Of a DNA stretch of 64,000 bases, positions 1 to 64,000 are shown one piece after another. The notes under the pieces are model-generated. The model searched no databases, was not told where the DNA came from, and was given only the letters and a program-made list of their open reading frames with translations. Source of the stretch: Bacteroidia bacterium (GTDB lineage: Bacteria > Bacteroidota > Bacteroidia > Chitinophagales > Saprospiraceae). The number at the start of each line of letters is the position of its first letter. Position 1 is the stretch's first letter. The position numbers were made by a program, and so were the translations under genes. The stretch covers positions 1-64,000 of the forward strand of contig JAUHXV010000006.1 of assembly GCA_030426765.1 (NCBI GenBank). Reading direction: 5' to 3'.

Positions 1-143
1 ATGATCACAGTGATCTCTGTAGCGCCGGCATCAACCGCATTGTCGAGCAATTCCTTGATGACGGAAGCAGGCCGTTGGATAACCTCTCCGGCGGCAATTT
101 GATTTGCAATTGAGTCAGGCAGAAGCCTAATAATATCCGGCAT
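1..143 (-). CDS. mutL: DNA mismatch repair protein MutL, N-terminal part only
   Basis: This is the first 47 codons of MutL; the rest lies beyond the left edge. MutL is the GHKL-type ATPase that links MutS mismatch recognition to strand incision. The reading begins [20 protein letters not shown] and continues through the family signature [12 protein letters not shown] and DAGA, which holds the ATPase catalytic Glu (in KEL) and the Mg-binding Asn. The ATG lies 8 bases after the stop of the PurF-like gene on the same strand, so the two are probably cotranscribed. Identification is secure; nothing can be said about the missing C-terminal dimerisation and endonuclease domain. Confidence 0.95.
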
Positions 144-151
144 ACGTTGTT

Positions 152-2047
152 TTAATACGATCGAACATCCCGACCTTCGACATAGTTGACGAAAGCTCTG
201 TTGACCACCTTGTTCCCTCCCGGTGTGGGATAGTCACCTGAAAAGTACCAGTCACCCGTGTGATCAGGACAGGAAGCATGGAGTCCTTCCAGCGTCTGAT
301 AGATGACTTTGACGGTCACTTTTATGTCTTTGGGTGAAACGATCTGTGCGATACGTTCAGAAATTTCTTCTTCAGAAACTTCCGCATACAGCGATTTTAA
401 TTCGTTTCGTATTTCTTCTTTCGGCAGGTCGAGTTGCGCCTTGCAGCGTGTATAGCATTCCTGAATCAAATCTTCTTTGCCTTGTTCCTTCAGGATTTCG
501 ACCAGCCCTTTGAAAGCAATAAACTCACTCATCCTGGACATGTCAATCCCATAGCAATCCGGATAGCGGATCTGCGGTGCACTACTGACCACAATGATTC
601 GCTTGGGTTTCAGACGCAAGGCGACCATGCGAATGATTGAATCCCGAAGCGTCGTACCGCGGACGATGGAATCATCCATGAGAACCAACGTGTCAACCTT
701 GTTCTTTATGATCCCATAGGTCACATCGTACACATGGGACATCATTTCATGACGCGCATCCGAATTGGCGATAAAGGTTCTCAGCTTTTCATCTTTGTTG
801 GCCAGTTTTTCGATACGGGGTTGCTTAGCTAAAATGGCATGTACTTCTTCTGCACTGAGTTTGCCTTTGCCCGCAATGATCTGTTCGGCTTTAATTTTAT
901 TGTACGCATCGTGCAGCCCTTCCATCAGGCCATAAAAGGCACCTTCAGCGGTATTTGGGACATAGGTAAAAACGGTATCCTCAAAATTGTAGTCCACCGC
1001 CTTGAGTATTGGCTCGACCAGGTGTTTGCCCAGATTTTTACGCTCAACATAAATGTCTTTGTCTGAGCCACGACTGAAGTATATGCGTTCGAAAGAACAG
1101 CTTCTTTTTTCCAGCGGCTTGGTAAAAGGCTGCACTTCGTGCTCTCCGTTTTTCTTAATGATTAAGACGTGGCCGGGTTTGAGTTCCTTGACAAACTTAG
1201 CGCTGATATTCAGGGTCGTCTGGAGTGCCGGACGCTCGGAAGCAGCCGCAATGATTTCATCATCTGCATAATAAAAACAAGGTCGAATGCCATTGGGATC
1301 GCGCATGATAAACGCATCTCCATGGCCTACCATGCCGGCCATGACATACCCCCCGTCAAACTTGCGGCAGGCTTTTTTCAAAATGCGCTGGATGTCCATG
1401 TTTTCCATGATCATCGTCGTGATCTGCTCATTGTCATTCACATCCTGTTTATACCATTTAAAAAGCCGCTCTACTTCATCGTCAATAAAGTGGCCGATTT
1501 TTTCCAGCACAGTGACGGTATCGGATCGTTCTTTGGGGTATTGTCCCAGCTTGACGAGTTCATCAAAGAGTTCATCGACATTGGTCAGATTGAAATTGCC
1601 GGCAAGGACAAGGTTGCGCGTAATCCAGTTGTTGAGGCGAACAAACGGGTGGCAGGTTTCGATGGAGTTGTCTCCATGCGTACCATATCGCAGGTGGCCC
1701 ATAAGCACCTCACCGGTATAGGGTTTATTGGCTTTCAGCCAGTCGGCATCCGCCATTTGTTCGGAGGTGCAGTCATTGAAATGCTGAAAAATACCCTGAA
1801 AGACGTCCTTCAGATATTGAGGGCTGTTGCTTCTTTTTCGGCTGATATACTTTGTCCCCGGAGAGGGATTCAGCTTGATGGTCGCGACACCGGCTCCATC
1901 CTGTCCCCGGTTCCGCATTTTCTGCAGTAGCAGTTGCAGGGTATGGAGACCGTATAAAGCAGTACCGTATTTTTCCTGATAATGCCTAAGCGGTTGGCGC
2001 AGTCTGACGAGCGCAATACCACATTCATGTTTGATCTGATCACTCAT
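152..2047 (-). CDS. Long PurF-like amidophosphoribosyltransferase (class II glutamine amidotransferase)
   Basis: The 631-residue protein joins an N-terminal class II glutamine amidotransferase domain to a C-terminal phosphoribosyltransferase fold. The likely nucleophile is Cys9 in KHECGIALV, which would need removal of an 8-residue propeptide as in Pur[10 protein letters not shown] follows near residue 46. The PRPP-binding loop is [17 protein letters not shown] near residues 453-470. It is longer than classical PurF (about 470-500 residues), having an insertion in the amidotransferase part and a tail. Long paralogues like this are common in Bacteroidota, often beside a normal PurF, so its role in the first step of purine synthesis is inferred. 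It lies directly upstream of mutL. Confidence 0.85.
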
Positions 2048-2149
2048 GAGGTTGAAAAAGAAGGGGCAAAAATACGGTTTTTATCTGTCCCCGAAGGGAA
2101 AGTATACACAACACCGATGATCCTTTTTAGTTCATCCGTCCGAAGTGCA

Positions 2150-3400
2150 CTACACAGCTTTCATAATATACGCACAAATCAACGCGCCATATGTACCCAG
2201 CGCATATCCCAGCACCGCAAGCAGGACACCCACCGGAGCCAGTGAAGGACTGAAGGCCGAAGCCACAATCGGCGCGGACGCAGCACCTCCGATATTGGCT
2301 TGTGAGCCAACAGCCATAAAAAAGAAAGGTGCCCGAATCAGTTTGGCCACAAGAATCATGGTGCCCGCATGGATGATCATCCAGATAATCCCGATGGCAA
2401 ATAACCCCAGATTATCAAACACTTCAGCCAGATTCATTTTCATACCGATAGTCGCGACCAAAACATAGATAAATACCGAGCCCCACTTAGACGCACCCAC
2501 GCCTTCAAGTGCTCTGAATTTGGTAAATGAAATCACGAGGCCGTAAGTAGTTGCAATAAGGACGATCCAGAAAAAACCGCTGATAATGGATTCCAGCCGC
2601 AGAGATTTTAGGGTGGGTTCAAAACGTTGCAATAAAGGCACGATATGATCTGATCCCCAGTGCGCCAGCGCGACGCCTCCGAAAGCGATCGCCATCAGTT
2701 TAAACAAATCCAGTGTGGAAGGCACTTTTTCAATACTGGCGCGATAGTCACTGATTTTTTGTTTGAGAAACTCGATCGCCGATGTATCCGCTTTCAGCCA
2801 TTTGTCGATGCGGCGCGTGACATTTTCATTAGCACCGTAAAGGAGAAAGCCCATCCAGATATTGGCAACAACGACATCTACAACCACCATCGTTCCAAAT
2901 AGTCCGTCATCCACATCAAAGATTTCTTTCATAGCCGCCTGGTTGGCTCCACCTCCGATCCAACTTCCGGCAATCGTACTGAGGCCTTTCCACAGATCAC
3001 CGGGTGTGCCACCGATGAGGTCAGGAAAAAGCCAGGAAGTAGCCAGCAAGGCAATCGGGCCGCCCAGAATAATCCCGACAGTTGCAGTACCAAACATGAT
3101 GAGGGCTTTGGGGCCCAGGCCAAAAACTGCCTTGAGATCTATGCTGAGACAAAAAAGGATTAGCGAGGCGGGAAGAAAAAATCGGGAAGCAATAAAATAC
3201 AGATTGCTTTCTTCTCCGGAAATCAGGCCGAGGGGCCAGTTGAGAAACGCCGGCACGAAGTAGCAAAGCAACAAAGCCGGGATGTAGGTGTAAAATTTCT
3301 TCCAGAAGGGGTTTTCTGAATGGGCCGTATAAAATATCGCGGTGAGCGTGCAGATAAGTATGCCGAGGACGACCGCATCATTGGTAAAAAGTGGATTCAT
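2150..3400 (-). CDS. DUF819 family integral membrane protein
   Basis: The protein has about 416 residues and roughly ten hydrophobic helices and resembles the DUF819 (YjcL-like) family. Visible marks are the early SxFFLPASLILFCLSID stretch, a glycine-rich SWIGGGANQAAMKE segment and a late FMAVGSQANIGGAASAP segment, both typical of transporter-like pore loops. The substrate is unknown; a carboxylate or ion transporter is only a guess. The open frame can begin at TTG 3409, but ATG 3400 is the better start. The upstream 240 bases hold a strong promoter, a ten-codon mini-ORF and an intrinsic terminator, all on this strand, so the gene may be controlled by attenuation. Confidence 0.8.
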   Translation of the reverse strand: MNPLFTNDAVVLGILICTLTAIFYTAHSENPFWKKFYTYIPALLLCYFVPAFLNWPLGLISGEESNLYFIASRFFLPASLILFCLSIDLKAVFGLGPKALIMFGTATVGIILGGPIALLATSWLFPDLIGGTPGDLWKGLSTIAGSWIGGGANQAAMKEIFDVDDGLFGTMVVVDVVVANIWMGFLLYGANENVTRRIDKWLKADTSAIEFLKQKISDYRASIEKVPSTLDLFKLMAIAFGGVALAHWGSDHIVPLLQRFEPTLKSLRLESIISGFFWIVLIATTYGLVISFTKFRALEGVGASKWGSVFIYVLVATIGMKMNLAEVFDNLGLFAIGIIWMIIHAGTMILVAKLIRAPFFFMAVGSQANIGGAASAPIVASAFSPSLAPVGVLLAVLGYALGTYGALICAYIMKAV

Positions 3401-3540
3401 GGAGACCAAGATAATTATTTCAGCCAGATGACTGAAAAGGATGTCTACAGGAGGTCGGTGAAGTGAAACCAGGGTAAAAGCAGATCCTTGTGTAACAAAT
3501 GTTACATACAGAAGAAAAATCGAATTGAAGGATGAGCTAA

Positions 3541-3576
3541 AAAAAGAAGGGGTACCAAGCTAGCACCTGGCACCCC
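3541..3576 (-). terminator. Intrinsic terminator of the leader RNA before the DUF819 gene
   Basis: On the minus strand, GGGGTGCCA (3576-3568) pairs with TGGTACCCC (3557-3549), 8 of 9 positions matched, across a 10-base loop; TTCTTTTTTT follows. Confidence 0.7.
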
Positions 3577-3602
3577 AAAAACCCCAAAAAACCAATTGAA
3601 AA

Positions 3603-3635
3603 CTATTTCTTAATGCTGTCTGTAATCAGCCTCAT
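3603..3635 (-). CDS. Ten-codon leader peptide candidate
   Basis: The ATG sits in the loop and 3' arm of the 5' hairpin and follows seven A residues, an A-rich context of the kind Bacteroidota use in place of a Shine-Dalgarno site. The peptide reads MRLITDSIKK and ends in TAG. There is no run of a single amino acid as in classical biosynthetic attenuators. The terminator follows about 27 bases after the stop. Without conservation data this could be chance. Confidence 0.3.
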   Translation of the reverse strand: MRLITDSIKK

Positions 3636-3648
3636 TTTTTTCGAGGCG

Positions 3649-3681
3649 CAAATGTATAATAAGAACATCAATTATATCAAA
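3649..3681 (-). promoter_or_regulatory. Consensus Bacteroidota promoter of the leader RNA
   Basis: On the minus strand TTTG (3681-3678) is followed after exactly 21 bases by TACATTTG (3656-3649). This fits the published Bacteroides primary sigma factor consensus TTTG-N(19-21)-TAnnTTTG at every fixed position. Confidence 0.75.
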
Positions 3682-3778
3682 TACGTTTACTGAAATTGAT
3701 ATTTTTTATCAATTGATAAAAATCATCACGCTGAAGCTGTAAAAAGGAGCAAATCAAAGGGTTGTCAATGTCTTTAAC

Positions 3779-3834
3779 TTGTCATAGAAAGGGTAAAATC
3801 CTGTGGCAGGATTTTGGTTTGGGTGTTATGACAA
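3779..3834. repeat. Nested inverted repeat upstream of radA
   Basis: AAAATCCTG (3795-3803) and CAGGATTTT (3807-3815) form a perfect 9-bp stem around TGG. Flanking it, TTGTCATA (3779-3786) and TATGACAA (3827-3834) form a second perfect 8-bp arm pair. The element lies about 190 bases before radA. Within the gap 3682-4025 I also see GGTGAT/ATCACC (3852-3857/3870-3875) and no gene. The function is unknown. Confidence 0.6.
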
Positions 3835-4025
3835 AAAAGAAGCGGTTTCGGGGTGATCAGTTTTGAGTTATCACCGATTAGTTTACTTTTAAACTGCCGA
3901 GACAAAACCGTCAATCCGCACTTTGCGTTTTTCTGACCTTATTCTGTCTGTGGATTCTAATATACGATTTTTCCTAATAATCATAATTTATATGTGAGGT
4001 TAGGAAAAAAATCTGAAAGTAACCT

Positions 4026-5378
4026 ATGTCTAAAGTAAAGACAAGATTTATCTGCTCCAGTTGTGGCGCCACTTCCTCCGGCTGGATGGGAAAATGCCCG
4101 CAATGTTCTGAGTGGAACACCATCGTCGAAGAAGTCGTGCATTCGCCAGGTTCAAACGCCTCTAAAAAGAAAAGGGAAGCAGCAGTTCCGACACTCCTGT
4201 CAGAAATAGTAGAAGCGGATGAAATGCGGGTACGTATAGGCGATCCCGAACTCGAACGCGTACTTGGCGGAGGTATGGTGCCCGGCTCTGTGATCTTGCT
4301 GGCTGGCGAACCCGGCGCCGGAAAGTCTACTTTGTTGTTGCAAATGGCGGGCTTTCAAAATCTGAAGTTGTTGTATATCTCCGGGGAAGAAAGTCCCCGA
4401 CAGATCAAAATGCGCGCTTCCCGGCTGGGTTTGAAAGGCGAACAATGCCACATCCTGGCAGAGACGGATCTGACCCATATCACAGAAGCCATCTCCAGGC
4501 TTAAAGCAGGCATCGTGATTATTGATTCGATTCAAACGATGTATTCTCCTGACCTGGAATCCGTGCCCGGCTCGGTCAGCCAGATCCGGGAATGCAGTTA
4601 CAGACTCCAGCAGCTAGGAAAAGCAACCGGCATTACGATCATTCTCGTCGGACATATCACAAAAGAAGGAGACATCGCAGGACCCAAATTGATGGAACAC
4701 ATCGTGGATGTCGTATTGCATCTTGAAGGCGATCGACAATACAATTTTCGATTACTACGATGCGTAAAAAACAGGTTTGGTTCGACACGCGAAATCGGTA
4801 TTTACGAAATGAAAGGTCTTGGCCTGGTGCCCGTAGAAAATCCTTCGGAATGGCTTATTCCGGCAGATCACCAACACCGCGCATCCGGATCATGCATCGC
4901 ACTGGTGTGTGAAGGATTCAGACCATTTCTGATCGAAACACAAGCACTGGTGAGTACGGCGGTGTACGGAACGGCCCAACGGTCTACTTCCGGGTATGAT
5001 ACACGTCGTCTGCACCTGATGCTGGCTGTTTTGGAAAAGCGTTGTGGCTTTTTCTTTGGCAATCAGGATGTGTTTTTGAACGTGGCGGGCGGATTGAAAG
5101 TCGCAGAACCGGCCATTGATCTCGCGCTTGCGGTGGCACTCGTTTCCTCCCTCCAGGATATTCCTGTGCCCAGAGATGTTTGTTTTGCAGGTGAGGTCGG
5201 ACTGTCCGGAGAGATCCGGCCGGTACAACAGCTGGACAAGCGCATCGCTGAAGCTAAACGCCTTGGATATAAGAAGATATTTATTCCTGCGTCCGGAAAT
5301 ACAGAAATCGATGCTTCTGACGCAACTGTCGTACAGGTTCGTTTGTTGAATGAAGTATTTGAGCAACTGTTCGGATAA
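4026..5378 (+). CDS. radA: DNA repair protein RadA
   Basis: RadA is a RecA-related ATPase that promotes branch migration and processing of recombination intermediates. The 450-residue protein starts with a C4 zinc finger (Cys10, Cys13, Cys24, Cys27 in CSSC and CPQC), followed by a Walker A motif GEPGAGKST near residues 92-100, the RadA-specific KNRFGSTREIGIYEM segment, and a C-terminal Lon-protease-like domain. Length and domain order are normal for the family. An A-rich stretch (GGAAAAAAATCTGAAAG) precedes the ATG. It is the first gene of a plus-strand pair with the DCC protein 39 bases on. Confidence 0.97.
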   Translation: MSKVKTRFICSSCGATSSGWMGKCPQCSEWNTIVEEVVHSPGSNASKKKREAAVPTLLSEIVEADEMRVRIGDPELERVLGGGMVPGSVILLAGEPGAGKSTLLLQMAGFQNLKLLYISGEESPRQIKMRASRLGLKGEQCHILAETDLTHITEAISRLKAGIVIIDSIQTMYSPDLESVPGSVSQIRECSYRLQQLGKATGITIILVGHITKEGDIAGPKLMEHIVDVVLHLEGDRQYNFRLLRCVKNRFGSTREIGIYEMKGLGLVPVENPSEWLIPADHQHRASGSCIALVCEGFRPFLIETQALVSTAVYGTAQRSTSGYDTRRLHLMLAVLEKRCGFFFGNQDVFLNVAGGLKVAEPAIDLALAVALVSSLQDIPVPRDVCFAGEVGLSGEIRPVQQLDKRIAEAKRLGYKKIFIPASGNTEIDASDATVVQVRLLNEVFEQLFG

Positions 5379-5417
5379 AGTTTTTACATAAATGGTCTTT
5401 AAGGGCAAACAAGGTCT

Positions 5418-5807
5418 ATGAGGATAATCTTTTTTGATAGTCACTGCCCGATGTGTCACGCCTGGGTAAAGCGAATTCTGCGAAACGATCCTCGCGGTAT
5501 TTTCAGGTTTTCACCGTTGGAAAGTAGAAAGGCAGAAGAGTTACTGTCTCCTGTCCTTCCGGGATACCTGGAAGAAGATACACTTGTCCTTTACGATGAT
5601 GGAAAGGCGTACATGCGCAGTGAAGCCGCTATAAAAATATTCGACCGATTGGGATGGCCATATTCTTTTTTCAGGCTTGGCTACCTGGTCCCGCGTAGCA
5701 TACGCGATGCAATATACCGATGGGTCGCTGCAAGGAGATACAGGTTTGGCGACCGATATGACGCTTGTCCGCTTCCTCCGGAAAAATGGAAAAGCAGGTT
5801 TTTATAA
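5418..5807 (+). CDS. DCC-family thiol-disulfide oxidoreductase-like protein (DUF393)
   Basis: This 129-residue protein shows the DCC signature at its N-terminus, FFDSHCPMCHAWV, where D-x-x-C-P-x-C stands in for the usual DGxCxxC, followed by RFSPLES and YDDGKAYMRSEAAIKI, which are typical of the YuxK/DUF393 family. Members are predicted thioredoxin-fold proteins whose partners are mostly unknown. Gly is replaced by Ser-His in the motif, but both Cys are present. It follows radA by 39 bases on the same strand; no functional link is implied by that alone. Confidence 0.85.
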   Translation: MRIIFFDSHCPMCHAWVKRILRNDPRGIFRFSPLESRKAEELLSPVLPGYLEEDTLVLYDDGKAYMRSEAAIKIFDRLGWPYSFFRLGYLVPRSIRDAIYRWVAARRYRFGDRYDACPLPPEKWKSRFL

Positions 5808-5874
5808 AACATAACTCAGTCTGAACTACACATTTGCAAACGTTGGTTTTGTGAGAGGAAACATTTGACTCAGA

Positions 5875-6825
5875 CTAGTTTTCTGCATCGGATTTTGTTG
5901 TCATCGAACGAATGTAGGCTACGATATAATCCCGATAGATACAATCCTCGTCCTTGCTGAGTTTCGTCCAGAGGCTGTTGTGCGTTTCATTGTGACAGTT
6001 CAGTACCTGGTAATTTTTCCTGCCCAGTTCCGATAAGGCCTTTTCAAAAAGCACATTGTACTGATAGGTGTCACTCTCTGAAATGAGTAACATCGGTGTA
6101 TTGAAATCATAGATGAAAGTCATAGGAGAAGCGGCGATCTGTTCTTCTTCTGTTTCACCAAATACAGGATTAATATGATTTTCCAGGTAACTGGAATCTT
6201 CCTCGATCAGAGACTGCCGATAGTGTGGAATGTCAAAGCCGCCGCCCACCGGAACAATAGCATTAATGTCATCTGTTGAAAGGCCTACCGCTTTTAGAAA
6301 CTCACCATTGGACGCCAGCATAGCAGACAAATGGGATCCGGAAGAAAATCCTCCGACAAAAATATTTTCTGTTGAATATCCATATTCATCAGCATGATCA
6401 TACACCCATCGGAATGCATGTGCCAGATCCGTCACATGCGCCGGGTGCTTCACGCCTTCATACACCTTTGTCTCGCCCAGCAGTTTTGGACTCAATCGGT
6501 GGCCAACGGATACCATAAGGATTCCTTGTTTCGCCATCGCGCGGCAGAGATCCATTTCCCGGTGGCGATCGACATACGCCCATGCTCCGCCGCCTATCCA
6601 CATAAACACCGGAGGATTTTTCACCCCTTCCGGAATAATGAGATTGACCTGCGTCAGGTCGGAATCCAGTGAATCATCTTCATAATATGACAGATTGTTG
6701 ATCTCCCGTAACGCATAGTTCGCAGATGTCTGTGCGTCCATTGACACAATTGCAGTGACTAATAGAATGAGTGCAAATAGAATAGTTCTGATAGGAGAGG
6801 TTAGCATCGAAACAATAGTTTTCAT
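5875..6825 (-). CDS. Secreted alpha/beta-hydrolase (esterase/lipase-like)
   Basis: The protein has the esterase/lipase fold: VFMWIGGGAWAYVD supplies the oxyanion-hole glycines and GGFSSGSHLSAML holds the nucleophile Ser in G-x-S-x-G; an Asp (ISESDTYQYN) and a His (CHNETHNSL) near the C-terminus complete the triad. Starting at ATG 6825 gives a clear signal peptide ending near SMDAQT, so export is likely. Longer starts exist at ATG 6849, ATG 6858 and GTG 6876, and choosing 6825 is a judgement. It is the last gene behind the amine oxidase and AraC regulator on this strand. The natural ester is unknown. Confidence 0.8.
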   Translation of the reverse strand: MKTIVSMLTSPIRTILFALILLVTAIVSMDAQTSANYALREINNLSYYEDDSLDSDLTQVNLIIPEGVKNPPVFMWIGGGAWAYVDRHREMDLCRAMAKQGILMVSVGHRLSPKLLGETKVYEGVKHPAHVTDLAHAFRWVYDHADEYGYSTENIFVGGFSSGSHLSAMLASNGEFLKAVGLSTDDINAIVPVGGGFDIPHYRQSLIEEDSSYLENHINPVFGETEEEQIAASPMTFIYDFNTPMLLISESDTYQYNVLFEKALSELGRKNYQVLNCHNETHNSLWTKLSKDEDCIYRDYIVAYIRSMTTKSDAEN

Positions 6826-6921
6826 AAGGAAAAAGATAAGCCCATACATAGAAACCATAAACCTAAAGGCTTCCACAGAAGAAAAGGGGGAAAATCTTGC
6901 GAAAATTGAAATAATCGAATC

Positions 6922-7773
6922 CTAGGAAGCTGCCAGCCACTTTTTTAAAACCCTCGAAAAATACTTCATATCCTGAAACCCGCACTGTTCTGCTATTTCT
7001 GACCGGTCCTTTACTCCGGCATCAAGCATGCTTTTCGCTTTTATCATGCGTAAAGAATGGTGGTATTGAAAAGGAGTCAAATTGAACAGGAAGCGAAAGT
7101 TTCGATGGAAATAGTAATCGGAAAGTCCGGCTGCTTTCGCCATATCTTTTAGTGTGATGGCCTGGTCGAGATGATCATGAATGAAATGTCTACCCTGCTG
7201 CACTCGCCTGTAAAGTTCTTGTTTCGTTCTCGTGCCGACACGTTCAAGTGTCTGCAGTTGTCTCGCGGCATGCATCTGATGATTGACAAGATCCTCTGAT
7301 AGGAGGATAAGGAAATCTGTGAGTGAAGCCTGTGTGTGCTGTGTCTTTTTACTTTTTACCAATGCGTCGTGCAAGTGCGTGCTGAAGTGATGTATCGGAA
7401 TGTTGTTGAGCTCGTCACAGTGGCAAATTTCTTCAGGAGTAAAATCTTCCAGGTGACGTTCAACTGAAGCACACTGTGATGAGGCGATCTGATACACCAG
7501 CTCAGAAGCCAGGTAGAAGCAGGTGCCCTCCACATCCGTTAGGGAATCTATCTCTACTTCCACCTGCTGCCCGGGACTGACTACGATAAACTGATCTGCC
7601 TTTAAAGGGTAATATTGTCCGTCAATCGTATAATGTTCAGTGCCGCAGGTGACCATCTTAATGGAAAAATTGTCAGCCACCGATTTTCTTGCAAATCGTC
7701 TCAAGCTTGACTGGATCACAAAGTTGGAGCCGCTTACATCCTCCTGCTTTCGTATACCATACAGTTCGTTCAT
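6922..7773 (-). CDS. AraC family transcriptional regulator
   Basis: The 283-residue protein has a cupin-like ligand domain (residues about 20-110, with YYPLKADQFIVVSPGQQVEVE) and a C-terminal double helix-turn-helix: IHDHLDQAITLKDMAKAAGL, DYYFHRNFRFLFNLTPFQY and SEIAEQCGFQDMKYFSRVLKK. It lies 17 bases downstream of the flavin amine oxidase gene and 96 bases upstream of the esterase ATG, all on one strand, so it probably controls that unit. The inverted repeats at 9420-9540 are candidate operators, but no site has been shown. Confidence 0.9.
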   Translation of the reverse strand: MNELYGIRKQEDVSGSNFVIQSSLRRFARKSVADNFSIKMVTCGTEHYTIDGQYYPLKADQFIVVSPGQQVEVEIDSLTDVEGTCFYLASELVYQIASSQCASVERHLEDFTPEEICHCDELNNIPIHHFSTHLHDALVKSKKTQHTQASLTDFLILLSEDLVNHQMHAARQLQTLERVGTRTKQELYRRVQQGRHFIHDHLDQAITLKDMAKAAGLSDYYFHRNFRFLFNLTPFQYHHSLRMIKAKSMLDAGVKDRSEIAEQCGFQDMKYFSRVLKKWLAAS

Positions 7774-7790
7774 TTGTGTTTCTTTTTAAA

Positions 7791-9395
7791 TCAATCCAGT
7801 CGTCTGAGGATTTCTTCGGCGGCTTCTCTTCCGCTTTGCGCGGCGCCGTTCATAAAACCCTGAAACCAACCGCCACAGTGTTCGCCGGCAAAAAGGATAT
7901 TACCCAGTGGCATTTGTTCCGCTCCTGAAATACTGGTAAACTGCCCTTTGGTATAGCAGGTATAACTGCCCAGCGTATACGGATGCGAGGGCCAGTGCAT
8001 TCGCGCTATCTTTCCGTTAAACTGGCTCGCAGCGCCCGGGAAAATGCGCTCCCAAAGCGGCAGATATTTGTTTTTTTGAAACTCAGGCGTGCCTTCTCCG
8101 ACAGCAATGCCTGAAGGTCCACCAAATAAAATCGACAAACCGGCTGCTTCGTGATCGCGGTTTTGCAACTGCGCATTATCCCACCCATTAGGGATTCCGA
8201 TGTCGCTGTAGACCAGTCCGCCGTATCCCTGATCTCTCCAAAAATGAGACTTCATGCCGAGCATGAGTTTGGCATTTGTACCAAAACCCATGGTGTCAAT
8301 ACACCTGCGCTTGACAGCAGGCATCTCCACCGGCATATCGATCATGCGTAGTTTTGTAAAGGGTAGGGTCAGGATGACATAATCAGCCTGTACGGTCTCA
8401 GATTTCCCGGCAAAGTGCAGGGCATATCCGGTACCTGAAGGGCGCAGAGATTCCAGCGCGTGATTGAGGAGAATATCATCGGCGTATTTTTTCGCCAGCG
8501 CATCCGGGATGCTTTGGTTTCCGCCTTTTGCTTTATAGCGTTCGTCACTCTCCCCGAAAAAAGAAAGAGCACCATTACTCGTATCTGTCGAAATTAAAAG
8601 TGTCAAATTGAGGCTCGACTGTTCTTTAGGGGAACGTCCGTATTCGGATTCGTAGGCCATCTCAAGGAGGCGTTTGACCCAACCGCTGGCACCGATTTTT
8701 TTCAGGTATTTGGACACGCTCATTTTGTCCAGCTTGATAATATACGGGTCGGTAGCGGTGTAAGAGATATCTACATCATCGGTGAAGAGATCCATGTCCG
8801 CCTGCATACGCGGAGCGAATGTGCGGAAGCCATCTACGACCTCTTCCATCGTTCGATGCTCACCCTCAAAATAAAATGCCTCTGCTTCAAGCGCTGTTTC
8901 GCTGGCCTGCTGGTAGTCGATGAGTTCTATGTCAAACTCATTGGCAAGTGCCCACATGTCGGCATGGTTGGTGTCGATAAACTCTCCGCCAAATTCAGCC
9001 CAGGTGCCCGGACCCATCGCTTCCTGCACGGTAAACATCCGACCGCCTGTACGTCCACTGGCTTCATACACCGTGGCCGTCAGGTTGTTTTTCTTCAAAA
9101 TATGCAGCGCATGTAAACCTGCCATCCCTCCGCCGATGATCGCGATCGAAGGCGGTGTCCCTCTGAGAAATGGGAGATAAAACGATTTGCCGGGTTGGAT
9201 GAGCAGTCCGGGAGCTATAGCACCTCCTGCCATCAGTTTGCCGGTATCTTTTAAAAATTTTCTTCTCCGATTGATTTCCTCCTGAGCCTGACCGATCACT
9301 TCGGCTGTTTCCATTTGCATTTTTTCGGCTTTCAAAGCGAGATGAAATGCCTTGCGAAGGGAAGAGAAAAGTGGTGTGCGAATTGTTTTTTTCAT
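7791..9395 (-). CDS. Flavin-containing monoamine oxidase family protein, probable Tat substrate
   Basis: The 534-residue enzyme carries a Rossmann FAD motif IAIIGGGMAGLHALHIL with VYEASGRTGGRM (about residues 83-120) and the C-terminal FAD-contact segment ILFAGEHCGGWFQGFMNGA, both diagnostic of the amine oxidase family that deaminates amines or L-amino acids. Before the Rossmann fold, near residues 42-66, RRRKFLKDTGKLMAGGAIAPG looks like a twin-arginine signal, but it sits behind an unusual 40-residue charged extension. An internal start would give a normal signal, although ATG 9395 has a good A/T-rich leader. It leads the amine oxidase-AraC-esterase unit. Confidence 0.85.
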   Translation of the reverse strand: MKKTIRTPLFSSLRKAFHLALKAEKMQMETAEVIGQAQEEINRRRKFLKDTGKLMAGGAIAPGLLIQPGKSFYLPFLRGTPPSIAIIGGGMAGLHALHILKKNNLTATVYEASGRTGGRMFTVQEAMGPGTWAEFGGEFIDTNHADMWALANEFDIELIDYQQASETALEAEAFYFEGEHRTMEEVVDGFRTFAPRMQADMDLFTDDVDISYTATDPYIIKLDKMSVSKYLKKIGASGWVKRLLEMAYESEYGRSPKEQSSLNLTLLISTDTSNGALSFFGESDERYKAKGGNQSIPDALAKKYADDILLNHALESLRPSGTGYALHFAGKSETVQADYVILTLPFTKLRMIDMPVEMPAVKRRCIDTMGFGTNAKLMLGMKSHFWRDQGYGGLVYSDIGIPNGWDNAQLQNRDHEAAGLSILFGGPSGIAVGEGTPEFQKNKYLPLWERIFPGAASQFNGKIARMHWPSHPYTLGSYTCYTKGQFTSISGAEQMPLGNILFAGEHCGGWFQGFMNGAAQSGREAAEEILRRLD

Positions 9396-9419
9396 TTGGT
9401 TTTTATGTAAGGCCTGTCA

Positions 9420-9540
9420 GCCACCAGGACGTTAACCAGACGCTCCCTTCCGGGCAGATAACTGATCTGGTGGCCAACTAAAATTAAGCAATTCCTTTCT
9501 GAGGAATGGAAAGAAAATTTAAGTGTTAGACGAGTCGTCT
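9420..9540. promoter_or_regulatory. Cluster of inverted repeats upstream of the amine oxidase unit
   Basis: Three inverted repeats fill this gap: GCCACCAG (9420-9427) with CTGGTGGC (9467-9474); ATTCCT (9491-9496) with AGGAAT (9502-9507); and the odd palindrome AGACGAGTCGTCT (9528-9540). They could be operators for the AraC regulator or the 3' end signals of the epimerase operon. No T run is present, so a simple terminator is less likely. Confidence 0.35.
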
Positions 9541-9602
9541 ATAGGCAGGGATAACAGGAAGGCCTTATTCGCCAAAAGATATCGGGTTAGAAAATCTACA
9601 TG

Positions 9603-10667
9603 TCAGAAATTAACCGCTCCCAAGCCATATTCATGAGAAGGATAGAGGATCCCGTTTTTCAGGGTAAACAGGTTAGTAAACGGGTCTTCAAGCAAATCCA
9701 GATGGCCATCGAGATCTGCATATTCTATGTTCCGTCGACTCAGTGCAAAATGCAGGCCGGCAGAAATGCCCAGCGCACATTCATCCAGGCAACCCACCAT
9801 GACTTCCATGCCTGCCGCTTTGGAGACGGAATTGATATGCTGTGCCTCCAGGATTCCTCCGACCTTCATGATCTTTATATTGACCATGTCGATCAGATCA
9901 TGTCGGGAAAGTCGAAATGCATCTTTTAACGTTTTGATGCTTTCATCCGCCATCACCGGTATCGGAACATTTCGGGTCACTTCGCCTAACTGTTCTTCCT
10001 TAGTTTGCTTGGTAGGTTGTTCGAGAATTTCAATGCCGGCACTCGCTGTTTTTTCGATAAAAGAAATGGACTCCTCCGGTGTGTAACCCTGGTTGGCATC
10101 AAAGCGAAGCAAAAAATCACGTCCATAATGCTCGCGTAGTTTGATGATCTTTTCAATATCTTCTTCGAGGTGTAAACCTCCTTTTAGTTTGAGAATGGTA
10201 AATCCTTTATCCAGGAAATATCGAGCCTGTTCGATGGTCTCTTTGACAGGTAGAATGCCAATAGTGATACTGGTGGGGATTTCAGTTCTGTAGCCGCCGA
10301 GCAACTGGTACAAAGGAAGCTTTGCTTTTCTGGCGAGCAAATCATGTAATGCAATATCCACCATCGCCATCGTTGAGGAGGCATTCGGACATAAGGTTCT
10401 GAGCTGATCGACAAACCAGGCGATCTGAAATGGCGATTTGTTTTTCAATAAATCGATCAGGATCGTATCGATATTTCGAATCACGTCTTCCGGGGTTTCG
10501 CCCGTGACTTCCTGGTCAGGTGCGGCACATCCCCATCCGGTCAGCCCTTTGTCCGTGGTGAGCTTCAGGATGATATTGGTTGTCTCACTTACTGTCTCAT
10601 AGGCGATCGTATACGGAATCGCCAGTGGCATATCGATTCTGAAATACTCGATGTCGATGATCTTCAT
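9603..10667 (-). CDS. Dipeptide / N-acyl-amino-acid epimerase, enolase superfamily
   Basis: The 354-residue protein has the complete catalytic set of the muconate-lactonising/epimerase subgroup: KLK (Lys160, Lys162), metal ligands Asp190 in RFDANQ, Glu216 in EQP and Asp241 in ADES, the second base Lys265 in NIKIMKVGG, and a late DLD pair (318, 320) that in L-Ala-D/L-Glu epimerases binds the substrate amino group. It should therefore racemise the alpha carbon of a dipeptide or N-acyl amino acid; Ala-Glu dipeptides or N-acetylglutamate are best guesses. ATG 10667 is one base after the creatininase stop, which fixes the start and implies translational coupling. Confidence 0.88.
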   Translation of the reverse strand: MKIIDIEYFRIDMPLAIPYTIAYETVSETTNIILKLTTDKGLTGWGCAAPDQEVTGETPEDVIRNIDTILIDLLKNKSPFQIAWFVDQLRTLCPNASSTMAMVDIALHDLLARKAKLPLYQLLGGYRTEIPTSITIGILPVKETIEQARYFLDKGFTILKLKGGLHLEEDIEKIIKLREHYGRDFLLRFDANQGYTPEESISFIEKTASAGIEILEQPTKQTKEEQLGEVTRNVPIPVMADESIKTLKDAFRLSRHDLIDMVNIKIMKVGGILEAQHINSVSKAAGMEVMVGCLDECALGISAGLHFALSRRNIEYADLDGHLDLLEDPFTNLFTLKNGILYPSHEYGLGAVNF

Positions 10668-10668
10668 C

Positions 10669-11469
10669 TCAGTACCGATTTTGGTAGAGCTGATCAAAAG
10701 GGGTGTTTTTAATCGTTTCGACAAACTCTGCCATTTTGCGGATCATGATTTCCCACATTTGGTGTCCTTTTTCTGCGGTGGCTTTAGTGGCATTGCCCAT
10801 GACGCCGGATTTGGTGAGGCGTTCTGTATGCACATACCAGCTTACGCCCCGGTCTGACGTGTAGTCGAGATATTCATTGCCCAGATCGATGGTATCGTCA
10901 ACAGCTTTACGCATATCAACGAGTTCAGGACGGATAGCGAGGGTCGTGCTGGTTTCGATTTCACCGGCATGAATATCATTGTGCGTGTCGATCAGATCAT
11001 AGAGATCCACATCACTGGTCTCGCCGGTCTCCACGCAGACAAAAATTCTCGCGTCGCGGTTGATCATTTGGGCGGCATACGTGAGTGTAGGTACATTATC
11101 GCCATGTCCATTCAGAATGACCAGTTTTTTAATACCATTATGCGCAAGACTCATGCCTATATCATAGATCAGCGCCGAGAGTGCGTTGTTGGTGACCGAG
11201 ATGGTCCCTTTGAATTTACTGTGGTGATAGGAAACGCCAAACGGAATGACCGGAAGAACAAAAGGTTTTGGTTCCGGGCAGGCTTCTGCAACTTTGCGCG
11301 CCATGTACTCCGCGTCGAAAGTGTCCACATCCAATGGCAGATGTGGTCCGTGTTGCTCAATAGCTCCACAAGGCAATATGGCGGTATCAACATGCTTCAG
11401 GCGTTCTTCGATTTCCGGCCAGGTTAAGGTCGCCCACATAAAGTCAGGGTATTTTTCACTTTTGTTCAT
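10669..11469 (-). CDS. Creatininase-family amidohydrolase
   Basis: The 266-residue protein shows the family motif AILPCGAIEQHGPHLPLDVDTFDAE, with Glu, His and Asp that bind two metal ions, followed by GVSYHHSKFKGTISV, LNGHGDN and IHAGEIETS, all typical. The family includes creatininase, MftE and formamide hydrolases and cleaves cyclic or linear amides. ATG 11469 overlaps the end of the PP-loop gene by 14 bases; a longer frame to 11634 lies wholly inside that gene and is rejected. In this operon it could remove an N-acyl group from glutamate or open a lactam; this is inference. Confidence 0.88.
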   Translation of the reverse strand: MNKSEKYPDFMWATLTWPEIEERLKHVDTAILPCGAIEQHGPHLPLDVDTFDAEYMARKVAEACPEPKPFVLPVIPFGVSYHHSKFKGTISVTNNALSALIYDIGMSLAHNGIKKLVILNGHGDNVPTLTYAAQMINRDARIFVCVETGETSDVDLYDLIDTHNDIHAGEIETSTTLAIRPELVDMRKAVDDTIDLGNEYLDYTSDRGVSWYVHTERLTKSGVMGNATKATAEKGHQMWEIMIRKMAEFVETIKNTPFDQLYQNRY

Positions 11470-12970
11470 CGAACTTGTATTTCGGTGTGTTAATAAAAGC
11501 ATCATCAAGCGTGACATCTGTCCATTTCGTGTCAATGCGCTGGGTAGCCCCATCCGCGTAGTGACGTAGAATTTCAAACAAGGGTTGGCGAATGTGATGA
11601 GGCATATCTTCCAGGTTGCTTCGCTCTGCATCAAACCGAAGCTTCATGATTTCAGGGTGAGGCTTAGCGGCTTTTTGGGTAAATTCATTTCGCTCAATCA
11701 ATCCCTTTTCGAGCATCAGGTGATACAGGTGCGCCGCATCACTTCCGATTTGTTTAATGGATTTAGCAGCAAGGGTTTGAAGGCCTTGCGCGATTTGTTC
11801 GACGGAATACCCACATCGCTCAGGATTCTCATCGAGTGCCTTGACCATGCCTACGATTCTTCGGCATTTCTCACATTTTCCGCAAGGGTGCATTCGGCCA
11901 TCAACCTCATGCGCCGCATGACAGGATACCTGCTGCTGTTGTAAGACCGGATACCGTTTGATCAGCGTCTTCATAATGAGTAGTTCGGACAGACTCCGAA
12001 GGATCGAATACTGATAGATATTCCACCCCTTTTTTAGAAAATAGCGCGTCAAGGCATTGTCAAAATATTTGCTCTGATCGTACAGCCCGTTGTAATGCGA
12101 GATGCCGCTCAGGTTGCCTTTGACAGAGGTATCGTATTCATCTCCGATCAGGATATTGCCGATACCTTTTTTGCGGGCAACGGGAAGGACGCCAAACAGG
12201 AAAACGGCTACTGTCCACAAGCGGATCGGATAGATGTCAGCGCGAATGCTGGCAAAATTTTCTTTGATAAAAGGAAAATGGCGCAGCATCCAGGAAAACA
12301 AACGATCGCTGTTGCACCAGGGTTTTTCTGTATTGGGTTCTGTCTCTTTGAAAAAGCGATGGGCATTAACGGCGGTAAACCAATGTCTCCCCGCCTCATT
12401 GATGAAAACAGGGTAGGGTTCGCCAATTTCTTTGATGATTCCATAGGTCAGCAAGCTGTCTTTTCCTCCGCTGCTGAGGATAGCATATTTATTGAGATCC
12501 GTGTGGGCGTCCCCTTTTTCAAGTTTCAGATCAGCAAAGAGGGTGTTGGTAAATACGAGATTCGCCTGTGTGTATTTTTCTCTTTTTTCGGGTTGAAGGG
12601 TGTCGAATGGTGATTTGAGAAATTCGTTTTTAATGAGCAGTTTATTCGTGAGAATTTCGCGCGAAGTGTTTTCGGTCATGTCGCGGATAAACTGCTGGTC
12701 GGTCTGATCAAAAAGCCCGTCAAACTCGATCGTTTCAAAAAACAATCCGTAATTGAACGCCACCTGTGCCAGCATCATAGAGGCCAGATTGACATCGGCG
12801 GGATGTTTTTTGTTAAAATAGTTGTGCTCATACGAATAGATCAACTCAAAAGATGAAGACGCTCCGGAAAATGTCTCCACGCAGTATCGGGCCTTTACTT
12901 TTTTAGGCTCGATGTGCAACTGATCGACAGATAGCTTTCGAAGGACTTTGAAGGATTCGAGTTGGATCAC
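11456..12970 (-). CDS. PP-loop ATP pyrophosphatase resembling MurL (ATP-dependent glutamate epimerase)
   Basis: Starting at GTG 12970, which overlaps the DUF1611 stop as GTGA, the protein has 504 residues. A PP-loop SGGKDS (residues 167-172) shows it forms an acyl- or base-adenylate with release of pyrophosphate. A Cys cluster follows: Cys350, then HPCGKCEKC (Cys363, 366, 369), a likely zinc site. From memory this layout, an N-terminal beta-rich part, a GGKDS loop and a C-terminal CGKCxKC, fits MurL of Xanthomonas, which epimerises the terminal L-Glu of UDP-MurNAc-L-Ala-L-Glu using ATP. The context of two further glutamate-type enzymes supports this, but tRNA-thiolation or 7-cyano-deazaguanine-type PP-loop roles are not excluded. 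Confidence 0.7.
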   Translation of the reverse strand: MIQLESFKVLRKLSVDQLHIEPKKVKARYCVETFSGASSSFELIYSYEHNYFNKKHPADVNLASMMLAQVAFNYGLFFETIEFDGLFDQTDQQFIRDMTENTSREILTNKLLIKNEFLKSPFDTLQPEKREKYTQANLVFTNTLFADLKLEKGDAHTDLNKYAILSSGGKDSLLTYGIIKEIGEPYPVFINEAGRHWFTAVNAHRFFKETEPNTEKPWCNSDRLFSWMLRHFPFIKENFASIRADIYPIRLWTVAVFLFGVLPVARKKGIGNILIGDEYDTSVKGNLSGISHYNGLYDQSKYFDNALTRYFLKKGWNIYQYSILRSLSELLIMKTLIKRYPVLQQQQVSCHAAHEVDGRMHPCGKCEKCRRIVGMVKALDENPERCGYSVEQIAQGLQTLAAKSIKQIGSDAAHLYHLMLEKGLIERNEFTQKAAKPHPEIMKLRFDAERSNLEDMPHHIRQPLFEILRHYADGATQRIDTKWTDVTLDDAFINTPKYKFDEQK

Positions 12971-14037
12971 TTGATGAGGGATTTTAAAAGTGCTGTCAAT
13001 TCTTCGGCGCCAAAGGCGAGAACATCGTATGCAGGCAAGCCTGTTTCTTCTGTGATTTTGGCACATGCCGGAAGAATTTCTGCTTCGCTCATGCCTTCAT
13101 GGTTGACCGTTACAGCGATGACCTTTTTGCCGGAGATTACTTCGACGGCGTTGATTTGTTCCTGGATAGGGTGGAGTGGATATCCCGGAAAACCATCGTA
13201 TTCCACGCGTGTGGGGGCGTGTTGCATGATGACGTAGTCCGGCCTTCCGGCAGCGAGTATTTCAAATCCTCCGGGATAGGCCGGATTCATCAGGCTGCCC
13301 TGGCCTTCGATGACAATGAGGTCTGGCGATTCATTTTTCCAGGCTTCATGAACAGCGTGTTCAATCTCACCGGCGACAAAATCGTTGATGCAGCTGTCGA
13401 GGATCATGGAGTATTTGGCGCCTTGCATCCAGGCGGTTTGACCTGTGCCTACCATTTGGGCTTTAAGCCCTGCTTTTTGAAAAGCGTGAACGAGTATCCA
13501 GGCCGTGGTGCGTTTGCCGATGGCGGAGTCAGTACCCAGTAGCGCGATCTTCAGGCAGTCTACTTCTTCAATTTTTCCGGTAAAAAAATGCAACTCGTCG
13601 CGGTCGGGTGTGCGCCTGACATCGCGGATACGGCAATTGTTCTTTTCGGCCAGCGCCATGATCTCGCTGTCTTTGTACAGAAAATCATGCAAGCCACTGT
13701 CCACGTTCATGCCCAGTTCCAGCGCGCGTTTGATAGATCCCTTGGCTTCAGCGGGCAGTCGTCCGCCATCCGGTGCCAGTCCGATCACATAGGATTTGGG
13801 TTTATTGTCTGAACCAAGTGTGTCAAGTGCAGTAGTCAGGTCTTTGAAGATGGGAATGCCATTTGGTTTTCCGTCGAGCACCTGGCCTGCGTCTTGTCCG
13901 GCATAGGTCTGGTCAATCACACCCACCACATCATAGCGTTCAGTAAAGCGAACAAGGCCATGGGCTGTTTTGCCGTTGGGCATGTTAAATGCTTTGTCAC
14001 AATAGACGATGGCTTTGCCATCAATAGAAGATTTCAT
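12967..14037 (-). CDS. DUF1611 family P-loop protein (DgcN-like)
   Basis: The 356-residue protein has an N-terminal Rossmann-like domain (AIVYCDKAFN, VGVIDQTYAGQDAG) and a C-terminal P-loop domain with LLGTDSAIGKRTTAW at residues 167-180 and IVIEGQGSLMNPAYPG further on. Both are hallmarks of DUF1611. A characterised DUF1611 protein, DgcN of marine bacteria, acts with an enolase-superfamily racemase (DgcA) in D-glutamate catabolism as a D-glutamate N-acetyltransferase. The same two families occur in this operon. The start is 3 bases after the PLP-enzyme stop and its own stop overlaps the next GTG, so the operon is tightly coupled. Confidence 0.85.
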   Translation of the reverse strand: MKSSIDGKAIVYCDKAFNMPNGKTAHGLVRFTERYDVVGVIDQTYAGQDAGQVLDGKPNGIPIFKDLTTALDTLGSDNKPKSYVIGLAPDGGRLPAEAKGSIKRALELGMNVDSGLHDFLYKDSEIMALAEKNNCRIRDVRRTPDRDELHFFTGKIEEVDCLKIALLGTDSAIGKRTTAWILVHAFQKAGLKAQMVGTGQTAWMQGAKYSMILDSCINDFVAGEIEHAVHEAWKNESPDLIVIEGQGSLMNPAYPGGFEILAAGRPDYVIMQHAPTRVEYDGFPGYPLHPIQEQINAVEVISGKKVIAVTVNHEGMSEAEILPACAKITEETGLPAYDVLAFGAEELTALLKSLIK

Positions 14038-14040
14038 GGA

Positions 14041-15105
14041 TTAATATTTTCCTGTGAGTATGGCGACATATCGGTCGTTGATCATTTCATTTTTTTCGTG
14101 CAGCTGCAAAAGTGCAATCAGGCCGGAAGTGGAAGCAGGCAGGATGCGATAGCCTTCTTTCTTGTGAAGAAAGCTGCTCATCTCTTTCATTTTTTTATCG
14201 CTGATATGACTGGCCTCGCCACCGGATTGTCTCAGCGCGTAGAGAGCTTCATCTCCATCAAAGCTATGCCAGTTGATCAGGGGTTCGTTAACCACTGTCT
14301 CCTTGATTTTGGCTGGATCGATGTCTTTGCATGTATCGAGGCCGGCGCGAAAAGAAGAAATGATGGGATTCTGGTGAGCTGCTGACCCGGCCACAAATCT
14401 GGGAATCCTGCTTGTCTTCCCCCGCTTGTGCAGGTTGACAAATCCACGATACACACCTGCCAGCAATGTGCCATTGGAGACCGGAGATGCGATGTATTTT
14501 GGTGCATCGCGGAGGACGTCATAGATTTCGTAGGCAATTTCTGCATAGGCTGAAATCTGTAACGAAGTATTCGCACCACCCGGGTTGGCATCATACCATC
14601 TTTTTTCCAGCGCGATTCGGCTGGACTCAGTGACCGTATCCTCGTATGTCCCCGGCAGTCGTATGATTTCCGCGTTGAAAGCTTCCATCTCTTTGATCCT
14701 TTCTGTGTGGTAAGATTCCGGGATAAAAATCTTACAATGCATGCCGGCGAGGTAGGCAGCATAAGCAACAGCCACTCCGTAGTTGCCGCAGGTGGCAACG
14801 GTGATAATGCTAAACTTTCTGCGGAGGGCATCGTGCACCTGAGCGAAGGCGATTCTGTCTTTTTGTGTACCAGAGGGATTCTCTCCTTCGTATTTGATAT
14901 AAAGTTGGCGGATATCCAGTTCTCTTTCCAGGTTGCGCGCACGATTGAGTGAAGTGTCGCCGATTTCGAGGGACATGATGTCTTCAAAAGATTCGACGCG
15001 GTCGACCAGAGTGAGTTTGGTGTCCTTGACCATCTCACTCAGGGTCTTCACTTCTTTGGTGATCTTTATTTCGGCTGTTTTTACGCCGTCGAGAATATTG
15101 AGCAT
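14041..15105 (-). CDS. Fold-type II PLP-dependent enzyme, threonine synthase-like
   Basis: The protein of about 354 residues has the fold-type II features: GDTSLNRARNLE, the PLP-lysine loop EGENPSGTQKDRIA, an altered Asn loop TCGNYGVAVAYAA in place of the usual SSGNHG, and a phosphate-binding loop SPVSNGTLLAG. It resembles threonine synthase and cystathionine beta-synthase-like lyases, but GTQKDR replaces GSFKDR of true threonine synthases, so another amino-acid substrate is likely. The frame is open to 15174, overlapping the upstream gene by 23 bases; ATG 15105 seems more natural but is not certain. It is the first enzyme gene of the epimerase operon. Confidence 0.8.
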   Translation of the reverse strand: MLNILDGVKTAEIKITKEVKTLSEMVKDTKLTLVDRVESFEDIMSLEIGDTSLNRARNLERELDIRQLYIKYEGENPSGTQKDRIAFAQVHDALRRKFSIITVATCGNYGVAVAYAAYLAGMHCKIFIPESYHTERIKEMEAFNAEIIRLPGTYEDTVTESSRIALEKRWYDANPGGANTSLQISAYAEIAYEIYDVLRDAPKYIASPVSNGTLLAGVYRGFVNLHKRGKTSRIPRFVAGSAAHQNPIISSFRAGLDTCKDIDPAKIKETVVNEPLINWHSFDGDEALYALRQSGGEASHISDKKMKEMSSFLHKKEGYRILPASTSGLIALLQLHEKNEMINDRYVAILTGKY

Positions 15106-15151
15106 ATACAGGTTATTGGATGGACAGGGAAAGCATACGCGTATCCCAATG

Positions 15152-15685
15152 TCATGCTGGTTGTCGTTCGTCAATGACTACATGGTAGCCCTGATTTTTC
15201 CATCCGGATATCACTTTTTCCAATTGTGATATCATGTAATGAGAATCCAGCTCAAAGTCAAACCGGCGTTCGTTTTGGTCTGACAGAATGGATATGGAGT
15301 TGATGATGGGCTTCCCTTTTACTTCTTTTGTCATGTCGGATATTGACTCATGGGGAATGGTGTACTTTTCCTGTACACGGATCCGATCTAGTGATTTCGG
15401 AGAAAACGATTCAGTGGCTTTTCCGTTTTTCGTTTTGATTCGTATTTCATCCGGATCGATTTCGATCATGCGGTGACCCAGCAGGGTCGACATGCCCTTT
15501 TGGTTTTTAATGGCTAAGACTATGATGATTAAATAAGCTATAAGGCCGGTCATGGTTAGCCACACAGGAAGATCATAGAAGTTGACCAGAATTGCCACTG
15601 GGATAGCAGGGAGAAATAAGAATAGCAGGTATTTCCTCCGGAGGCGGTAGTAGGCCGCGTCTTCTATGAGTTTGGCTTTGAACAT
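15152..15685 (-). CDS. Hypothetical membrane protein with a cytoplasmic domain
   Basis: I do not recognise this 177-residue protein. Residues about 20-60 form two hydrophobic helices (YLLFLFLPAIPVAILV and LTMTGLIAYLIIIVLAI); the rest is a soluble, PH-like beta-rich domain with IEIDPDEIRIKTKNGKATESF, which resembles bPH-type repeats only loosely. Its stop lies 46 bases upstream of the preferred start of the PLP enzyme, so it may be the first gene of that operon. A small membrane sensor or scaffold is possible; no catalytic motif is visible. Confidence 0.6.
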   Translation of the reverse strand: MFKAKLIEDAAYYRLRRKYLLFLFLPAIPVAILVNFYDLPVWLTMTGLIAYLIIIVLAIKNQKGMSTLLGHRMIEIDPDEIRIKTKNGKATESFSPKSLDRIRVQEKYTIPHESISDMTKEVKGKPIINSISILSDQNERRFDFELDSHYMISQLEKVISGWKNQGYHVVIDERQPA

Positions 15686-15773
15686 GGCAATTCAAGATAC
15701 GGGTTTGGGCGAAATCCTCCGAATTATTTTCATTTCGGGCGCCAAAGGAAATCAATTTCCTGCATTTGAAAAG

Positions 15774-16733
15774 TTAAAATATGGATAGCTCCGAACGGGT
15801 GGTAAACTCTTCCAGAAACAGCATGCCCTTGTAGGAGTTTCCTTTCTCATTCAGGCAGGGACTCCACACGGCAATCGAATATTGAAGCGGGTGGATGGCG
15901 ACGATGCCTCCGCCCACGCCGCTCTTGCCGGGCAGTCCTACTTTAAAGGCAAACTCTCCTGACTCGTCATAGAATCCGCAGGTCTGCATGAGGGCGTTGG
16001 TGCGTTTGGTCTGGCTCTTGGTCAGGATTTGTTTGTCGTCGTGTAGCGTGTAGCCGTCATTCGCGAGGTACAGGAATGTCCTTGACAGTTCTTCGCACGA
16101 CATTTCCAGCGAACAAAGATTAAAGTAGAAGTCGAGCACGTCGACCGGGTCATTCATGATATTGTCAAAAGACTTGATCAGATTACACAGAGCGACGTTA
16201 CGGTAGCCGGCCTGCTTTTCGGACGCCGCAATTCTGTCGGAATAGGTCAGGTCGGGGTTGTTGGAAAGGCTCCTCACGTAATCCAGGAATTCTTCTTTTG
16301 GATGGGTCAGGTGCGTGAGCAGGATGTCGCAGATGACGAGTGCACCGGCATTGATAAATGGGTTGCGCGGAATACCGTGTTCCAGTTCGAGTTGGATCAG
16401 GGAGTTAAACGAGGTGCCGGAGGGTTCTACGCCTACGCGGTTCCAGATATTGCCTCCGAGCATGCTGTAGGCGAGGCTGAGTGAAAGTACTTTGGCGATA
16501 CTTTGGATAGAAAATCTTTCCTGATAATCACCGATTCCATAGGTCTCCTTTTGGAGGGTTGACACGCAGACCCCAAATTTAGCGGGGTCGACATATCGTA
16601 GTTCAGGGATGTATGCGGGCAGTTGTCCTTTTTCCTCGACGGGCTGGTTTTTCAGGTAGACTTCGCGGATGATTTCTTCAAAGTTCAAATACGTGTGGCT
16701 TGGTGATGAAAACTTCAGTGTATTAGAAAGCAA
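15774..16733 (-). CDS. glsA: Glutaminase A
   Basis: The 319-residue protein is a serine-dependent beta-lactamase-fold glutaminase that hydrolyses L-glutamine to L-glutamate and ammonia. Diagnostic segments are ERFSIQSIAKVLSLSLAY, with the catalytic Ser-x-x-Lys, EPSGTSFNSLIQLELEHG, GIPRNPFINAGALV and LPGKSGVGGGIVA near the C-terminus. The start is a TTG at 16733: an in-frame TAA lies six codons upstream and no ATG occurs before conserved sequence. It lies upstream of, and on the same strand as, the glutamate-type epimerase operon, which makes a shared role in glutamate supply possible but unproven. Confidence 0.93.
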   Translation of the reverse strand: MLSNTLKFSSPSHTYLNFEEIIREVYLKNQPVEEKGQLPAYIPELRYVDPAKFGVCVSTLQKETYGIGDYQERFSIQSIAKVLSLSLAYSMLGGNIWNRVGVEPSGTSFNSLIQLELEHGIPRNPFINAGALVICDILLTHLTHPKEEFLDYVRSLSNNPDLTYSDRIAASEKQAGYRNVALCNLIKSFDNIMNDPVDVLDFYFNLCSLEMSCEELSRTFLYLANDGYTLHDDKQILTKSQTKRTNALMQTCGFYDESGEFAFKVGLPGKSGVGGGIVAIHPLQYSIAVWSPCLNEKGNSYKGMLFLEEFTTRSELSIF

Positions 16734-16844
16734 TTCGAGCGTTGAAATTAAATCAATTCCGGCATCTCAAACATTTTTAAATGGGTTTTGTGTTGAAACC
16801 TAAACTTTAATCATCTGTGCAACCGGGGGCGATGTCGATTTGAG

Positions 16845-16876
16845 CAAAAAAAAGAGAGGGGTGGTTGACCCCTCTC
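16845..16876 (-). terminator. Intrinsic terminator after degP
   Basis: On the minus strand, GAGAGGGGT (16876-16868) pairs perfectly with ACCCCTCTC (16862-16854) across a 5-base loop and is followed by eight T residues. It ends the hsp20-degP unit 32 bases past the degP stop. Confidence 0.9.
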
Positions 16877-16907
16877 ATAATACACGCTCATGAAATAGAT
16901 AATGGCG

Positions 16908-18434
16908 TTACAAACCAAAAGCATAGTAATATTGTCCCGGGAGGTCTTCGTAAATACCCTCGATCATGACGCCTCCTGTTTTATTTTCGAGGATATTGGC
17001 CAACTCGTCCACGGTTTTTACTTCTGCACCATCCACTTTAGTGATGATAAATCCATCGCGCATTTGTGTATACTTACGAAGCTTCCCGGGGTAGAGTTTG
17101 TGGACTTTAACTCCTCCGGAAATGTCGAGTTGCTTTGCAAGCGATTTGTCGATCGGTTCAAACTCTGCTCCCAGCACTTTGAGTACTTTTCGGGTATCTT
17201 TTTCGGCCAGTACGGGATTGCCATCGCGGTTGTTGAGTGTGACGTCAATGGCAGACTCTTTTCCAGACCGGTTGATTCTGAGTGTAACTTTTTCACCGGG
17301 TCGGTGTCTGGCGATGGCACCTTGGAGTGCGGAGGATGTTTTTACTTCCAGATCATCTACGGCCAGGATGACATCGCCTGTACGGATGCCTGCGGAGGCG
17401 GCAGCACTGTTTTCCAATAAACTGTCTACATACACCCCTTCCAGCACAGAAAGGTCTTTTTCCTTTGCCAGATTTCCATCTACGCTACGAATCATCACCC
17501 CTAATACTCCGCGCTGAACGACACCGTATTCAATCAGGTCTTCCACTACCTTATGCACGATATTGGCAGGCACAGCAAAACCATATCCGGCGAACGTACC
17601 GGTCGGACTTGCAATAGCAGTATTAATACCTACAAGGCCTCCTTGCAGGTTGACCAAAGCGCCACCGCTATTTCCGGGGTTGATGGCCGCATCCGTTTGA
17701 ATAAAATCCTCCACGGCATATTTGTCTTTCAGGATGTTGATACTCCTTCCTTTGGCGCTGACGATTCCCGCCGTTACGGTTGAATTGAGTCCCATGGGAT
17801 TGCCGACCGCAAGGACCCACTGACCAATATGGACATCATCAGAATTGACAAACGGAACCGTAGGAAGATTTTTTTCTTTGACTTGAAGGAGTGCAAGATC
17901 CGTAGAGGGATCTGTACCGACCACGGTTGCTTTATAGGTACGATTGTCGTGAAGCGTGACTTCGATATCATCCGCCTCAGCAATGACATGATTGTTCGTT
18001 ACGATATATCCATCTTCGCTGATGATCACACCGGAGCCGGTGCCTATTCTGCCGGGATTGTAGCGCCGTGGTGATCCGTTTTCAGGAATTCCAAATTTCA
18101 GATCCGGTCCAAAGAAACGTTCAAATTCGTCACCGAAAAAATCTCGGAACGGATGAGATTCGGATTTGGATGAGTTGTGATGATAACTGTTGTTCAGATG
18201 AGTTGACTTAATATGGACCACACTATGAATAACTTGTTCTGCAGGCTTGTTAAAGTCCAGAGGTACCAGTTCTCCGTCGGACGCATTGAGGTATCCGGCA
18301 GATGTACTTGGCACGGCATTGATGTGTTCAATTTTTACCACCCTGCCGTTGGTTTGGAAATAGGTGAATGCGCCCAGACTTGAGAGGCTGACCACTAGTG
18401 CTACCAAGCCTGAAAAAATGATATTTTTCTTCAT
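16908..18434 (-). CDS. degP: HtrA/DegP family periplasmic serine protease
   Basis: From ATG 18434 the protein has 508 residues: a signal anchor (MKKNIIFSGLVALVVSLSSL), a trypsin-like protease domain with His149 (TNNHV), Asp179 (STDLALL) and Ser256 (NPGNSGGAL), and two PDZ domains, the first with LEGVYVDSLLENSAAASAGI and the second more divergent. It degrades or refolds damaged envelope proteins. A longer frame to 18494 runs into the hairpin behind hsp20 and is rejected. It is the second gene after hsp20, 66 bases apart, with a strong terminator behind it, so the pair forms an envelope/cytosol stress operon under the sigma-54-type promoter at 18988-19003. Confidence 0.95.
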   Translation of the reverse strand: MKKNIIFSGLVALVVSLSSLGAFTYFQTNGRVVKIEHINAVPSTSAGYLNASDGELVPLDFNKPAEQVIHSVVHIKSTHLNNSYHHNSSKSESHPFRDFFGDEFERFFGPDLKFGIPENGSPRRYNPGRIGTGSGVIISEDGYIVTNNHVIAEADDIEVTLHDNRTYKATVVGTDPSTDLALLQVKEKNLPTVPFVNSDDVHIGQWVLAVGNPMGLNSTVTAGIVSAKGRSINILKDKYAVEDFIQTDAAINPGNSGGALVNLQGGLVGINTAIASPTGTFAGYGFAVPANIVHKVVEDLIEYGVVQRGVLGVMIRSVDGNLAKEKDLSVLEGVYVDSLLENSAAASAGIRTGDVILAVDDLEVKTSSALQGAIARHRPGEKVTLRINRSGKESAIDVTLNNRDGNPVLAEKDTRKVLKVLGAEFEPIDKSLAKQLDISGGVKVHKLYPGKLRKYTQMRDGFIITKVDGAEVKTVDELANILENKTGGVMIEGIYEDLPGQYYYAFGL

Positions 18435-18462
18435 TTTTGATAGATTTAGATTAAACAATAGG

Positions 18463-18493
18463 TGCACTGGAAGAGATATGGTCTTCCAGTGCA
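18463..18493 (-). terminator. Perfect 12-bp hairpin between hsp20 and degP
   Basis: TGCACTGGAAGA (18463-18474) and TCTTCCAGTGCA (18482-18493) are perfect complements around a 7-base loop. There is no long T run on the minus strand, so it may stabilise the hsp20 message 3' end or reduce readthrough rather than stop transcription fully. Confidence 0.55.
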
Positions 18494-18500
18494 ATGGGGT

Positions 18501-18941
18501 TTAGGAAATTTTAATGAGTCGCGCAGGCTTTGCTTTTGCTTCTTCCTTTTTTGGCAGACGCAGACGCAGAATGCCATCTTTGTAGGTGGCATTGATCTTA
18601 GCATCATCGATGACGCGATCATTCAGGTTAAAAGAACGCTGGAAAGACTGATAGCTGAACTCCTTACGAGTATAGCTTTCCTTGTTTTCTTCCATTTCGT
18701 TCTTCAGCTCACTCTTAATCGTGAGGAGGTTGTTGGTCAGTTCCACATGGAAGTCTTCCTTCTTCATTCCCGGGGCTGCAACTTCCACAAGGTACTCTTC
18801 GCCGGTCTCTCTTATGTTGACAGAGGGCAGGGTAGTAGAGGTGCGCGTAAAGTTGCGGTTTGACCAATCAAATAATGTATTCCAATCGTCATCAAGAAAT
18901 TTTGAGACAGTCGGAAGTAAGGTGCTTTTTACTGGTAACAT
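18501..18941 (-). CDS. Small heat shock protein, Hsp20/alpha-crystallin family
   Basis: The 146-residue ATP-independent holdase has the alpha-crystallin domain: VNIRETGEEYLVEVAAPGMKK opens it, NLLTIKSELKNE lies in the middle, and YKDGILRLRLPKK (the A-x-x-x-G-V-L-like motif) closes it; KPARLIKIS is the C-terminal IxI-type anchor. Length and order are typical. The gene is first in a unit with degP. No TAnnTTTG box is visible upstream; instead a sigma-54-type promoter and an inverted repeat are found, so stress induction by an enhancer-binding protein is likely. Confidence 0.95.
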   Translation of the reverse strand: MLPVKSTLLPTVSKFLDDDWNTLFDWSNRNFTRTSTTLPSVNIRETGEEYLVEVAAPGMKKEDFHVELTNNLLTIKSELKNEMEENKESYTRKEFSYQSFQRSFNLNDRVIDDAKINATYKDGILRLRLPKKEEAKAKPARLIKIS

Positions 18942-18987
18942 AGCTTAAAATTTTTTGATTAATGAATTTGAATATCACCCTTAAAAA

Positions 18988-19003
18988 TGCAAGTCCTGTG
19001 CCA
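18988..19003 (-). promoter_or_regulatory. Sigma-54 promoter of hsp20-degP
   Basis: The minus strand reads TGGCACAGGACTTGCA, matching the sigma-54 consensus TGGCACG-N4-TTGCA at every fixed position but one (A for the G after CAC). The -24 GG and -12 GC are correctly spaced. The start would fall near 18977, giving a 5' UTR of about 36 bases to the hsp20 ATG. Confidence 0.8.
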
Positions 19004-19046
19004 GTGGTTTTTCAACTGTCAAAATTTCATAATTGCATTTCCTGAC

Positions 19047-19083
19047 AATGAAAAAATGACATTTCGGCTGTCATTTTTTCATT
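19047..19083. promoter_or_regulatory. 15-bp-arm inverted repeat, candidate enhancer site for hsp20
   Basis: AATGAAAAAATGACA (19047-19061) and TGTCATTTTTTCATT (19069-19083) are perfect complements around TTTCGGC. The centre is about 87 bases before the predicted start, a usual distance for a sigma-54 activator. The core ATGAC-N9-GTCAT recurs before htpG (ATGAC-N10-GTCAT). An alternative is the terminator of the 19105-19710 gene, since it lies just past that stop and has T runs. Confidence 0.55.
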
Positions 19084-19104
19084 TTCCAACTGCGGGTTTG
19101 GGGG

Positions 19105-19710
19105 TCATTTCGAGACCAGGGATAGCTGGTGCATATCGACAGATTGAATCCCAAGACGCCAACACATCCCTTTTTTAGTTTGATAATTCGGATGAAGGCA
19201 AATGCGATCGAATGTGGTTGTATCCTTCTGAGATTTCCCCAGAACAGCATAAGAGGAGGTATACATCCAGGGTGTATCTCTGCGAAGCTTTAGGTGAATT
19301 GTATCCTGGCGTATTTCATATTTCCCAAAATAGAAATCCCTATCGAATACATATTTGCATGATTGATTTGCATTAAGTTTGAGTTGACCAAACCTAGAGC
19401 TTTGAGCATGTAAGATAGGTTTGCGTTCAAGTGACTCCCAGTTTACAGGTCCCTGAGGTATTAAGATAATCAAGGCAGTCAGGATAAATATGGAAGTAGC
19501 ATAAACCAATCGTTCGTGATGTTTTTCTCTTTCAATCGTAAACTTTAAAACCTGAAATATCCCAATTAAAGGTAAAGTCGGAAAGACGGTAAGCAATAAA
19601 ATGAAGAACAAGGATTTATGAAAGTGATGGATATATCCGGTGAAATACCTGAATACCCAGAAAGATGCTTCCAGGAGAATTATAAACAGGATTACCTTCT
19701 TATATTTCAT
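19105..19710 (-). CDS. Hypothetical membrane protein
   Basis: I do not recognise this 201-residue protein. It has three hydrophobic helices near residues 5-20, 32-55 and 68-86, then a soluble C-terminal half with scattered beta-type sequence (FGQLKLNANQSCKYVFDRDF, GKYEIRQDTIHLKL) that could face the periplasm. The base composition is somewhat AT-richer than that of the neighbouring stress genes. It stands alone between hsp20 and the ParDE module. It could be a lineage-specific accessory gene. Confidence 0.55.
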   Translation of the reverse strand: MKYKKVILFIILLEASFWVFRYFTGYIHHFHKSLFFILLLTVFPTLPLIGIFQVLKFTIEREKHHERLVYATSIFILTALIILIPQGPVNWESLERKPILHAQSSRFGQLKLNANQSCKYVFDRDFYFGKYEIRQDTIHLKLRRDTPWMYTSSYAVLGKSQKDTTTFDRICLHPNYQTKKGMCWRLGIQSVDMHQLSLVSK

Positions 19711-19750
19711 TCGCTTATTCGGGCATTGGAGCGAATAGAAATAACAGATG

Positions 19751-20044
19751 CTAGGTATTGAATATTGTGCTCAAATCCTGTCTGCCAACAATGGCCATGA
19801 TATCAACCCGGTCTCTATGGATCTTGTAGTATATGCTGTCCACACCACAGACACATCGACGATATCCTTTTCGTATGTGATCGACTGATTCACATGCAAA
19901 AGGATTTTCTGCAATGCGATCAAAACATTCAAAAAACGCATTAAAATACACCTCGGCTTGTTTTACACCGAAATGTTTAGTCCCATACTGATGAATTCGG
20001 ATCAGGTCCTTTTTGGCTTCGTTGCTCAGGCGGTAATCAGCCAT
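19751..20044 (-). CDS. ParE/RelE-superfamily toxin
   Basis: The 97-residue protein has the ParE/RelE fold pattern: an N-terminal strand and two helices (YRLSNEAKKDLIRIHQYGTKHFGVKQAEVYFNAF), a central beta hairpin (GYRRCVCGVDSIYYKI) and a last strand VDIMAIVGRQDL. ParE toxins poison DNA gyrase, while RelE-type toxins cleave mRNA on the ribosome; the helical N-terminus and lack of clear RelE catalytic basics favour ParE. Its ATG overlaps the antitoxin stop by 8 bases. Confidence 0.85.
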   Translation of the reverse strand: MADYRLSNEAKKDLIRIHQYGTKHFGVKQAEVYFNAFFECFDRIAENPFACESVDHIRKGYRRCVCGVDSIYYKIHRDRVDIMAIVGRQDLSTIFNT

Positions 20045-20276
20045 TCATCTGAGCTCTTGATTGGGCCAGTATTTCCTCACGGGAGTCTTTGGTGAACCCA
20101 CTTTTTTCGGCTCTTACAAGTTTGGCTCGAATCCAGTCAATCTGTGCTTGTTGCTTTCTGGCCTGTCGGATCAGATCATTGACGAGTTCGCTTTTACTGG
20201 AATATTCCTGGCTGTCCACCTGGGCTTTGAGCCACTCATCATTTGGCTTGGTAAATGAGATGCTTTGTCTGGACAT
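20037..20276 (-). CDS. ParD-like ribbon-helix-helix antitoxin
   Basis: The 79-residue protein begins MSRQSISFTKPNDEWLKAQV, a DNA-binding beta strand followed by a helix, then SSKSELVNDLIRQARKQQ, the second helix of a ribbon-helix-helix fold. The charged C-terminal half would wrap the toxin. It is the first gene of the pair. A 20-bp palindrome 12 bases before its ATG is the likely autoregulatory operator. Confidence 0.85.
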   Translation of the reverse strand: MSRQSISFTKPNDEWLKAQVDSQEYSSKSELVNDLIRQARKQQAQIDWIRAKLVRAEKSGFTKDSREEILAQSRAQMNG

Positions 20277-20288
20277 GATTTAGATGGA

Positions 20289-20308
20289 TTGGTGTAAAAA
20301 TACACCAA
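20289..20308. promoter_or_regulatory. Palindromic operator of the parDE pair
   Basis: TTGGTGTA (20289-20296) and TACACCAA (20301-20308) are perfect arms around AAAA. On the minus strand it overlaps a near-match to the -7 box, CATATTTG, so bound antitoxin would block the promoter. Confidence 0.7.
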
Positions 20309-20510
20309 ATATGCATCATATCCTAATGTATTTTGTGACCTTTATTTGAATGGATTGAGGAAAATCTGACAGCACAAAGAGCTTAAGGATCACATGCTTC
20401 AACTAGGGGTGTGAAATAATCTTACATCATTCATCATTTCGGAGGAAAAGCATCCCCCGGTAAAATGCCTTGGAAAAGGGTTTCAAATGGTGTTATTAAG
20501 GATATTCCTC

Positions 20511-20518
20511 TATATTTG
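20511..20518 (+). promoter_or_regulatory. -7 box of the tRNA gene
   Basis: TATATTTG matches TAnnTTTG and lies 14 bases before the tRNA 5' end. No clear -33 TTG is visible at the right distance. Confidence 0.55.
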
Positions 20519-20532
20519 CACTCCGATTTTTT

Positions 20533-20606
20533 GGCGTGGTAGCTCAGGTGGTTAGAGCGCATGATTCATAATCATGAGGTCGGCGGTTCAATCCCGCCTC
20601 ACGCTA
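20533..20606 (+). tRNA. tRNA with CAT anticodon, probably elongator tRNA-Met
   Basis: A 74-base cloverleaf can be folded: acceptor GGCGTGG with TCACGCT and discriminator A, D arm with TAGCTCAGGTGGTTAGAGC, anticodon stem CATGA/TCATG with loop TTCATAA, and T arm GGCGG-TTCAATC-CCGCC. CCA is not encoded. It lacks the C1-A72 mismatch and GGG/CCC anticodon stem of initiator tRNA. A lysidine-modified tRNA-Ile2 has the same anticodon and cannot be excluded by eye. Confidence 0.93.
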
Positions 20607-20610
20607 CATC

Positions 20611-20638
20611 AAAGGCCCCAACTCAGGGGCTTTTTACT
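20611..20638 (+). terminator. Terminator after the tRNA gene
   Basis: AAAGGCCCC (20611-20619) pairs with GGGGCTTTT (20626-20634), with one G-U pair, followed by TACTTT. Confidence 0.8.
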
Positions 20639-20670
20639 TTATCACCCAAGCTGTATTTGATTTAATAATT

Positions 20671-20745
20671 TCCAGGAAAGCTTTGGTGGTTAGAGCGTTC
20701 CACAGTACTGCGTAATGTTCAGCGGTTCAATCCCACCTAACGCTA
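20671..20745 (+). pseudogene. Decayed duplicate of the tRNA gene
   Basis: About 65 bases after the tRNA, a second stretch keeps TGGTGGTTAGAGCG, AGCGGTTCAATCCCACCT and AACGCTAC in the same order and spacing as the functional gene. The acceptor 5' arm, anticodon stem and loop have lost pairing and no CAT loop remains. It is best read as a tandem duplicate in decay. Confidence 0.75.
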
Positions 20746-21012
20746 CTTTTTCTTCCCCTCTGAACTGCCTCCTTTCGTCGGAGTACAGAGTCTATGATTT
20801 TCATTTTTCACCTATCTGACCCCTCGCCCTTCAGGCGATCCCCTAAAGGGGATCAAAGAAGTGAGCAATATATTCCACCTTGCTTCATACCACTATACAG
20901 CAGCTTCACTTTACAATTTTCACCCCGATAAAATCGGGATCAATTTTCACCCCTGTACTACCTCCTTACGTCGGAGTACAGGGTCTACGCTTCGCTCTGA
21001 TTTTCAAATCTC
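20746..21012. repeat. Intergenic region of degenerate short repeats
   Basis: A 34-base unit occurs twice (20760-20793 and 20953-20986), each with CTCCTT or a variant, CGTCGGAGTACAG and internal dyad symmetry. Between them are the perfect 18-bp palindrome GATCCCCTAAAGGGGATC (20837-20854) and CCCGAT-AAA-ATCGGG (20924-20938). No gene is supported. Confidence 0.6.
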
Positions 21013-22491
21013 TCAGCTCCCCACCCGGTTAAGCCCCATCCTCGCCTTCTGGTGCAACCCCGTCGCATATGCCTCAGGCTGCATATCCAGGCACATATAG
21101 AAAAACTTCCTCGCAGTTGGCTTGCTCCCCAGTTTTTCATGGATAAGCCCGCACTGCAGGGCCGCACTGCAGGCAAAATAATAGCGCTCAAACTGCCCGG
21201 TAGTGATCGCCAGCATTAGATAATGCAAGGCCTCCGCATCCGATTCCATCGCCTGTAATATCCGACCCTTCCGATACAGATATTCCAGCCGCTGTTCATG
21301 TTGCACCAAGGTAGAATACAACGACTCATTCATCAGCGCCAGCGCTTTTTCATAGTAGCCGCCATCATAATAGAGGCGACTTCGAAGCAACTTTGTATTC
21401 GGAACCGCATGAGTCTCTGCTTCAAGCATCGCCTGCTGGTCTTCATCCGTCTTGTTAGAACCCTTGATCAGGATCTGCTGCATGGATTTCGTATAGCCAT
21501 CCATATCACCTTTAAGCAGTGAATGCCAGGCCAGCTTCTGATAGGCTTCCTTGATATAGTGTTTCCCTTTGTGCAACTTGAGGAATTCCTTTAATGGAAT
21601 ATCGGCATCGGCATCTCCGCGGAATAGTTTGCATTCACCCAGCACGAATCGCAGGAAGGGGATTTGCACTGCGCCCGGTACTTCACGGGCATTGCTCAGA
21701 ATACGGATCGCCTCATCGTTCTCTCCCACATCGAGCAGCAAACTCGACATCATATACTGCGCCGATTTGCTGTCCGGTGTATCACCAAGGTGTTTTCTGA
21801 TCAGCGCCAGGCCAACTTCCGGCTGATTATTGAGCCGCCCCTCGGCAAGGGCGGTATACAAGACGGTTTCATTAAAGTAGATATTGGATTCCGGGGTAGT
21901 AGTTGCCAGAATACTTTTCAGTTCTTCAAGTCCTTCTTCGATCGTACCGCTCAGGCTAGTGACGATTTGTACCATAAGTCGATACTGATCCGGGATAGCC
22001 CCAAAGACAACTTTTAGCGAAGCGTACAATCTTAGATTGGCGACGTCGTCGGGAAAGTTTTTTTGATTTTTCCTCAATAGCTTAAATGCACTATTCATTT
22101 CAGAACCCGCTGCGATCAGTTTGCCTTGCTGCAGATGAAGTGCGGACTGATGTAGTGTGATCTGCGCCTGCGCCATCAGGGAGAGCGGATTGGTTTCCGG
22201 GACGGTTTCTACTTTTTCAAAACGCAGGTCTGAATCGTCAAAGAAGGTATCGATGGCTAACAGGTCCTCCTGAACAAAGATTTTCAAAAAAACACCATAA
22301 TCCTCGAGGTAGGGCCAGATCATATTATCCGGTTGGCGAAGTGCCTGGAGACGCACCGCCGTCAGTCCTTCATCGATTCGCAGGTCGGTAATGAGTGTAT
22401 AGGCATTCCGGGCCTCAGGGGTCCAGTACATGTCCTGTGCCGAAAGCACGGAGGAGAAAATAAAAATCCAGACACAAAGAACAGGTTTCAT
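21013..22491 (-). CDS. Exported tetratricopeptide-repeat protein
   Basis: From ATG 22491 the protein has about 492 residues and begins with a signal peptide (MKPVLCVWIFIFSSVLSAQ). The rest is helical with degenerate TPR units, clearest at GRLNNQPEVGLALIRKHLGDTP, YYEKALALMNESLYSTLVQHEQ and YRKGRILQAMESDAEALHYL. It probably acts as a periplasmic or outer-membrane-associated scaffold. It is the last gene of the operon behind the zinc-ribbon gene (42-base gap). No enzyme motif is seen. Confidence 0.75.
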   Translation of the reverse strand: MKPVLCVWIFIFSSVLSAQDMYWTPEARNAYTLITDLRIDEGLTAVRLQALRQPDNMIWPYLEDYGVFLKIFVQEDLLAIDTFFDDSDLRFEKVETVPETNPLSLMAQAQITLHQSALHLQQGKLIAAGSEMNSAFKLLRKNQKNFPDDVANLRLYASLKVVFGAIPDQYRLMVQIVTSLSGTIEEGLEELKSILATTTPESNIYFNETVLYTALAEGRLNNQPEVGLALIRKHLGDTPDSKSAQYMMSSLLLDVGENDEAIRILSNAREVPGAVQIPFLRFVLGECKLFRGDADADIPLKEFLKLHKGKHYIKEAYQKLAWHSLLKGDMDGYTKSMQQILIKGSNKTDEDQQAMLEAETHAVPNTKLLRSRLYYDGGYYEKALALMNESLYSTLVQHEQRLEYLYRKGRILQAMESDAEALHYLMLAITTGQFERYYFACSAALQCGLIHEKLGSKPTARKFFYMCLDMQPEAYATGLHQKARMGLNRVGS

Positions 22492-22533
22492 TTGTGTCTG
22501 GATTAGTGTATTCACGTATCAAATCTATGAATA

Positions 22534-23289
22534 TTATGCGTCCGCAGTGATCCCCGCGATCTCGTTATCCACCAGGATACGACCGCAGTGCTCACAGGCG
22601 ATGATCTTTTTGCGCTGGGAAACTTCCAACTGCACCTGTGGCGGGATCTGGTTGAAACAACCTCCACATGCATCGCGTTCAACGACCACCAGGGCAAGCC
22701 CATTTCTGTAGTTGCCACGGATACGGTTGTACGCCTTCATGAGACGAGGCTCCACATTTGCCTGCGCAGCAGTAGCATTCTTACGAAGCGCTTTTTCCTC
22801 CTTCTCGGTTTTGGCCACGATGGATTTTAACTCCTCCTTTTTGACTTCGAGGTTGGCCTTTTTAGTCTTGAGCTTTTCTTTCGCCTCTTTGATCACGGCG
22901 TTTTTCACTTCGACCTTTTCGTTGACCTCACGTCCTTTCTTTTCAGCCAACTGAATTTCAAGTTTCTGAAGCTCGAGCTCCTTGGACAAGGCATCAAACT
23001 CTCTGTTGTTTTTCACGTCATCGAGCTGCTTGGTATACTTGGCCACGAGAGCTTCCCCTTCAGCGATACGGGCAGAATATTTGTTGGCTTCCGCTTCGAT
23101 TTCCTTCACCGTCTCATTGAGATTTTTCAATCGGGTTTCCAGACCGGTGATTTCATCTTCCAGATCGCTCACTTCAATCGGGAGCTCCCCTTTCAGGATC
23201 TCGATAGCATCGATTTTAGAATCAATCTGTTGAAGTGCGTAAAGCTGCTTCAGCTTGTCTTCAATACTGATTTCAGTTGTTTTAGCCAT
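22534..23289 (-). CDS. Coiled-coil protein with C-terminal C4 zinc ribbon
   Basis: The 251-residue protein has a long antiparallel coiled coil (about residues 10-180, rich in Glu and Lys with heptads) followed by a zinc ribbon, CGGC near residue 208 and CEHC near residue 235. This is the layout of the widespread zf-RING_7 protein family of unclear function, suggested to act on nucleic acid or translation. It is encoded 15 bases after nif3, an arrangement often seen in bacteria, so the two probably work in one process. Confidence 0.85.
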   Translation of the reverse strand: MAKTTEISIEDKLKQLYALQQIDSKIDAIEILKGELPIEVSDLEDEITGLETRLKNLNETVKEIEAEANKYSARIAEGEALVAKYTKQLDDVKNNREFDALSKELELQKLEIQLAEKKGREVNEKVEVKNAVIKEAKEKLKTKKANLEVKKEELKSIVAKTEKEEKALRKNATAAQANVEPRLMKAYNRIRGNYRNGLALVVVERDACGGCFNQIPPQVQLEVSQRKKIIACEHCGRILVDNEIAGITADA

Positions 23290-23304
23290 AAGTGTTTTAG
23301 AAAA

Positions 23305-24099
23305 TCAGGTAAAATAATGGACGGGATTCGTATTAATCTCCGTGCAATGGGCGGCAAAAGTAGCAAATTTCCCCGAAATAAGCTCCTGAATCAGGCCGAT
23401 TGTATACTGCTCGCTTTCGTAATGGCCGATGTCACAAACCAGGATATCCCCGTCCGCTTCAAAGAAGTCGTGGTACTTAAAATCCGCCGTCACCAGGGCA
23501 TCTGCCCCTGCTTTTTTGGCATCCTTCAGCAAAAATGATCCCGAGCCACCGCAGATAGCTACTTTAGCAATATCTCTGCCGATCAGGTCTGTATGACGGA
23601 CGACAGAAGCGTCCATAGAATCTTTTATATGTGTAAGAAACTCATTTTCAGGCATGGGCATCGAGAGATGACCTAGCAGGCCTGCTCCAGTGGTCGTATC
23701 ACCTGGCAGTGGTCGCAAGATACCTTCGACTTTCAGTCCTAACTTTTGTGCGATCCGCTCATTTACTCCCCTTGCCAGAATATTGTCCAGGTTGGTGTGA
23801 ATGGCATAGATCACCAGATCCTCCCGGATGGCTTTCCGGATGATCCGCTCCGTCATATTGCTGTCGGTCAGCGATTTTACCCCGTAAAAAATCGCCGGAT
23901 GATGCGAAATGACCAGATTACATTTTTTGGAAATCGCCTCATCGAGCACCTTCTCAGTGCAGTCCAGGCTAACCAAAACACCAGTGACCTCGGCATCTCT
24001 TGATCCAATCAGCAGTCCACTATTGTCAAAAGATTCCTGGAGATGAAGAGGCGCAATGCCCTCCAGAAAATCAATCACCTCACCCACATGCGTTTTCAT
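23305..24099 (-). CDS. Nif3-like dinuclear metal-centre protein
   Basis: The 264-residue protein is the short form of the Nif3/YbgI family, lacking the central PII-like insert of the about 370-residue version. Metal-site motifs are NLVISHHPAIFYG, AIHTNLD and a C-terminal DIGHYESEQYTIGLI. The family has been linked to GTP cyclohydrolase I type 2-like activity, but the reaction is unsettled. Its ATG overlaps the rfaE2 stop as ATGA, showing translational coupling. Confidence 0.9.
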   Translation of the reverse strand: MKTHVGEVIDFLEGIAPLHLQESFDNSGLLIGSRDAEVTGVLVSLDCTEKVLDEAISKKCNLVISHHPAIFYGVKSLTDSNMTERIIRKAIREDLVIYAIHTNLDNILARGVNERIAQKLGLKVEGILRPLPGDTTTGAGLLGHLSMPMPENEFLTHIKDSMDASVVRHTDLIGRDIAKVAICGGSGSFLLKDAKKAGADALVTADFKYHDFFEADGDILVCDIGHYESEQYTIGLIQELISGKFATFAAHCTEINTNPVHYFT

Positions 24100-24614
24100 G
24101 ATTCTTCGGTTTTTTTGCGGTGTAATTCAAGGATTCGGCTTTCCAGTCGGGAGGTGCTGAAGCCCTCTACAAATGGGATGACCTCAACGCTGCCTCCTTG
24201 GCTGATTACTTCTTCCGCGCCGACAATCGTGTCGTGTGTGTAGTCGCCGCCTTTGACTAATATATCCGGTCGTAAAGTCTTAATGATCTCCAGCGGTGTG
24301 TCTTCGTGGAAATAGGTTACGCCATCCATGCAACTCAAAGAAGCCAATAAAAACATCCTGCTGTCGAGGCGATTAATAGGCCGCGATGGACCCTTTAGTC
24401 TTTGGACGGACTCATCATCATTGACGGCTACGATCATGCGGTCCCCAAGCGCCGCAGCTGCTTCCAGGTATTGGATATGGCCCACATGCAGAATATCAAA
24501 ACAGCCGTTAGTAAACACAATCCGATCTCCCTTTGCCCGCCATTCGGACAACTGATCCGCTAATTTTTCCGGTTCGTAAATTTTAGACTGTGCTGGTTTC
24601 CGGTTTGATGTCAT
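24096..24614 (-). CDS. rfaE2: Heptose-1-phosphate adenylyltransferase domain protein (RfaE2)
   Basis: This stand-alone cytidylyltransferase-like domain has FTNGCFDILHVGHIQYL (with HxGH), AVNDDESVQRLKGPSRPI and LVKGGDYTHDTIVGAEEV, matching the adenylyltransferase half of HldE, which makes ADP-D-glycero-beta-D-manno-heptose for lipopolysaccharide core. ATG 24614 gives 172 residues and a 32-base overlap with the flippase-like gene; a frame open to 24746 lies inside that gene and is rejected. The kinase half (RfaE1) is not in the window. Confidence 0.88.
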   Translation of the reverse strand: MTSNRKPAQSKIYEPEKLADQLSEWRAKGDRIVFTNGCFDILHVGHIQYLEAAAALGDRMIVAVNDDESVQRLKGPSRPINRLDSRMFLLASLSCMDGVTYFHEDTPLEIIKTLRPDILVKGGDYTHDTIVGAEEVISQGGSVEVIPFVEGFSTSRLESRILELHRKKTEES

Positions 24615-25653
24615 CCGCCTTGGGTTTCCTGTTGATGATCGGCAATACGATGAGCCCGATGATTCCCACCAGGACACAACCGAGTAGCTGTATGGAAAAG
24701 TACTGAATATTTGCAAAAGAGAAGGCATCATTGCCATTGATCCCATAAAGGGCCAGTGCCATAATCACCATCGCATGGAAGGTGCCCATCCCGCCCGGGG
24801 AAGGAAATACAATGCCCAAACCTCCGAACACAAACACCATAAGACCAGCCATTCCGCCCAGGTGTGAGGTCGGTTCAAACGCAAGGAAACACAGGAACAT
24901 CATGAGGTAGTACAACAACCAGATGCCCACTGTATCAAAAAATACCTGCCAGGGATGTTCGATGCGTCGCAGGCTGCGCAGACCATCTTTAAATCCTTCG
25001 ACGATGTGCTGAATACGTTGGTACAGAGGCCAGCGTTTGATAATGTGACGTAAACGATAGAGCAGGATCAGAGAAAGTACGCCGAGTGCCAGTACTACGT
25101 ACAACCACGTTTGGGCGAGAATAGAGTTGCCCAGTTTTTCTTCAAAAAACTGAAGAAGAATATTTCCTTGTAAAATGAGTGCGAGGATGATGGCAAACAG
25201 GAGACTCAGCAGATCAAGTACGCGGTCCACGACAATCGTCCCCATCACTTTTCCGGCACTGATGTTTTCATATTTGGCAAAAAGTCCGGCGCGTACTACC
25301 TCTCCAATTCGGGGCAAACCCATATTGGCAAAATAGCCTACCATAATTGTAAAAAAGGCATTGGACATCCGCGCTTGAACACCAAGCGTCCGGATCAGGA
25401 TTAGCCAACGATGAGCGCGCAATACGTTACTCAAAATAAAGGCAGACACGATCACCAAAATCCACCAGTAGTTGACACCGGCAAAATCAGATTTGAGTTT
25501 CTGCATTAGACTGCATTCACTCTCCGGGATTCCTTTGAGTGCACAGTCCGCGACATAGGACGCGTTTTGTCCGCGGTACACCAGGTACAGGATGAGTGCA
25601 CCGACTCCGGTAAAGAGAATGAATTGTAAAAGCGAACGAATAAACTTCGGCAT
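24583..25653 (-). CDS. Flippase-like integral membrane protein (UPF0104 / lysylphosphatidylglycerol synthase TM family)
   Basis: The 356-residue protein has about eight membrane helices and the family motifs ANMGLPRIGEVVRAGLFAKYE and GGLGIVFPSPGGMGTFHAM, which mark the UPF0104/AglD-like membrane domain without the soluble aminoacyl-transferase domain. These proteins are thought to move or modify lipids or lipid-linked sugars. It lies between panD (9-base gap) and rfaE2 (32-base overlap), and the rfaE2 link suggests envelope glycolipid work. Confidence 0.85.
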   Translation of the reverse strand: MPKFIRSLLQFILFTGVGALILYLVYRGQNASYVADCALKGIPESECSLMQKLKSDFAGVNYWWILVIVSAFILSNVLRAHRWLILIRTLGVQARMSNAFFTIMVGYFANMGLPRIGEVVRAGLFAKYENISAGKVMGTIVVDRVLDLLSLLFAIILALILQGNILLQFFEEKLGNSILAQTWLYVVLALGVLSLILLYRLRHIIKRWPLYQRIQHIVEGFKDGLRSLRRIEHPWQVFFDTVGIWLLYYLMMFLCFLAFEPTSHLGGMAGLMVFVFGGLGIVFPSPGGMGTFHAMVIMALALYGINGNDAFSFANIQYFSIQLLGCVLVGIIGLIVLPIINRKPKADDIKPETSTV

Positions 25654-25662
25654 CGCTATTGC

Positions 25663-26013
25663 TTAAAATGTAAGCTTATTGTTATCGTCCGGATAGGCAT
25701 TCTTAGGCTTGAAATCTTTGGCTTCCTCCTGCGTCATCAGGCCAAAAGCCATGATGATCAGTATATCGCCGATTTGTGCCTGCCGTGCCGCACTTCCATT
25801 CAGGCAAATCTGGCCGGAATGGCGTTCTCCTTTGATCACATAGGTCTCCAGTCTCGCCCCGTTATTGTTATTGACGATCAGGACGCGTTCACCTTCCATC
25901 AGGCCGGCAGCCTCAATCAGCTCTTCGTCGATCGTGATGCTTCCGACGTAGTTGAGGTTGGCCTCGGTCACGACCGCCCGGTGAATCTTTGATTTAAGTA
26001 CGTTTATCAACAT
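25663..26013 (-). CDS. panD: Aspartate 1-decarboxylase
   Basis: PanD makes beta-alanine from L-aspartate for pantothenate and coenzyme A. The 116-residue proenzyme begins [20 protein letters not shown] and self-cleaves at Gly-Ser in YVGSITID to form the pyruvoyl group; [15 protein letters not shown] is conserved. An open TTG at 26022 is only three codons upstream and ATG 26013 is the family start. The gene is first of a six-gene minus-strand operon and is divergent from panC, so the two steps of the pathway face away from one control region. A -7 box ends 6 bases before the ATG. Confidence 0.95.
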
Positions 26014-26019
26014 GGGACG

Positions 26020-26048
26020 CAAAAGTAATGGTAAATTGGAAAAGACAA
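26020..26048 (-). promoter_or_regulatory. panD promoter giving a leaderless or very short leader
   Basis: TTG (26048-26046), 18 bases, then TACTTTTG (26027-26020). The box ends 6 bases before the ATG, so the transcript should start at or within a few bases of the start codon. Confidence 0.65.
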
Positions 26049-26166
26049 GGAATTGCGGGGAATACAGCTGAAATCCAAGTTCTAATTGATGGTTGAACCG
26101 GATTTTACTACCTTTTCCCGCTAAATATCAGGTACTTGCCTGGTGTAAAACACAACATTTCCGCCA

Positions 26167-27021
26167 ATGTTCATTTTTAAGCGCGTGTCGCACCTGCAGG
26201 AGTGGGTCCATCAGAAGAGGGCTGAAGGGGCCAGTATAGGGTTTATCCCCACTATGGGAGCTTTGCACAGTGGCCATTTGTCACTCGTGGAAAAGAGTAA
26301 GTCCGATTGTCAGGCCACGATGGTTTCCATCTTCGTCAATCCCAAGCAGTTTAATGACCCGGATGATCTGATCAAATATCCGAGACCGGTGGAGAAGGAT
26401 ATCGAGCTATTATATAATAATGGTGTTGATGTGCTTTTTTTGCCGGAAGTGGAGGATATCTACCCACCAGGTGTTGCGACCACTATCGATTTCGATGCCG
26501 GCGAGGCCGCAGAAACAATGGAAGGAAAATTCAGGCCCGGACACTTTGACGGGATGGCGGAAGTGGTTCATCGCTTACTTCGGATCACCACACCGGATAT
26601 GCTCTTTATGGGACAGAAAGACTACCAGCAGTTTTCGATCATCCGCAAATTAATTGACGACTTTGCATTGTCGGTTCAACTGGTCATGTGCCCGACCGTT
26701 CGGGAAGAAAACGGACTGGCGATGAGTTCGCGCAACGAACGCCTTGATCTGAGTGTGCGCCAAAAAGCAGGTCTGATCCATCAGCTTCTTTCAGAAGGCA
26801 AAACGCTTTTTGAAAATGGAACTTCCGTGGCAGACATCAGAAGAAAGTTTTTTGACACGCTCGAAAAGGCAGATTTCAAACCGGAATATTTTGAAGTAGT
26901 CGATGGGTATACTTTACTTCCTGTTGAAACTCCTGATGACGCGCAACAGATTGTGGCTTGTTGTGCAGTCTATGCCGGGGAAGTGCGTTTGATTGACAAT
27001 TTGATCTGGAAAAATTCCTGA
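26167..27021 (+). CDS. panC: Pantothenate synthetase
   Basis: PanC condenses pantoate and beta-alanine with ATP. The 284-residue protein shows GFIPTMGALHSGHLSLVEKS (with the HxGH nucleotide site), SIFVNPKQFNDPDDLIKYPR, FRPGHFDGMAEVVHRLL, GQKDYQQFSIIRK and the KMSKS-like region EENGLAMSSRNERL. Length and order are normal. It is divergent from panD over 153 bases; TTG-N20-TACCTTTT upstream is a partial promoter match. The phosphatase gene follows 30 bases on. Confidence 0.97.
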   Translation: MFIFKRVSHLQEWVHQKRAEGASIGFIPTMGALHSGHLSLVEKSKSDCQATMVSIFVNPKQFNDPDDLIKYPRPVEKDIELLYNNGVDVLFLPEVEDIYPPGVATTIDFDAGEAAETMEGKFRPGHFDGMAEVVHRLLRITTPDMLFMGQKDYQQFSIIRKLIDDFALSVQLVMCPTVREENGLAMSSRNERLDLSVRQKAGLIHQLLSEGKTLFENGTSVADIRRKFFDTLEKADFKPEYFEVVDGYTLLPVETPDDAQQIVACCAVYAGEVRLIDNLIWKNS

Positions 27022-27051
27022 CCGTTCACTTCTAATTTTTAAAGTAGTAAT

Positions 27052-29421
27052 ATGAAATCGCTATTGGCCTCAATCATCATGAGTTGTTTCCTCTCTGCAG
27101 GATTGTTTGGCCAAACTATGACCATCAAACCCTATCTGCAGGATGCGACCCCGCATTCTATTTTTATTTTGTGGGAAACTTCCGAAGGGGAAGAAAGCAT
27201 TGTGGAATGGGGACCCACGGACACCTTAGGGCAAAGCGTTGCGGGTAGTTTCTCGGTGCATGAAGGCAGAGTACTCCATCAGGTAAAAATCGATTCATTA
27301 CAAGGCTTTACAAAGTATTACTATAAGGTAAGGACCGGATCGATAGAGTCTGAAGTTTATTCCTTTAAAACACCTCCTCATGCGCATGACCACGAACCTT
27401 TCCATCTGGTCGCGATGAGTGATATGCAGCGCGATAACGCGTTTCCGGATAAGTTTCAGGAAGTTGTTGAAGAAGGCATTCTTCAGTATCTGAATGATCA
27501 TTACGGGGAAGATGTCAGTGAACACCTCGCCCTCATCATGATCCCCGGTGATTTCGTGCAAAACGGAAATAATTTTGACTCCTGGCGGGAAACGTTTTTT
27601 AATCCGGGAGAAGAACTGTTTAATCAGGTACCGGTGTATCCTGTGTTAGGAAATCATGAAAACAATTCATCATACTACTTTCAGTACTTCAAATTGCCTG
27701 AAAATGGAACGCCCGGATTTGAAGAGCGATGGTGGTATAAAGATTATGGCAATGTCAGAATAGTCGGTATGGATTCCAACAATCCTTTTGCCAATCAGGA
27801 GCAATTGGACTGGCTGGAAAACCTGCTGGATGCTACATGTGCATTAGATTCCATTGATTTTGTTTTTGCACAACTCCATCATCCGCACAAATCAGAATTG
27901 TGGACACCTGGAGAATCTGATTTCACCGGTGAGGTTGTGCATCACCTGGAGCATTTCAGCACGGATTGTGGTAAGCCCAGCATCCACTTTTTCGGTCACA
28001 CCCATGGTTATTCAAGAGGGCAGTCCAGAGACCACAAACATCTTTGGATCAATGTGGCTACCGCAGGAGGCGCGATTGACAACTGGGGTGAATTTCCCAA
28101 TTTCGATTATGATGAGTTTAGTGTTTCGCAAGATGAATATGGATTTGTCTCTGTGGAAATTGAGGATGATCCTGATCCGAAGATTGTCATCAGGCGAATT
28201 AGCAGAGGGGATCAGGATCAGGTGGTGGACAACCATCTGACAGATAGTTTAGTCATTAGACTACTTCCTTCCACAGTCACGACTCCCATAGTTCTTTCTC
28301 CGAATGAAGAAGGACTCGCTCCTGAATGTGTCACCTTAAAAGCTGGTCCATATGCATCTGAAGCGGTTCCCGAAATTGCGCACGGTCAGTCGCACTGGCA
28401 GGTTGCCACAGACGCTGCAGACTTCAGTGATCCTGTTTTCGAAAGCTGGAAGAATTTTGAAAACTGGTATGGAGATATTGACACACAGGCAGAAGATGAT
28501 CTGACGGATGAAAAAGTGACAGGTTTGGAAGAGCATACAGCGTATTGGTGGAGAGTGCGGTACCGGGACAGAGAGATGAACTGGTCGGCGTGGTCTGCAC
28601 CTGTGTCCTTTACAACGGGCGAGTCCATACGGTCGCCCAACGTATTGCTAAATCCGGGAGCAGAGGATAGTCTGATGCAATGGATAGTGCTTGAAGGTGT
28701 TGTAGAAGCATTGGTAGCCAATGTTTGTGACGGAGTAGCTCCACATTCCGGGGAAAGATATTTTGTCGTCGGTGGCCTTTGTACGGAAAGTGAGGTGGCC
28801 AGAGGTATTCAGAATATCCCTGTGGATATGTATGCAGATTCGATCGACACCGGAAATTTTATGGTGGATTTTGGTGGGTATTTGTCAAATTATTCAGGAA
28901 GCGATTTGCCGGAGATGAGATTGATATTCCTGGACCAGGACTCCATGGCACTTGGTTCGAGCAGCGTACTTTCTACGCTTAACAATTCCTGGACCCTTGT
29001 CAGAGAGAAGCTGAATATGCCTGTGCAAACGCGCACAATTCAGGTGGAGTTAAAAGGCACACGAAATGCGGGTGTAGATAATGACGCCTACTTTGATGAT
29101 TTGTTTGTTCGCATAGGCACGGAGCAGTCGGACTGCGATGATTTAAGTGCAGTACCGAATTCGGTTGTTCCTATTATACCTGTTTATGATGTTGTCCCGA
29201 ACCCAGTGGAAGCCATTTCATGGATTTCGATCGGCACTTTGTATGATCCGAATATTCAAATGTTGGTTGTGGATGCCAATGGCTCGAAGGTGGATTGCAA
29301 GACAAAGTATGCGTCTGAAAAAATATTTTTCGAAACCGATCACCTGCCTTTCGGTACATACTTTTTTTGGATACGATCCCGCGGAAAAATTATTGGGAAA
29401 GGAAAATTTGTTGTTTTGTAA
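27052..29421 (+). CDS. Secreted purple-acid-phosphatase-like metallophosphoesterase with type 9 sorting domain
   Basis: The 789-residue protein has a signal peptide ending near SAGLFGQ, an N-terminal fibronectin-like domain (KPYLQDATPHSIFILWET), a calcineurin-like phosphoesterase domain with SDMQRDN, IPGDFVQNG, VLGNHEN and FFGHTHGYS as metal ligands, a second fibronectin-type domain (EEHTAYWWRVRYRD), a jelly-roll-like part, and a C-terminal type 9 secretion sorting domain ending GKIIGKGKFVVL. It should be exported across the outer membrane and hydrolyse phosphate esters outside the cell. It follows panC by 30 bases, probably without a functional link. Confidence 0.9.
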   Translation: MKSLLASIIMSCFLSAGLFGQTMTIKPYLQDATPHSIFILWETSEGEESIVEWGPTDTLGQSVAGSFSVHEGRVLHQVKIDSLQGFTKYYYKVRTGSIESEVYSFKTPPHAHDHEPFHLVAMSDMQRDNAFPDKFQEVVEEGILQYLNDHYGEDVSEHLALIMIPGDFVQNGNNFDSWRETFFNPGEELFNQVPVYPVLGNHENNSSYYFQYFKLPENGTPGFEERWWYKDYGNVRIVGMDSNNPFANQEQLDWLENLLDATCALDSIDFVFAQLHHPHKSELWTPGESDFTGEVVHHLEHFSTDCGKPSIHFFGHTHGYSRGQSRDHKHLWINVATAGGAIDNWGEFPNFDYDEFSVSQDEYGFVSVEIEDDPDPKIVIRRISRGDQDQVVDNHLTDSLVIRLLPSTVTTPIVLSPNEEGLAPECVTLKAGPYASEAVPEIAHGQSHWQVATDAADFSDPVFESWKNFENWYGDIDTQAEDDLTDEKVTGLEEHTAYWWRVRYRDREMNWSAWSAPVSFTTGESIRSPNVLLNPGAEDSLMQWIVLEGVVEALVANVCDGVAPHSGERYFVVGGLCTESEVARGIQNIPVDMYADSIDTGNFMVDFGGYLSNYSGSDLPEMRLIFLDQDSMALGSSSVLSTLNNSWTLVREKLNMPVQTRTIQVELKGTRNAGVDNDAYFDDLFVRIGTEQSDCDDLSAVPNSVVPIIPVYDVVPNPVEAISWISIGTLYDPNIQMLVVDANGSKVDCKTKYASEKIFFETDHLPFGTYFFWIRSRGKIIGKGKFVVL

Positions 29422-29475
29422 AAAGAAATTAAGCTGCGTAGAGATGTCCTTTAATCTGCCTTAACTTCAAGCCTT

Positions 29476-30582
29476 ATGAGAAAAGTTTATGTAGCCGCGT
29501 CAAGTCAGCATGTGGGAAAAACCACAAGCACATTGGGATTAGTATCTGCTTTGATCAAGAGGGGATACAGTGTTGGGTATTGTAAACCGGTGGGTCAGAA
29601 ATCCCTCGAGGTGGACAATCTTCGGGTGGATAAGGATACGGTTCTCTTTGCCGATTTGATTCATTTTAATCTTGACCCACGTCTGCATAGTCCTGTGATC
29701 CTGGGACAAGGAGCGACGACACGCATCCTTGAGCATCCGGAAGAGTTTAATCTTGAAACGGATATTCAGGCTGCGGCAAAAGAATTGGATAAACTGTACG
29801 ATGTCGTGATCTTTGAAGGGACCGGCCATCCCGGTGTCGGAAGTATCGCCAAGATGTCCAATGCACGAGTAGCGAAAGTAGTGGATGCCCCTGTGATCAT
29901 GGTGGTGGAAGGAGGGATCGGCAGTACCATTGATATGCTCAATATGAACCTCGCTTTGTTTCGGGAAGAAGGGGTTCCGATCCTCGGTGTGATTGTGAAT
30001 AAGGTGATTCCTGAAAAAATGGAGCGGGTCAGAAAATACCTGACCATGTGGCTGGAACCCATGGGCATACCCTTGCTGGGATGTGTGCCGTACGAGAAAA
30101 GCCTTGCGTATCCGGTGATGCGCACCGTCATGGATTCGATTTCCGGATTGGTCACACACAATCCGGAAAATCTCGATAATAAAGTCGGGGATATCATGGC
30201 CGGCTCGCTGATTGACATCCAGGAATTAAAATCATTCGAAAACATCCTGCTGGTCGCCGCGGTGCGACAGCTCGAACCCGCCCTTGAAAAAATCAATGCC
30301 ATCGCTGAGGTGATGCGCACGTCCAAGTCGCCATTGTCAGGAATAGTGCTTACCGGACAAGGCACACCGGAGAGTCGATCCATTGACTATATCGTCAAAC
30401 ACAAAATTCCGATGGTCCGAACGGAACTCGATACTTACGGATCCGTTTTGCAGATCAGCAAAATTGAAGTGAAAATCAACCGCGATACGCCGTGGAAAGT
30501 TCGACAGGCTGTCGAGCTCATCGGCGAGCACGTCGACATCGATCTGTTGATTGAGAAACTGGGACTGGAGAAGAAAAGGTGA
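29476..30582 (+). CDS. BioD-like P-loop protein with DRTGG domain
   Basis: The 368-residue protein starts with a dethiobiotin-synthetase-like P-loop domain (VYVAASSQHVGKTTSTLGLV, DVVIFEGTGHPGVGS, ILGVIVNKV) and ends in a DRTGG domain (about residues 215-320). This is the N-terminal layout of long phosphotransacetylases without the catalytic Pta part, a known stand-alone form whose function is not settled; a regulatory ATP/GTP-binding role in acetyl-phosphate metabolism is possible. Its stop codon TGA is formed by the first repeat unit of the palindromic array that follows. Confidence 0.8.
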   Translation: MRKVYVAASSQHVGKTTSTLGLVSALIKRGYSVGYCKPVGQKSLEVDNLRVDKDTVLFADLIHFNLDPRLHSPVILGQGATTRILEHPEEFNLETDIQAAAKELDKLYDVVIFEGTGHPGVGSIAKMSNARVAKVVDAPVIMVVEGGIGSTIDMLNMNLALFREEGVPILGVIVNKVIPEKMERVRKYLTMWLEPMGIPLLGCVPYEKSLAYPVMRTVMDSISGLVTHNPENLDNKVGDIMAGSLIDIQELKSFENILLVAAVRQLEPALEKINAIAEVMRTSKSPLSGIVLTGQGTPESRSIDYIVKHKIPMVRTELDTYGSVLQISKIEVKINRDTPWKVRQAVELIGEHVDIDLLIEKLGLEKKR

Positions 30583-30865
30583 GTAGTGAGTAGTGAGGGG
30601 TCAGTAGTGAGTAGTGAGTGGTCAGTGGTGAGAAGTCAGTGGAGAGTGGTCAGTGGTCAGTAGTGAGTAGTCAGTAGTGAGTGGTCAGTAGTGAGTAGTG
30701 AGTAGTCAGTTATACTAATTACCTATCACTCACCATTCACTACTCACTACTCACGATTCACCACTCACGATTCACCACTCACGATTCACCACTCACGATT
30801 CACCACTCACGATTCACCACTCACGATTCACCATTCACCACTCACCACTCACCATTCACCACTCA
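30583..30865. repeat. Large palindromic tandem-repeat array between convergent genes
   Basis: The left half (to about 30715) consists of GTAGTGA, GTGGTCA and GTAGTCA units; the right half (from about 30725) is CACTCAC/TTCACCA-type units, including six copies of a 14-base unit around CGATTCACCACTCA. The halves are near reverse complements around TATACTAATTACC, so one RNA strand could fold into a stem of roughly 130 bp. It touches the stop codons of both flanking convergent genes and may act as a two-way terminator. Confidence 0.85.
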
Positions 30866-31348
30866 CTATTTGACCACAATAACTCCCGTGGCCATAAACT
30901 TCTTCTCAAACAGGGGTTCGGTGATAGCGGCAATTTCTTCTTCGCTGGCACCTTCATCTTCCGCATAGTGACGAAGTTCTTCAACGGTTGTTTCTGAGGT
31001 ATAGGCATTGCCCTCCACGATCACTTCGCTTCCGGCGAGATCCTTTGGCATAAAAAATCCATAGTCAAAAAACTGAACAAAGATCTCACCTTCTGATGCG
31101 CCTTCAGGATCCACCAGGTTCATCCAGCAGCCTTTTGTTTGGCAAACGCTTTCTACTTTTCCACGCATTGTGGTCTGGAGAGAATCGGTCGCATCTAATT
31201 GTGCATATACATCTGAAAAACTGATGGCTGCATCCGGGTTGGCCACGCCGTCACCATAAATTCCGGTATCTGTGGTAGTGCCGCTTTTGCAGGCGAAGAC
31301 AAATACAAGGCCCAGCAGGAGGACAGATAAGGATTGTGTTAGTTTCAT
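30866..31348 (-). CDS. DUF4920 domain lipoprotein
   Basis: The 160-residue protein has a lipoprotein signal (MKLTQSLSVLLLGLVFVFAC, Cys20) and a DUF4920 domain with MRGKVESVCQTKGCWMNLV and FVQFFDYGFFMPKDLAG. The conserved Cys and the small OB-like fold suggest metal or redox binding; the role is unknown. The last residues VIVVK run into TAG supplied by the adjacent repeat array. It stands alone, convergent with the BioD-like gene. Confidence 0.85.
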   Translation of the reverse strand: MKLTQSLSVLLLGLVFVFACKSGTTTDTGIYGDGVANPDAAISFSDVYAQLDATDSLQTTMRGKVESVCQTKGCWMNLVDPEGASEGEIFVQFFDYGFFMPKDLAGSEVIVEGNAYTSETTVEELRHYAEDEGASEEEIAAITEPLFEKKFMATGVIVVK

Positions 31349-31654
31349 AAGTTGCTTGATCTAAATAAATTAAAGTGTAAAAATAAGTTTAATCCGTGTA
31401 TTCCGTTTTATTTTTTGAGCCGACTGGCAGGCTTAAAAAGTTTAGCTGGAATGGATGTTTGACTTTTTTACGCGCCCTGGGTCTCAGAATGGAGAATAAT
31501 GCAACTTTTATCCTGCGATGGCCGCCTGAAAAATGAAAACATGGGTGCCGGAAACCTTTACGGGAGGTTTCTGTGGAATATAAGTAGCTGGTTTGCAAAG
31601 CTTTAAATTAAACTGCCCGCGAGATAGTGTTTTGATAATAATTAAGTTCGGACA
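31349..31654. other. Gap between the DUF4920 gene and the rpsF promoter
   Basis: I see no supportable gene. A 69-codon open frame on the minus strand (31389-31598) has no recognisable protein pattern. The A/T-rich DNA next to 31348 probably holds the DUF4920 promoter, but no full TAnnTTTG box is visible. Confidence 0.4.
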
Positions 31655-31684
31655 TTGCATAACTCGCTCTTTTTCTTATCTTTG
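31655..31684 (+). promoter_or_regulatory. Promoter of the rpsF-rpsR-rplI operon
   Basis: TTG (31655-31657), 19 bases, then TATCTTTG (31677-31684), an exact fit to the Bacteroidota consensus. It predicts a leader of about 75-80 bases. Confidence 0.75.
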
Positions 31685-31689
31685 CCGCC

Positions 31690-31766
31690 CATTTTGACAT
31701 AATTTTCATTAAAAACGCGCTTGCAGCCCTCGGGAGTGTGCAGGCTACAAATCCAGGTAAAACGCC
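31690..31766 (+). promoter_or_regulatory. Leader of the rpsF operon with a hairpin, possible S6:S18 autoregulatory site
   Basis: CTTGCA (31720-31725) pairs with TGCAGG (31739-31744), with CTC/GAG inside. S6:S18 complexes bind a structured leader in many bacteria; whether this hairpin has the needed bulge is unclear by eye. Confidence 0.35.
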
Positions 31767-32246
31767 ATGCGGCATTATGAACTAACATTCGTTGTCGATC
31801 CTGTGCTGTCCAATGAGGAGATCCAATCCATCCGGCAGACGTACGAGGATCTGGTCAAAAAACAAGGTTGCACCATTGTCCACATCGAGGACAGCGGCCT
31901 CAAACAACTGGCCTACCCAATCAACAAACGGAATTCCGGCATTTATTTCACTATCGAGTTTTCGTCTGAAAACGGCGAAGCGATTGCTCCGATCGAACTG
32001 GCGCTACGCCGGGACGAGCGTATCATGCGCTTCCTGACCATCAGCCTCGACAAATTTGGGGTGAAATACAACGAGGACAAGCGTAACGGTCTGATCAAGA
32101 AAGTACAGCGTCTGAAGAAAAAAGCATCTAAATCCACTGAAAAGACTGCTGACAAAGACAAAGGCAAGCAGGCCGAACCACAGGCAGTCGAAGAAACGGT
32201 TGACGCAGACACAGATGACGACAACGACGCAGATGGAGACGAATAA
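31767..32246 (+). CDS. rpsF: Ribosomal protein S6
   Basis: The 159-residue protein opens MRHYELTFVVDPVLSNEEI and has LAYPINKRNSGIYFTIEF and DERIMRFLTISLDKFGVKYN, typical of S6 of the small-subunit platform. It carries a tail of about 45 residues that is first Lys-rich and then strongly acidic (DADTDDDNDADGDE), a known feature of Bacteroidota S6. First gene of the rpsF-rpsR-rplI operon. Confidence 0.98.
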   Translation: MRHYELTFVVDPVLSNEEIQSIRQTYEDLVKKQGCTIVHIEDSGLKQLAYPINKRNSGIYFTIEFSSENGEAIAPIELALRRDERIMRFLTISLDKFGVKYNEDKRNGLIKKVQRLKKKASKSTEKTADKDKGKQAEPQAVEETVDADTDDDNDADGDE

Positions 32247-32290
32247 GTCTCGGTACACTATTCATTAAAACCGTCATAAATTAATATATC

Positions 32291-32557
32291 ATGGCAACAA
32301 AAGAAGATATTAAGTTTCTCAGCAATCCAAATATTGGAAAGCTCCGCAAAAAATACTGCCGTTTTAAGAAGTACGGCATTCGTCACATCGATTACAAGGA
32401 TCCGGATTTTCTGGCTCAGTTTCTGAACGAACAGGGAAAAATACTTCCCCGACGCATCACCGGAAATTCACTGAAATACCAGCGTAAGGTTTCCGAAGCC
32501 ATTAAGCGTGCCCGTCACCTGGCTTTGCTTCCTTATGTAACGGACTTATTGAAGTAA
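32291..32557 (+). CDS. rpsR: Ribosomal protein S18
   Basis: The 88-residue protein has [22 protein letters not shown] and [21 protein letters not shown], which bind S6 and 16S rRNA in the platform. Only one Cys remains in the KYCRF segment, so this is a zinc-free form. It lies 44 bases after rpsF and 28 before rplI. Confidence 0.98.
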
Positions 32558-32585
32558 TCATAAAACATCAACAGACTAATACATC

Positions 32586-33032
32586 ATGGAAGTTATATTG
32601 TTAAAAGATATCGGAACCCTCGGCGAGCGTCATGAGATCGTCAATGTAAAACCGGGATATGCCAGAAACTATCTGATCCCCGGCAAGATGGCGCTGACCG
32701 CTAATCCTACCAATCTGGCGAAGCTCGAAAAGCTGCGCGAAGATGAGGCTGCCAACGAAGCAGGCCGCATCGCCGAATACAAAGAAATCGTAGAAAAACT
32801 CGAAGGTCAGACCCTGAAGATCGGTGCCAAAGCCGGCACAACAGGTAAAATCTTCGGTAGCGTGACCAGCGTACAGATCATGCAGGCCCTAAAAGAACAA
32901 ATGGGTGTCGAGGTCGTACGTAAGAAAATCGAACTCGCCGAAGAGGTGAAAACCATCGGTAGCTATGAAGCCTCTATTAACTTCCACCCGGAAGTACAAA
33001 CGACAATTAAGTTTGAAGTCGTAGAGGAGTAA
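32586..33032 (+). CDS. rplI: Ribosomal protein L9
   Basis: The 148-residue protein has the two-domain L9 layout: MEVILLKDIGTLGERHEIVNVKPGYARNYLIP at the N-terminus, a long connecting helix, and a C-terminal domain with GAKAGTTGKIFGSVT. Last gene of the operon, followed by a strong terminator. Confidence 0.98.
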   Translation: MEVILLKDIGTLGERHEIVNVKPGYARNYLIPGKMALTANPTNLAKLEKLREDEAANEAGRIAEYKEIVEKLEGQTLKIGAKAGTTGKIFGSVTSVQIMQALKEQMGVEVVRKKIELAEEVKTIGSYEASINFHPEVQTTIKFEVVEE

Positions 33033-33079
33033 AGTAAACCAACCTGATTTCCTGGTGATAAACCCGGAAACAACCTAAC

Positions 33080-33117
33080 AGAGATTCGTTTAACCATAGC
33101 GGATCTCTTTTTTTTTT
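33080..33117 (+). terminator. Terminator of the ribosomal protein operon
   Basis: AGAGATTCG (33080-33088) pairs with CGGATCTCT (33100-33108), with one G-U pair, followed by a run of about ten T. Confidence 0.9.
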
Positions 33118-33412
33118 GCACATACCCCAGATTGTCAGGATGAAATACATTTTTGTAAAACCAGATTTGTGTTCAGTTAGCCCGATGTTTGCTTCTAAGT
33201 GTAAACCCTGAATTTGCTTCAAAACGCAATTTTCAGGCGCGCTTTTTCTCCATCCTGCGTTTAAAAGGGTATATTTATACTACTTCTCCCTTTATTCGAA
33301 TTGCATACCATCCATGTGTCATGGACACAGAGGAAATTTGTGTTGTTGGCATGACACATCATAAAAGTCTCTCACCCCGGAAGGATTTTGTCACTAATCA
33401 AAACTTCTACAT
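33118..33412. other. Gap before the DUF4394 gene with a spaced inverted repeat
   Basis: ATGTGTCAT (33314-33322) and ATGACACAT (33351-33359) are perfect 9-bp complements 28 bases apart, centred about 75 bases before the ATG of the next gene. Upstream, CTGAATTTGC and GCAATTTTCAG near 33208-33236 form a weaker hairpin. No gene is supported here. Confidence 0.4.
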
Positions 33413-34309
33413 ATGAGACTCAAATTAAAAGTAATTCGCTTCAGTACGCTTGTGCTTTCCGGAATGATTCTGCTGGCTGGATGCGCCACAGATGATGCGG
33501 TCACACCGTTGGATGATGCACAGATCGAAAGCCGTGGTCTGACCACCGGTTTTATACCCAACACACCATTGATTGGTCTTTCACCGAATAATGAGTTAGT
33601 CAACTTTACATCAGGGCCACCTGCCCAGGATCTCGGTGTCGTACCGATCAGCGGACTCCGCGATCTTGAGGTCGTGCAGGCGATTGATACACGTCCGGCT
33701 ACGAAAGAACTATTTGCCGTAACCAATCAGAATTTTATCTATATCATAAACCCTGAAACAGGTGTAGCAACACCCGTTTCCAATAGCCCGCTGGCTCCCC
33801 AGGTCAATGGCGTTATGGTAGGATTTGATTTTGATCCCGCAGCGGATGTTATTCGTCTGATTACAGATTCCGGCCAAAACCTCCGGATCAGTCCGGAGAC
33901 AGGCGCAGTCATTGCCATCGATAATGTTATCAATTCGTTTACGGCTGAAATTAACAGTTCTGCCTATACGTTTCCCGGCATAGGATCTCCATCGAGACTC
34001 TATTCGATCGATATCGCCAACGCGGTGCTCTACAGACAGCGCGATCCAAACTCCGGGCAGTTACAGCTCATTGGCCCTCTGGAATATTACTGGTCCGGTG
34101 ATGGTGGATTTGAAATCACCAGAAATAACATCGCATTTGCCGTTCAGTACGGACACAGTCGTTTCCCTATGCCGGATGGCGGTGGTACGATTGGCGGCGG
34201 TGATGATACGACACAGGATGCCTACCGATTGTTTTACATCAATCTCAAAACAGGTTTGGCTACTTCCTTCGGAAAGGTGAGGCCCATGATAGGCGTCGCG
34301 TCAAGGTAA
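33413..34309 (+). CDS. DUF4394 domain lipoprotein
   Basis: The 298-residue protein has a lipoprotein signal (FSTLVLSGMILLAGC) and a DUF4394 domain: IGLSPNNELVNFTSGPPAQ, ELFAVTNQNFIYIINPETGVAT, VGFDFDPAADVIRLITDSGQNLRI and INSSAYTFPG. The repeated strand pattern suggests a beta-propeller; ligands are unknown. It stands alone, with a 13-bp terminator stem behind it. Confidence 0.88.
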   Translation: MRLKLKVIRFSTLVLSGMILLAGCATDDAVTPLDDAQIESRGLTTGFIPNTPLIGLSPNNELVNFTSGPPAQDLGVVPISGLRDLEVVQAIDTRPATKELFAVTNQNFIYIINPETGVATPVSNSPLAPQVNGVMVGFDFDPAADVIRLITDSGQNLRISPETGAVIAIDNVINSFTAEINSSAYTFPGIGSPSRLYSIDIANAVLYRQRDPNSGQLQLIGPLEYYWSGDGGFEITRNNIAFAVQYGHSRFPMPDGGGTIGGGDDTTQDAYRLFYINLKTGLATSFGKVRPMIGVASR

Positions 34310-34345
34310 ATCAACATTAGTTCCTTTTGTTTTGCATCATGCTTT

Positions 34346-34376
34346 AAACCTGCCACCGACTTTCGGTGGCAGGTTT
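34346..34376. terminator. Strong terminator after the DUF4394 gene
   Basis: AAACCTGCCACCG (34346-34358) and CGGTGGCAGGTTT (34364-34376) are perfect 13-bp arms with a 5-base loop; ACTTTTT follows on the plus strand. Confidence 0.85.
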
Positions 34377-34530
34377 ACTTTTTCAGGGATACCCAAACCG
34401 GGAAATTTCGTTGTATGTAAGTTGCTCCGGGTGCTATGGATATTCTGCATTTCTTCACCATGCTTATATTAAATATTATTATAACATGTGTTGAATTCGT
34501 TACATTTACGACAATAACACGACCAAGCGT

Positions 34531-35853
34531 ATGATCCAATCACAGGCCTTTGAGGTTACAGGCGGGCGCACTCTGTCCGGAGACCTGCATCCACAGGGAG
34601 CGAAAAATGAAGCACTGCAGATCATCTGTGCCGTATTACTCACTTCCGAACCCGTTGACATCAGTAATATTCCGGACATCATCGATATCCGGATGCTGAT
34701 GGATCTGCTGAAGGGGTTGAATGTAAAAATCGAAGAACTTGGGAAGGGCCATTTTCGATTTCAGGCAGACGAAACCGATCTCGATCATTTCGAATCGGAC
34801 GCATTCAAAACAAAAAGTCGAAGGATCAGAGGCAGTGTCATGATGATCGGCCCGCTTTTAGCAAGATTTCACAAGGCATTTTTACCCAAGCCGGGTGGGG
34901 ATAAAATAGGACGTCGCAGACTGGATACGCACTTTCATGGATTTGAGCATCTCGGGGCGCGATTTGTCTATGACGAAAAAACAGATCATTATTATGTTGA
35001 ATCGCCGGAGGGATTAAAAGGTGCTTATATCCTGATGGACGAGATATCCGTAACCGGAACGGCCAATATCCTGATGGCAGCTGTTCTGGCCAAAGGCACT
35101 ACGACTATATACAATGCCGCCTGCGAACCCTATCTCCAGCAACTCTGTCGTCTGCTCACAAAAATGGGTGCACGTATTGAAGGGCAGGGATCCAACAGGC
35201 TGACCGTGCACGGTGTAGAGCAACTTGGTGGCGCATCGCATCGGATTTTGCCGGATATGATTGAGGTGGGATCTTTCATCGGTTTGGCGGCTATGACGCA
35301 ATCTAATATTCGGATCAAGGATTGCCAGGTGGCGGAGCTCGGTCTTATACCGCGCGTTTTCAGGCAGCTCGGAATCGACATCCGCGTAGAAGGCGATGAC
35401 TTGTTTGTGCCTGCTCAGGAGGTTTACGAAATACAATCCTTTATTGATGGCTCTATCATGACGATTTATGATGCACCGTGGCCCGGATTTACACCCGACC
35501 TCATGAGTATTGTACTTGTCGTCGCGACACAGGCCAGAGGTAGCGTCCTCATCCACCAGAAAATGTTTGAAAGCCGTTTGTTTTTTGTTGATAAGCTGAT
35601 CGATATGGGTGCTCAGATTATTCTCTGCGATCCGCATCGTGCCACGGTCATCGGCATGGAGCGGAAAAATCGTCTCCGCGGAATTTCAATGACATCACCA
35701 GACATCCGCGCAGGTGTGGCCCTCCTGATTGCAGCGCTTTCTGCCGAAGGAAAATCCATGATCTACAATATCAATCAAATCGATCGTGGGTATCAAAATA
35801 TTGATGGCCGGTTAAATGCAATAGGCGCAGAGATAAGAAGGCTTGATGTTTGA
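34531..35853 (+). CDS. murA: UDP-N-acetylglucosamine 1-carboxyvinyltransferase with Asp at the fosfomycin site
   Basis: MurA transfers enolpyruvate from PEP to UDP-GlcNAc, the first committed step of peptidoglycan synthesis. The 440-residue protein has GAKNEAL (Lys25, Asn26), KPGGDKIGRRRLDTHFHG, MDEISVTGTANILMAA and DIRAGVALLIAAL. At the site of the catalytic Cys115 of E. coli (PGGC) it has Asp124 (codon 34900-34902). Cys-to-Asp MurA is active but insensitive to fosfomycin in other bacteria, so intrinsic resistance is expected. It stands alone; TACATTTA upstream is a one-off match to the -7 box. Confidence 0.96.
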   Translation: MIQSQAFEVTGGRTLSGDLHPQGAKNEALQIICAVLLTSEPVDISNIPDIIDIRMLMDLLKGLNVKIEELGKGHFRFQADETDLDHFESDAFKTKSRRIRGSVMMIGPLLARFHKAFLPKPGGDKIGRRRLDTHFHGFEHLGARFVYDEKTDHYYVESPEGLKGAYILMDEISVTGTANILMAAVLAKGTTTIYNAACEPYLQQLCRLLTKMGARIEGQGSNRLTVHGVEQLGGASHRILPDMIEVGSFIGLAAMTQSNIRIKDCQVAELGLIPRVFRQLGIDIRVEGDDLFVPAQEVYEIQSFIDGSIMTIYDAPWPGFTPDLMSIVLVVATQARGSVLIHQKMFESRLFFVDKLIDMGAQIILCDPHRATVIGMERKNRLRGISMTSPDIRAGVALLIAALSAEGKSMIYNINQIDRGYQNIDGRLNAIGAEIRRLDV

Positions 35854-35888
35854 GGAAGGGGAGAATTGTTGCCTTTCAATGTTTTGAG

Positions 35889-36140
35889 AGGGAATTTAGA
35901 GAGATCAAACTGTTTTAGTCCGTGCTTTAGCACAGGACTATTTCAGGATGATGTTAAAAAAAATACTGCCCCGTGCTTTAGCTCGGGGATTGTGTAAGCC
36001 AGCACAATCAGTGCCATAAGGGAATTAAGAGAAATCAAAATAATCTGGTCGCGCTTCAGCGCTTGAATATTTTAGGATGATGTTAAAAAAAAATACTGCC
36101 CCGTGTTTTAACGCGGGGATTGTGTAAGCCAGCACAATCA
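35889..36140. repeat. Tandem 130-bp hairpin repeat, two copies
   Basis: Copy one (35889-36010) and copy two (36019-36140) share order and content with a period of 130 bases: AGGGAATT, a GC hairpin, AGGATGATGTT, an A run, TACTGCC, a CCCCG/CGGGG hairpin and ATTGTG-TAAGCCAG-CACAAT. The second hairpin changes from CCCCGTGCTTTAGCTCGGGG to CCCCGTGTTTTAACGCGGGG with a compensating C-G to T-A pair. The first form recurs exactly at 51515-51534. Confidence 0.85.
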
Positions 36141-36190
36141 TCCTCAAGGATTCAAGAATTACCCGACGCTCATCCCACTATAGCGGGACT

Positions 36191-36242
36191 AAGCCCTTCG
36201 CCCTCAGCCCTTCGCCCTCAGCCCTCAGCTCTCAGCCCTCAG
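36191..36242. repeat. Short tandem repeat of CCCTTCG/CCCTCAG units
   Basis: About seven imperfect 7-base units (CCCTTCG, CCCTCAG, CTCTCAG) run up to 17 bases before the stop codon of the convergent prenyl synthase gene. They resemble the style of the array at 30583-30865. Confidence 0.6.
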
Positions 36243-36258
36243 GTCTGGCGTCTAAACG

Positions 36259-37233
36259 CTACTTCTTCCGATCGATCACATACGCGATCAGCTCTTTCAT
36301 AGACGTCGTCGCCGGAGAAGGAGCAATGTCATCGACAAGGGCAAGCGCTTTGTCAACATATTGTTTCATCTTTTGCTCGGCATAAGTGATGCCCCCGCTG
36401 GCATGAACGTCACGGATCAGTTCGCGTACCTTTTCTTTGTTCGTATTGTGCTTTTCCACCACCCGAATCAAAGCCTTCCTTTTGGAAGGATCTGCCTGTT
36501 GTAACGTATAGATCAAAGGAAGTGTCATTTTCTTTTCCTTAATGTCAATTGCTCTGGGCTTGCCAACATCGGCATCACCGTAATCAAATAAATCATCGCG
36601 GATCTGAAAAGCGATGCCGATACATTCACCAAACGCATAAAACTTATCCACAACGGATTTGTCAGTCGTGACGGAGGCAGCTCCGGCTGCACAGGACGCC
36701 GCAATCAGCGAAGCTGTTTTCTTGCTGATGATATCGAAATACACGTCTTCGGAAATGTCCAATCGCCTTGCTTTTTCAATCTGAAGCAGTTCTCCCTCGC
36801 TCATATCGCGAACGGCTCTGGACATAATCTGAAGGATGTCATAGGCTTCATTGTCGAGGGCAACAAGCAGTCCTCTGGACAGGAGGTAATCACCGACTAA
36901 AACGGCTATTTTATTTTTCCATAAAGCATTTATGCTAAACATCCCCCGACGTTGATGCGCGTCATCCACGACATCATCATGGACCAGCGTGGCCGTATGG
37001 AGTAATTCTACTAATGAAGCCGCCGTATAGGTCTTCGGTGTGATATCGCCACACATCTTAGCGGAGAGAAGCACGAAAATAGGCCGCATCTGCTTGCCCT
37101 TGCGATGCACGATATAGTGCATGATCTTGTCCAGCAGCGCCACACGACTGCGCACTGAATCCCTGAAATGCTTTTCAAAAGCTTCCAGTTCAGAGGCAAT
37201 CGGAGCTTTAATATCCTGGAGTGATCTTTTCAT
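36259..37233 (-). CDS. Polyprenyl diphosphate synthase, octaprenyl type
   Basis: The protein of about 324 residues is an all-helical trans-prenyltransferase. It has both Asp-rich motifs: LVHDDVVDDAHQRRG and FQIRDDLFDYGD, plus GKQMRPIFVLLSAK. It should extend farnesyl diphosphate with isopentenyl units to make the quinone side chain. ATG 37233 is preferred over TTG 37254. The O-antigen-ligase-like gene lies upstream on the same strand, 78 bases away. Confidence 0.92.
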   Translation of the reverse strand: MKRSLQDIKAPIASELEAFEKHFRDSVRSRVALLDKIMHYIVHRKGKQMRPIFVLLSAKMCGDITPKTYTAASLVELLHTATLVHDDVVDDAHQRRGMFSINALWKNKIAVLVGDYLLSRGLLVALDNEAYDILQIMSRAVRDMSEGELLQIEKARRLDISEDVYFDIISKKTASLIAASCAAGAASVTTDKSVVDKFYAFGECIGIAFQIRDDLFDYGDADVGKPRAIDIKEKKMTLPLIYTLQQADPSKRKALIRVVEKHNTNKEKVRELIRDVHASGGITYAEQKMKQYVDKALALVDDIAPSPATTSMKELIAYVIDRKK

Positions 37234-37311
37234 ATAAGGCTGACAATCCTGCAATATGCGTTTTTCCCCTTACACCTCGAAAAAATCATGTGTGGAAAAA
37301 ATATACTGATT

Positions 37312-38811
37312 CTATTCATCTCCGCTGGCAGGGGCGTTAGGTGTAACGTAATTCCCGTTATCAGGTTCTATGCGCCTGACAGTTTTCATCCCAAGCAAAA
37401 TGACGATGGCGATGGATAGAAAAAAGAAAGTACCAAGTTTGTCCGTCTCAACGGTGTCGTTGAGTGTGAGGACAAACAAATTACAGCACAACGAAATCAG
37501 TCCGGCCATCAGCAGTTGCTTTTCCGGACTGCGTGCCATACGATGATACAATTGCTCACCATAAATCAGGACGGCCACCAAGAGCGCTAGAAATAACGCT
37601 AAACCAATAAGCCCTTGCTCGACGGCTACCATCAGATAATAATTGTGCATTCCGGACCGCTCCGGATTATCACTCACATAAGTGGTAAAATGTCTGTCGG
37701 TATAACTGTGGTATAGACCGTAAAAACTGGAAGGACCAAATCCCAGCCAGGGACGCTCCTGCACCATATAATATCCGGCGACCCAACGATAGAAACGCTC
37801 TACGGTGGAGATATCCTCCATGTTGTACGTCGCACTGACGAGGTCATCAAAATGCTTGTGCGTAATCGCTTTTTCGTAATCAGGGGCGAAGTCGATATAT
37901 CGATTATTATAAGCCAGATAACCGGTGATCAACACCCCACCGGCCAAAGCAAGCGGAATAGCCATCCGCATGAGTTTGTATCGGATAAGGAAATAACTAC
38001 CAAATGCCAGCGGCACACACACCCAGGCGGCACGCGTATACGAGAAATAAATGCCGATGAGCATCAGGAGAAGACTCGCGACCAGAAACCGCTTTATCCA
38101 TCGATTGGCAAACCAACTCCGCATATACCAGACAAAAGGAAGAAGAATGCCCAGGCAGCACGCATAATCCACATGGTTGCGATAGATTGGAATCACGGCT
38201 TTGTTGATCGTGGAAAAAGTAAACCCATACTGACTATGCCGGAGCAGGATAATGATCACGGTGAGGACTAATGGTACGAGCACTACGAGTCCCCATGTTT
38301 TAAAATCCCGGATATCTTTAAAAAGAAGAATAGGAATCACCACGAAGCACACCAGGTACCAGGATTTAGCCAAGGTATATTTGATGGAAATCATCGGTTC
38401 TACAGACAGGACCGAAGTGACCACAATCCAAATAAAATGCACCAGCAGCAGGATAAACAAGGGATGAAAGACAAATCTGAAATTTAATTTTTCATGCCTG
38501 AGGAACAGATACACCGGCAACAAAAAGCACGACAGCCACATCAGGGGTTCGGCCGGAAAATCAGTCGACAAACCTCCGGGCAGGTCGACCTCAACCGCAA
38601 ATGGGATGGTCGCCCAGATCGCCAGGTAGACGATCCTGAAATCCTTCACGCCCCATGCAAAGGCAAGTATCCCAATTGGTAGCGCGAGCAACATCAGATT
38701 TTCCATAAGGAAACTGGCTGCCACAAAAAGGAGCAAAAGACCAGTCATGCCGGCAAACAGGAATCCCTTGTGCTTTAACAATGGAATATGGTGGTTATCC
38801 ACGGTGGACAT
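37312..38811 (-). CDS. O-antigen ligase/polymerase family membrane protein
   Basis: The protein of about 499 residues has ten or more membrane helices and a long periplasmic loop, with the Wzy_C/WaaL pattern RFYRWVAGYYMVQERPWLGFGPSSF followed by RSGMHNYYLMVAVEQGLIGL. Such proteins join or polymerise lipid-linked glycans on the outer face of the inner membrane. ATG 38811 is chosen over TTG 38835. It is divergent from the membrane gene at 38916. No sugar genes surround it, so the glycan is unknown. Confidence 0.85.
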   Translation of the reverse strand: MSTVDNHHIPLLKHKGFLFAGMTGLLLLFVAASFLMENLMLLALPIGILAFAWGVKDFRIVYLAIWATIPFAVEVDLPGGLSTDFPAEPLMWLSCFLLPVYLFLRHEKLNFRFVFHPLFILLLVHFIWIVVTSVLSVEPMISIKYTLAKSWYLVCFVVIPILLFKDIRDFKTWGLVVLVPLVLTVIIILLRHSQYGFTFSTINKAVIPIYRNHVDYACCLGILLPFVWYMRSWFANRWIKRFLVASLLLMLIGIYFSYTRAAWVCVPLAFGSYFLIRYKLMRMAIPLALAGGVLITGYLAYNNRYIDFAPDYEKAITHKHFDDLVSATYNMEDISTVERFYRWVAGYYMVQERPWLGFGPSSFYGLYHSYTDRHFTTYVSDNPERSGMHNYYLMVAVEQGLIGLALFLALLVAVLIYGEQLYHRMARSPEKQLLMAGLISLCCNLFVLTLNDTVETDKLGTFFFLSIAIVILLGMKTVRRIEPDNGNYVTPNAPASGDE

Positions 38812-38881
38812 ATGGTCAAAGATATAGGATGCCAACTAATCTAACGAGATCACATGGCCGGCCGTTGCAAGGAGAAAACTC

Positions 38882-38889
38882 TATTTTTG
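38882..38889 (+). promoter_or_regulatory. -7 box before the DUF6427-like gene
   Basis: TATTTTTG matches TAnnTTTG. It lies downstream of the longer possible starts and so supports GTG 38916, which also has GGAGG 5 bases upstream. A TTG only 14 bases before it is poorly spaced. Confidence 0.5.
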
Positions 38890-38915
38890 CACCTGAACCA
38901 CAATCCGGAGGCACA

Positions 38916-39899
38916 GTGCTCGAATTATTCAAGAAAAACCACCTGTTCAACAGCCTCCTGCTGTTGCCGTACGCACTGGTCATCCGCAGTGTGGTCATTT
39001 TGTTTCCGGATGCCAGGATGCCCGGGGAGATAAATGGCAGCTGGGCTGCAGATTTTGTATTGGCCACGCATCAATGGGGTGGTGGAGAATACTTGTTTTC
39101 CACACTCCTCGTCTTCATTCAGGCGGTCATGATCAACCGGTTGTTTATCAAGCAAAACATGCTCGGGGACATTAATTTGTTTCCGGGACTCTGTTACATC
39201 CTGCTCACCGCCTTACACCCTTCATTTATCGGTATATCCTCCCTGTTGCTCGCGATCACCACATTCCTGATCGCACTGGCATATTTATTTGATGTCCTTA
39301 AAAAAGAAGATCAGGAAGAGACCCGATTTATGATCGGATGGTGGCTGGCAGTCTCCGGCCTGCTGTATTCACCGTTTTTTGTGCTCTTGTTCTTTGGGTT
39401 GATTTCAATGAGTATGTTGAAAACACTCAAGCTGAAAGATATTTTTCAGTTTATGACCGGGTACATCAGCCCGTTTCTGATTGGCTGGATGATTCGGGTG
39501 GTCCTGACACATGAGTTTCAACCTGTCATGCTGGATATGTTTGCTTCGTGGGGCATTCCGAGCGTGCCTGATGCTTTTGATATTTCGGATATTCTGGCGA
39601 TTTCTGTTTTTGGTATGCTGCTGTTGATTTGCATTTTGGGCTATACACAGATCATAGCCCGAAAAAATATCCATGCGCAAAAGAAAATTGATACGATGTA
39701 CGCATTGGTTTTCTTTAGTATCCCAATGGCCTTTTTCCTGACCGAACTTTCCGTGCGCTACATTATGGTGATTACAGTTCCATTTTCCTTGTTTCTGGCT
39801 ATTTTACTTAAAAACATCAGGCATCCTGCTATTTCCGAATCACTCCATTTTATTCTCTTTATCATAGCATTGGTGACCCAGTTTATGTTGCTGATCTGA
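38916..39899 (+). CDS. Integral membrane protein, DUF6427-like
   Basis: The protein of 327 residues (from GTG) has about nine membrane helices and no catalytic motif. Its pattern (LELFKKNHLFNSLLLLPYALVIR at the start, NMLGDINLFPGLCYILLTALHPSF, ALAYLFDVLKKE, FTGYISP-like FMTGYISPFLIGWMI) fits the DUF6427 family of Bacteroidota, a tentative call. GTG 38916 has a GGAGG site, unusual in this phylum, and a -7 box lies 27 bases upstream; frames back to 38781 overlap the divergent gene and are rejected. Confidence 0.7.
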   Translation: MLELFKKNHLFNSLLLLPYALVIRSVVILFPDARMPGEINGSWAADFVLATHQWGGGEYLFSTLLVFIQAVMINRLFIKQNMLGDINLFPGLCYILLTALHPSFIGISSLLLAITTFLIALAYLFDVLKKEDQEETRFMIGWWLAVSGLLYSPFFVLLFFGLISMSMLKTLKLKDIFQFMTGYISPFLIGWMIRVVLTHEFQPVMLDMFASWGIPSVPDAFDISDILAISVFGMLLLICILGYTQIIARKNIHAQKKIDTMYALVFFSIPMAFFLTELSVRYIMVITVPFSLFLAILLKNIRHPAISESLHFILFIIALVTQFMLLI

Positions 39900-39988
39900 C
39901 ATTTCCGGTATATGATAAGGTGTATTCTGACGTTATCAACATTAGGAAATACTTTTATTCTGCACAAAACATAACTTTTTTCCCGCCT

Positions 39989-40357
39989 ATGAGCCAGATG
40001 ACCTGGACACATATCGCAGATGATGGCTCAAGACATCAGGTGGGATTATTCCACGGCAATAAAACCGGGCATGTGCTGGTGTATTGCAATGCGCAAATCG
40101 TGGTCATTGATTTCCACGTATCCACTTCTAAGACGTACAGCTTTTTTATTAATGGCCAGTTGTTTGACCTTGATATCGAGGAAAAAGACGGCAAATTCTC
40201 CTATGGATTCAAATCGGATCAGAAGACCAACACCCCGTATAATCGGGCCAGGCGGAAACTGGCAAAAAAACGCAGATGGCAGGTACTGGCCATTGCCCTG
40301 AGCTTCATCCTGTTGATTCTTCTCGTGATTTATCTTGTATTTGGTTTTAATGGCTAA
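39989..40357 (+). CDS. Hypothetical tail-anchored protein
   Basis: The 122-residue protein has a beta-rich domain (TWTHIADDGSRHQVGLFHGNKTGHVLVYCNAQIVVIDFHV), a basic stretch (NRARRKLAKKRRWQ) and a single C-terminal hydrophobic helix (ALSFILLILLVIYLVFGF), so it is likely anchored with its domain in the cytoplasm. I do not recognise a family. It lies between the DUF6427-like gene and scpB, whose putative promoter overlaps its 3' end. Confidence 0.6.
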   Translation: MSQMTWTHIADDGSRHQVGLFHGNKTGHVLVYCNAQIVVIDFHVSTSKTYSFFINGQLFDLDIEEKDGKFSYGFKSDQKTNTPYNRARRKLAKKRRWQVLAIALSFILLILLVIYLVFGFNG

Positions 40358-40362
40358 TTTTG
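40355..40362 (+). promoter_or_regulatory. -7 box of scpB, short leader
   Basis: TAATTTTG matches TAnnTTTG and spans the stop codon of the preceding gene. It ends 8 bases before ATG 40371; TTG lies 17 bases upstream of it. Confidence 0.5.
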
Positions 40363-40370
40363 CCACCCCT

Positions 40371-41015
40371 ATGGCAGAGCAAATGGATACCCACATAGAA
40401 TCGCTGATTTTCGTTGCTGAGCAACCGATTCGCAAAGAAGAAATCAAATACAACCTCGAAAATGCCCTTCAGGTCACGATCGATGAGGATAGTATTGACG
40501 AAGCCCTCAACCGACTCCAGGAAAAATACTGGGATGATACATTTGCCATTGAGATCGTCGAAGTCGCCGATGGCTTTCAGTTTGTCACCAAAGGCGCCTA
40601 TCACCACATCGTAGGCTCATACCTTAAACAACTGACTAAGAAAAGGTTGTCTCGTGTCGCCTTGGAGACCCTGGCGATCGTCGCGTATAAGCAACCTGTT
40701 CCCCGTACTGAGATCGAACAGATCCGCGGTGTTAATGCCGACTATGCGATTGACAAGCTCCTCGAGAAGGAATTGATCGAAATCGTAGGCCGTTCACCCG
40801 GTCCGGGCAAACCACTCTTATACGCGACCAGTGGCAAGTTTATGGACTATTTCGGCCTGAAATCCATGGAAGATCTTCCCCAGTTGAAAGAATTCCAGGT
40901 TACCGGTGACGAAATCGGTGAACCTTCTGCGCTTGAAGAGGTTGTTTCTAGTGGACAAGCATCTGAAGAAAACGCAGGTTCTGAGGAATCTTTGCCCACG
41001 GATGAGTCCGAATAA
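40371..41015 (+). CDS. scpB: Segregation and condensation protein B
   Basis: ScpB binds the kleisin ScpA in the SMC condensin complex. The 214-residue protein has two winged-helix domains: IESLIFVAEQPIRKEEIKYNLE at the start and LSRVALETLAIVAYKQPVPRTEIEQIRGVNADYAI followed by GRSPGPGKPLLYATS in the second. The last 30 residues are acidic and probably disordered. Starts at ATG 40371 or 40383 are both possible. The DUF2480 gene follows 9 bases on. Confidence 0.95.
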   Translation: MAEQMDTHIESLIFVAEQPIRKEEIKYNLENALQVTIDEDSIDEALNRLQEKYWDDTFAIEIVEVADGFQFVTKGAYHHIVGSYLKQLTKKRLSRVALETLAIVAYKQPVPRTEIEQIRGVNADYAIDKLLEKELIEIVGRSPGPGKPLLYATSGKFMDYFGLKSMEDLPQLKEFQVTGDEIGEPSALEEVVSSGQASEENAGSEESLPTDESE

Positions 41016-41024
41016 ACCACCGTC

Positions 41025-41543
41025 ATGGGGGATACACTCATAAACAAAGTTGCTGCCAGTGGCCTGATTACCCTCAGGCCGGAAGAATGGGTTCCCGCCA
41101 TTCTTCCTGTACCATTTGACCTCAAAGAATTTCTCTTCATGGGCCAGATCGTAAAGGAAAAGGATTTCAGGGAAGCGATGAAGCAACACGACTGGAGTCA
41201 GTATAAAGACAGATCGTTGGCTGTGTTTTGCTCTGCCGATGCGATTATCCCAAATTGGGCCTACATGCTTGTGACCAGCCTGGCTACCCCATTTGCCAAA
41301 GAAGTGTATTCCGGTACACCGGAAGCATGGATTCAAGATCAACTGCTACACCATATCGACACAATGGATATTAAAGCGTATACCGATCAACGCGTCATCA
41401 TCAAAGGGTGTAGTGATCACGTAGCAATTGGGCCGGATATCTACATGGCGCTTACCTCCAGACTTCAGCCTATCGTTAAATCACTTATGTTTGGCGAACC
41501 GTGTTCGACCGTCCCGGTCTATAAACGACCCAAACCCCTCTGA
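41025..41543 (+). CDS. DUF2480 family protein
   Basis: The 172-residue soluble protein matches DUF2480, a small family largely limited to Bacteroidota: LINKVAASGLITL, DLKEFLFMGQIVKEKDFREAM, FCSADAIIPNWAYMLV and RVIIKGCSDHVAIGPDIYMALTSRL. Its function is unknown. It sits between scpB and the murF-alr fusion and is probably cotranscribed with scpB. Confidence 0.85.
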   Translation: MGDTLINKVAASGLITLRPEEWVPAILPVPFDLKEFLFMGQIVKEKDFREAMKQHDWSQYKDRSLAVFCSADAIIPNWAYMLVTSLATPFAKEVYSGTPEAWIQDQLLHHIDTMDIKAYTDQRVIIKGCSDHVAIGPDIYMALTSRLQPIVKSLMFGEPCSTVPVYKRPKPL

Positions 41544-41566
41544 TAATTCCCTACCTTCATTCAGTG

Positions 41567-44017
41567 ATGACGGCAAAAATCATTGCTTCCTATTTCCCGA
41601 AGGGTGACCATCTGCTTCCGGATCCGGATGCTCCCGTGAGTCAGTTGTGTATCGATAGCCGAAAAGCAGCCTGGCAGTCCGATGCCATCTTTATCGCATT
41701 GCAGGGGGCAAGGGCAGATGGACACATTTACATTCGGGATGCGTGGAAACAAGGAGTGAGAAATTTCCTGGTCAGAGATACCATGGATCTTACCGGAATG
41801 CCGGAAGGCAATTATATCCGCGTACCTGATGTGCTGAAGGCTTTTCATCAGATGGCTGTAGAACGGAGAAAGAGTTTCAAAGGTAAAGTAGTGGCCATCA
41901 TAGGCAGCAACGGCAAAACATGGGTCAAGGAATGGATGTATATGTTGCTCTACCGCGATATGGCGGTATACCGCAGTCCGGGGAGTTATAACAGCCAGGT
42001 GGGTGTCCCGCTTTCTGTGTGGGGTATTCCGTCCGAAGCAGAAATAGCGATCATAGAAGCCGGCATTTCACGACCTGGGGAAATGCGTCAGTTACGAGAT
42101 ATCATCCAACCGGATATCGTCATTTTTACACATTTCGGGGATGCCCATGATGAAGGTTTTAAGGGGGATCAGAAAGCCAAGCTGGCTGAAAAACTCATCA
42201 TGTGTGAGGGTGCATCCACTATTGTTTTTCCTGCCGATCAATCTATCGTTAAAGAACAGATTGAACAATCTTTTCCGGACAAAAGCCACTATATGTGGAG
42301 ATTGTCTGGCAATGGAAGCGTCAATGGGACTGAGATAAAGCAAGGCCAAACCTCTGAAGTTTCCGTAGATATCGAAGGAAAGAATTACACCTATGCACTT
42401 CCTTTTTCCGGTGTCATACCGGTTGCCAACAGCCTGACTTGCCTGACAGCGTTTCGTGCTTTGGGGATACCGCCGGAACCCCGATTGGAATACATGGCTG
42501 ATCTGCGCCCGATTGATATGCGACTCAAAGCAGAAACAGGTATCCAGGGATGTGTGATCATCAATGACAGCTATAGCCTCGACCTTGATTCGCTGCAGTA
42601 TGCCCTGGAGAGTCTGGATATTGCGGGTCATTCACAGCAGAAGACTTTGATTTTATCCGATCATGCCGTCGGTCGACCTCATATCTACGATGATCTGGCG
42701 CGTATGATCAACGGGGCGGGTGTGGACAAACTGATATGCATCGGGACGGACGTGAATGTGCTCACGCAATTGGTGGATACAAAAACCACTACATGCACCT
42801 ACCAGGATGTGGATGAGTTTCTACGGCTGGGGAGTATGGCGGATTTTCACAACGAGGTGATCCTGCTCAAAGGCGCCAGACGATTTGGTTTCGAACGGAT
42901 AGCGAGGCAACTGAGACTCAAATCACATAGTGCGGTGCTGCATGTGGATTTTGGTGCGCTCGATCACAACCTTCGATATTTCTATCGCCGGATTCAACCC
43001 GGTGTAAAAAAGATAGCGGTGGTGAAGGCCAATGCGTATGGCGCGGGAAGCATGGAGGTCTGTCGCTTCCTCTCCTGGCAGAATATTGATATGCTGGCAG
43101 TCGCGGTGATTGATGAAGGAGTAGAGTTGCGGGAAGCGGGCATTTCACTGCCGGTCATGGTGCTCAATCCTGATCCGGATGCGATGGGAAATATTCTGGA
43201 TTTCAATCTTGAACCTGAGATATACAACACGTTTATTCTTGAAAAACTACTGGCGCTGTGTTCCTTTCACCAGCGCAAAGCAGTCATTCATATTAAACTC
43301 GATAGCGGAACACATCGGCTTGGATTTGGCGCCGAAGAAATCGATCCACTGATCCATATATTACGCGACCAGCCCTGGGTGGAAGTGGGAAGTATTTTTA
43401 CCCACTTGTCAGCAAGTGATGATCCCGGATATGATGCTTTTACGCATGAGCAGGTGAGGCGTTTTGAAGCAGCGTACGAAGCGCTGACGTCAGGACTTGG
43501 CTATAAGCCGCCTCGCCATGTGCTGAGCACCTCAGGCATACTCAGATTTCCGGAATATCAGTTTGAATACGTTCGCCTCGGTATCGGCCTCTACGGCGTA
43601 GGGATCGCCGGGCATCCTGAACTGATGCCGGTGCATAGCCTCAAAGCCAGAATCCTGCATATTCAACGGATTGCGGCCGGAGAGTCTGTGAGCTATTCGA
43701 GGAGTTTTGTGACGGACAGAGACCGGACGATCGCTACCGTCAATCTGGGCTATGCAGATGGCTTGCCCCGACTGGCCGGTGACGTGGGATGTACGCTGAT
43801 GGTGCGTGGCAGTCAGGCCCCGATCACCGGGCGGGTCTGTATGGACATGACCATGATCGATGTATCGGATATTCCGGGTGTGGCGATCGGAGATGAAGTC
43901 ACCGTTTTTGACCAGCATCAGTCCCTTGAGACCCTGGCCCGGGCCTGTGGGACTATTCCATATGAGATTCTGACTCATCTCAACCCCAGGATCAGAAAGG
44001 TGTTTGAACATGGGTAA
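41567..44017 (+). CDS. Bifunctional MurF ligase - alanine racemase
   Basis: The 816-residue fusion has an N-terminal MurF part (to about residue 450) with the ATP loop AIIGSNGKTWVKEW, and a C-terminal fold-type III alanine racemase with the PLP lysine near residue 487 in AVVKANAYGAG, plus GYADGLPRL and GRVCMDMTMIDVS. It makes D-alanine and adds D-Ala-D-Ala to the UDP-muramyl tripeptide, coupling supply and use. The fusion is a known Bacteroidota feature. ATG 41567 follows an in-frame GTG by one codon. Confidence 0.95.
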   Translation: MTAKIIASYFPKGDHLLPDPDAPVSQLCIDSRKAAWQSDAIFIALQGARADGHIYIRDAWKQGVRNFLVRDTMDLTGMPEGNYIRVPDVLKAFHQMAVERRKSFKGKVVAIIGSNGKTWVKEWMYMLLYRDMAVYRSPGSYNSQVGVPLSVWGIPSEAEIAIIEAGISRPGEMRQLRDIIQPDIVIFTHFGDAHDEGFKGDQKAKLAEKLIMCEGASTIVFPADQSIVKEQIEQSFPDKSHYMWRLSGNGSVNGTEIKQGQTSEVSVDIEGKNYTYALPFSGVIPVANSLTCLTAFRALGIPPEPRLEYMADLRPIDMRLKAETGIQGCVIINDSYSLDLDSLQYALESLDIAGHSQQKTLILSDHAVGRPHIYDDLARMINGAGVDKLICIGTDVNVLTQLVDTKTTTCTYQDVDEFLRLGSMADFHNEVILLKGARRFGFERIARQLRLKSHSAVLHVDFGALDHNLRYFYRRIQPGVKKIAVVKANAYGAGSMEVCRFLSWQNIDMLAVAVIDEGVELREAGISLPVMVLNPDPDAMGNILDFNLEPEIYNTFILEKLLALCSFHQRKAVIHIKLDSGTHRLGFGAEEIDPLIHILRDQPWVEVGSIFTHLSASDDPGYDAFTHEQVRRFEAAYEALTSGLGYKPPRHVLSTSGILRFPEYQFEYVRLGIGLYGVGIAGHPELMPVHSLKARILHIQRIAAGESVSYSRSFVTDRDRTIATVNLGYADGLPRLAGDVGCTLMVRGSQAPITGRVCMDMTMIDVSDIPGVAIGDEVTVFDQHQSLETLARACGTIPYEILTHLNPRIRKVFEHG

Positions 44018-44127
44018 ACCTTCACGAAGGCGCAGGTGGCGGTCAAGGCTCTTTTCCACTGCATTTTATTGTTAATCTGTTGTGAGTTAGATTTTTAGAC
44101 CCAATATTTTCCCTAAAAACACGGTCT

Positions 44128-44161
44128 TTTGACTGGTTAACCCTAATTATGGCTATTTTTG
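44128..44161 (+). promoter_or_regulatory. Promoter of the SurA-like gene cluster
   Basis: TTTG (44128-44131), 22 bases, TATTTTTG (44154-44161); spacing is one base above the usual range. Leader about 30 bases. Confidence 0.6.
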
Positions 44162-44195
44162 CGCCCTTATTTCGATACAATAATTGATACAACCC

Positions 44196-46136
44196 ATGAG
44201 ATGTATATCGTTTTTAACGCTTATCACCCTTTTTCTAATCAATGGAGTCACTGGTCAGTCAGGTGATCCCGTGCTCTTTACCATTGACGGACAATCGGTC
44301 AATGCCTCAGAATTCGCGTATATCTACGAAAAAAACAATCGCGAAGATGCTGACTATACCGAGTCAAGCCTGAGAGAATATCTCGATCTCTACACCAAAT
44401 TCAAACTCAAAGTCAGAGAGGCGTATGCTATGCAGCTCGATACGATTCCTCAGCTCCAGGCAGAACTTGCCGGGTATCGCAAACAGCTTGCCGATAGTTA
44501 TCTGACCGACAAAGAGATCACAGAGCGATTGACAGAGGAAGCGTTCGAACGAATGAAACATGATGTGCATGTAGCCCACATCCTCGTCAAGACTAATCCG
44601 AATGTCCCTTCGGATACATTAAAAGCCTATGAAAAGATCCAGGCGACATATCAGAAACTGGCAGAAGGCGGCGATTGGAAAACGATCACGCGCGAAGTGT
44701 CGGAAGATTCTTTTACGAGAAATTTTGAAGGCGATCTGGGCTATATCACTGCAGTGATGCCCAATGGTTTTTACGCGTTTGAAACAGCCGCTTATGAGAC
44801 GGAGGCAGGGAAGTTTTCGAAACCTGTTCGCACCAGCCTTGGCTATCACATTGTCAAAGTGATCGATGTGCGGCCCGCACGAGGTGAAATGGATATCGCG
44901 CATATTCTTCTCCGAACAAAAAAGGATGGCAGTGACAATCAGGAAGTAAAGGCCAGAATTGATCAGATACACGATAAACTTGATGCCGGTGAAACCTTCG
45001 AAGTGCTGGCAAAGGAATACTCGGAAGACAAAGCAACCGGTGAGCGTGGAGGAGGTATCGGCTCCATCACCATCAACCAATATGAAGCCGATTTTGAAAA
45101 CGCGGTATATGCATTGGAAAATGATGGGGACTACACCGAACCGGTTCGTTCCACGCTGGGCTGGCATATCATCAAGCGCGTACGGGTGCGCCCTGTCCGA
45201 ACGCTGGAAGCGTCGCGCAAGAAAATTGAATCACAGATCAGCAAAGATGAGCGAATCAAAGCTGCGCGCAACTCTATGGTCAACCGTATCAAAAGAGAAG
45301 CCGGATTTTCACTCGATCAAAATGTATTTAATGATTTTGTGGCCAATGCCGGTGATGATCTTCAGACCTATCGTTGGAAAGTGCCCACAGTGGAATCCCA
45401 AACACTGATGACGCTCGGAGAAGATACGTATACCAATATTGATTTTGGTCAGTATGTGCTGAGCAATGCTCGAACCAGAATGGCCTTGCCGCGGGGTACT
45501 TCCAATGAAGACATCCTAAGCCAGGTGTTGGATGATTTTGTCAACGACAAAGCGTTGTTTTACGAAGAGAAAAACCTCTCCGACAAATACCCTGAATTCA
45601 AATCGCTGATGCGCGAATATGAAGAAGGCATTCTATTGTTTGAAGCCACAAAAATCAATGTTTGGGATAAAGCCAGTAAAGACACAGCCGGATTGTCGGC
45701 GTTTCATGCTGCCCATCGCAATGATTATATGTGGGAAGAGCGCATCGAAGTGGCCACGGTGACGCTGGATTCTGCTTCTCTGTCTAAGCTGCCGACAGTG
45801 AAGAAGTGGGCCGTGGGAAAACCGGTTGCCGCAGTTGCCGATAAAGCCGCTAAAAAGAAAATCAATCTTGAGATCACCCGTCGCATCTATCAAAAAGATG
45901 ATGAACTTCCGTATGGCCTCACGTGGGCTGAAGGACAGATGGCAGACCTGCCCGATGGCAGCGGTTTTGTCAGTGTGGAAAAGATTATCCCACCGACACC
46001 AAAGAAACTCGAAGAAGCTATGGGTTATATCATAGCGGACTACCAGGATCAACTCGAAAAAGACTGGGTGGCTGCCCTGAAAGCAAAGTATCCGGTAAGT
46101 ATCAACGATGATGTATTGATGAGTCTGGTAAAATAA
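44196..46136 (+). CDS. SurA-like periplasmic peptidyl-prolyl isomerase with two parvulin domains
   Basis: The protein of about 646 residues has a signal peptide ending GVTGQ, a SurA-type N-terminal helical region, and two rotamase domains, the first with VHVAHILVKTNPNVPSDT and LGYITAVMPNGFYAFE, the second with MDIAHILLRTKKDGS and GGIGSITINQYEADFENAVY. The C-terminal 300 residues are helical and chaperone-like. It should help fold outer-membrane proteins. ATG 44196 is preferred to TTG 44184. First of three adjacent genes of this kind. Confidence 0.92.
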   Translation: MRCISFLTLITLFLINGVTGQSGDPVLFTIDGQSVNASEFAYIYEKNNREDADYTESSLREYLDLYTKFKLKVREAYAMQLDTIPQLQAELAGYRKQLADSYLTDKEITERLTEEAFERMKHDVHVAHILVKTNPNVPSDTLKAYEKIQATYQKLAEGGDWKTITREVSEDSFTRNFEGDLGYITAVMPNGFYAFETAAYETEAGKFSKPVRTSLGYHIVKVIDVRPARGEMDIAHILLRTKKDGSDNQEVKARIDQIHDKLDAGETFEVLAKEYSEDKATGERGGGIGSITINQYEADFENAVYALENDGDYTEPVRSTLGWHIIKRVRVRPVRTLEASRKKIESQISKDERIKAARNSMVNRIKREAGFSLDQNVFNDFVANAGDDLQTYRWKVPTVESQTLMTLGEDTYTNIDFGQYVLSNARTRMALPRGTSNEDILSQVLDDFVNDKALFYEEKNLSDKYPEFKSLMREYEEGILLFEATKINVWDKASKDTAGLSAFHAAHRNDYMWEERIEVATVTLDSASLSKLPTVKKWAVGKPVAAVADKAAKKKINLEITRRIYQKDDELPYGLTWAEGQMADLPDGSGFVSVEKIIPPTPKKLEEAMGYIIADYQDQLEKDWVAALKAKYPVSINDDVLMSLVK

Positions 46137-46156
46137 CGGACGTAGCACGTCGCACC

Positions 46157-47020
46157 ATGAAAGGAGTTCTTTTCTTCATTGCCGTTATCCTGATGAGTAC
46201 AGGCATGGCATGCAAAAAAGATACTTCCGATGACGTCCAGGAACCCGAACCGATTCTACTGGCTCAGGTGTTTGATTACAAACTCTATTTCCATGATATC
46301 AGCGATCTGATCCAAGGGTATGAAAACGAACGGGACAGCATACAGCAGGTGCGCACCTTGACGGAACACTGGGTACGCGACAGACTCATTCTGGTGGAAG
46401 CTGAAAAGAAGTTTCCCAAGGAAGCCAACCTCGGAAAGCTCATTGAAGATTATCGTCAGTCCCTCCTCCGACATTACTTCGAACAGAAAACCATCGAAGA
46501 AAACCTCGATACGGTCATCACAGAAGAGGATTTGCTGGCGTATTATGAAGCGAATAAAGACCTCCATCGTCTGCCGTCCGGTATCCTGCGCGGATATTAT
46601 TTTAAAATACGGCGGCCGGATGGCAGAAATAATACCTTTCCAAAACTGTGGAAGAGTTTTCCGGAGAAAAACTTTGATGAGGTCATGGCGTATGTGGACG
46701 AACACGCCATCACCAATTGGTCAGACTCCTCAGCATGGCGAGAAATGAAAATGGTCATTCAACTCTTTCCGGAAGGCACACTTTCTCCGCGATCGATACG
46801 TTCTAATCAGGGCGTGTACAAAGAAGACCGTGAGTATATCTATGCTTTGTATCCGCTGGAAGTGTATCAGGAAAACGAAGTAGCTCCTTTAGGCAGAATT
46901 CGTGAGCATGCTGCTCGGTTTATTCTCCATCAGCGGGAACTGGAGTTATTGGAAAACATAAAAAAAGAAATCTACGACCGGGACATGCAGGATGAACGGG
47001 TCAAAATCTATAACGAATAA
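46157..47020 (+). CDS. SurA-N-like lipoprotein without a parvulin domain
   Basis: The 287-residue protein has a lipoprotein signal ending STGMAC and a helical SurA/PpiC-type N-terminal domain (VRTLTEHWVRDRLILVEAEKKFP, LLRHYFEQKTIEENLDTVITEEDLLAYYE). Where parvulin should follow there is only a short region without the rotamase motifs, so it is a chaperone-only member. It sits 20 bases after the first isomerase gene and 2 bases before the next. Confidence 0.75.
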   Translation: MKGVLFFIAVILMSTGMACKKDTSDDVQEPEPILLAQVFDYKLYFHDISDLIQGYENERDSIQQVRTLTEHWVRDRLILVEAEKKFPKEANLGKLIEDYRQSLLRHYFEQKTIEENLDTVITEEDLLAYYEANKDLHRLPSGILRGYYFKIRRPDGRNNTFPKLWKSFPEKNFDEVMAYVDEHAITNWSDSSAWREMKMVIQLFPEGTLSPRSIRSNQGVYKEDREYIYALYPLEVYQENEVAPLGRIREHAARFILHQRELELLENIKKEIYDRDMQDERVKIYNE

Positions 47021-47022
47021 TC

Positions 47023-48387
47023 ATGATGAGGATCAGTTGTATAGCCATCGTATGCTTGCTCGTGAGTCTGCATTCAGGAATCGGGCAGGATACGATCGTG
47101 CTGGATAAAATCATCGCCAAGGTGGGAAGTGAAGTGATCTTTCATTCGGATGTGGAGGATCAGATGGCGATGGCCAGAGAGCGCAAACAGGCACCGGGAC
47201 CCGAAGAGCAATGCCTCATACTGGAAAGTCTGCTGGCACAGTCAATGCTTGTCCACTACGCCAAAATTGACAGTGTGCAGGTCACCGATGCCGAAGTTGA
47301 TGGAGAGATAGACGCTCGTATGAACCAAATCCTCGCCTACATGAATAATGACCGAAAACTCTTTCAGGAAGTGTACGGTCAGACGGTAAGCGAGATGCGC
47401 GAACAGGTAAAGGAAGATATGCTTCGAAAGCTGCTGGGTGATCGCATGCAGGCAGAAGTCATGAGCAATGCGGAAGTGACTCCGGCGGATGTACTCACTT
47501 TTTATAAGGGTATTCCAAAAGACAGCCTTCCGTACTTTAACGCGGAAGTAGAGCTTGCGGAGATCGTTATTTTCCCTCAGGTGAATGAAGAAGAGAGAGA
47601 AAAGGCGCTGGAAAAAATCGGAAAAATAAAAGCGGAGTTAAAAGAGGGAGCCGACTTTGCCACGCTGGCACGCAGATATTCTGAAGATGGGAGCGGATCG
47701 CAAGGTGGAGATCTAGGCTGGACGACGAGAGGCAGTTTTGTGCCGGAGTTTGAAGCCGCTGCTTTTCAGCTTGAGATCAACAGTACCTCAGACATCATCG
47801 AGACAGATTTCGGGTATCACCTGATACAACTTCTTGAGCGTCGAGGTAATTCCATTCACACCCGACACATCCTCATCAGACCCAGAATCACACCCGATGA
47901 CCTGAAGCAGACCCGGGACCTTCTCGATTCCATCCGGATCATGATCCTGAATGACGAAATTTCCTTTGCCAACGCGGTAGCTAAATACGGAGATAGCCGT
48001 GTGCAGAGTTATTCGAACAACGGCCGTATGATCAACCCAAAAACAAATAATACCTTTTTTGAAACAGGCGATGTCGACAGTGAAATATTTTTCAGTATCG
48101 ATACCCTGGATGTCTGGGGGATCACACCACCAATTGAGTACCGCACGCCCATCGGCGATTACTCCTATAAGATCGTTCAGCTACAGGGCAGGACGCCTCC
48201 GCATCAGGCCAATCTGAAACAGGACTACAGCCGCATTCAGGCAGCCGCGCGTGAAAGTAAACGGAGTGTTGCGTTTGCAGAATGGGTCGACAAGCAGATT
48301 CCCCATACCTATATTTTGATCGACCCGCAATATCAGTATTGTGAATCCATTGACCGCTGGCAAGCGGAGTGGATGACCAACCGATAA
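47023..48387 (+). CDS. SurA-like peptidyl-prolyl isomerase
   Basis: The 454-residue protein has a signal peptide ending GIGQ, the SurA N-terminal domain (LDKIIAKVGSEVIFHSDVEDQ, a clear SurA start), one good parvulin domain (AEIVIFPQVNEEER, FATLARRYSEDGSGSQGGDLGW, VPEFEAAAFQL) and a second weaker one (HTRHILIRPRIT). It is closest to true SurA of the three. ATG 47023 and ATG 47026 are both possible starts. Confidence 0.93.
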   Translation: MMRISCIAIVCLLVSLHSGIGQDTIVLDKIIAKVGSEVIFHSDVEDQMAMARERKQAPGPEEQCLILESLLAQSMLVHYAKIDSVQVTDAEVDGEIDARMNQILAYMNNDRKLFQEVYGQTVSEMREQVKEDMLRKLLGDRMQAEVMSNAEVTPADVLTFYKGIPKDSLPYFNAEVELAEIVIFPQVNEEEREKALEKIGKIKAELKEGADFATLARRYSEDGSGSQGGDLGWTTRGSFVPEFEAAAFQLEINSTSDIIETDFGYHLIQLLERRGNSIHTRHILIRPRITPDDLKQTRDLLDSIRIMILNDEISFANAVAKYGDSRVQSYSNNGRMINPKTNNTFFETGDVDSEIFFSIDTLDVWGITPPIEYRTPIGDYSYKIVQLQGRTPPHQANLKQDYSRIQAAARESKRSVAFAEWVDKQIPHTYILIDPQYQYCESIDRWQAEWMTNR

Positions 48388-48434
48388 TGGATACCGCCTG
48401 AATGAATATTCTTAGTCAGAATTTTTGTTCCGGC

Positions 48435-49199
48435 TTACTGAACGACCAATTTTATACTCTGAATTTCTCCCGTTTTGGTGGTAGCAGAAAGTACATACAT
48501 ACCCGGTGGCAATGCTTCAGCATGTACGGTTTGTCTGCCTTCTCTGATTTCAATATCCCGAACAGTAAACACCGCCTTACCTTGCATATCGCGAAGAGAG
48601 AAAGAAAGATAGGTCGCTTGTTGAGCAGTAAATGCAAGTGTTCCTGAAGCGCTGAGGAAGACATCCGTCAATACCTCAAAGGTCTGCTCTGCTTCTTGTG
48701 TGGACGTGGTTTCAAAGAGGATAGACATTCCCTGATTGCAATCATCATAGATGACGAGTTCTGAGAGATAGAAATTGCCCATCTCATCATTTACGATAAA
48801 CTCGTAGAAGTCCTGCGATGTTTCGAAGCAAAGATCAGAACCATCTCCTTCGATCAGGTCAAAAACAATTTGAAATGCGACTGTACTTTCGGTAAAATCC
48901 TCGGGCACAAGATCAAAGTCCAGCCATACGGAAATGAGATCTCCGGATTGTGGTTCATTAAAACTATTTGATGAAAGGCCCTCCAAAATCGGATTGCGGA
49001 TTTCTTTAAAAGACATTTTTGAACCGTCAAAATTCATATTAAACTGCCATCCGACAATATTGACAAAATCATCAAAAACAAAGTCATAGATTTTCTCGGT
49101 GTCCGTGACTTCGGATAGTTCTACGCCAAATTCAATCGTGTGCTGCGCAAAAATCAAATTGGCCGAAATAAGAATGGGGAGGATCAATAGTTTTTTCAT
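48435..49199 (-). CDS. Secreted protein with type 9 sorting domain
   Basis: From ATG 49199 the protein has 254 residues: a signal peptide (MKKLLILPILISANLIFAQ), a cohesin-like beta-sandwich (FDDFVNIVGWQFNMNFDGSKM) and a C-terminal type 9 secretion sorting domain (YLSFSLRDMQGKAVFTV, LPPGMYVLSATTKTGEIQSIKLVVQ). No catalytic motif is present; it is likely a surface or matrix protein. The longer frame to 49313 lacks a plausible signal. Confidence 0.8.
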   Translation of the reverse strand: MKKLLILPILISANLIFAQHTIEFGVELSEVTDTEKIYDFVFDDFVNIVGWQFNMNFDGSKMSFKEIRNPILEGLSSNSFNEPQSGDLISVWLDFDLVPEDFTESTVAFQIVFDLIEGDGSDLCFETSQDFYEFIVNDEMGNFYLSELVIYDDCNQGMSILFETTSTQEAEQTFEVLTDVFLSASGTLAFTAQQATYLSFSLRDMQGKAVFTVRDIEIREGRQTVHAEALPPGMYVLSATTKTGEIQSIKLVVQ

Positions 49200-49420
49200 A
49201 GTGTTCATATGTCTGAAGATTATGGATATAATCATTTTGTCAGAAAGCTGACTTTTTAAAGATAGTGCATATAAAAGAATCCTGATCAATGCAGGGTTAT
49301 GTATAGGCATCATGCAGGGAGTAGAATTTTATCCTGCGGAAAAGTTGCATATATATATATATAGCTTGAGGCTTCCTGATGATAAGCGTTCAGTTTTTTA
49401 TTACGCCTTAATGCTTCTGT

Positions 49421-51211
49421 ATGAAGTCCTCACATGCCCTGATGGCTATTGCTTTAATCTGGTTGTGTATGGGCGCAGTGTTTTATCCTAAATGGAATAA
49501 AGCCTACACTGAAGCGACAATTTCCTGGGATGTCAGTGGGTACTATCATTACCTGCCGGCCATTTTTATTTATAAGGATATCCGACACCAGGAATGGATG
49601 CATGCCATCAATGCGCAGTATCTGCCTTCAACGGCCTATGACCAGGCCTTTGGCCATCACGATTCCGGGCATAAGGTGAACAAATACGCCATAGGCCAGG
49701 CGGTGCTGTATACACCATTTTTTCTGATCGCTCATGCCTACGCCAGCCTTTCAACTCATTATCCGGCGGATGGGTATAGTCGGCCCTACCAGGTTGCGCT
49801 TTGGTTGGGCAGCCTCCTGTTTTCCATTCTGGGTTTGATCCTCCTGCGGAAATTACTGCTGATTTATTTTGAAGATAGGGTGGTATTGTTGACCCTTTTG
49901 GCCCTCGCACTTGGCACCCATTGGCTGGAGTATGCGGCGATCACCAATGCCATGAATCACGGCTGGCTGTTTACACTGATGTGCGTTCTGGTGTTAAGTA
50001 GTATTCGCTTTTACAAACAACAAGATCTCGTCTCTGTATTGGGTATCGGTTGTTCATTAGGCCTTGCCAGTCTCACCCGACCCACAGAGATCATTTGGTT
50101 GTTTGTCCCCTTGCTCTGGGGAATGACAAACCTGAAGGCAAGAATAAATTTTCTGGGTAAGCATTGGAAGAAAGTTTTTCTTGCGATCTGCCTGACCTTG
50201 TCGATTGGATTCATTCAGCTCATCTATTGGAAGTATGCTTCAGGTGAATGGATCGTGTACTCGTATGGTGATCAGGGATTCCAGTGGTTGAATCCCAGGA
50301 TACGGGAAGGATTGGTGGGCGTGAGAATTGGTTGGTGGACATACACACCACTGATGCTTATAGCCATGTTTGGATGGTATGGCTTGTATAAAAAATACCC
50401 TTCGGTTTTCTGGCCCTGCTTTATTGTTTTTATTCTCGCCCTGTATATCACGTTGAGCTGGTCTCATTTTGACGGTGGTGGTGGGCTTGGCCAACGAAAT
50501 CTTATCCAGATATATCCGCTGATGGCATTTCCACTGGCTGTAGTGGTCGGGTGGTTTGTGGAAAATAAAATGCGGTTTTGGATACTCATATGCCTGCTGA
50601 TCGCGAATGTGTATTACAACGCATGGTGGATCCACCAGGCCCATAAAGGCGGCTTTTTTAAGGCCGGGCAAACAACCACACCGTATTTTATGCGTGTTGT
50701 TGGGCGACTTAATCCGGACAGGGATTTATTCAAGTTGCTCGACACTGATGAGTACTTCCATGGAGAGCCTGCTGAATTAGTGACAGTTCTGAAGAATGAT
50801 TTTGAAGCAGATACAACAATTCATACCATACAATGGCCGGGAGGAAGCACTGCGGTATTTCTACATGCGGAAAATCAGATGTATGGCCCTCTTGATATTC
50901 CGATTGCGAATCATTCCGCCCACGATTGGCTGCGTATCGAAGCAGACTTTATGATTACAAGCAGAGAGTGGACATTCTGGAAGTATTCCCAATGGATCGT
51001 TCGTTTTTTCAATGGCGAAGAAGTGATTAAATCCAGCGCTATCCGGTTACAGCGCCTTATCCCGGTGGATCACCAACTCACATCTATCTATTTTGATGTT
51101 AAAATACCCGAGGAAAATTTTGATCGGTGCACACTGACGTTATGGAATTCAGAATCCCCCGGACAGATTCTGATGGACGACCTTGTGATCAGCACCTTCA
51201 GTGGGAATTAG
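49421..51211 (+). CDS. GT-C-like membrane glycosyltransferase, uncertain
   Basis: The 596-residue protein has about ten helices and a C-terminal soluble domain of roughly 160 residues. After the first helix, TISWDVSGYYHYLPAIFIYKD resembles the acidic first loop of GT-C mannosyltransferases, where Asp binds the lipid-phosphate donor, and LASLTRPTEIIWL is typical of family 39-like proteins. The soluble tail is beta-rich. The donor and acceptor are unknown. It is isolated, with a repeat-rich gap behind it. Confidence 0.65.
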   Translation: MKSSHALMAIALIWLCMGAVFYPKWNKAYTEATISWDVSGYYHYLPAIFIYKDIRHQEWMHAINAQYLPSTAYDQAFGHHDSGHKVNKYAIGQAVLYTPFFLIAHAYASLSTHYPADGYSRPYQVALWLGSLLFSILGLILLRKLLLIYFEDRVVLLTLLALALGTHWLEYAAITNAMNHGWLFTLMCVLVLSSIRFYKQQDLVSVLGIGCSLGLASLTRPTEIIWLFVPLLWGMTNLKARINFLGKHWKKVFLAICLTLSIGFIQLIYWKYASGEWIVYSYGDQGFQWLNPRIREGLVGVRIGWWTYTPLMLIAMFGWYGLYKKYPSVFWPCFIVFILALYITLSWSHFDGGGGLGQRNLIQIYPLMAFPLAVVVGWFVENKMRFWILICLLIANVYYNAWWIHQAHKGGFFKAGQTTTPYFMRVVGRLNPDRDLFKLLDTDEYFHGEPAELVTVLKNDFEADTTIHTIQWPGGSTAVFLHAENQMYGPLDIPIANHSAHDWLRIEADFMITSREWTFWKYSQWIVRFFNGEEVIKSSAIRLQRLIPVDHQLTSIYFDVKIPEENFDRCTLTLWNSESPGQILMDDLVISTFSGN

Positions 51212-51998
51212 GAGCATGGAGCATGGGGCAAGGAGCAATCTGTGACAAAGCGTAGGGAGATAAATCCATATCTGTCTCAAGGAAAGCATCCCCTTTTTCC
51301 AAAGGACTGCGCCTTCTGGACAAGCGAGGGGGATCACGCGCAGCGTGAGGGGGTTCTTCGTGACACAGAAAGGACAGTATCAAGTGAGCGGATCTCCTTC
51401 GCTAAAGCTACGGCGACTGAAAGGCAAGGAGCAAGGGGTGATATTTCTGGTCGCCCTTCAGCGCGTGACCATCTTTGAGAAAGGTTTAAAAAATTTATCC
51501 CGATGCATTGGGAACCCCGTGCTTTAGCTCGGGGATCATGGGAAAAACCACGTTCTCTCTTCCTCTCTTCCTCTTTTCCTCTTTTCCGCCCAAAACATGT
51601 GTTGAGCATGTAGCAACTTGGTGATTAGTGGGACGGCGCAACCCCTGGCCCCTGTTTTTCTACATTTCATTTCGAAAATCCCGGGGAGGCTTACCCGCTG
51701 AAGGGCAGAGTGCGAAGGGTAAACTTGAGTTAACTTTCCTTTTTCTCTTTTCCCTCTCTTCCTCTTTTCCGCCCAAAACATGTGTGGACCATGATCCCGC
51801 TGTTGACGGAGGTCATTTAGCGGACAGCGAAGGACTGTGAAAATCACCAGAAATTTTGGGAATCAAAAGAATTGTGGGCTTGGAGAGAAAAAAAGAAGAC
51901 CGATCCTAACCCCCCTGTTTGGACCGGTCTTAATGAGGTAATCGACATTTGATCATCTCTATTGATCTCAATTACTGCACATACAATGCCAAACTTGC
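51212..51998. repeat. Repeat-rich intergenic region, about 0.8 kb
   Basis: No gene is supported. A perfect 25-base direct repeat occurs at 51578-51602 and 51761-51785; both begin in a CT-rich tract and end CAAAACATGTGT. The hairpin CCCCGTGCTTTAGCTCGGGG (51515-51534) is identical to one behind murA. Between 51330 and 51480 are palindromic pieces such as TCACGCGCAGCGTGA and CGCTAAAGC. Confidence 0.65.
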
Positions 51999-52002
51999 AC
52001 TG

Positions 52003-52026
52003 AAATGACGCTGAAAACCGTCATTT
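52003..52026. promoter_or_regulatory. Inverted repeat before htpG, candidate activator site
   Basis: AAATGACG (52003-52010) and CGTCATTT (52019-52026) are perfect arms around CTGAAAAC. The half-site ATGAC is shared with the larger repeat before hsp20. It lies just 18 bases before the -24 element, closer than most enhancers. Confidence 0.45.
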
Positions 52027-52043
52027 TGACAGGATCGGGCGGG

Positions 52044-52059
52044 TGGCACGCCTTTTGAC
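52044..52059 (+). promoter_or_regulatory. Sigma-54-like promoter of htpG
   Basis: TGGCACGCCTTTTGAC matches the -24 element TGGCACG exactly, with TTG of the -12 element at the correct spacing; the -12 GC is GA. The start would be near 52070, about 30 bases before the ATG. No TAnnTTTG box is visible. Confidence 0.55.
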
Positions 52060-52100
52060 AAAGAGGGGTGTAATCGTTAAGTATTAAAAATCAAGTAGTT

Positions 52101-53969
52101 ATGACTAAAGGCAATATATCGGTGCAAACCGAAAATATTTTCCCCATTATTAAGAAATTTCTCTACTCTGACCACGAAATATTCCTTAGAGAGCTGATTT
52201 CCAATGCCGTGGACGCTACTTCCAAGCTTTCCGCCATCGCTACTTCAGGCGAAATGGACAGCGAACTAGGCGACCTGACGATCCACGTCAGCGTGGATAA
52301 AAAAGCCGGCACCATCACCATCAGTGACCGCGGGATTGGAATGACAGAGGCTGAGGTCAAAAAATACCTCAACCAACTCGCACTCAGTAGCGCTGAAGAA
52401 TTTGTCAAAAAGTACCAGGGTAAAACGAATATCATCGGACATTTCGGTCTCGGATTTTATTCCGCCTTTATGGTGGCCGACAAAGTCGAGGTGATCACCC
52501 GCACGTATAAAAAAACTCCGAAAGCTGTCCATTGGGTATGCGAAGGCAATCCGGAATATGAGATGGAAGAACACGATCGCAAAGAACGCGGTACGGATAT
52601 CATCCTCCATATCAGCGATGACAGCAAAGAGTTTTTGGAGAAAGATCGGATCGAAGGACTCCTGAAAAAATATTGCAGCTTTCTGCCCTATCCCATCCAG
52701 ATGGGTATGCGCACCGATATCTCCTGGGAAGGGGAAGGCGAAGACAGAAAGAAAATCGAAACGGAAGTTCCGAATATCATCAACGACACAGACCCGCTCT
52801 GGAAGCGCAAACCCGGAAAGCTGAAAGACCAGGACTATCTTGATTTTTACAAGCAACTGTATCCGATGTCTCCGGAACCCATGTTTTGGATTCATCTCAA
52901 CATTGATTACCCGTTTAACCTGACCGGCGTACTTTACTTCCCTAAAATCGGAAATCAGTTTGAGCTGCAGAAAAACAAAATTCACCTCTACAGCAATCAG
53001 GTGTATGTCACGGATGAAGTGAAAGAAATTGTGCCTGAGTTTCTGACCTTGCTCCATGGTGTCATCGACAGCCCGGATATTCCGCTCAACGTGTCAAGAA
53101 GCTATCTGCAGAGCGATGCCAATGTCAAAAAGATCACCGGTTACCTTACTAAAAAAGTGGCTGAGCGTCTCGCGAAACTATTTAAGGATGACAGAGCTGA
53201 ATTTGAAAAGAAATGGGACGACATCGGCGTATTCGTTAAGTACGGAATGATCACGGACGAGAAGTTTGAAGAGAAGGCCCGCACGTTTGTTGTCATGAAA
53301 AATACAGAAGGCAAATTCTTCACGCTCGAAGAATACATGGAAAAGATCAAAGCCAACCAGGTGGATAAGCACGATCGCACCATTGCCTTGTACACACCCT
53401 CTCCTGAAGCCCATACATCGTATATCAAGCAAGCCACGGATATGGGGTATGATGTTCTGCATCTCGACCATATGATCGACAATCACTTCATCCAACACAT
53501 GGAGCATAAAGGGGATGGCGTAACCTTTGTGCGTGTGGATTCAGATACACCCGATCAACTGATCCAGAAAGAAGAGAAGACAGAATCTGTATTGAGTGAA
53601 AAAGAGCAGGAGAAAGTCAAGGAGTTGTTCTCTACATTACCCGGTGTTGCAGCACATCAGCTCATCATACGTCCGATGGCGTCTACCGGTCATCCGGTGT
53701 TGATCACACGCCCGGAGTTTATGCGACGCATGCAGGAGATGCAGGCGATGCAGGGTATGAACGGGATGGATATGTTTGACAACAACTACCAGGTGATCGT
53801 CAACGCCAATCATCCACTCGTGGCTGAGAAACTCATCAATATGCGAAGTGCGGAAAAGAAAGAAAAGTTTGCCGGATACCTTCTTCGATTGGCGAAGCTC
53901 AACCAGGGCATGCTAAAAGGGGAGGAGATGGATGCTTTTATTTCCGATAGCATTGAGTTTCTCTCATAA
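52101..53969 (+). CDS. htpG: Molecular chaperone HtpG (Hsp90 family)
   Basis: The 622-residue ATP-dependent chaperone has the Hsp90 GHKL fold: EIFLRELISNAVDATSKL (Glu and Asn for ATP), TISDRGIGMTEAEV and IGHFGLGFYSAFMVADKVEV. The middle domain carries GVIDSPDIPLNVSRSYLQ with the ATP-contact Arg. The C-terminal dimer domain is present. Length is normal. It stands alone, with its own promoter region and terminator. Confidence 0.97.
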   Translation: MTKGNISVQTENIFPIIKKFLYSDHEIFLRELISNAVDATSKLSAIATSGEMDSELGDLTIHVSVDKKAGTITISDRGIGMTEAEVKKYLNQLALSSAEEFVKKYQGKTNIIGHFGLGFYSAFMVADKVEVITRTYKKTPKAVHWVCEGNPEYEMEEHDRKERGTDIILHISDDSKEFLEKDRIEGLLKKYCSFLPYPIQMGMRTDISWEGEGEDRKKIETEVPNIINDTDPLWKRKPGKLKDQDYLDFYKQLYPMSPEPMFWIHLNIDYPFNLTGVLYFPKIGNQFELQKNKIHLYSNQVYVTDEVKEIVPEFLTLLHGVIDSPDIPLNVSRSYLQSDANVKKITGYLTKKVAERLAKLFKDDRAEFEKKWDDIGVFVKYGMITDEKFEEKARTFVVMKNTEGKFFTLEEYMEKIKANQVDKHDRTIALYTPSPEAHTSYIKQATDMGYDVLHLDHMIDNHFIQHMEHKGDGVTFVRVDSDTPDQLIQKEEKTESVLSEKEQEKVKELFSTLPGVAAHQLIIRPMASTGHPVLITRPEFMRRMQEMQAMQGMNGMDMFDNNYQVIVNANHPLVAEKLINMRSAEKKEKFAGYLLRLAKLNQGMLKGEEMDAFISDSIEFLS

Positions 53970-53994
53970 TTTTAAAAGCATACACCCAATGAAA

Positions 53995-54029
53995 AATCTC
54001 GCGGTGATACATCGCGGGATTTTTTTTTG
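53995..54029 (+). terminator. Terminator of htpG
   Basis: AATCTCGCG (53995-54003) pairs with CGCGGGATT (54013-54021), with one G-U pair, followed by an eight-T run. Confidence 0.85.
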
Positions 54030-54337
54030 TGCCAACGGCAGAAAAATGAAATGAAATCGGAAGAAAAGTTTTTGGAATGGGAGGCGATGAGCAATTAAAA
54101 AGAAAATGTCACTCCCAAAAAATAATACCACCTGACACAAAACTTGGGGACCTGTTTTCTCCTTTTAGTAACTAAAAGGGGAGATTTTGGATGTTATGCA
54201 AGGCCACATCAAATCTAGAGCCAGGTGGTAACCTGGACTCAAATATAATAAACAAATGAAAATTTTTACCATAAATATCCCTTAAAACAGCCCAAAGGCA
54301 GCATTATGGAGGGTCTTTACGTTAAAATTTCCCGTTT
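54030..54337. other. Gap between htpG and the peroxidase gene
   Basis: No gene is supported. A hairpin CTCCTTTTAGT-A-ACTAAAAGGGGAG lies near 54159-54183, and CCAGGT/ACCTGG near 54222-54238. They may be 3' ends of the convergent peroxidase transcript. Confidence 0.4.
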
Positions 54338-55465
54338 CTATCGGCTAAATGGGTCGGAAAACCGCTCATCCAGCATATAATTGTCATCCGTCAACGTGTG
54401 CAAAAATGCCACAATAGCGGATTTTTCATTGTCTGTCAGGCCCAGGGTAATGGCATCTCCGGTATCCCAGGACTTGAGCACATCATCCAGATTGGGTGAT
54501 TTCTGTATGCCTGTGTTATAATGGTCAAGCACATCCTCCAGCGTGGCAAAACGGCCATCATGCATATACGGGGCAGTCAGGGCTACATTACGCAGTGAAG
54601 GGATTTTAAAGACGCCTACAAGTGCTTCATCAAAAACACCCATACCCACATCTTCATATTCGACATCAAGCCCGATATCCGCGATATCCTGGGCCCAGCC
54701 AAAGCCTCCGCCATTCGGTGGAAAGAAAGGATCAAAAAATCCTCCGCGATCATTAAAATCAGGTCCTGAATGGCAGTTGTAACAAGCTCCTTTTCCAAAG
54801 AAAAGATCCATTCCCTGCTGTGCCAGTGGAGACAAAGTCTGTCCCAATGCCTGGTGGCGATCCATTTCGCTGTCACATCCGATCATGCTCTTGACAAACT
54901 GCGTCATCGCATTGGCAATTTTATCGGAAGTGACCTCAGGAGAGCCAAATGCTTTTGTAAATAAGTCGCCGTAATAGGGAGCGGCTTCGATTTTGGCCAC
55001 TAAAAACTCCATATTCTCCATACCCATTTCCTTATGGTTGCGAACAGGTTCGAGGACCAGATCATCAATGCTGGTGGAGCGACCATCCCAGAACAACAGA
55101 TCATCATCATAGAGATTACTGATGGGAGGTGCATTGCGATCGGTCAACTGATGGTCAATGCCAGTACTCAGTTTTGCCTCATCCGCAAAACCAATGGACT
55201 GGCTGTGGCAGGAGCCACATGATACAGTATTGTCAATGGACAGGATCCTGTCGTAAAACAAGACCCGGCCAAGGGTAGCACCGGCATCTGTGATGCCGAG
55301 ATCCTGGCCTTCCATATGGTTGTGCATACCCCCCCATTTGGGCGAGTAGTCATAACTGACTTCAGGAAGGTCAGGGTACACAATTTTCGTTTGAAAGTTA
55401 TCCTTTTGACAGGATATCACCGCGAACAGTAAACAGAGGGACAACAAGGTCAGTAATTGTTTCAT
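54338..55465 (-). CDS. Di-haem cytochrome c peroxidase family lipoprotein
   Basis: The 375-residue protein has a lipoprotein signal (LLFAVISC, Cys19) and two haem c sites: CGSCH (83-87) and CYNCH (228-232). Flanking sequence such as SIGFADEAKLSTG, RNAPPISNLYDDDLLFWDGR and PYMHDGRFATLEDVLDHYN is typical of the bacterial CcpA/MauG group, which reduces hydrogen peroxide with electrons from cytochrome c or oxidises proteins. It is the last gene of a three-gene operon with an outer-membrane-type protein and a lipoprotein. Confidence 0.92.
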   Translation of the reverse strand: MKQLLTLLSLCLLFAVISCQKDNFQTKIVYPDLPEVSYDYSPKWGGMHNHMEGQDLGITDAGATLGRVLFYDRILSIDNTVSCGSCHSQSIGFADEAKLSTGIDHQLTDRNAPPISNLYDDDLLFWDGRSTSIDDLVLEPVRNHKEMGMENMEFLVAKIEAAPYYGDLFTKAFGSPEVTSDKIANAMTQFVKSMIGCDSEMDRHQALGQTLSPLAQQGMDLFFGKGACYNCHSGPDFNDRGGFFDPFFPPNGGGFGWAQDIADIGLDVEYEDVGMGVFDEALVGVFKIPSLRNVALTAPYMHDGRFATLEDVLDHYNTGIQKSPNLDDVLKSWDTGDAITLGLTDNEKSAIVAFLHTLTDDNYMLDERFSDPFSR

Positions 55466-55503
55466 ATCGGGTTTATTTAGTTGATAAGTTAAGGATATAA
55501 ATT

Positions 55504-56157
55504 TTAAAAATGAAATCGCAGGTATAAAGTGCCGGGTTCTACCACCGCAAGACCATCCATCTCAGTCGTTTCTTTTGTATTGTCAAAATCGGGAAAGTTG
55601 GTAAAGATCTGTTGCAATTCTGATCGCGACACCGAGTAAATCAAACTCACATCCAACCCCAGACTAAGCCGAGGATGCAGGTAATACCGAAAATCCATGA
55701 CCGGGCCAAGACCGACATTCCACTCCAGACGACGCGTAATCACCTGATCAAAGCCGGTGTCTTTTGAAATGTCTTCTCGTGACCAACCGCCGGGAATTTG
55801 CAATCCTGCGCGTATCTGCCAGTTGCGATTATTAAAAATAATACGCATAAACGCCAGGTGTCCGGAGATAGAAAAGCGGTCAGTCACTTCACTGTCCAGG
55901 AATCCATCATAGGTCGTATTGGTCAGGTTGTAGTCCGGCCGGAATCCTATTTGCGTGGAATACTTCTGTCCCGAATATTCCAGGGTAATCGCCGGGTAGG
56001 ATTTATTCTCGCTATCACCATTGAACAATTCATGCAGAATATCGCCGGTGCTAATACCGATATCCCAGTGAAAAAATCGGGTGCTGTCTGCCTGACCATA
56101 GCTCATGGTGGTGGTCAGCAATAAAAGCAATGCAATATGGAGTGATCGTGTGGCCAT
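55504..56157 (-). CDS. Putative outer-membrane beta-barrel protein
   Basis: The 217-residue protein has a signal peptide (ALLLLLTTTMSYGQ), alternating polar and hydrophobic strands (YPAITLEYSGQKYSTQIGFRP, RLEWNVGLGPVMDFRYYLHP, LSLGLDVSLIYSVSRSEL) and a C-terminal TLYLRFHF ending in Phe, as in beta-barrels. No family is recognised. It lies 3 bases after the lipoprotein gene and 38 before the peroxidase. Confidence 0.7.
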   Translation of the reverse strand: MATRSLHIALLLLLTTTMSYGQADSTRFFHWDIGISTGDILHELFNGDSENKSYPAITLEYSGQKYSTQIGFRPDYNLTNTTYDGFLDSEVTDRFSISGHLAFMRIIFNNRNWQIRAGLQIPGGWSREDISKDTGFDQVITRRLEWNVGLGPVMDFRYYLHPRLSLGLDVSLIYSVSRSELQQIFTNFPDFDNTKETTEMDGLAVVEPGTLYLRFHF

Positions 56158-56160
56158 AGA

Positions 56161-57459
56161 CTACCAGGGATATTTTAAGGTGAAGGTCACTGGCAGGCTG
56201 GACGAAAAAGTAGTCCCGACGACATAGATCAGATCCTCTTCAGGGATGACATCCGCATAGGTGAGAGCAGGAAGTTCAAAAGATCGTTCTACTGTCACTT
56301 GCGGAAGTTGGCTTATATCTGCTATTTCCAGAAACATATTGCCGTTTCGGTTAAGGATATATACCACTTTGGTTTCATCCTGATTGAGTCGACTCAACAC
56401 GACAAAATTGTTGTTGCCGGAAGTGAGCGAAACTATATTTTCTCCATCGCGACTGATGATGTCTCCTTTATTACCGCCAATAAATATGTCTGTTCCTTGT
56501 GCGCAGGAAAACTGCTGATCGGGCTGTCCGATACGTGCCGGAATAGATTGTTCGGATAGAATAAACCCGGTGGTGCTTAAGGTATACCGTTTAGATCCAG
56601 CCGGACCTAAAGTGAGGATAACAGCCGGATCCCCTTCAAAAATGGCAATGTTCTGACTGTTTGTGGTGCCGGATCGGCCATCAAATGCCAGTAACGTGGA
56701 CTTTTGTAGCACCTGAAATTCTGCTCCGGGTTGATTCGTTGCGGCCACAATATAATTGCGGAAGGGCCTTGCGGACCATAGCACATTGCCGAAGCTCCGC
56801 ACCTGAATGGGATTCAGGGATGGAAAGCTATACACGCCCAGCCAGGCAGCAGACTGGTTGTAGGCGACAACATTCGTAGCATTATTGTAAAACTGCATTT
56901 CCATGGAAGGAAAATTGAAAGTCGAATTCGTCACCCTTTTGGTCACCTGTCCAGTCTTATAGTTGACGACAGCAAACTCATCATTGACGCGATCATATAC
57001 GGCCATTTCATCATTGCCTTCGAGATGGGCGCCTTTATCAAAAAAACCATCAAAGGAGAGATTATTCTGATCAAAACAAACCGTCGGAGAATACATAAAC
57101 CGATCATCGACGGCACAGTACAACTTATAGCAAGTTTGAGTCCCGATCAGAAAACCTGAAGTGGTGAGAAAGTTCTGATCCACTTCGTTGATCCGTTTTA
57201 ATACCGTTACATCCTGGTTGACTTCAGGTGTTGGGGCATCCGGAATGGGCATCGCGGATTGAAGCAAAATATATTCTTTGAATCCCGTCACTTTGACTTT
57301 GTCCCAGGTGAAGTGGGTGACAGAATAATCCTGGGTGTAGGTGAGGGTCAGGGCCGGATCATTGAGTGTGGGATCGGGATCACTGAGGGTGCATCCGCTC
57401 CAGAACAGTGTGCTAAGAAGCAGGAATAAGCCTGAAATATGATGTGATTTTCCTCTCAT
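56161..57459 (-). CDS. Hypothetical lipoprotein, propeller-like repeats
   Basis: From ATG 57459 the protein has 432 residues: a lipoprotein signal (GLFLLLSTLFWSGC), a fibronectin-like segment (VTHFTWDKVKVTGFKEYILLQS) and then a run of beta-repeat-like segments (EMAVYDRVNDEFAVVNYKTGQ, VVYILNRNGNMFLEIADI) that suggests a beta-propeller. No enzyme motif. First gene of the peroxidase operon. The longer frame to 57558 passes the divergent promoter and is rejected. Confidence 0.7.
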   Translation of the reverse strand: MRGKSHHISGLFLLLSTLFWSGCTLSDPDPTLNDPALTLTYTQDYSVTHFTWDKVKVTGFKEYILLQSAMPIPDAPTPEVNQDVTVLKRINEVDQNFLTTSGFLIGTQTCYKLYCAVDDRFMYSPTVCFDQNNLSFDGFFDKGAHLEGNDEMAVYDRVNDEFAVVNYKTGQVTKRVTNSTFNFPSMEMQFYNNATNVVAYNQSAAWLGVYSFPSLNPIQVRSFGNVLWSARPFRNYIVAATNQPGAEFQVLQKSTLLAFDGRSGTTNSQNIAIFEGDPAVILTLGPAGSKRYTLSTTGFILSEQSIPARIGQPDQQFSCAQGTDIFIGGNKGDIISRDGENIVSLTSGNNNFVVLSRLNQDETKVVYILNRNGNMFLEIADISQLPQVTVERSFELPALTYADVIPEEDLIYVVGTTFSSSLPVTFTLKYPW

Positions 57460-57503
57460 GGGATTGTTAATGAATGCCCTTTTTGAAGGATAGACGTAAA
57501 CCA

Positions 57504-57538
57504 TTTGACTTCGGGTTGGGTTTATATCTATAAATTTG
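57504..57538 (+). promoter_or_regulatory. Promoter of the rnr operon, leaderless candidate
   Basis: TAAATTTG (57531-57538) matches the -7 consensus; TTTG (57504-57507) lies 23 bases upstream, slightly far. The box ends 4 bases before GTG 57543, so the message may be leaderless. Confidence 0.5.
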
Positions 57539-57542
57539 CCCT

Positions 57543-58061
57543 GTGCGAAAACAACCAACGGCCGATTTTGCCGAATTTATTGAATTCTTCCCGGAGTTAG
57601 CCCTTCCTTTAAGCCTTTTGCCTGATATAAGTCAGATTCCCGTTGACCCACTGCCGCTGCCCGGAATCCTGCAGGAAGCTTATATCCTACCGTTCGAAGC
57701 GGACGAAATCGACGAGTTTACCGAATTTGTACCGTTTGGAAGGATCGCCGGCACAAAGGACTTTCACGCGATTGTATATTGGAAAGCATCACTGCTGCGC
57801 TATGAGTATATCCTGGCGACCTATTCAAAAGCCGGCGAACCTCTCAGTCATGCGATTGTCGGAGGTATTCGTTATGAAGAAGAAGGTACGATTCATTCGG
57901 TCGCCGTGGTGCATGAAGATTATCGGATCAATATCGCGGAAGGCCTCGATGATGTCGGACTGCTGAGTATGGATCCCGCACAGACACAGACTTACCAGAT
58001 GGCTCTGTTGCCATCCGGAATGATTACTTACGAAAACAATGAAGAAGAAAAAGAAGAATAA
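57543..58061 (+). CDS. Hypothetical acidic protein upstream of rnr
   Basis: The 172-residue soluble protein starts with GTG and is rich in Glu and Asp (ILPFEADEIDEFTEFVPFG). Internal sequence FHAIVYWKASLLRYEYILATYS and GGIRYEEEGTIHSVAVVHED suggests a compact alpha/beta protein; I do not recognise the family. Its last 23 bases overlap the start of rnr, so the two are translationally coupled and it may act with RNase R. Confidence 0.7.
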   Translation: MRKQPTADFAEFIEFFPELALPLSLLPDISQIPVDPLPLPGILQEAYILPFEADEIDEFTEFVPFGRIAGTKDFHAIVYWKASLLRYEYILATYSKAGEPLSHAIVGGIRYEEEGTIHSVAVVHEDYRINIAEGLDDVGLLSMDPAQTQTYQMALLPSGMITYENNEEEKEE

Positions 58062-60294
58062 ACACAAAATACCCGGAAACCCTGCCAAGTATAAAGGACA
58101 GAAACTCCCCTACGCCAAACTCAGGATGCTCGTCCTTGAAACCATCCAAAAGAGCAATTCTCCGACCTGGACCGCCTCCCAACTCCTCAAAAAACTGAGG
58201 ATCGCCAATAGCAAGCCTGACATCAAACGCGTCCTCGATGCGTTGGTCAAGCATGAAAAAATCACCGAGAAAGAGGAAGGCGTATATGCCTCTCTCGTGC
58301 GCAGCAAGAAATCCAAACCACAAGGTAAGCCTGTGAAGGTAGTCGGGAAAAACGTCTACGAAGGTAAAGTCGACATGACGCGTTCCGGCGCGGCCTATGT
58401 CATCGTCGAAGAGATGGAAGAAGATGTGTATGTACCTGCCAGGTATGTAGGCGGTGCGATGAACAAAGACATCGTGCGGGTAGATGTACTTCCGCCACGA
58501 CGTGGGAAAAAAGCAGAAGGCAGGATCATTGAAGTGGTCACCCGTTCGCTTCAGCAGGTCATGGGTACACTGAAACTCTATAAGCGCTTTGGTGTCGTGG
58601 TGCCGGATCGAATGAATATCCATTTTGACATTATTATTCCTTTGGAACATGTCGGTGAAGCAGCCGATGGCGATAAAGTCGTTGTGAAGATTACGGACTG
58701 GACGCAGTCTTCTCCTTCGGGTGAAGTGGTACATGTACTCGGTGCCACCGGAAGTCACGAACTGGAAATGCAATCGATACTCATTCACAATGGATTTAAT
58801 CTGGCCTGGCCGGAAGAAGTCATTGATGAGTGTATCTCCCTGCCGGAGGGAATACCGGAAGTGGAAATCGAAAAGCGAAGAGATTTTCGCGGCGTCACCA
58901 CGTTTACGATCGACCCGATCACTGCAAAAGATTTTGATGACGCGCTTTCCATCCGTACGCTGGAGAATGGAAATACGGAGGTAGGTGTTCATATTGCAGA
59001 TGTCTCACATTATGTCAAGCCCGGTACTGCGCTCGACAAAGAAGCGTATCTGCGCTCCACGTCCGTTTACCTTGTGGATCGCGTCTGTCCGATGCTTCCG
59101 GAAAAACTTTCGAACGAACTTTGTTCGCTGCGACCCCATGAGGAGAGCTTGTGTTATTCAGCCGTTTTTGAGTTTGATGAAAAGCACAAAGTGGTGGATC
59201 GGTGGTTTGGGCGAACGGTCATCTATTCGGATCATCGGTTTTCCTACGAAGGCGCACAGGAGGTACTTGATGCGGGTGAAGGTCAGTTTATCGATGAATT
59301 AAAAACTCTCTCAAAGATCGCTGCATCTCTGCGCAAGAAAAAGTATAAGGACGGCGCGATCACCTTTGAAACGGATGAGTTGCAGTTTCGCGTCGATGAA
59401 CTCGGGCAGACGCTGGAGATCTTTGTGAAGGAAAGACTAGACGTGCACCTGCTGATCGAAGATTTTATGTTGCTCGCCAATCGCGAAGTGGCTACACTGA
59501 TGCACAACAAGGGGAAGTCAAAGGAGATTCCGTTTCCATACCGGGTGCATGATGTACCGGATCCGGATCGCCTGCAGGACTTTCAGCGTTTTGCGCGAGA
59601 ATTGGGTTTTTCCTTGAAGATTGATACGCCAAAACAGATTTCGCAATCATTTAATAAGTTGGCCGCGGCCGCGAAGGAAGATGAGAAGCTCAGACTGCTT
59701 GAACCGCTGGCGATTCGCACGATGGCGAAGGCGGTATATACGACGAATAACATCGGACATTACGGCTTAGCCTTTGATTATTACACCCATTTTACTTCGC
59801 CGATCCGACGGTATTCAGACGTGCTGGTGCATCGGATCCTAGATGCTAACCTTGAAGGTGTGTATCGCGAGAAAAAAGACAGACTGGAGGTGATGTGCAA
59901 GCATATCTCGGATCGTGAGCGTGCTGCCATGAATGCTGAGCGGGAATCCATCAAATACAAGCAGATGGAATATCTGAAGGAAAAAGTGGGGCAGGAATTC
60001 GAAGGCGTGATTTCCGGTGTGATTGACAGTGGCATTTTTGTGGAGCTGGTTGAGTCGCGAGCTGAAGGGATGATTTCCTTCCGCACGATGGGGGGTGGGT
60101 TTTATATGACGGCGCCATATACGGCGGGATCTCGTACGGGAGAGACGTATACGATCGGTCAGCCTGTGCGTGTGCGTATTCGCAGGATTGATATGACGGC
60201 CAGGCAAATGGATCTGGAACTCGTCGATACTGAAAGCGCCGAACCGAAAGAGGGCAGGGTATTTAAGAAGGTGAAGGGGAGGAAGAGGAAGTAG
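58039..60294 (+). CDS. rnr: Ribonuclease R
   Basis: The 751-residue 3'-5' exoribonuclease has a basic N-terminus, a winged-helix segment (LETIQKSNSPTWTASQLLKKL), cold-shock domains, an RNB catalytic domain with TIDPITAKDFDDALSI (metal-binding Asp residues) and HFTSPIRRYSDVLVHR, and a C-terminal S1 domain (EFEGVISGVIDSGIFVEL) followed by a Lys/Arg tail. It degrades structured RNA. Confidence 0.96.
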   Translation: MKKKKKNKHKIPGNPAKYKGQKLPYAKLRMLVLETIQKSNSPTWTASQLLKKLRIANSKPDIKRVLDALVKHEKITEKEEGVYASLVRSKKSKPQGKPVKVVGKNVYEGKVDMTRSGAAYVIVEEMEEDVYVPARYVGGAMNKDIVRVDVLPPRRGKKAEGRIIEVVTRSLQQVMGTLKLYKRFGVVVPDRMNIHFDIIIPLEHVGEAADGDKVVVKITDWTQSSPSGEVVHVLGATGSHELEMQSILIHNGFNLAWPEEVIDECISLPEGIPEVEIEKRRDFRGVTTFTIDPITAKDFDDALSIRTLENGNTEVGVHIADVSHYVKPGTALDKEAYLRSTSVYLVDRVCPMLPEKLSNELCSLRPHEESLCYSAVFEFDEKHKVVDRWFGRTVIYSDHRFSYEGAQEVLDAGEGQFIDELKTLSKIAASLRKKKYKDGAITFETDELQFRVDELGQTLEIFVKERLDVHLLIEDFMLLANREVATLMHNKGKSKEIPFPYRVHDVPDPDRLQDFQRFARELGFSLKIDTPKQISQSFNKLAAAAKEDEKLRLLEPLAIRTMAKAVYTTNNIGHYGLAFDYYTHFTSPIRRYSDVLVHRILDANLEGVYREKKDRLEVMCKHISDRERAAMNAERESIKYKQMEYLKEKVGQEFEGVISGVIDSGIFVELVESRAEGMISFRTMGGGFYMTAPYTAGSRTGETYTIGQPVRVRIRRIDMTARQMDLELVDTESAEPKEGRVFKKVKGRKRK

Positions 60295-60420
60295 AATTCC
60301 AGGTAAGAATATTTTTTTATCACTGCGGCATATATCTCACCCCACCGCATTGTGAGAACTTTTGATTGGCCTTCAGGTCGGCTATATAATCGGTGAGAAG
60401 GTCCTAAGTTGTGCATTTTT

Positions 60421-60552
60421 CTACCTTGGATGACCGCCGGTTTTGGTCTTAACATCAGTGAGTCTGTCTCTGTCAAAAATGAAAAAGTAGAGAATAACAA
60501 GTATCGGTACGACAAGCACCAGAAAAACAGATCCGAGGATTAACCATTCCAT
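60421..60552 (-). CDS. Small single-helix membrane protein, 43 residues
   Basis: A 43-codon frame encodes one hydrophobic helix (GSVFLVLVVPILVILYFFIF) followed by a charged tail (DRDRLTDVKTKTGG) and a TAG stop. It lies directly downstream of the NERD gene (26 bases) on the same strand. The helix-plus-charged-tail design is typical of real small membrane proteins, but there is no homology evidence; cotranscription with the NERD gene is likely if it is real. Confidence 0.45.
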   Translation of the reverse strand: MEWLILGSVFLVLVVPILVILYFFIFDRDRLTDVKTKTGGHPR

Positions 60553-60578
60553 AGTGGGACGAGATTAAGGATTAAAGT

Positions 60579-62081
60579 TTATTTTTTTTCTAAACACTCT
60601 TTTCGAACATAACGCTTCTTCCCACTTTTATTGGGTATTTGATAGAAATATTTGAATTGATTAGCGTCTTTAACGAGTACCTCATTTCCTGGCACGAGGT
60701 ATCCGATTATACTTGATTTAATATTTGGCTTGGAGTATGTCGGACAACCTTCCTGTGCTATAAAAGAATTCGCTGCATTCATAGTTGATATCGGTTTGTT
60801 GTTTTGAATGGCATTGAACGAATCCTGCTGAAAGCTTGTCTCTGACTGAAAGTAGAGAATAGCACCAATCGAGCTGAATATGATGATCAGTAAAGTGATT
60901 ATAGCAAGCATGTTTTTTCCCTTGTGTTTATCACTTTTATGATCCTTAGAGAAAACCGGATTTACATAGGTTGTTGTTCGTGTTCTTTGAATGTACTTAG
61001 CTGGGTGGTCCTGCTGAAGACCTCTTAAATAACTTGCAATATTATCAACATCTTCCTCGCTGAAAACTGGTTCAAAGTATTCGAGATATCCATTTAACTC
61101 GCTAAGAGTCTTTATGGAAACATGCTGAAACTGCTCTTTTGGCTTATGACCAATCATCACGATGAGATTTCGAATTGGAATTTGTGTTTTACCCCAGTGG
61201 TGAACCTTAATGCCGATTTCTCTGCGTCTGGCTTTATTGACCAAGACATATAACGCAAAGTTGAATCGCATTATCTGATCGATGGGTGATCTTAGGTCTA
61301 ATCGCTCAATGGACGACTTGCTCCAGTTTTTTGTTTCCAATAGGAAAATCCCAGCTCGAGTTATTAGAACATGGTCAATTTGGACGCTAAAGATTCTGTC
61401 ATTTTCCTTTTTATTGTATATAGGCGGATTGAAATTTGTCGAGAAATCATTTAGTAGTACACCATGTATGGATAGTTTTTTTACTTCTTCTTCTACCATG
61501 CTTTCACCAACTGCCCCGGCAACTAAGGGACTAATCTGTTCCAGTACGTCTTTCGTACGGTTGAGCTTTCTGATTTTAGGCGCATAGTGCTGATTTATAA
61601 CATCGGATGTGTTAGTAACGTATTTTGAAAGTTGAGTGCTTACATGATTTAATTCACTGGAAACTTGAGCAATGGATTTGTCAATCCTCTTCCACTTAGA
61701 AGCATCTAACCTGCGTAAGCGAAACTGAAGCACTTTTGACATAAAGAAACTCACTAATCGTTGAAAAGTATTTCTGCCACTATTCAGATGATATCCATCT
61801 ATTTGTTGCTGAAGCGAAGTTGATTCATTTGAAATATCTGAAATGGTATTTTCCCGAACTTGGTCAAGTTGCTGCTCTAACTGAAGTTTTTCTATTCCAA
61901 GTCGTTTTATTTCGTTTTCTACCCATAGCTCTGATTCATCTCTAACTCTTCTCACCTGAGATTCATAGTTCAATAGAAATGAATTGATTTCTCCAACAGA
62001 TGCGAACTCAGACAATCCGTGAGCGTTTAATGTTGCTCGGATACTCTTCAGGGTCTGTATTTGACCGTAGACCTTTATCAT
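60579..62081 (-). CDS. NERD-domain protein with coiled coil, membrane helix and SH3-like tail
   Basis: The 500-residue protein has an N-terminal coiled coil (about 35-180), a NERD nuclease-related domain (GAVGES at 189-194, QIDHVLIT at 234-241 and FLLETKNWS at 246-254 give the Glu, Asp and E-x-K of a PD-(D/E)xK site), a membrane helix near 393-412 and a C-terminal bacterial-SH3-like segment (KSSIIGYLVPGNEVLVKDANQ). NERD proteins are thought to bind or cut DNA. The gene is AT-richer than its neighbours and looks acquired. TATATTTC upstream is a one-off -7 match. Confidence 0.8.
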   Translation of the reverse strand: MIKVYGQIQTLKSIRATLNAHGLSEFASVGEINSFLLNYESQVRRVRDESELWVENEIKRLGIEKLQLEQQLDQVRENTISDISNESTSLQQQIDGYHLNSGRNTFQRLVSFFMSKVLQFRLRRLDASKWKRIDKSIAQVSSELNHVSTQLSKYVTNTSDVINQHYAPKIRKLNRTKDVLEQISPLVAGAVGESMVEEEVKKLSIHGVLLNDFSTNFNPPIYNKKENDRIFSVQIDHVLITRAGIFLLETKNWSKSSIERLDLRSPIDQIMRFNFALYVLVNKARRREIGIKVHHWGKTQIPIRNLIVMIGHKPKEQFQHVSIKTLSELNGYLEYFEPVFSEEDVDNIASYLRGLQQDHPAKYIQRTRTTTYVNPVFSKDHKSDKHKGKNMLAIITLLIIIFSSIGAILYFQSETSFQQDSFNAIQNNKPISTMNAANSFIAQEGCPTYSKPNIKSSIIGYLVPGNEVLVKDANQFKYFYQIPNKSGKKRYVRKECLEKK

Positions 62082-62335
62082 GGAAGTTTATTAGGATTTA
62101 TCTGAGAGTGGAAATATAGCAGAAGTTAGGGAGCTATTATAGCCAGCAGGATTATTTCTCTTGGAGTCTGACAGGGGTCATTTGTTCCTTTTATGGATTC
62201 TTGGCATGAGGTGCGGGTCAGAATTTGTAGGTAGGACTTTGTTAAGTGTTTTTATATAACTATTTGTAAAAGGTGCAAGACACAAAAAACTGGGTGGGGA
62301 TCATGTGTTCAGCTGCATTGGGGATTGTTACACGA

Positions 62336-64000
62336 TCAATCGATCCCAAACTTCAACCCTACAAAAAAAGTCCGTGGACGCAAAGGGCCGTATACATACC
62401 CGGCATCCCGATCCGCACCGAGGTCAAAATCATCCTGGTAACTGTTGAAGATGTTTTGGACGCCGGCAAACAACTCCGCCTTAAAATGGTGGTCAGAACG
62501 AAAGGTATACGAAACCTTGAGATTATGCTCAAAAAAAGAAGGCGTAGATTGAATGATCGTCTGCTCCGTGTCCACATCAACCACATGCGGGACGTCCATC
62601 GAACCCGTATAGACTCCGGAGTAGGAGAGTGCAAGCGGCTCGATTGGGGTATACACCAGCGAAAAGTATCCATACGTCCCGGGAGTTCTCAATATGCGAT
62701 CCGTCGTGGTGGACGGGATGTTTTCAGTAGGGTCATCCGGCGCCCAGATCTCTTCCTCTACCTCATAGCGTGCTGACTGCAGTGTCATTCCTGATTGCAG
62801 AACCACTTTTTTCCCAAAAGCTATGTTAGCCTCAAGGTTGATACCGGATACCGTAGCACCGTCGCCATTGCGCTTTGTGATCACAGATACCCCACTGGGC
62901 AGTTCTTCCTGGTTGGCGAAAAGAAAAGGATTGATCAGTTGCGTGTAAAATCCTTCTACCACAAAATTCATCTGGTTTTTGCCGACAAACTTATCGTAGT
63001 TCAGCGAGAGGACTGCACTATTGGATCTTTCTACTTCGAGATCCGGGTCGAGTCGAATAAAACGCGCCGCGCCCCCCACAGTCTCAATGTGCAGATCTTC
63101 ATCAAAAGCCTGAGGACCACGATACCCCTGTGCAAATGAGGCACGCAACTTCAAATTTTCTTTGATCGCATACATAGCTGACAACCTAGGGACAAATACC
63201 TGAAGGTTTTCGTCATTGGCGTAGTGTTCCCCTTCAAGATCATACCGGCCATTGATATTGAGGAGATCAAAACGCCCGCCAAGCAAAACCGTCAGCCGAT
63301 CAACCGCCTTGATTTCCAATTCAGCGAATGTCCCCCACGTACCGACCTGCTGGTCAATGACGCGCCCATAGCCGGGCATTTCATCGGTCACGTTATTGTA
63401 AATGTATTCTGTCCCGGCAGTGAGGGTGAGACGGGGATTTATAAAATAACTGTATTGCAATCCGCTGACGGTGCATAGGTCTTCCGAATTTCCATAGGCA
63501 TTTAAGGCCAGAATATCATCGGCTGTCAGCGTGTCGCCTTCGTTGATGATCCGGCCGCCTCCACCGTAGTAACTTTCTCTGAACACTTTCTGGAGCGAGC
63601 CATACAGGGAAACTTTGTGCTTATAGTCCTTGCTGAGATGCTCAAAGGAAAGATTTGTGCTCAGGATATCGTGATCCAGCTGTTCAGTGAGATCCGTCTG
63701 GTGTGGAAACAACTCAAATTTGTTTCCCCCTCTGCGATACTCATTGATATAGTATGCACCGAGTTTTAGCTTGTCGCGATCATTAAAATTGTAAAAAGCG
63801 TCGAACCCGAAGGTGGTATTGCTCAGTTCGACGATTTCAGAGAAATCATCCTCATTCGCATCCCAGTGCTCTCTGTTTCGGTTAAAACCAAAAAAAGAAA
63901 CACCATTGTTCAGGTCTTCTGAAACAAGTGCCCCATTGAAAATGACCGTTCGGTCGGAGGCCTCTCCGTTGATCAGCGATTGATTGATGCCCACCTCAAA
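62336..64000 (-). CDS. TonB-dependent receptor, C-terminal part
   Basis: At least 554 residues of a TonB-dependent outer-membrane receptor are present; the signal, plug and first strands lie beyond the right edge. Strand-loop alternation is clear (KLKLRASFAQGYRGPQAFDE, the typical FAQGYRxP barrel motif, and YGYFSLVYTPIEPLALSYSG) and the last residues RTFFVGLKFGID resemble the barrel signal for BAM assembly. It imports a ligand such as an iron chelate, vitamin B12 or sugar; the substrate cannot be told. GTG 63994 is only an artefact of the window edge. Confidence 0.9.
   Translation of the reverse strand, partial: FEVGINQSLINGEASDRTVIFNGALVSEDLNNGVSFFGFNRNREHWDANEDDFSEIVELSNTTFGFDAFYNFNDRDKLKLGAYYINEYRRGGNKFELFPHQTDLTEQLDHDILSTNLSFEHLSKDYKHKVSLYGSLQKVFRESYYGGGGRIINEGDTLTADDILALNAYGNSEDLCTVSGLQYSYFINPRLTLTAGTEYIYNNVTDEMPGYGRVIDQQVGTWGTFAELEIKAVDRLTVLLGGRFDLLNINGRYDLEGEHYANDENLQVFVPRLSAMYAIKENLKLRASFAQGYRGPQAFDEDLHIETVGGAARFIRLDPDLEVERSNSAVLSLNYDKFVGKNQMNFVVEGFYTQLINPFLFANQEELPSGVSVITKRNGDGATVSGINLEANIAFGKKVVLQSGMTLQSARYEVEEEIWAPDDPTENIPSTTTDRILRTPGTYGYFSLVYTPIEPLALSYSGVYTGSMDVPHVVDVDTEQTIIQSTPSFFEHNLKVSYTFRSDHHFKAELFAGVQNIFNSYQDDFDLGADRDAGYVYGPLRPRTFFVGLKFGID

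Follow-up and report, generated by a model that had tools for sequence, protein, structure and literature searches.

D-Glutamate is catabolized via N-acetylglutamate by the DgcN-DgcA pair, a DUF1611 protein and an enolase-superfamily racemase encoded in one operon, in which DgcN presumably acylates D-Glu. MurL, as we assume, inverts a terminal L-Glu in an ATP-dependent reaction. The ectoine and NAGGN operons are small, cytosolic and biosynthetic, and use acylation or ATP-dependent amide chemistry. For dipeptide epimerases, we take Arg24 of the B. subtilis L-Ala-D/L-Glu epimerase to bind the Glu side chain, and the DxD motif to hold the free N-terminus of the dipeptide. According to PMC5808125, the E. 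coli and B. subtilis dipeptide epimerases have been proposed as recycling enzymes, and in PMC13338154 a dipeptide epimerase is simply used. Among the PP-loop enzymes, Cap9 attaches a deazaguanine to a protein; QueC relatives modify proteins, and QatC is extended on both sides of its core (PMC13279940).

We compared with these systems a locus found in a window of 64,000 nucleotides, the whole stretch of DNA that was analysed, in which five genes on the minus strand occupy positions 9603-15105:

14041..15105, minus strand: PLP-dependent enzyme of the threonine-synthase branch (PALP), with an ATG at 15105
12967..14037, minus strand: DUF1611 protein (Rossmann-like plus P-loop domain), a distant DgcN relative, assigned with Pfam and the DgcN model
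11456..12970, minus strand: PP-loop enzyme of the QueC/QatC/MurL superfamily (P0001), with a GTG start, assigned from motif, MurL model and structure
10669..11469, minus strand: creatininase-family metal amidohydrolase, assigned from PF02633 and the metal motif
9603..10667, minus strand: dipeptide epimerase of the enolase superfamily (MR/MLE), with an ATG start, assigned from MR_MLE_C and 1jpm

The intergenic gaps derived from the gene ends are 3, -4, -14 and 1. Position, strand and gaps thus agree with the original prediction, and its description of the genes as one translational unit is borne out by the gaps and by the loci of relatives, which retain the genes jointly. The Pfam matches in the set are MR_MLE (N and C), Creatininase, DUF1611 (N and C) and PALP, which include the predicted pairing of a DUF1611 protein with an enolase-superfamily epimerase. 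Residue numbers of the epimerase start one codon inside the gene (10664; add 1 for the start at 10667), and those of the PLP enzyme are counted from 15174, where the longer ORF begins, so that 23 must be subtracted to number them from the ATG at 15105. Apart from tRNAs, no riboswitch or other Rfam match was found in the window and six loci. The promoter scan returned 7 sites, fewer than the 9.5 in shuffles, and terminator-like hairpins numbered 14, above the shuffle mean of 8.4 (sd 2.9). No earlier description of the five-gene set turned up in the literature among the matches listed, as had been supposed; two papers that mention DUF1611 are unrelated, judging by their titles and the first lines of their abstracts.

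The neighbourhood survey proposed with the prediction found the set kept together in relatives and not dispersed, and the grouping is therefore not due to chance. All five genes are present in 55 of 83 loci, a count that excludes L010 and L011 (the same stretches as L030 and L033) and L053, keeps in the denominator L083, where the ORF scan gave zero cassette genes, and still contains some loci of the same genus. The loci were found with the PP-loop protein as search key, and where ORFs overlap the scan retains the longer one, so that it can overlook genes, as with the amidohydrolase in L070 and L088. In 10 of the 28 incomplete loci the locus ends within 1.2 kb, and in 17 the missing gene, most often the epimerase, is not attributable to a nearby end; for this reason the epimerase may be non-essential or encoded elsewhere. 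The carriers are many unrelated water and sediment bacteria, and record titles of relatives with the set name ten phyla; for the named isolates, a marine origin is in part taken over from the groups to which they belong. Over 51 complete sets, the window included, the five families are correlated in their pairwise distances (r = 0.75-0.90). In addition, the PP-loop protein and the amidohydrolase form a single polypeptide in 28 of 80 loci, and this natural fusion suggests that the two enzymes share an intermediate. In L099, a DUF1611-epimerase pair occurs a second time, unaccompanied by the other three enzymes.

The epimerase scored 147.5 bits with MR_MLE_C (Pfam), and the closest solved structure is 1jpm, an L-Ala-D/L-Glu epimerase (E = 3e-64). 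The KxK motif, the Asp-Glu-Asp metal site, the second Lys and the DxD motif are identical at every position in 61 of 61 sequences; in L-Ala-D/L-Glu epimerase these make up the catalytic and metal-binding residues and the DxD motif. The catalytic residues and the DxD motif are common to the dipeptide epimerases 1jpm, 3jva and 3rit/3ro6, and 3rit likewise has an Asp in its side-chain pocket. In contrast to these enzymes, the position equivalent to Arg24 holds Glu in 57 of the 61 epimerases, Asp in two and Gln in two, so that an Arg24-type residue is absent, and the neighbouring pocket position is Asp in all 61; the Glu-plus-Asp pair was found in 0 of 5 aligned solved relatives. Because acidic residues replace Arg24, an Asp lies in the pocket and DxD is invariant, a dipeptide with a non-acidic residue would fit as substrate, rather than N-acetyl-Glu.

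The DgcA equivalog model gave 145.4 bits for the epimerase against the 400 needed, and the DgcN model gave 152.7 against 480 for the DUF1611 protein, which scored 222.5 bits with PF07755 and 83.2 bits with PF17396 and whose motif GTDSAxGKRT (x = I, V or L) is present in 73 of 73 sequences. The cassette resembles the DgcN-DgcA operon in its pair of genes, but both proteins are far under the equivalog cut-offs, three further enzymes are present, and the epimerase pocket is without the Glu-binding Arg.

No Pfam match was found for the PP-loop protein of the window at 1e-3, nor a match to Pfam QueC (PF06508) at E ≤ 0.1, and MurL (NF041275) was its only NCBIfam match at E ≤ 0.01, with 18.3 bits against a cut-off of 700 bits. 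MurL is also the most frequent NCBIfam relative: 54 of 59 PP-loop relatives matched its model at E ≤ 0.1 (best 5.4e-9), whereas PF06508 was matched weakly by 18 of the 59 (best 6.5e-4) and the QatC model was touched by one (E = 0.056). The motif SSGGKDS has Asp in 79 of 81 relatives and Glu in 2, and the four Cys (350, 363, 366 and 369) are present in 81 of 81. The PP-loop fold, the SGGxDS-type motif and the Cys4 site (C-x12-C-x2-C-x2-C) characteristic of the QueC-like superfamily, including QueC, QatC and Cap9, were all found. When the AlphaFold model (pLDDT 93.5) was compared with the families included in the structural second look, the longest match was QatC (Z 14.2, rmsd 4.4, 317 residues), and QueC gave Z 13.3 and rmsd 4.0 over 205 residues. 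Like QatC (PMC13279940), the protein is extended on either side of its core. These results indicate that the PP-loop protein is a distant relative of MurL with the QueC/QatC fold. The proposed relationship to MurL is thus supported at a distance, and the check that was to speak against it, clustering with tRNA-modifying enzymes, gave a mixed answer, since the fold resembles that of QueC and the closest sequence is that of MurL. A role in tRNA modification was considered and rejected: although the fold is that of QueC, queuosine genes were not noticed among the recurring neighbours of the cassette (nor were qat or CBASS genes), and MurL is nearer in sequence. It is plausible that the enzyme, like MurL, activates a terminal carboxylate with ATP, but there is no MurD2 partner in the cassette, where the PP-loop gene sits with four other enzymes.

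The amidohydrolase scored 246 bits with PF02633, and Glu38, His40, Asp49, His122 and DxHAGxxETS are present in 77 of 77 sequences. It shares the fold family and the metal ligands of creatininase and MftE, and scored below the equivalog cut-offs of both (TIGR04448, 123.2 versus 235 bits; TIGR03964, 142.3 versus 172 bits). Unlike creatininase, it has Ile, Val or Ala at the position aligned to Glu177, and the family has HAGE instead. Together with the catalytic residues of the epimerase and the PP-loop motif and four Cys, the metal motif noted in the original prediction is invariant or nearly so across relatives.

The PLP enzyme scored 181.8 bits with PALP and, with the threonine synthase model NF004996, 413.1 bits, over the cut-off of 266. 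In the threonine synthase of T. thermophilus, Asn154, Ser155 and Arg160 presumably bind the phosphate. HMMER aligned these positions to Gly, Gly and Gln (72, 67 and 72 of 72 sequences, respectively), so that the phosphate-binding residues are absent, in a part of the alignment that is gapped. Since the Schiff-base Lys is kept in 72 of 72, the enzyme that had been called an altered PLP lyase is altered on its substrate side only. Housekeeping threonine synthesis was rejected as its role, as 5 of 7 cassette genomes have a separate ThrC that passes the cut-off and a sixth has one just under it (164.9 of 167.1); in the window genome (95% complete), where no separate ThrC was found over the cut-off, the enzyme may still serve this role.

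We also inspected the genes surrounding the cassette. A home-made profile found 18 MscS genes in 15 of 82 loci, where about 1.6 are expected from the genome background, and 10 of them within 2 kb, where 0.5 are expected; in the dereplicated set of 69 loci there were 15 MscS loci against 1.4 expected, all these expectations being drawn from 7 genomes by another detection method than the count, with loci of the same genus not independent. Pfam confirmed all seven MscS calls that were checked singly. With Pfam alone, MscS was found in 6 of 117 nearest genes and 2 of 117 farther genes, which is not a significant difference (Fisher, p = 0.28). Each of these sets represents 117 of 132 genes, the 132 farther ones being a random draw from 143; the 15 nearest genes left out by choice were four inner genes of L044, two each of L015, L084, L090 and L095, and one each of L059, L070 and L092. 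In 67 of 82 loci, the window among them, no MscS was found within the examined stretch, and on the window contig the nearest one is about 83 kb away. In L014 an MscS gene on the same strand precedes the PLP gene at a distance of 1 bp, and another follows the epimerase across a contig break in that genome; in L091 an MscS gene overlaps the PLP ORF by 8 bp, also on the same strand. CorA was found in 7 loci, Na+/H+ exchangers adjoining the cassette in 2 and UspA in 2. Beta-lactamase-fold hydrolases and nitrilase-family enzymes recur nearby, and a glutaminase lies upstream in the window.

On this basis we tentatively suggest, at somewhat less than even probability, that the five genes encode a single biosynthetic pathway in the cytosol, leading to a small metabolite of amide or dipeptide type that is not built on glutamate and probably serving osmotic or ionic adaptation, with a chemistry that we infer. 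The PLP enzyme would make or modify an amino acid by beta- or gamma-replacement, using a substrate other than phosphohomoserine, and the DUF1611 protein may act on the amine of its product, by comparison with DgcN, or on the carboxylate via the P-loop. The PP-loop enzyme would adenylate a carboxylate with ATP, for attack by an amine to give an amide bond or as activation for epimerization, and the fused amidohydrolase would act on the product. The epimerase may determine whether a dipeptide has the D or the L configuration, the side chain of its second residue being basic or neutral. The end product would accumulate as a compatible solute or be linked otherwise to turgor, which would explain why channels and ion transporters lie beside the cassette. 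Such a small cytosolic biosynthetic operon, next to which a release channel would make sense, is comparable with the ectoine and NAGGN operons, but has no enzymes in common with them. Among the 7 cassette genomes, one has an ectoine synthase just over the cut-off (31.1 bits, cut-off 27) and two an OtsA-like gene just over the cut-off, and the NAGGN amidotransferase was detected in all seven at E ≤ 0.001 and in none over the cut-off; the ectoine synthase and OtsA-like genes weigh somewhat against the proposal, although the counts as a whole are compatible with it. The passages of PMC5924519 on mechanosensitive channels support solute release through them, and no statement on channel genes within ect clusters was found there. 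The conserved gene set and order, the natural fusion, the folds and the catalytic residues are established directly, and from them we infer the mechanism. The correlated distances, the epimerase pocket, the separate ThrC proteins and the MscS excess over the genome background also speak for the pathway, while the non-significant comparison of near with far genes, the many loci without MscS, the incomplete loci that do not end nearby, the lack of a riboswitch and the two cassette genomes without MurI weigh against it.

The same enzymes could instead serve the catabolism of dipeptides with a D- or unusual residue, such as cell-wall fragments, the epimerase yielding the LL form, the amidohydrolase releasing free amino acids and the PLP enzyme deaminating the unusual residue. 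The proposed recycling role of the E. coli and B. subtilis enzymes (PMC5808125), the hydrolases, nitrilase-family enzymes and glutaminase nearby and the second pair in L099 agree with this, but no constant transporter or peptidase was found among 83 clustered neighbourhoods, an ATP-consuming enzyme that activates a carboxylate suits synthesis, and the MscS and ion transport neighbours are left unexplained; we regard catabolism as unlikely. A third possibility is that the other four enzymes make a small molecule which the PP-loop enzyme attaches to a macromolecule (a protein N-terminus, lipid or the cell wall); it is suggested by Cap9, by the QatC match, whose Z is within 1 of that of QueC, and by the protein-modifying QueC relatives (PMC13279940). 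Since no recurring candidate substrate protein was found in the cassette, only one of 59 members touches the QatC model, and gene order and fusion look metabolic, we consider such a modification system very improbable.

The original prediction was a D-glutamate pathway, in which Glu is acylated by the DUF1611 protein, inverted by the epimerase together with the MurL-like enzyme, and deacylated by the creatininase relative to D-Glu or a D-Glu peptide. The adjoining DUF1611 and epimerase genes, the MurL match and the nearest solved epimerase point to it, and the murI check proposed with it came out in its favour: the window genome has no MurI that passes the cut-off (best 22.3 of 146.65 bits), a trait common to MurL users. 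The single Asp/Glu-racemase-family protein of this genome is an aspartate-type racemase (TIGR00035, 135.5 versus 93.1) that gave 23.1 of 146.65 bits with the glutamate racemase model, and none of the 7 cassette genomes has a D-amino-acid transaminase that reaches the cut-off (window genome, 129.5 of 277.45 bits). MurI is, however, over the cut-off in 5 of these 7, the window genome and G183 being the exceptions. It is absent from 5 of 5 sampled genomes of the family of the window genome (f1) and present in 53 of 60 of the order, and no PP-loop relative was found in the four other genomes of the family. Because these four MurI-less genomes are without the gene and five cassette genomes have MurI, the presence of the cassette does not follow the loss of MurI. 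The acidic residues (Gln in two) and pocket Asp where Arg24 would bind Glu, and a DxD motif suited to a free N-terminus and not to N-acyl substrates, argue against the pathway as well, as do the DgcN, DgcA and MurL scores, and the PLP enzyme and the MscS neighbours have no place in it. The distant MurL relationship and the missing MurI thus stand, and it is quite unlikely that the cassette mainly serves to make or degrade D-Glu; the two MurI-less cassette genomes leave room for a D-Glu role there.

Returning to the biosynthetic pathway, its boldest form is that the cassette directs synthesis of an undescribed compatible solute, a short peptide-like amide with a D- or unusual diamino residue. 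An enzyme of QueC fold, fused to an amidohydrolase, would form the amide, and the genes would have spread together through marine Bacteroidota and no fewer than nine further phyla, about whose osmolytes little is known; this we hold to be possible but doubtful. MurL itself, described as having no known domains, is predicted to be a PP-loop enzyme, and the family-wide absence of MurI raises the question of where these bacteria obtain D-Glu. A conserved five-enzyme set with a recurring fusion, for which no published function was found, points to a metabolite missing from current maps. Even if the connection with salt is wrong, the cassette offers a defined test of a MurL/QueC-type enzyme outside cell-wall and queuosine synthesis; if it is right, the cassette would open osmoadaptation to genetic study in marine Bacteroidota and in related bacteria of sediments.

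The original prediction placed five abutting or overlapping genes at 9603-15105, and the gene ends in the window agree. The cassette, with families assigned by Pfam and NCBIfam, and its surroundings are as follows:

15105-9603, minus strand: cassette of a PLP-dependent enzyme, a DUF1611 protein, a PP-loop protein, a creatininase-family amidohydrolase and an enolase-superfamily epimerase
15152-15685: membrane-type ORF of 177 aa, no Pfam hit, 46 bases upstream of the cassette
next after this ORF, upstream of the cassette: glutaminase gene
6922-9395, minus strand, downstream of the cassette: AraC-type regulator and flavin amine oxidase

No obvious signal peptide was present on the five cassette proteins when the N-termini were judged by eye. 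The 177-aa ORF and the glutaminase are absent from the recurring neighbours of cassette loci, and so are the AraC-type regulator and the amine oxidase.

The PP-loop protein was present in 7 of 296 sampled genomes of the phylum, the window's own counted, and a search of one genome per species found it at 191 places, the best 80 of which were used as relatives. The titles of their records list Bacteroidota, Calditrichaeota, SAR324, Deltaproteobacteria (with Desulfobacula), Aminicenantes, Gemmatimonadota, Zixiibacteriota, Latescibacterota, KSB1, Acidobacteria and one Melioribacteraceae bin. Metagenome bins make up many of these records, and individual ones, an 8-kb SAR324 contig for example, may be misassigned. 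Among 83 scored loci the PLP enzyme was found in 76, DUF1611 in 74, the amidohydrolase in 76 and the epimerase in 60; the count of the PP-loop gene (80) is uninformative because the loci were retrieved through it. The complete set was found in 55 loci, and the gene order was constant wherever the genes were present, with extra genes interrupting it in three loci (L044, L048 and L051), so that the expectation of a set kept together in relatives held. The 28 incomplete loci comprise 10 with an end no more than 1.2 kb away, 17 without one, and one (L083) that gave no gene. Pairwise distances of the five families correlate with r of 0.75-0.90 (51 sets). By nearest identity, rather than a tree, all five genes of the Calditrichaeota- and Desulfobacula-titled cassettes are closest to Bacteroidota cassettes and to each other, which suggests that the cassette was transferred as a unit; the PLP gene of locus L075 is an exception, grouping apart from its neighbour genes. 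The five-enzyme pathway is real and widespread and, as far as our searches reach, is not described in the literature.

The presence of murI bears on the glutamate pathway first proposed, by acylation, epimerisation and deacylation or toward a D-Glu-containing peptide. The window genome does lack a MurI over the cut-off, as does one other cassette genome (G183), but the other 5 of the 7 cassette genomes have one. The only Asp/Glu racemase family protein of the window genome is an aspartate-type racemase and was rejected as MurI; a relative of D-amino-acid transaminase lies below its cut-off (129.5 of 277.45). Across the order, MurI passes the cut-off in 53 of 60 genomes, and the seven without it are two at 75-80% completeness and five of family f1, to which the window genome belongs. 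None of the five sampled f1 genomes (G000, the window's own, G037, G064, G158 and G162) has MurI over the cut-off, and the last four, each 100% complete, also have no PP-loop relative; the loss of MurI in f1 therefore did not require the cassette. A D-Glu role of the cassette is conceivable in the window genome, though the glutamate reading as a whole is unlikely.

The solved structures nearest to the cassette epimerase are dipeptide epimerases. Its catalytic lysines, metal ligands and DxD motif are kept in 61 of 61 sequences, confirming the full catalytic set first noted. Unlike the B. subtilis dipeptide epimerase, it has no Arg at the position of Arg24, which we take to be the ligand of the Glu side chain; 57 sequences have Glu there, 2 have Asp and 2 have Gln. 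At the position of Ile298 all 61 carry Asp, as does the aligned Methylococcus enzyme 3rit, presumably active on basic dipeptides. Judged from these residues and the likeness to 3rit, a free dipeptide whose second residue is basic or neutral would be a more likely substrate than glutamate or an N-acyl amino acid.

NF004996 scores the PLP enzyme as a threonine synthase, and the Schiff-base lysine is retained, but the enzyme is altered at the residues aligned with the threonine synthase trio that we assume to bind phosphate. Another ThrC over the cut-off occurs in 5 of the 7 cassette genomes, with one more just below; no second one was seen in the window genome (95% complete). No protein of that genome exceeds the TIGR00260 cut-off, the best match being the cassette PLP enzyme; ThrC may therefore be absent or missed by the assembly. 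The P-loop of the DUF1611 protein is invariant, and the protein is far from the DgcN model. The creatininase metal motif of the original prediction stands in that the metal ligands of the family and an HAGE/ETS motif are present in the amidohydrolase, but the equivalent of creatininase Glu177 is not kept.

In 997 kb of flanks from 82 loci, a home-made profile counted 18 MscS-type channels in 15 loci, against 1.6 expected from the density in the seven cassette genomes (46 in 28 Mb). Ten of the channels are no more than 2 kb from the cassette, against 0.5 expected. Pfam upheld the channel domain in all seven singly checked loci (L014, L091, L056, L061, L067, L075 and L098). A Pfam comparison of near with far genes speaks against the excess, with MscS in 6 of 117 versus 2 of 117 (p = 0.28). 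In L014 and L091 the MscS and PLP ORFs share a strand and adjoin or overlap; the L014 genome has a second MscS after the epimerase across a contig break (L098), outside the 18. None lies near the window's own cassette, which also counts against the link. CorA occurs in seven loci, two of them Eudoraea, Na+/H+ exchangers adjoin the cassette in two, and UspA occurs in two; an AA_permease-family protein of L013, with a cluster mate in L035, is presumably of the cation-chloride type. Named isolates account for about 25 loci; we take nearly all of these isolates to be marine, with Kordia zhangzhouensis presumably a freshwater exception. Given these neighbour genes, an osmotic role is the best testable guess, to which we give a less than even chance.

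Other blocks recur. A PPDK-like protein that looks secreted, two beta-lactamase-fold hydrolases and a TLC ATP/ADP transporter with HEAT repeats stand beside the cassette in L048 (1806-9773), L028, L034, L044, L051 and L075, with parts in L035, L056 and L037; in L044, L048 and L051 (Eudoraea, Muriicola) this block lies inside it, between the DUF1611 and PP-loop genes. Near the cassette, small membrane proteins of DUF5698/DUF2179 recur in L091 and L098 (Pfam) and L077, L083 and L084 (clustering), and YitT/DUF2179 ones in L085 (Pfam) and L094. Proteins of one cluster, with GNAT and carbon-nitrogen-hydrolase domains, occur close to the cassette in seven loci (L012:12756-14315, L018, L042, L044, L048, L051 and L060), and L012 has a separate carbon-nitrogen hydrolase 17 bases after the epimerase. 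The G183 genome carries, on a different contig from its cassette, a DUF1611 gene with an MR/MLE epimerase (32% identical; L099:5451-7660) without the other three enzymes, both proteins falling below the DgcN and DgcA cut-offs.

The motif and four cysteines of the PP-loop protein vary little or not at all among 59 relatives, with the loop Asp replaced by Glu in 2 of 81 sequences. MurL is by far the commonest NCBIfam relative, matching 54 of the 59 at E <= 0.1 (best 5.4e-9); PRK13795 touches 5 (best 0.027) and QatC 1, and Pfam at the same threshold gave DUF6395 in 30, QueC in 18 and DUF7070 in 9. When 198 phylum genomes were searched in six frames, the MurL model hit two places, each within this cassette, and none in 14 control genomes; this search is specific, not sensitive, because it passed over the window's own copy. 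The first description as MurL-like holds by profile as a distant relationship, but structural matches rank QueC, Cap9 and QatC first. Foldseek on a confident AlphaFold model (pLDDT 93.5, pTM 0.91) gave QueC (1.8e-4) and Cap9 (5.2e-4) at the top and the nitrile synthetase ArtA fourth (0.033), and a second comparison put QatC first (Z 14.2, rmsd 4.4, 317 residues aligned) and QueC just below (Z 13.3, rmsd 4.0, 205 aligned), a Z gap under 1. QatC is described as a QueC core with N- and C-terminal extensions and a four-cysteine zinc site (PMC13279940), and MurL as having no known domains and consuming one ATP to yield AMP (PMC5808125, PMC8788868). In the sections covered of a 2026 PF06508 survey, further QueC clusters appear, none of those described having this gene set, with clusters 7, 8 and 10 not detailed there (PMC13329287). 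From these matches and the ATP chemistry of MurL, the safest statement is that the protein is a predicted carboxylate-activating enzyme of the QueC/QatC/MurL group. It and the amidohydrolase are fused into a single chain, usually some 780-800 residues long, in 28 of 80 loci, and this fusion, together with the fold, suggests ATP-driven amide or peptide chemistry for the cassette. Since the MurL model matches these QueC-fold proteins, the MurL family itself (NF041275) is predicted to be a QueC-type PP-loop enzyme.
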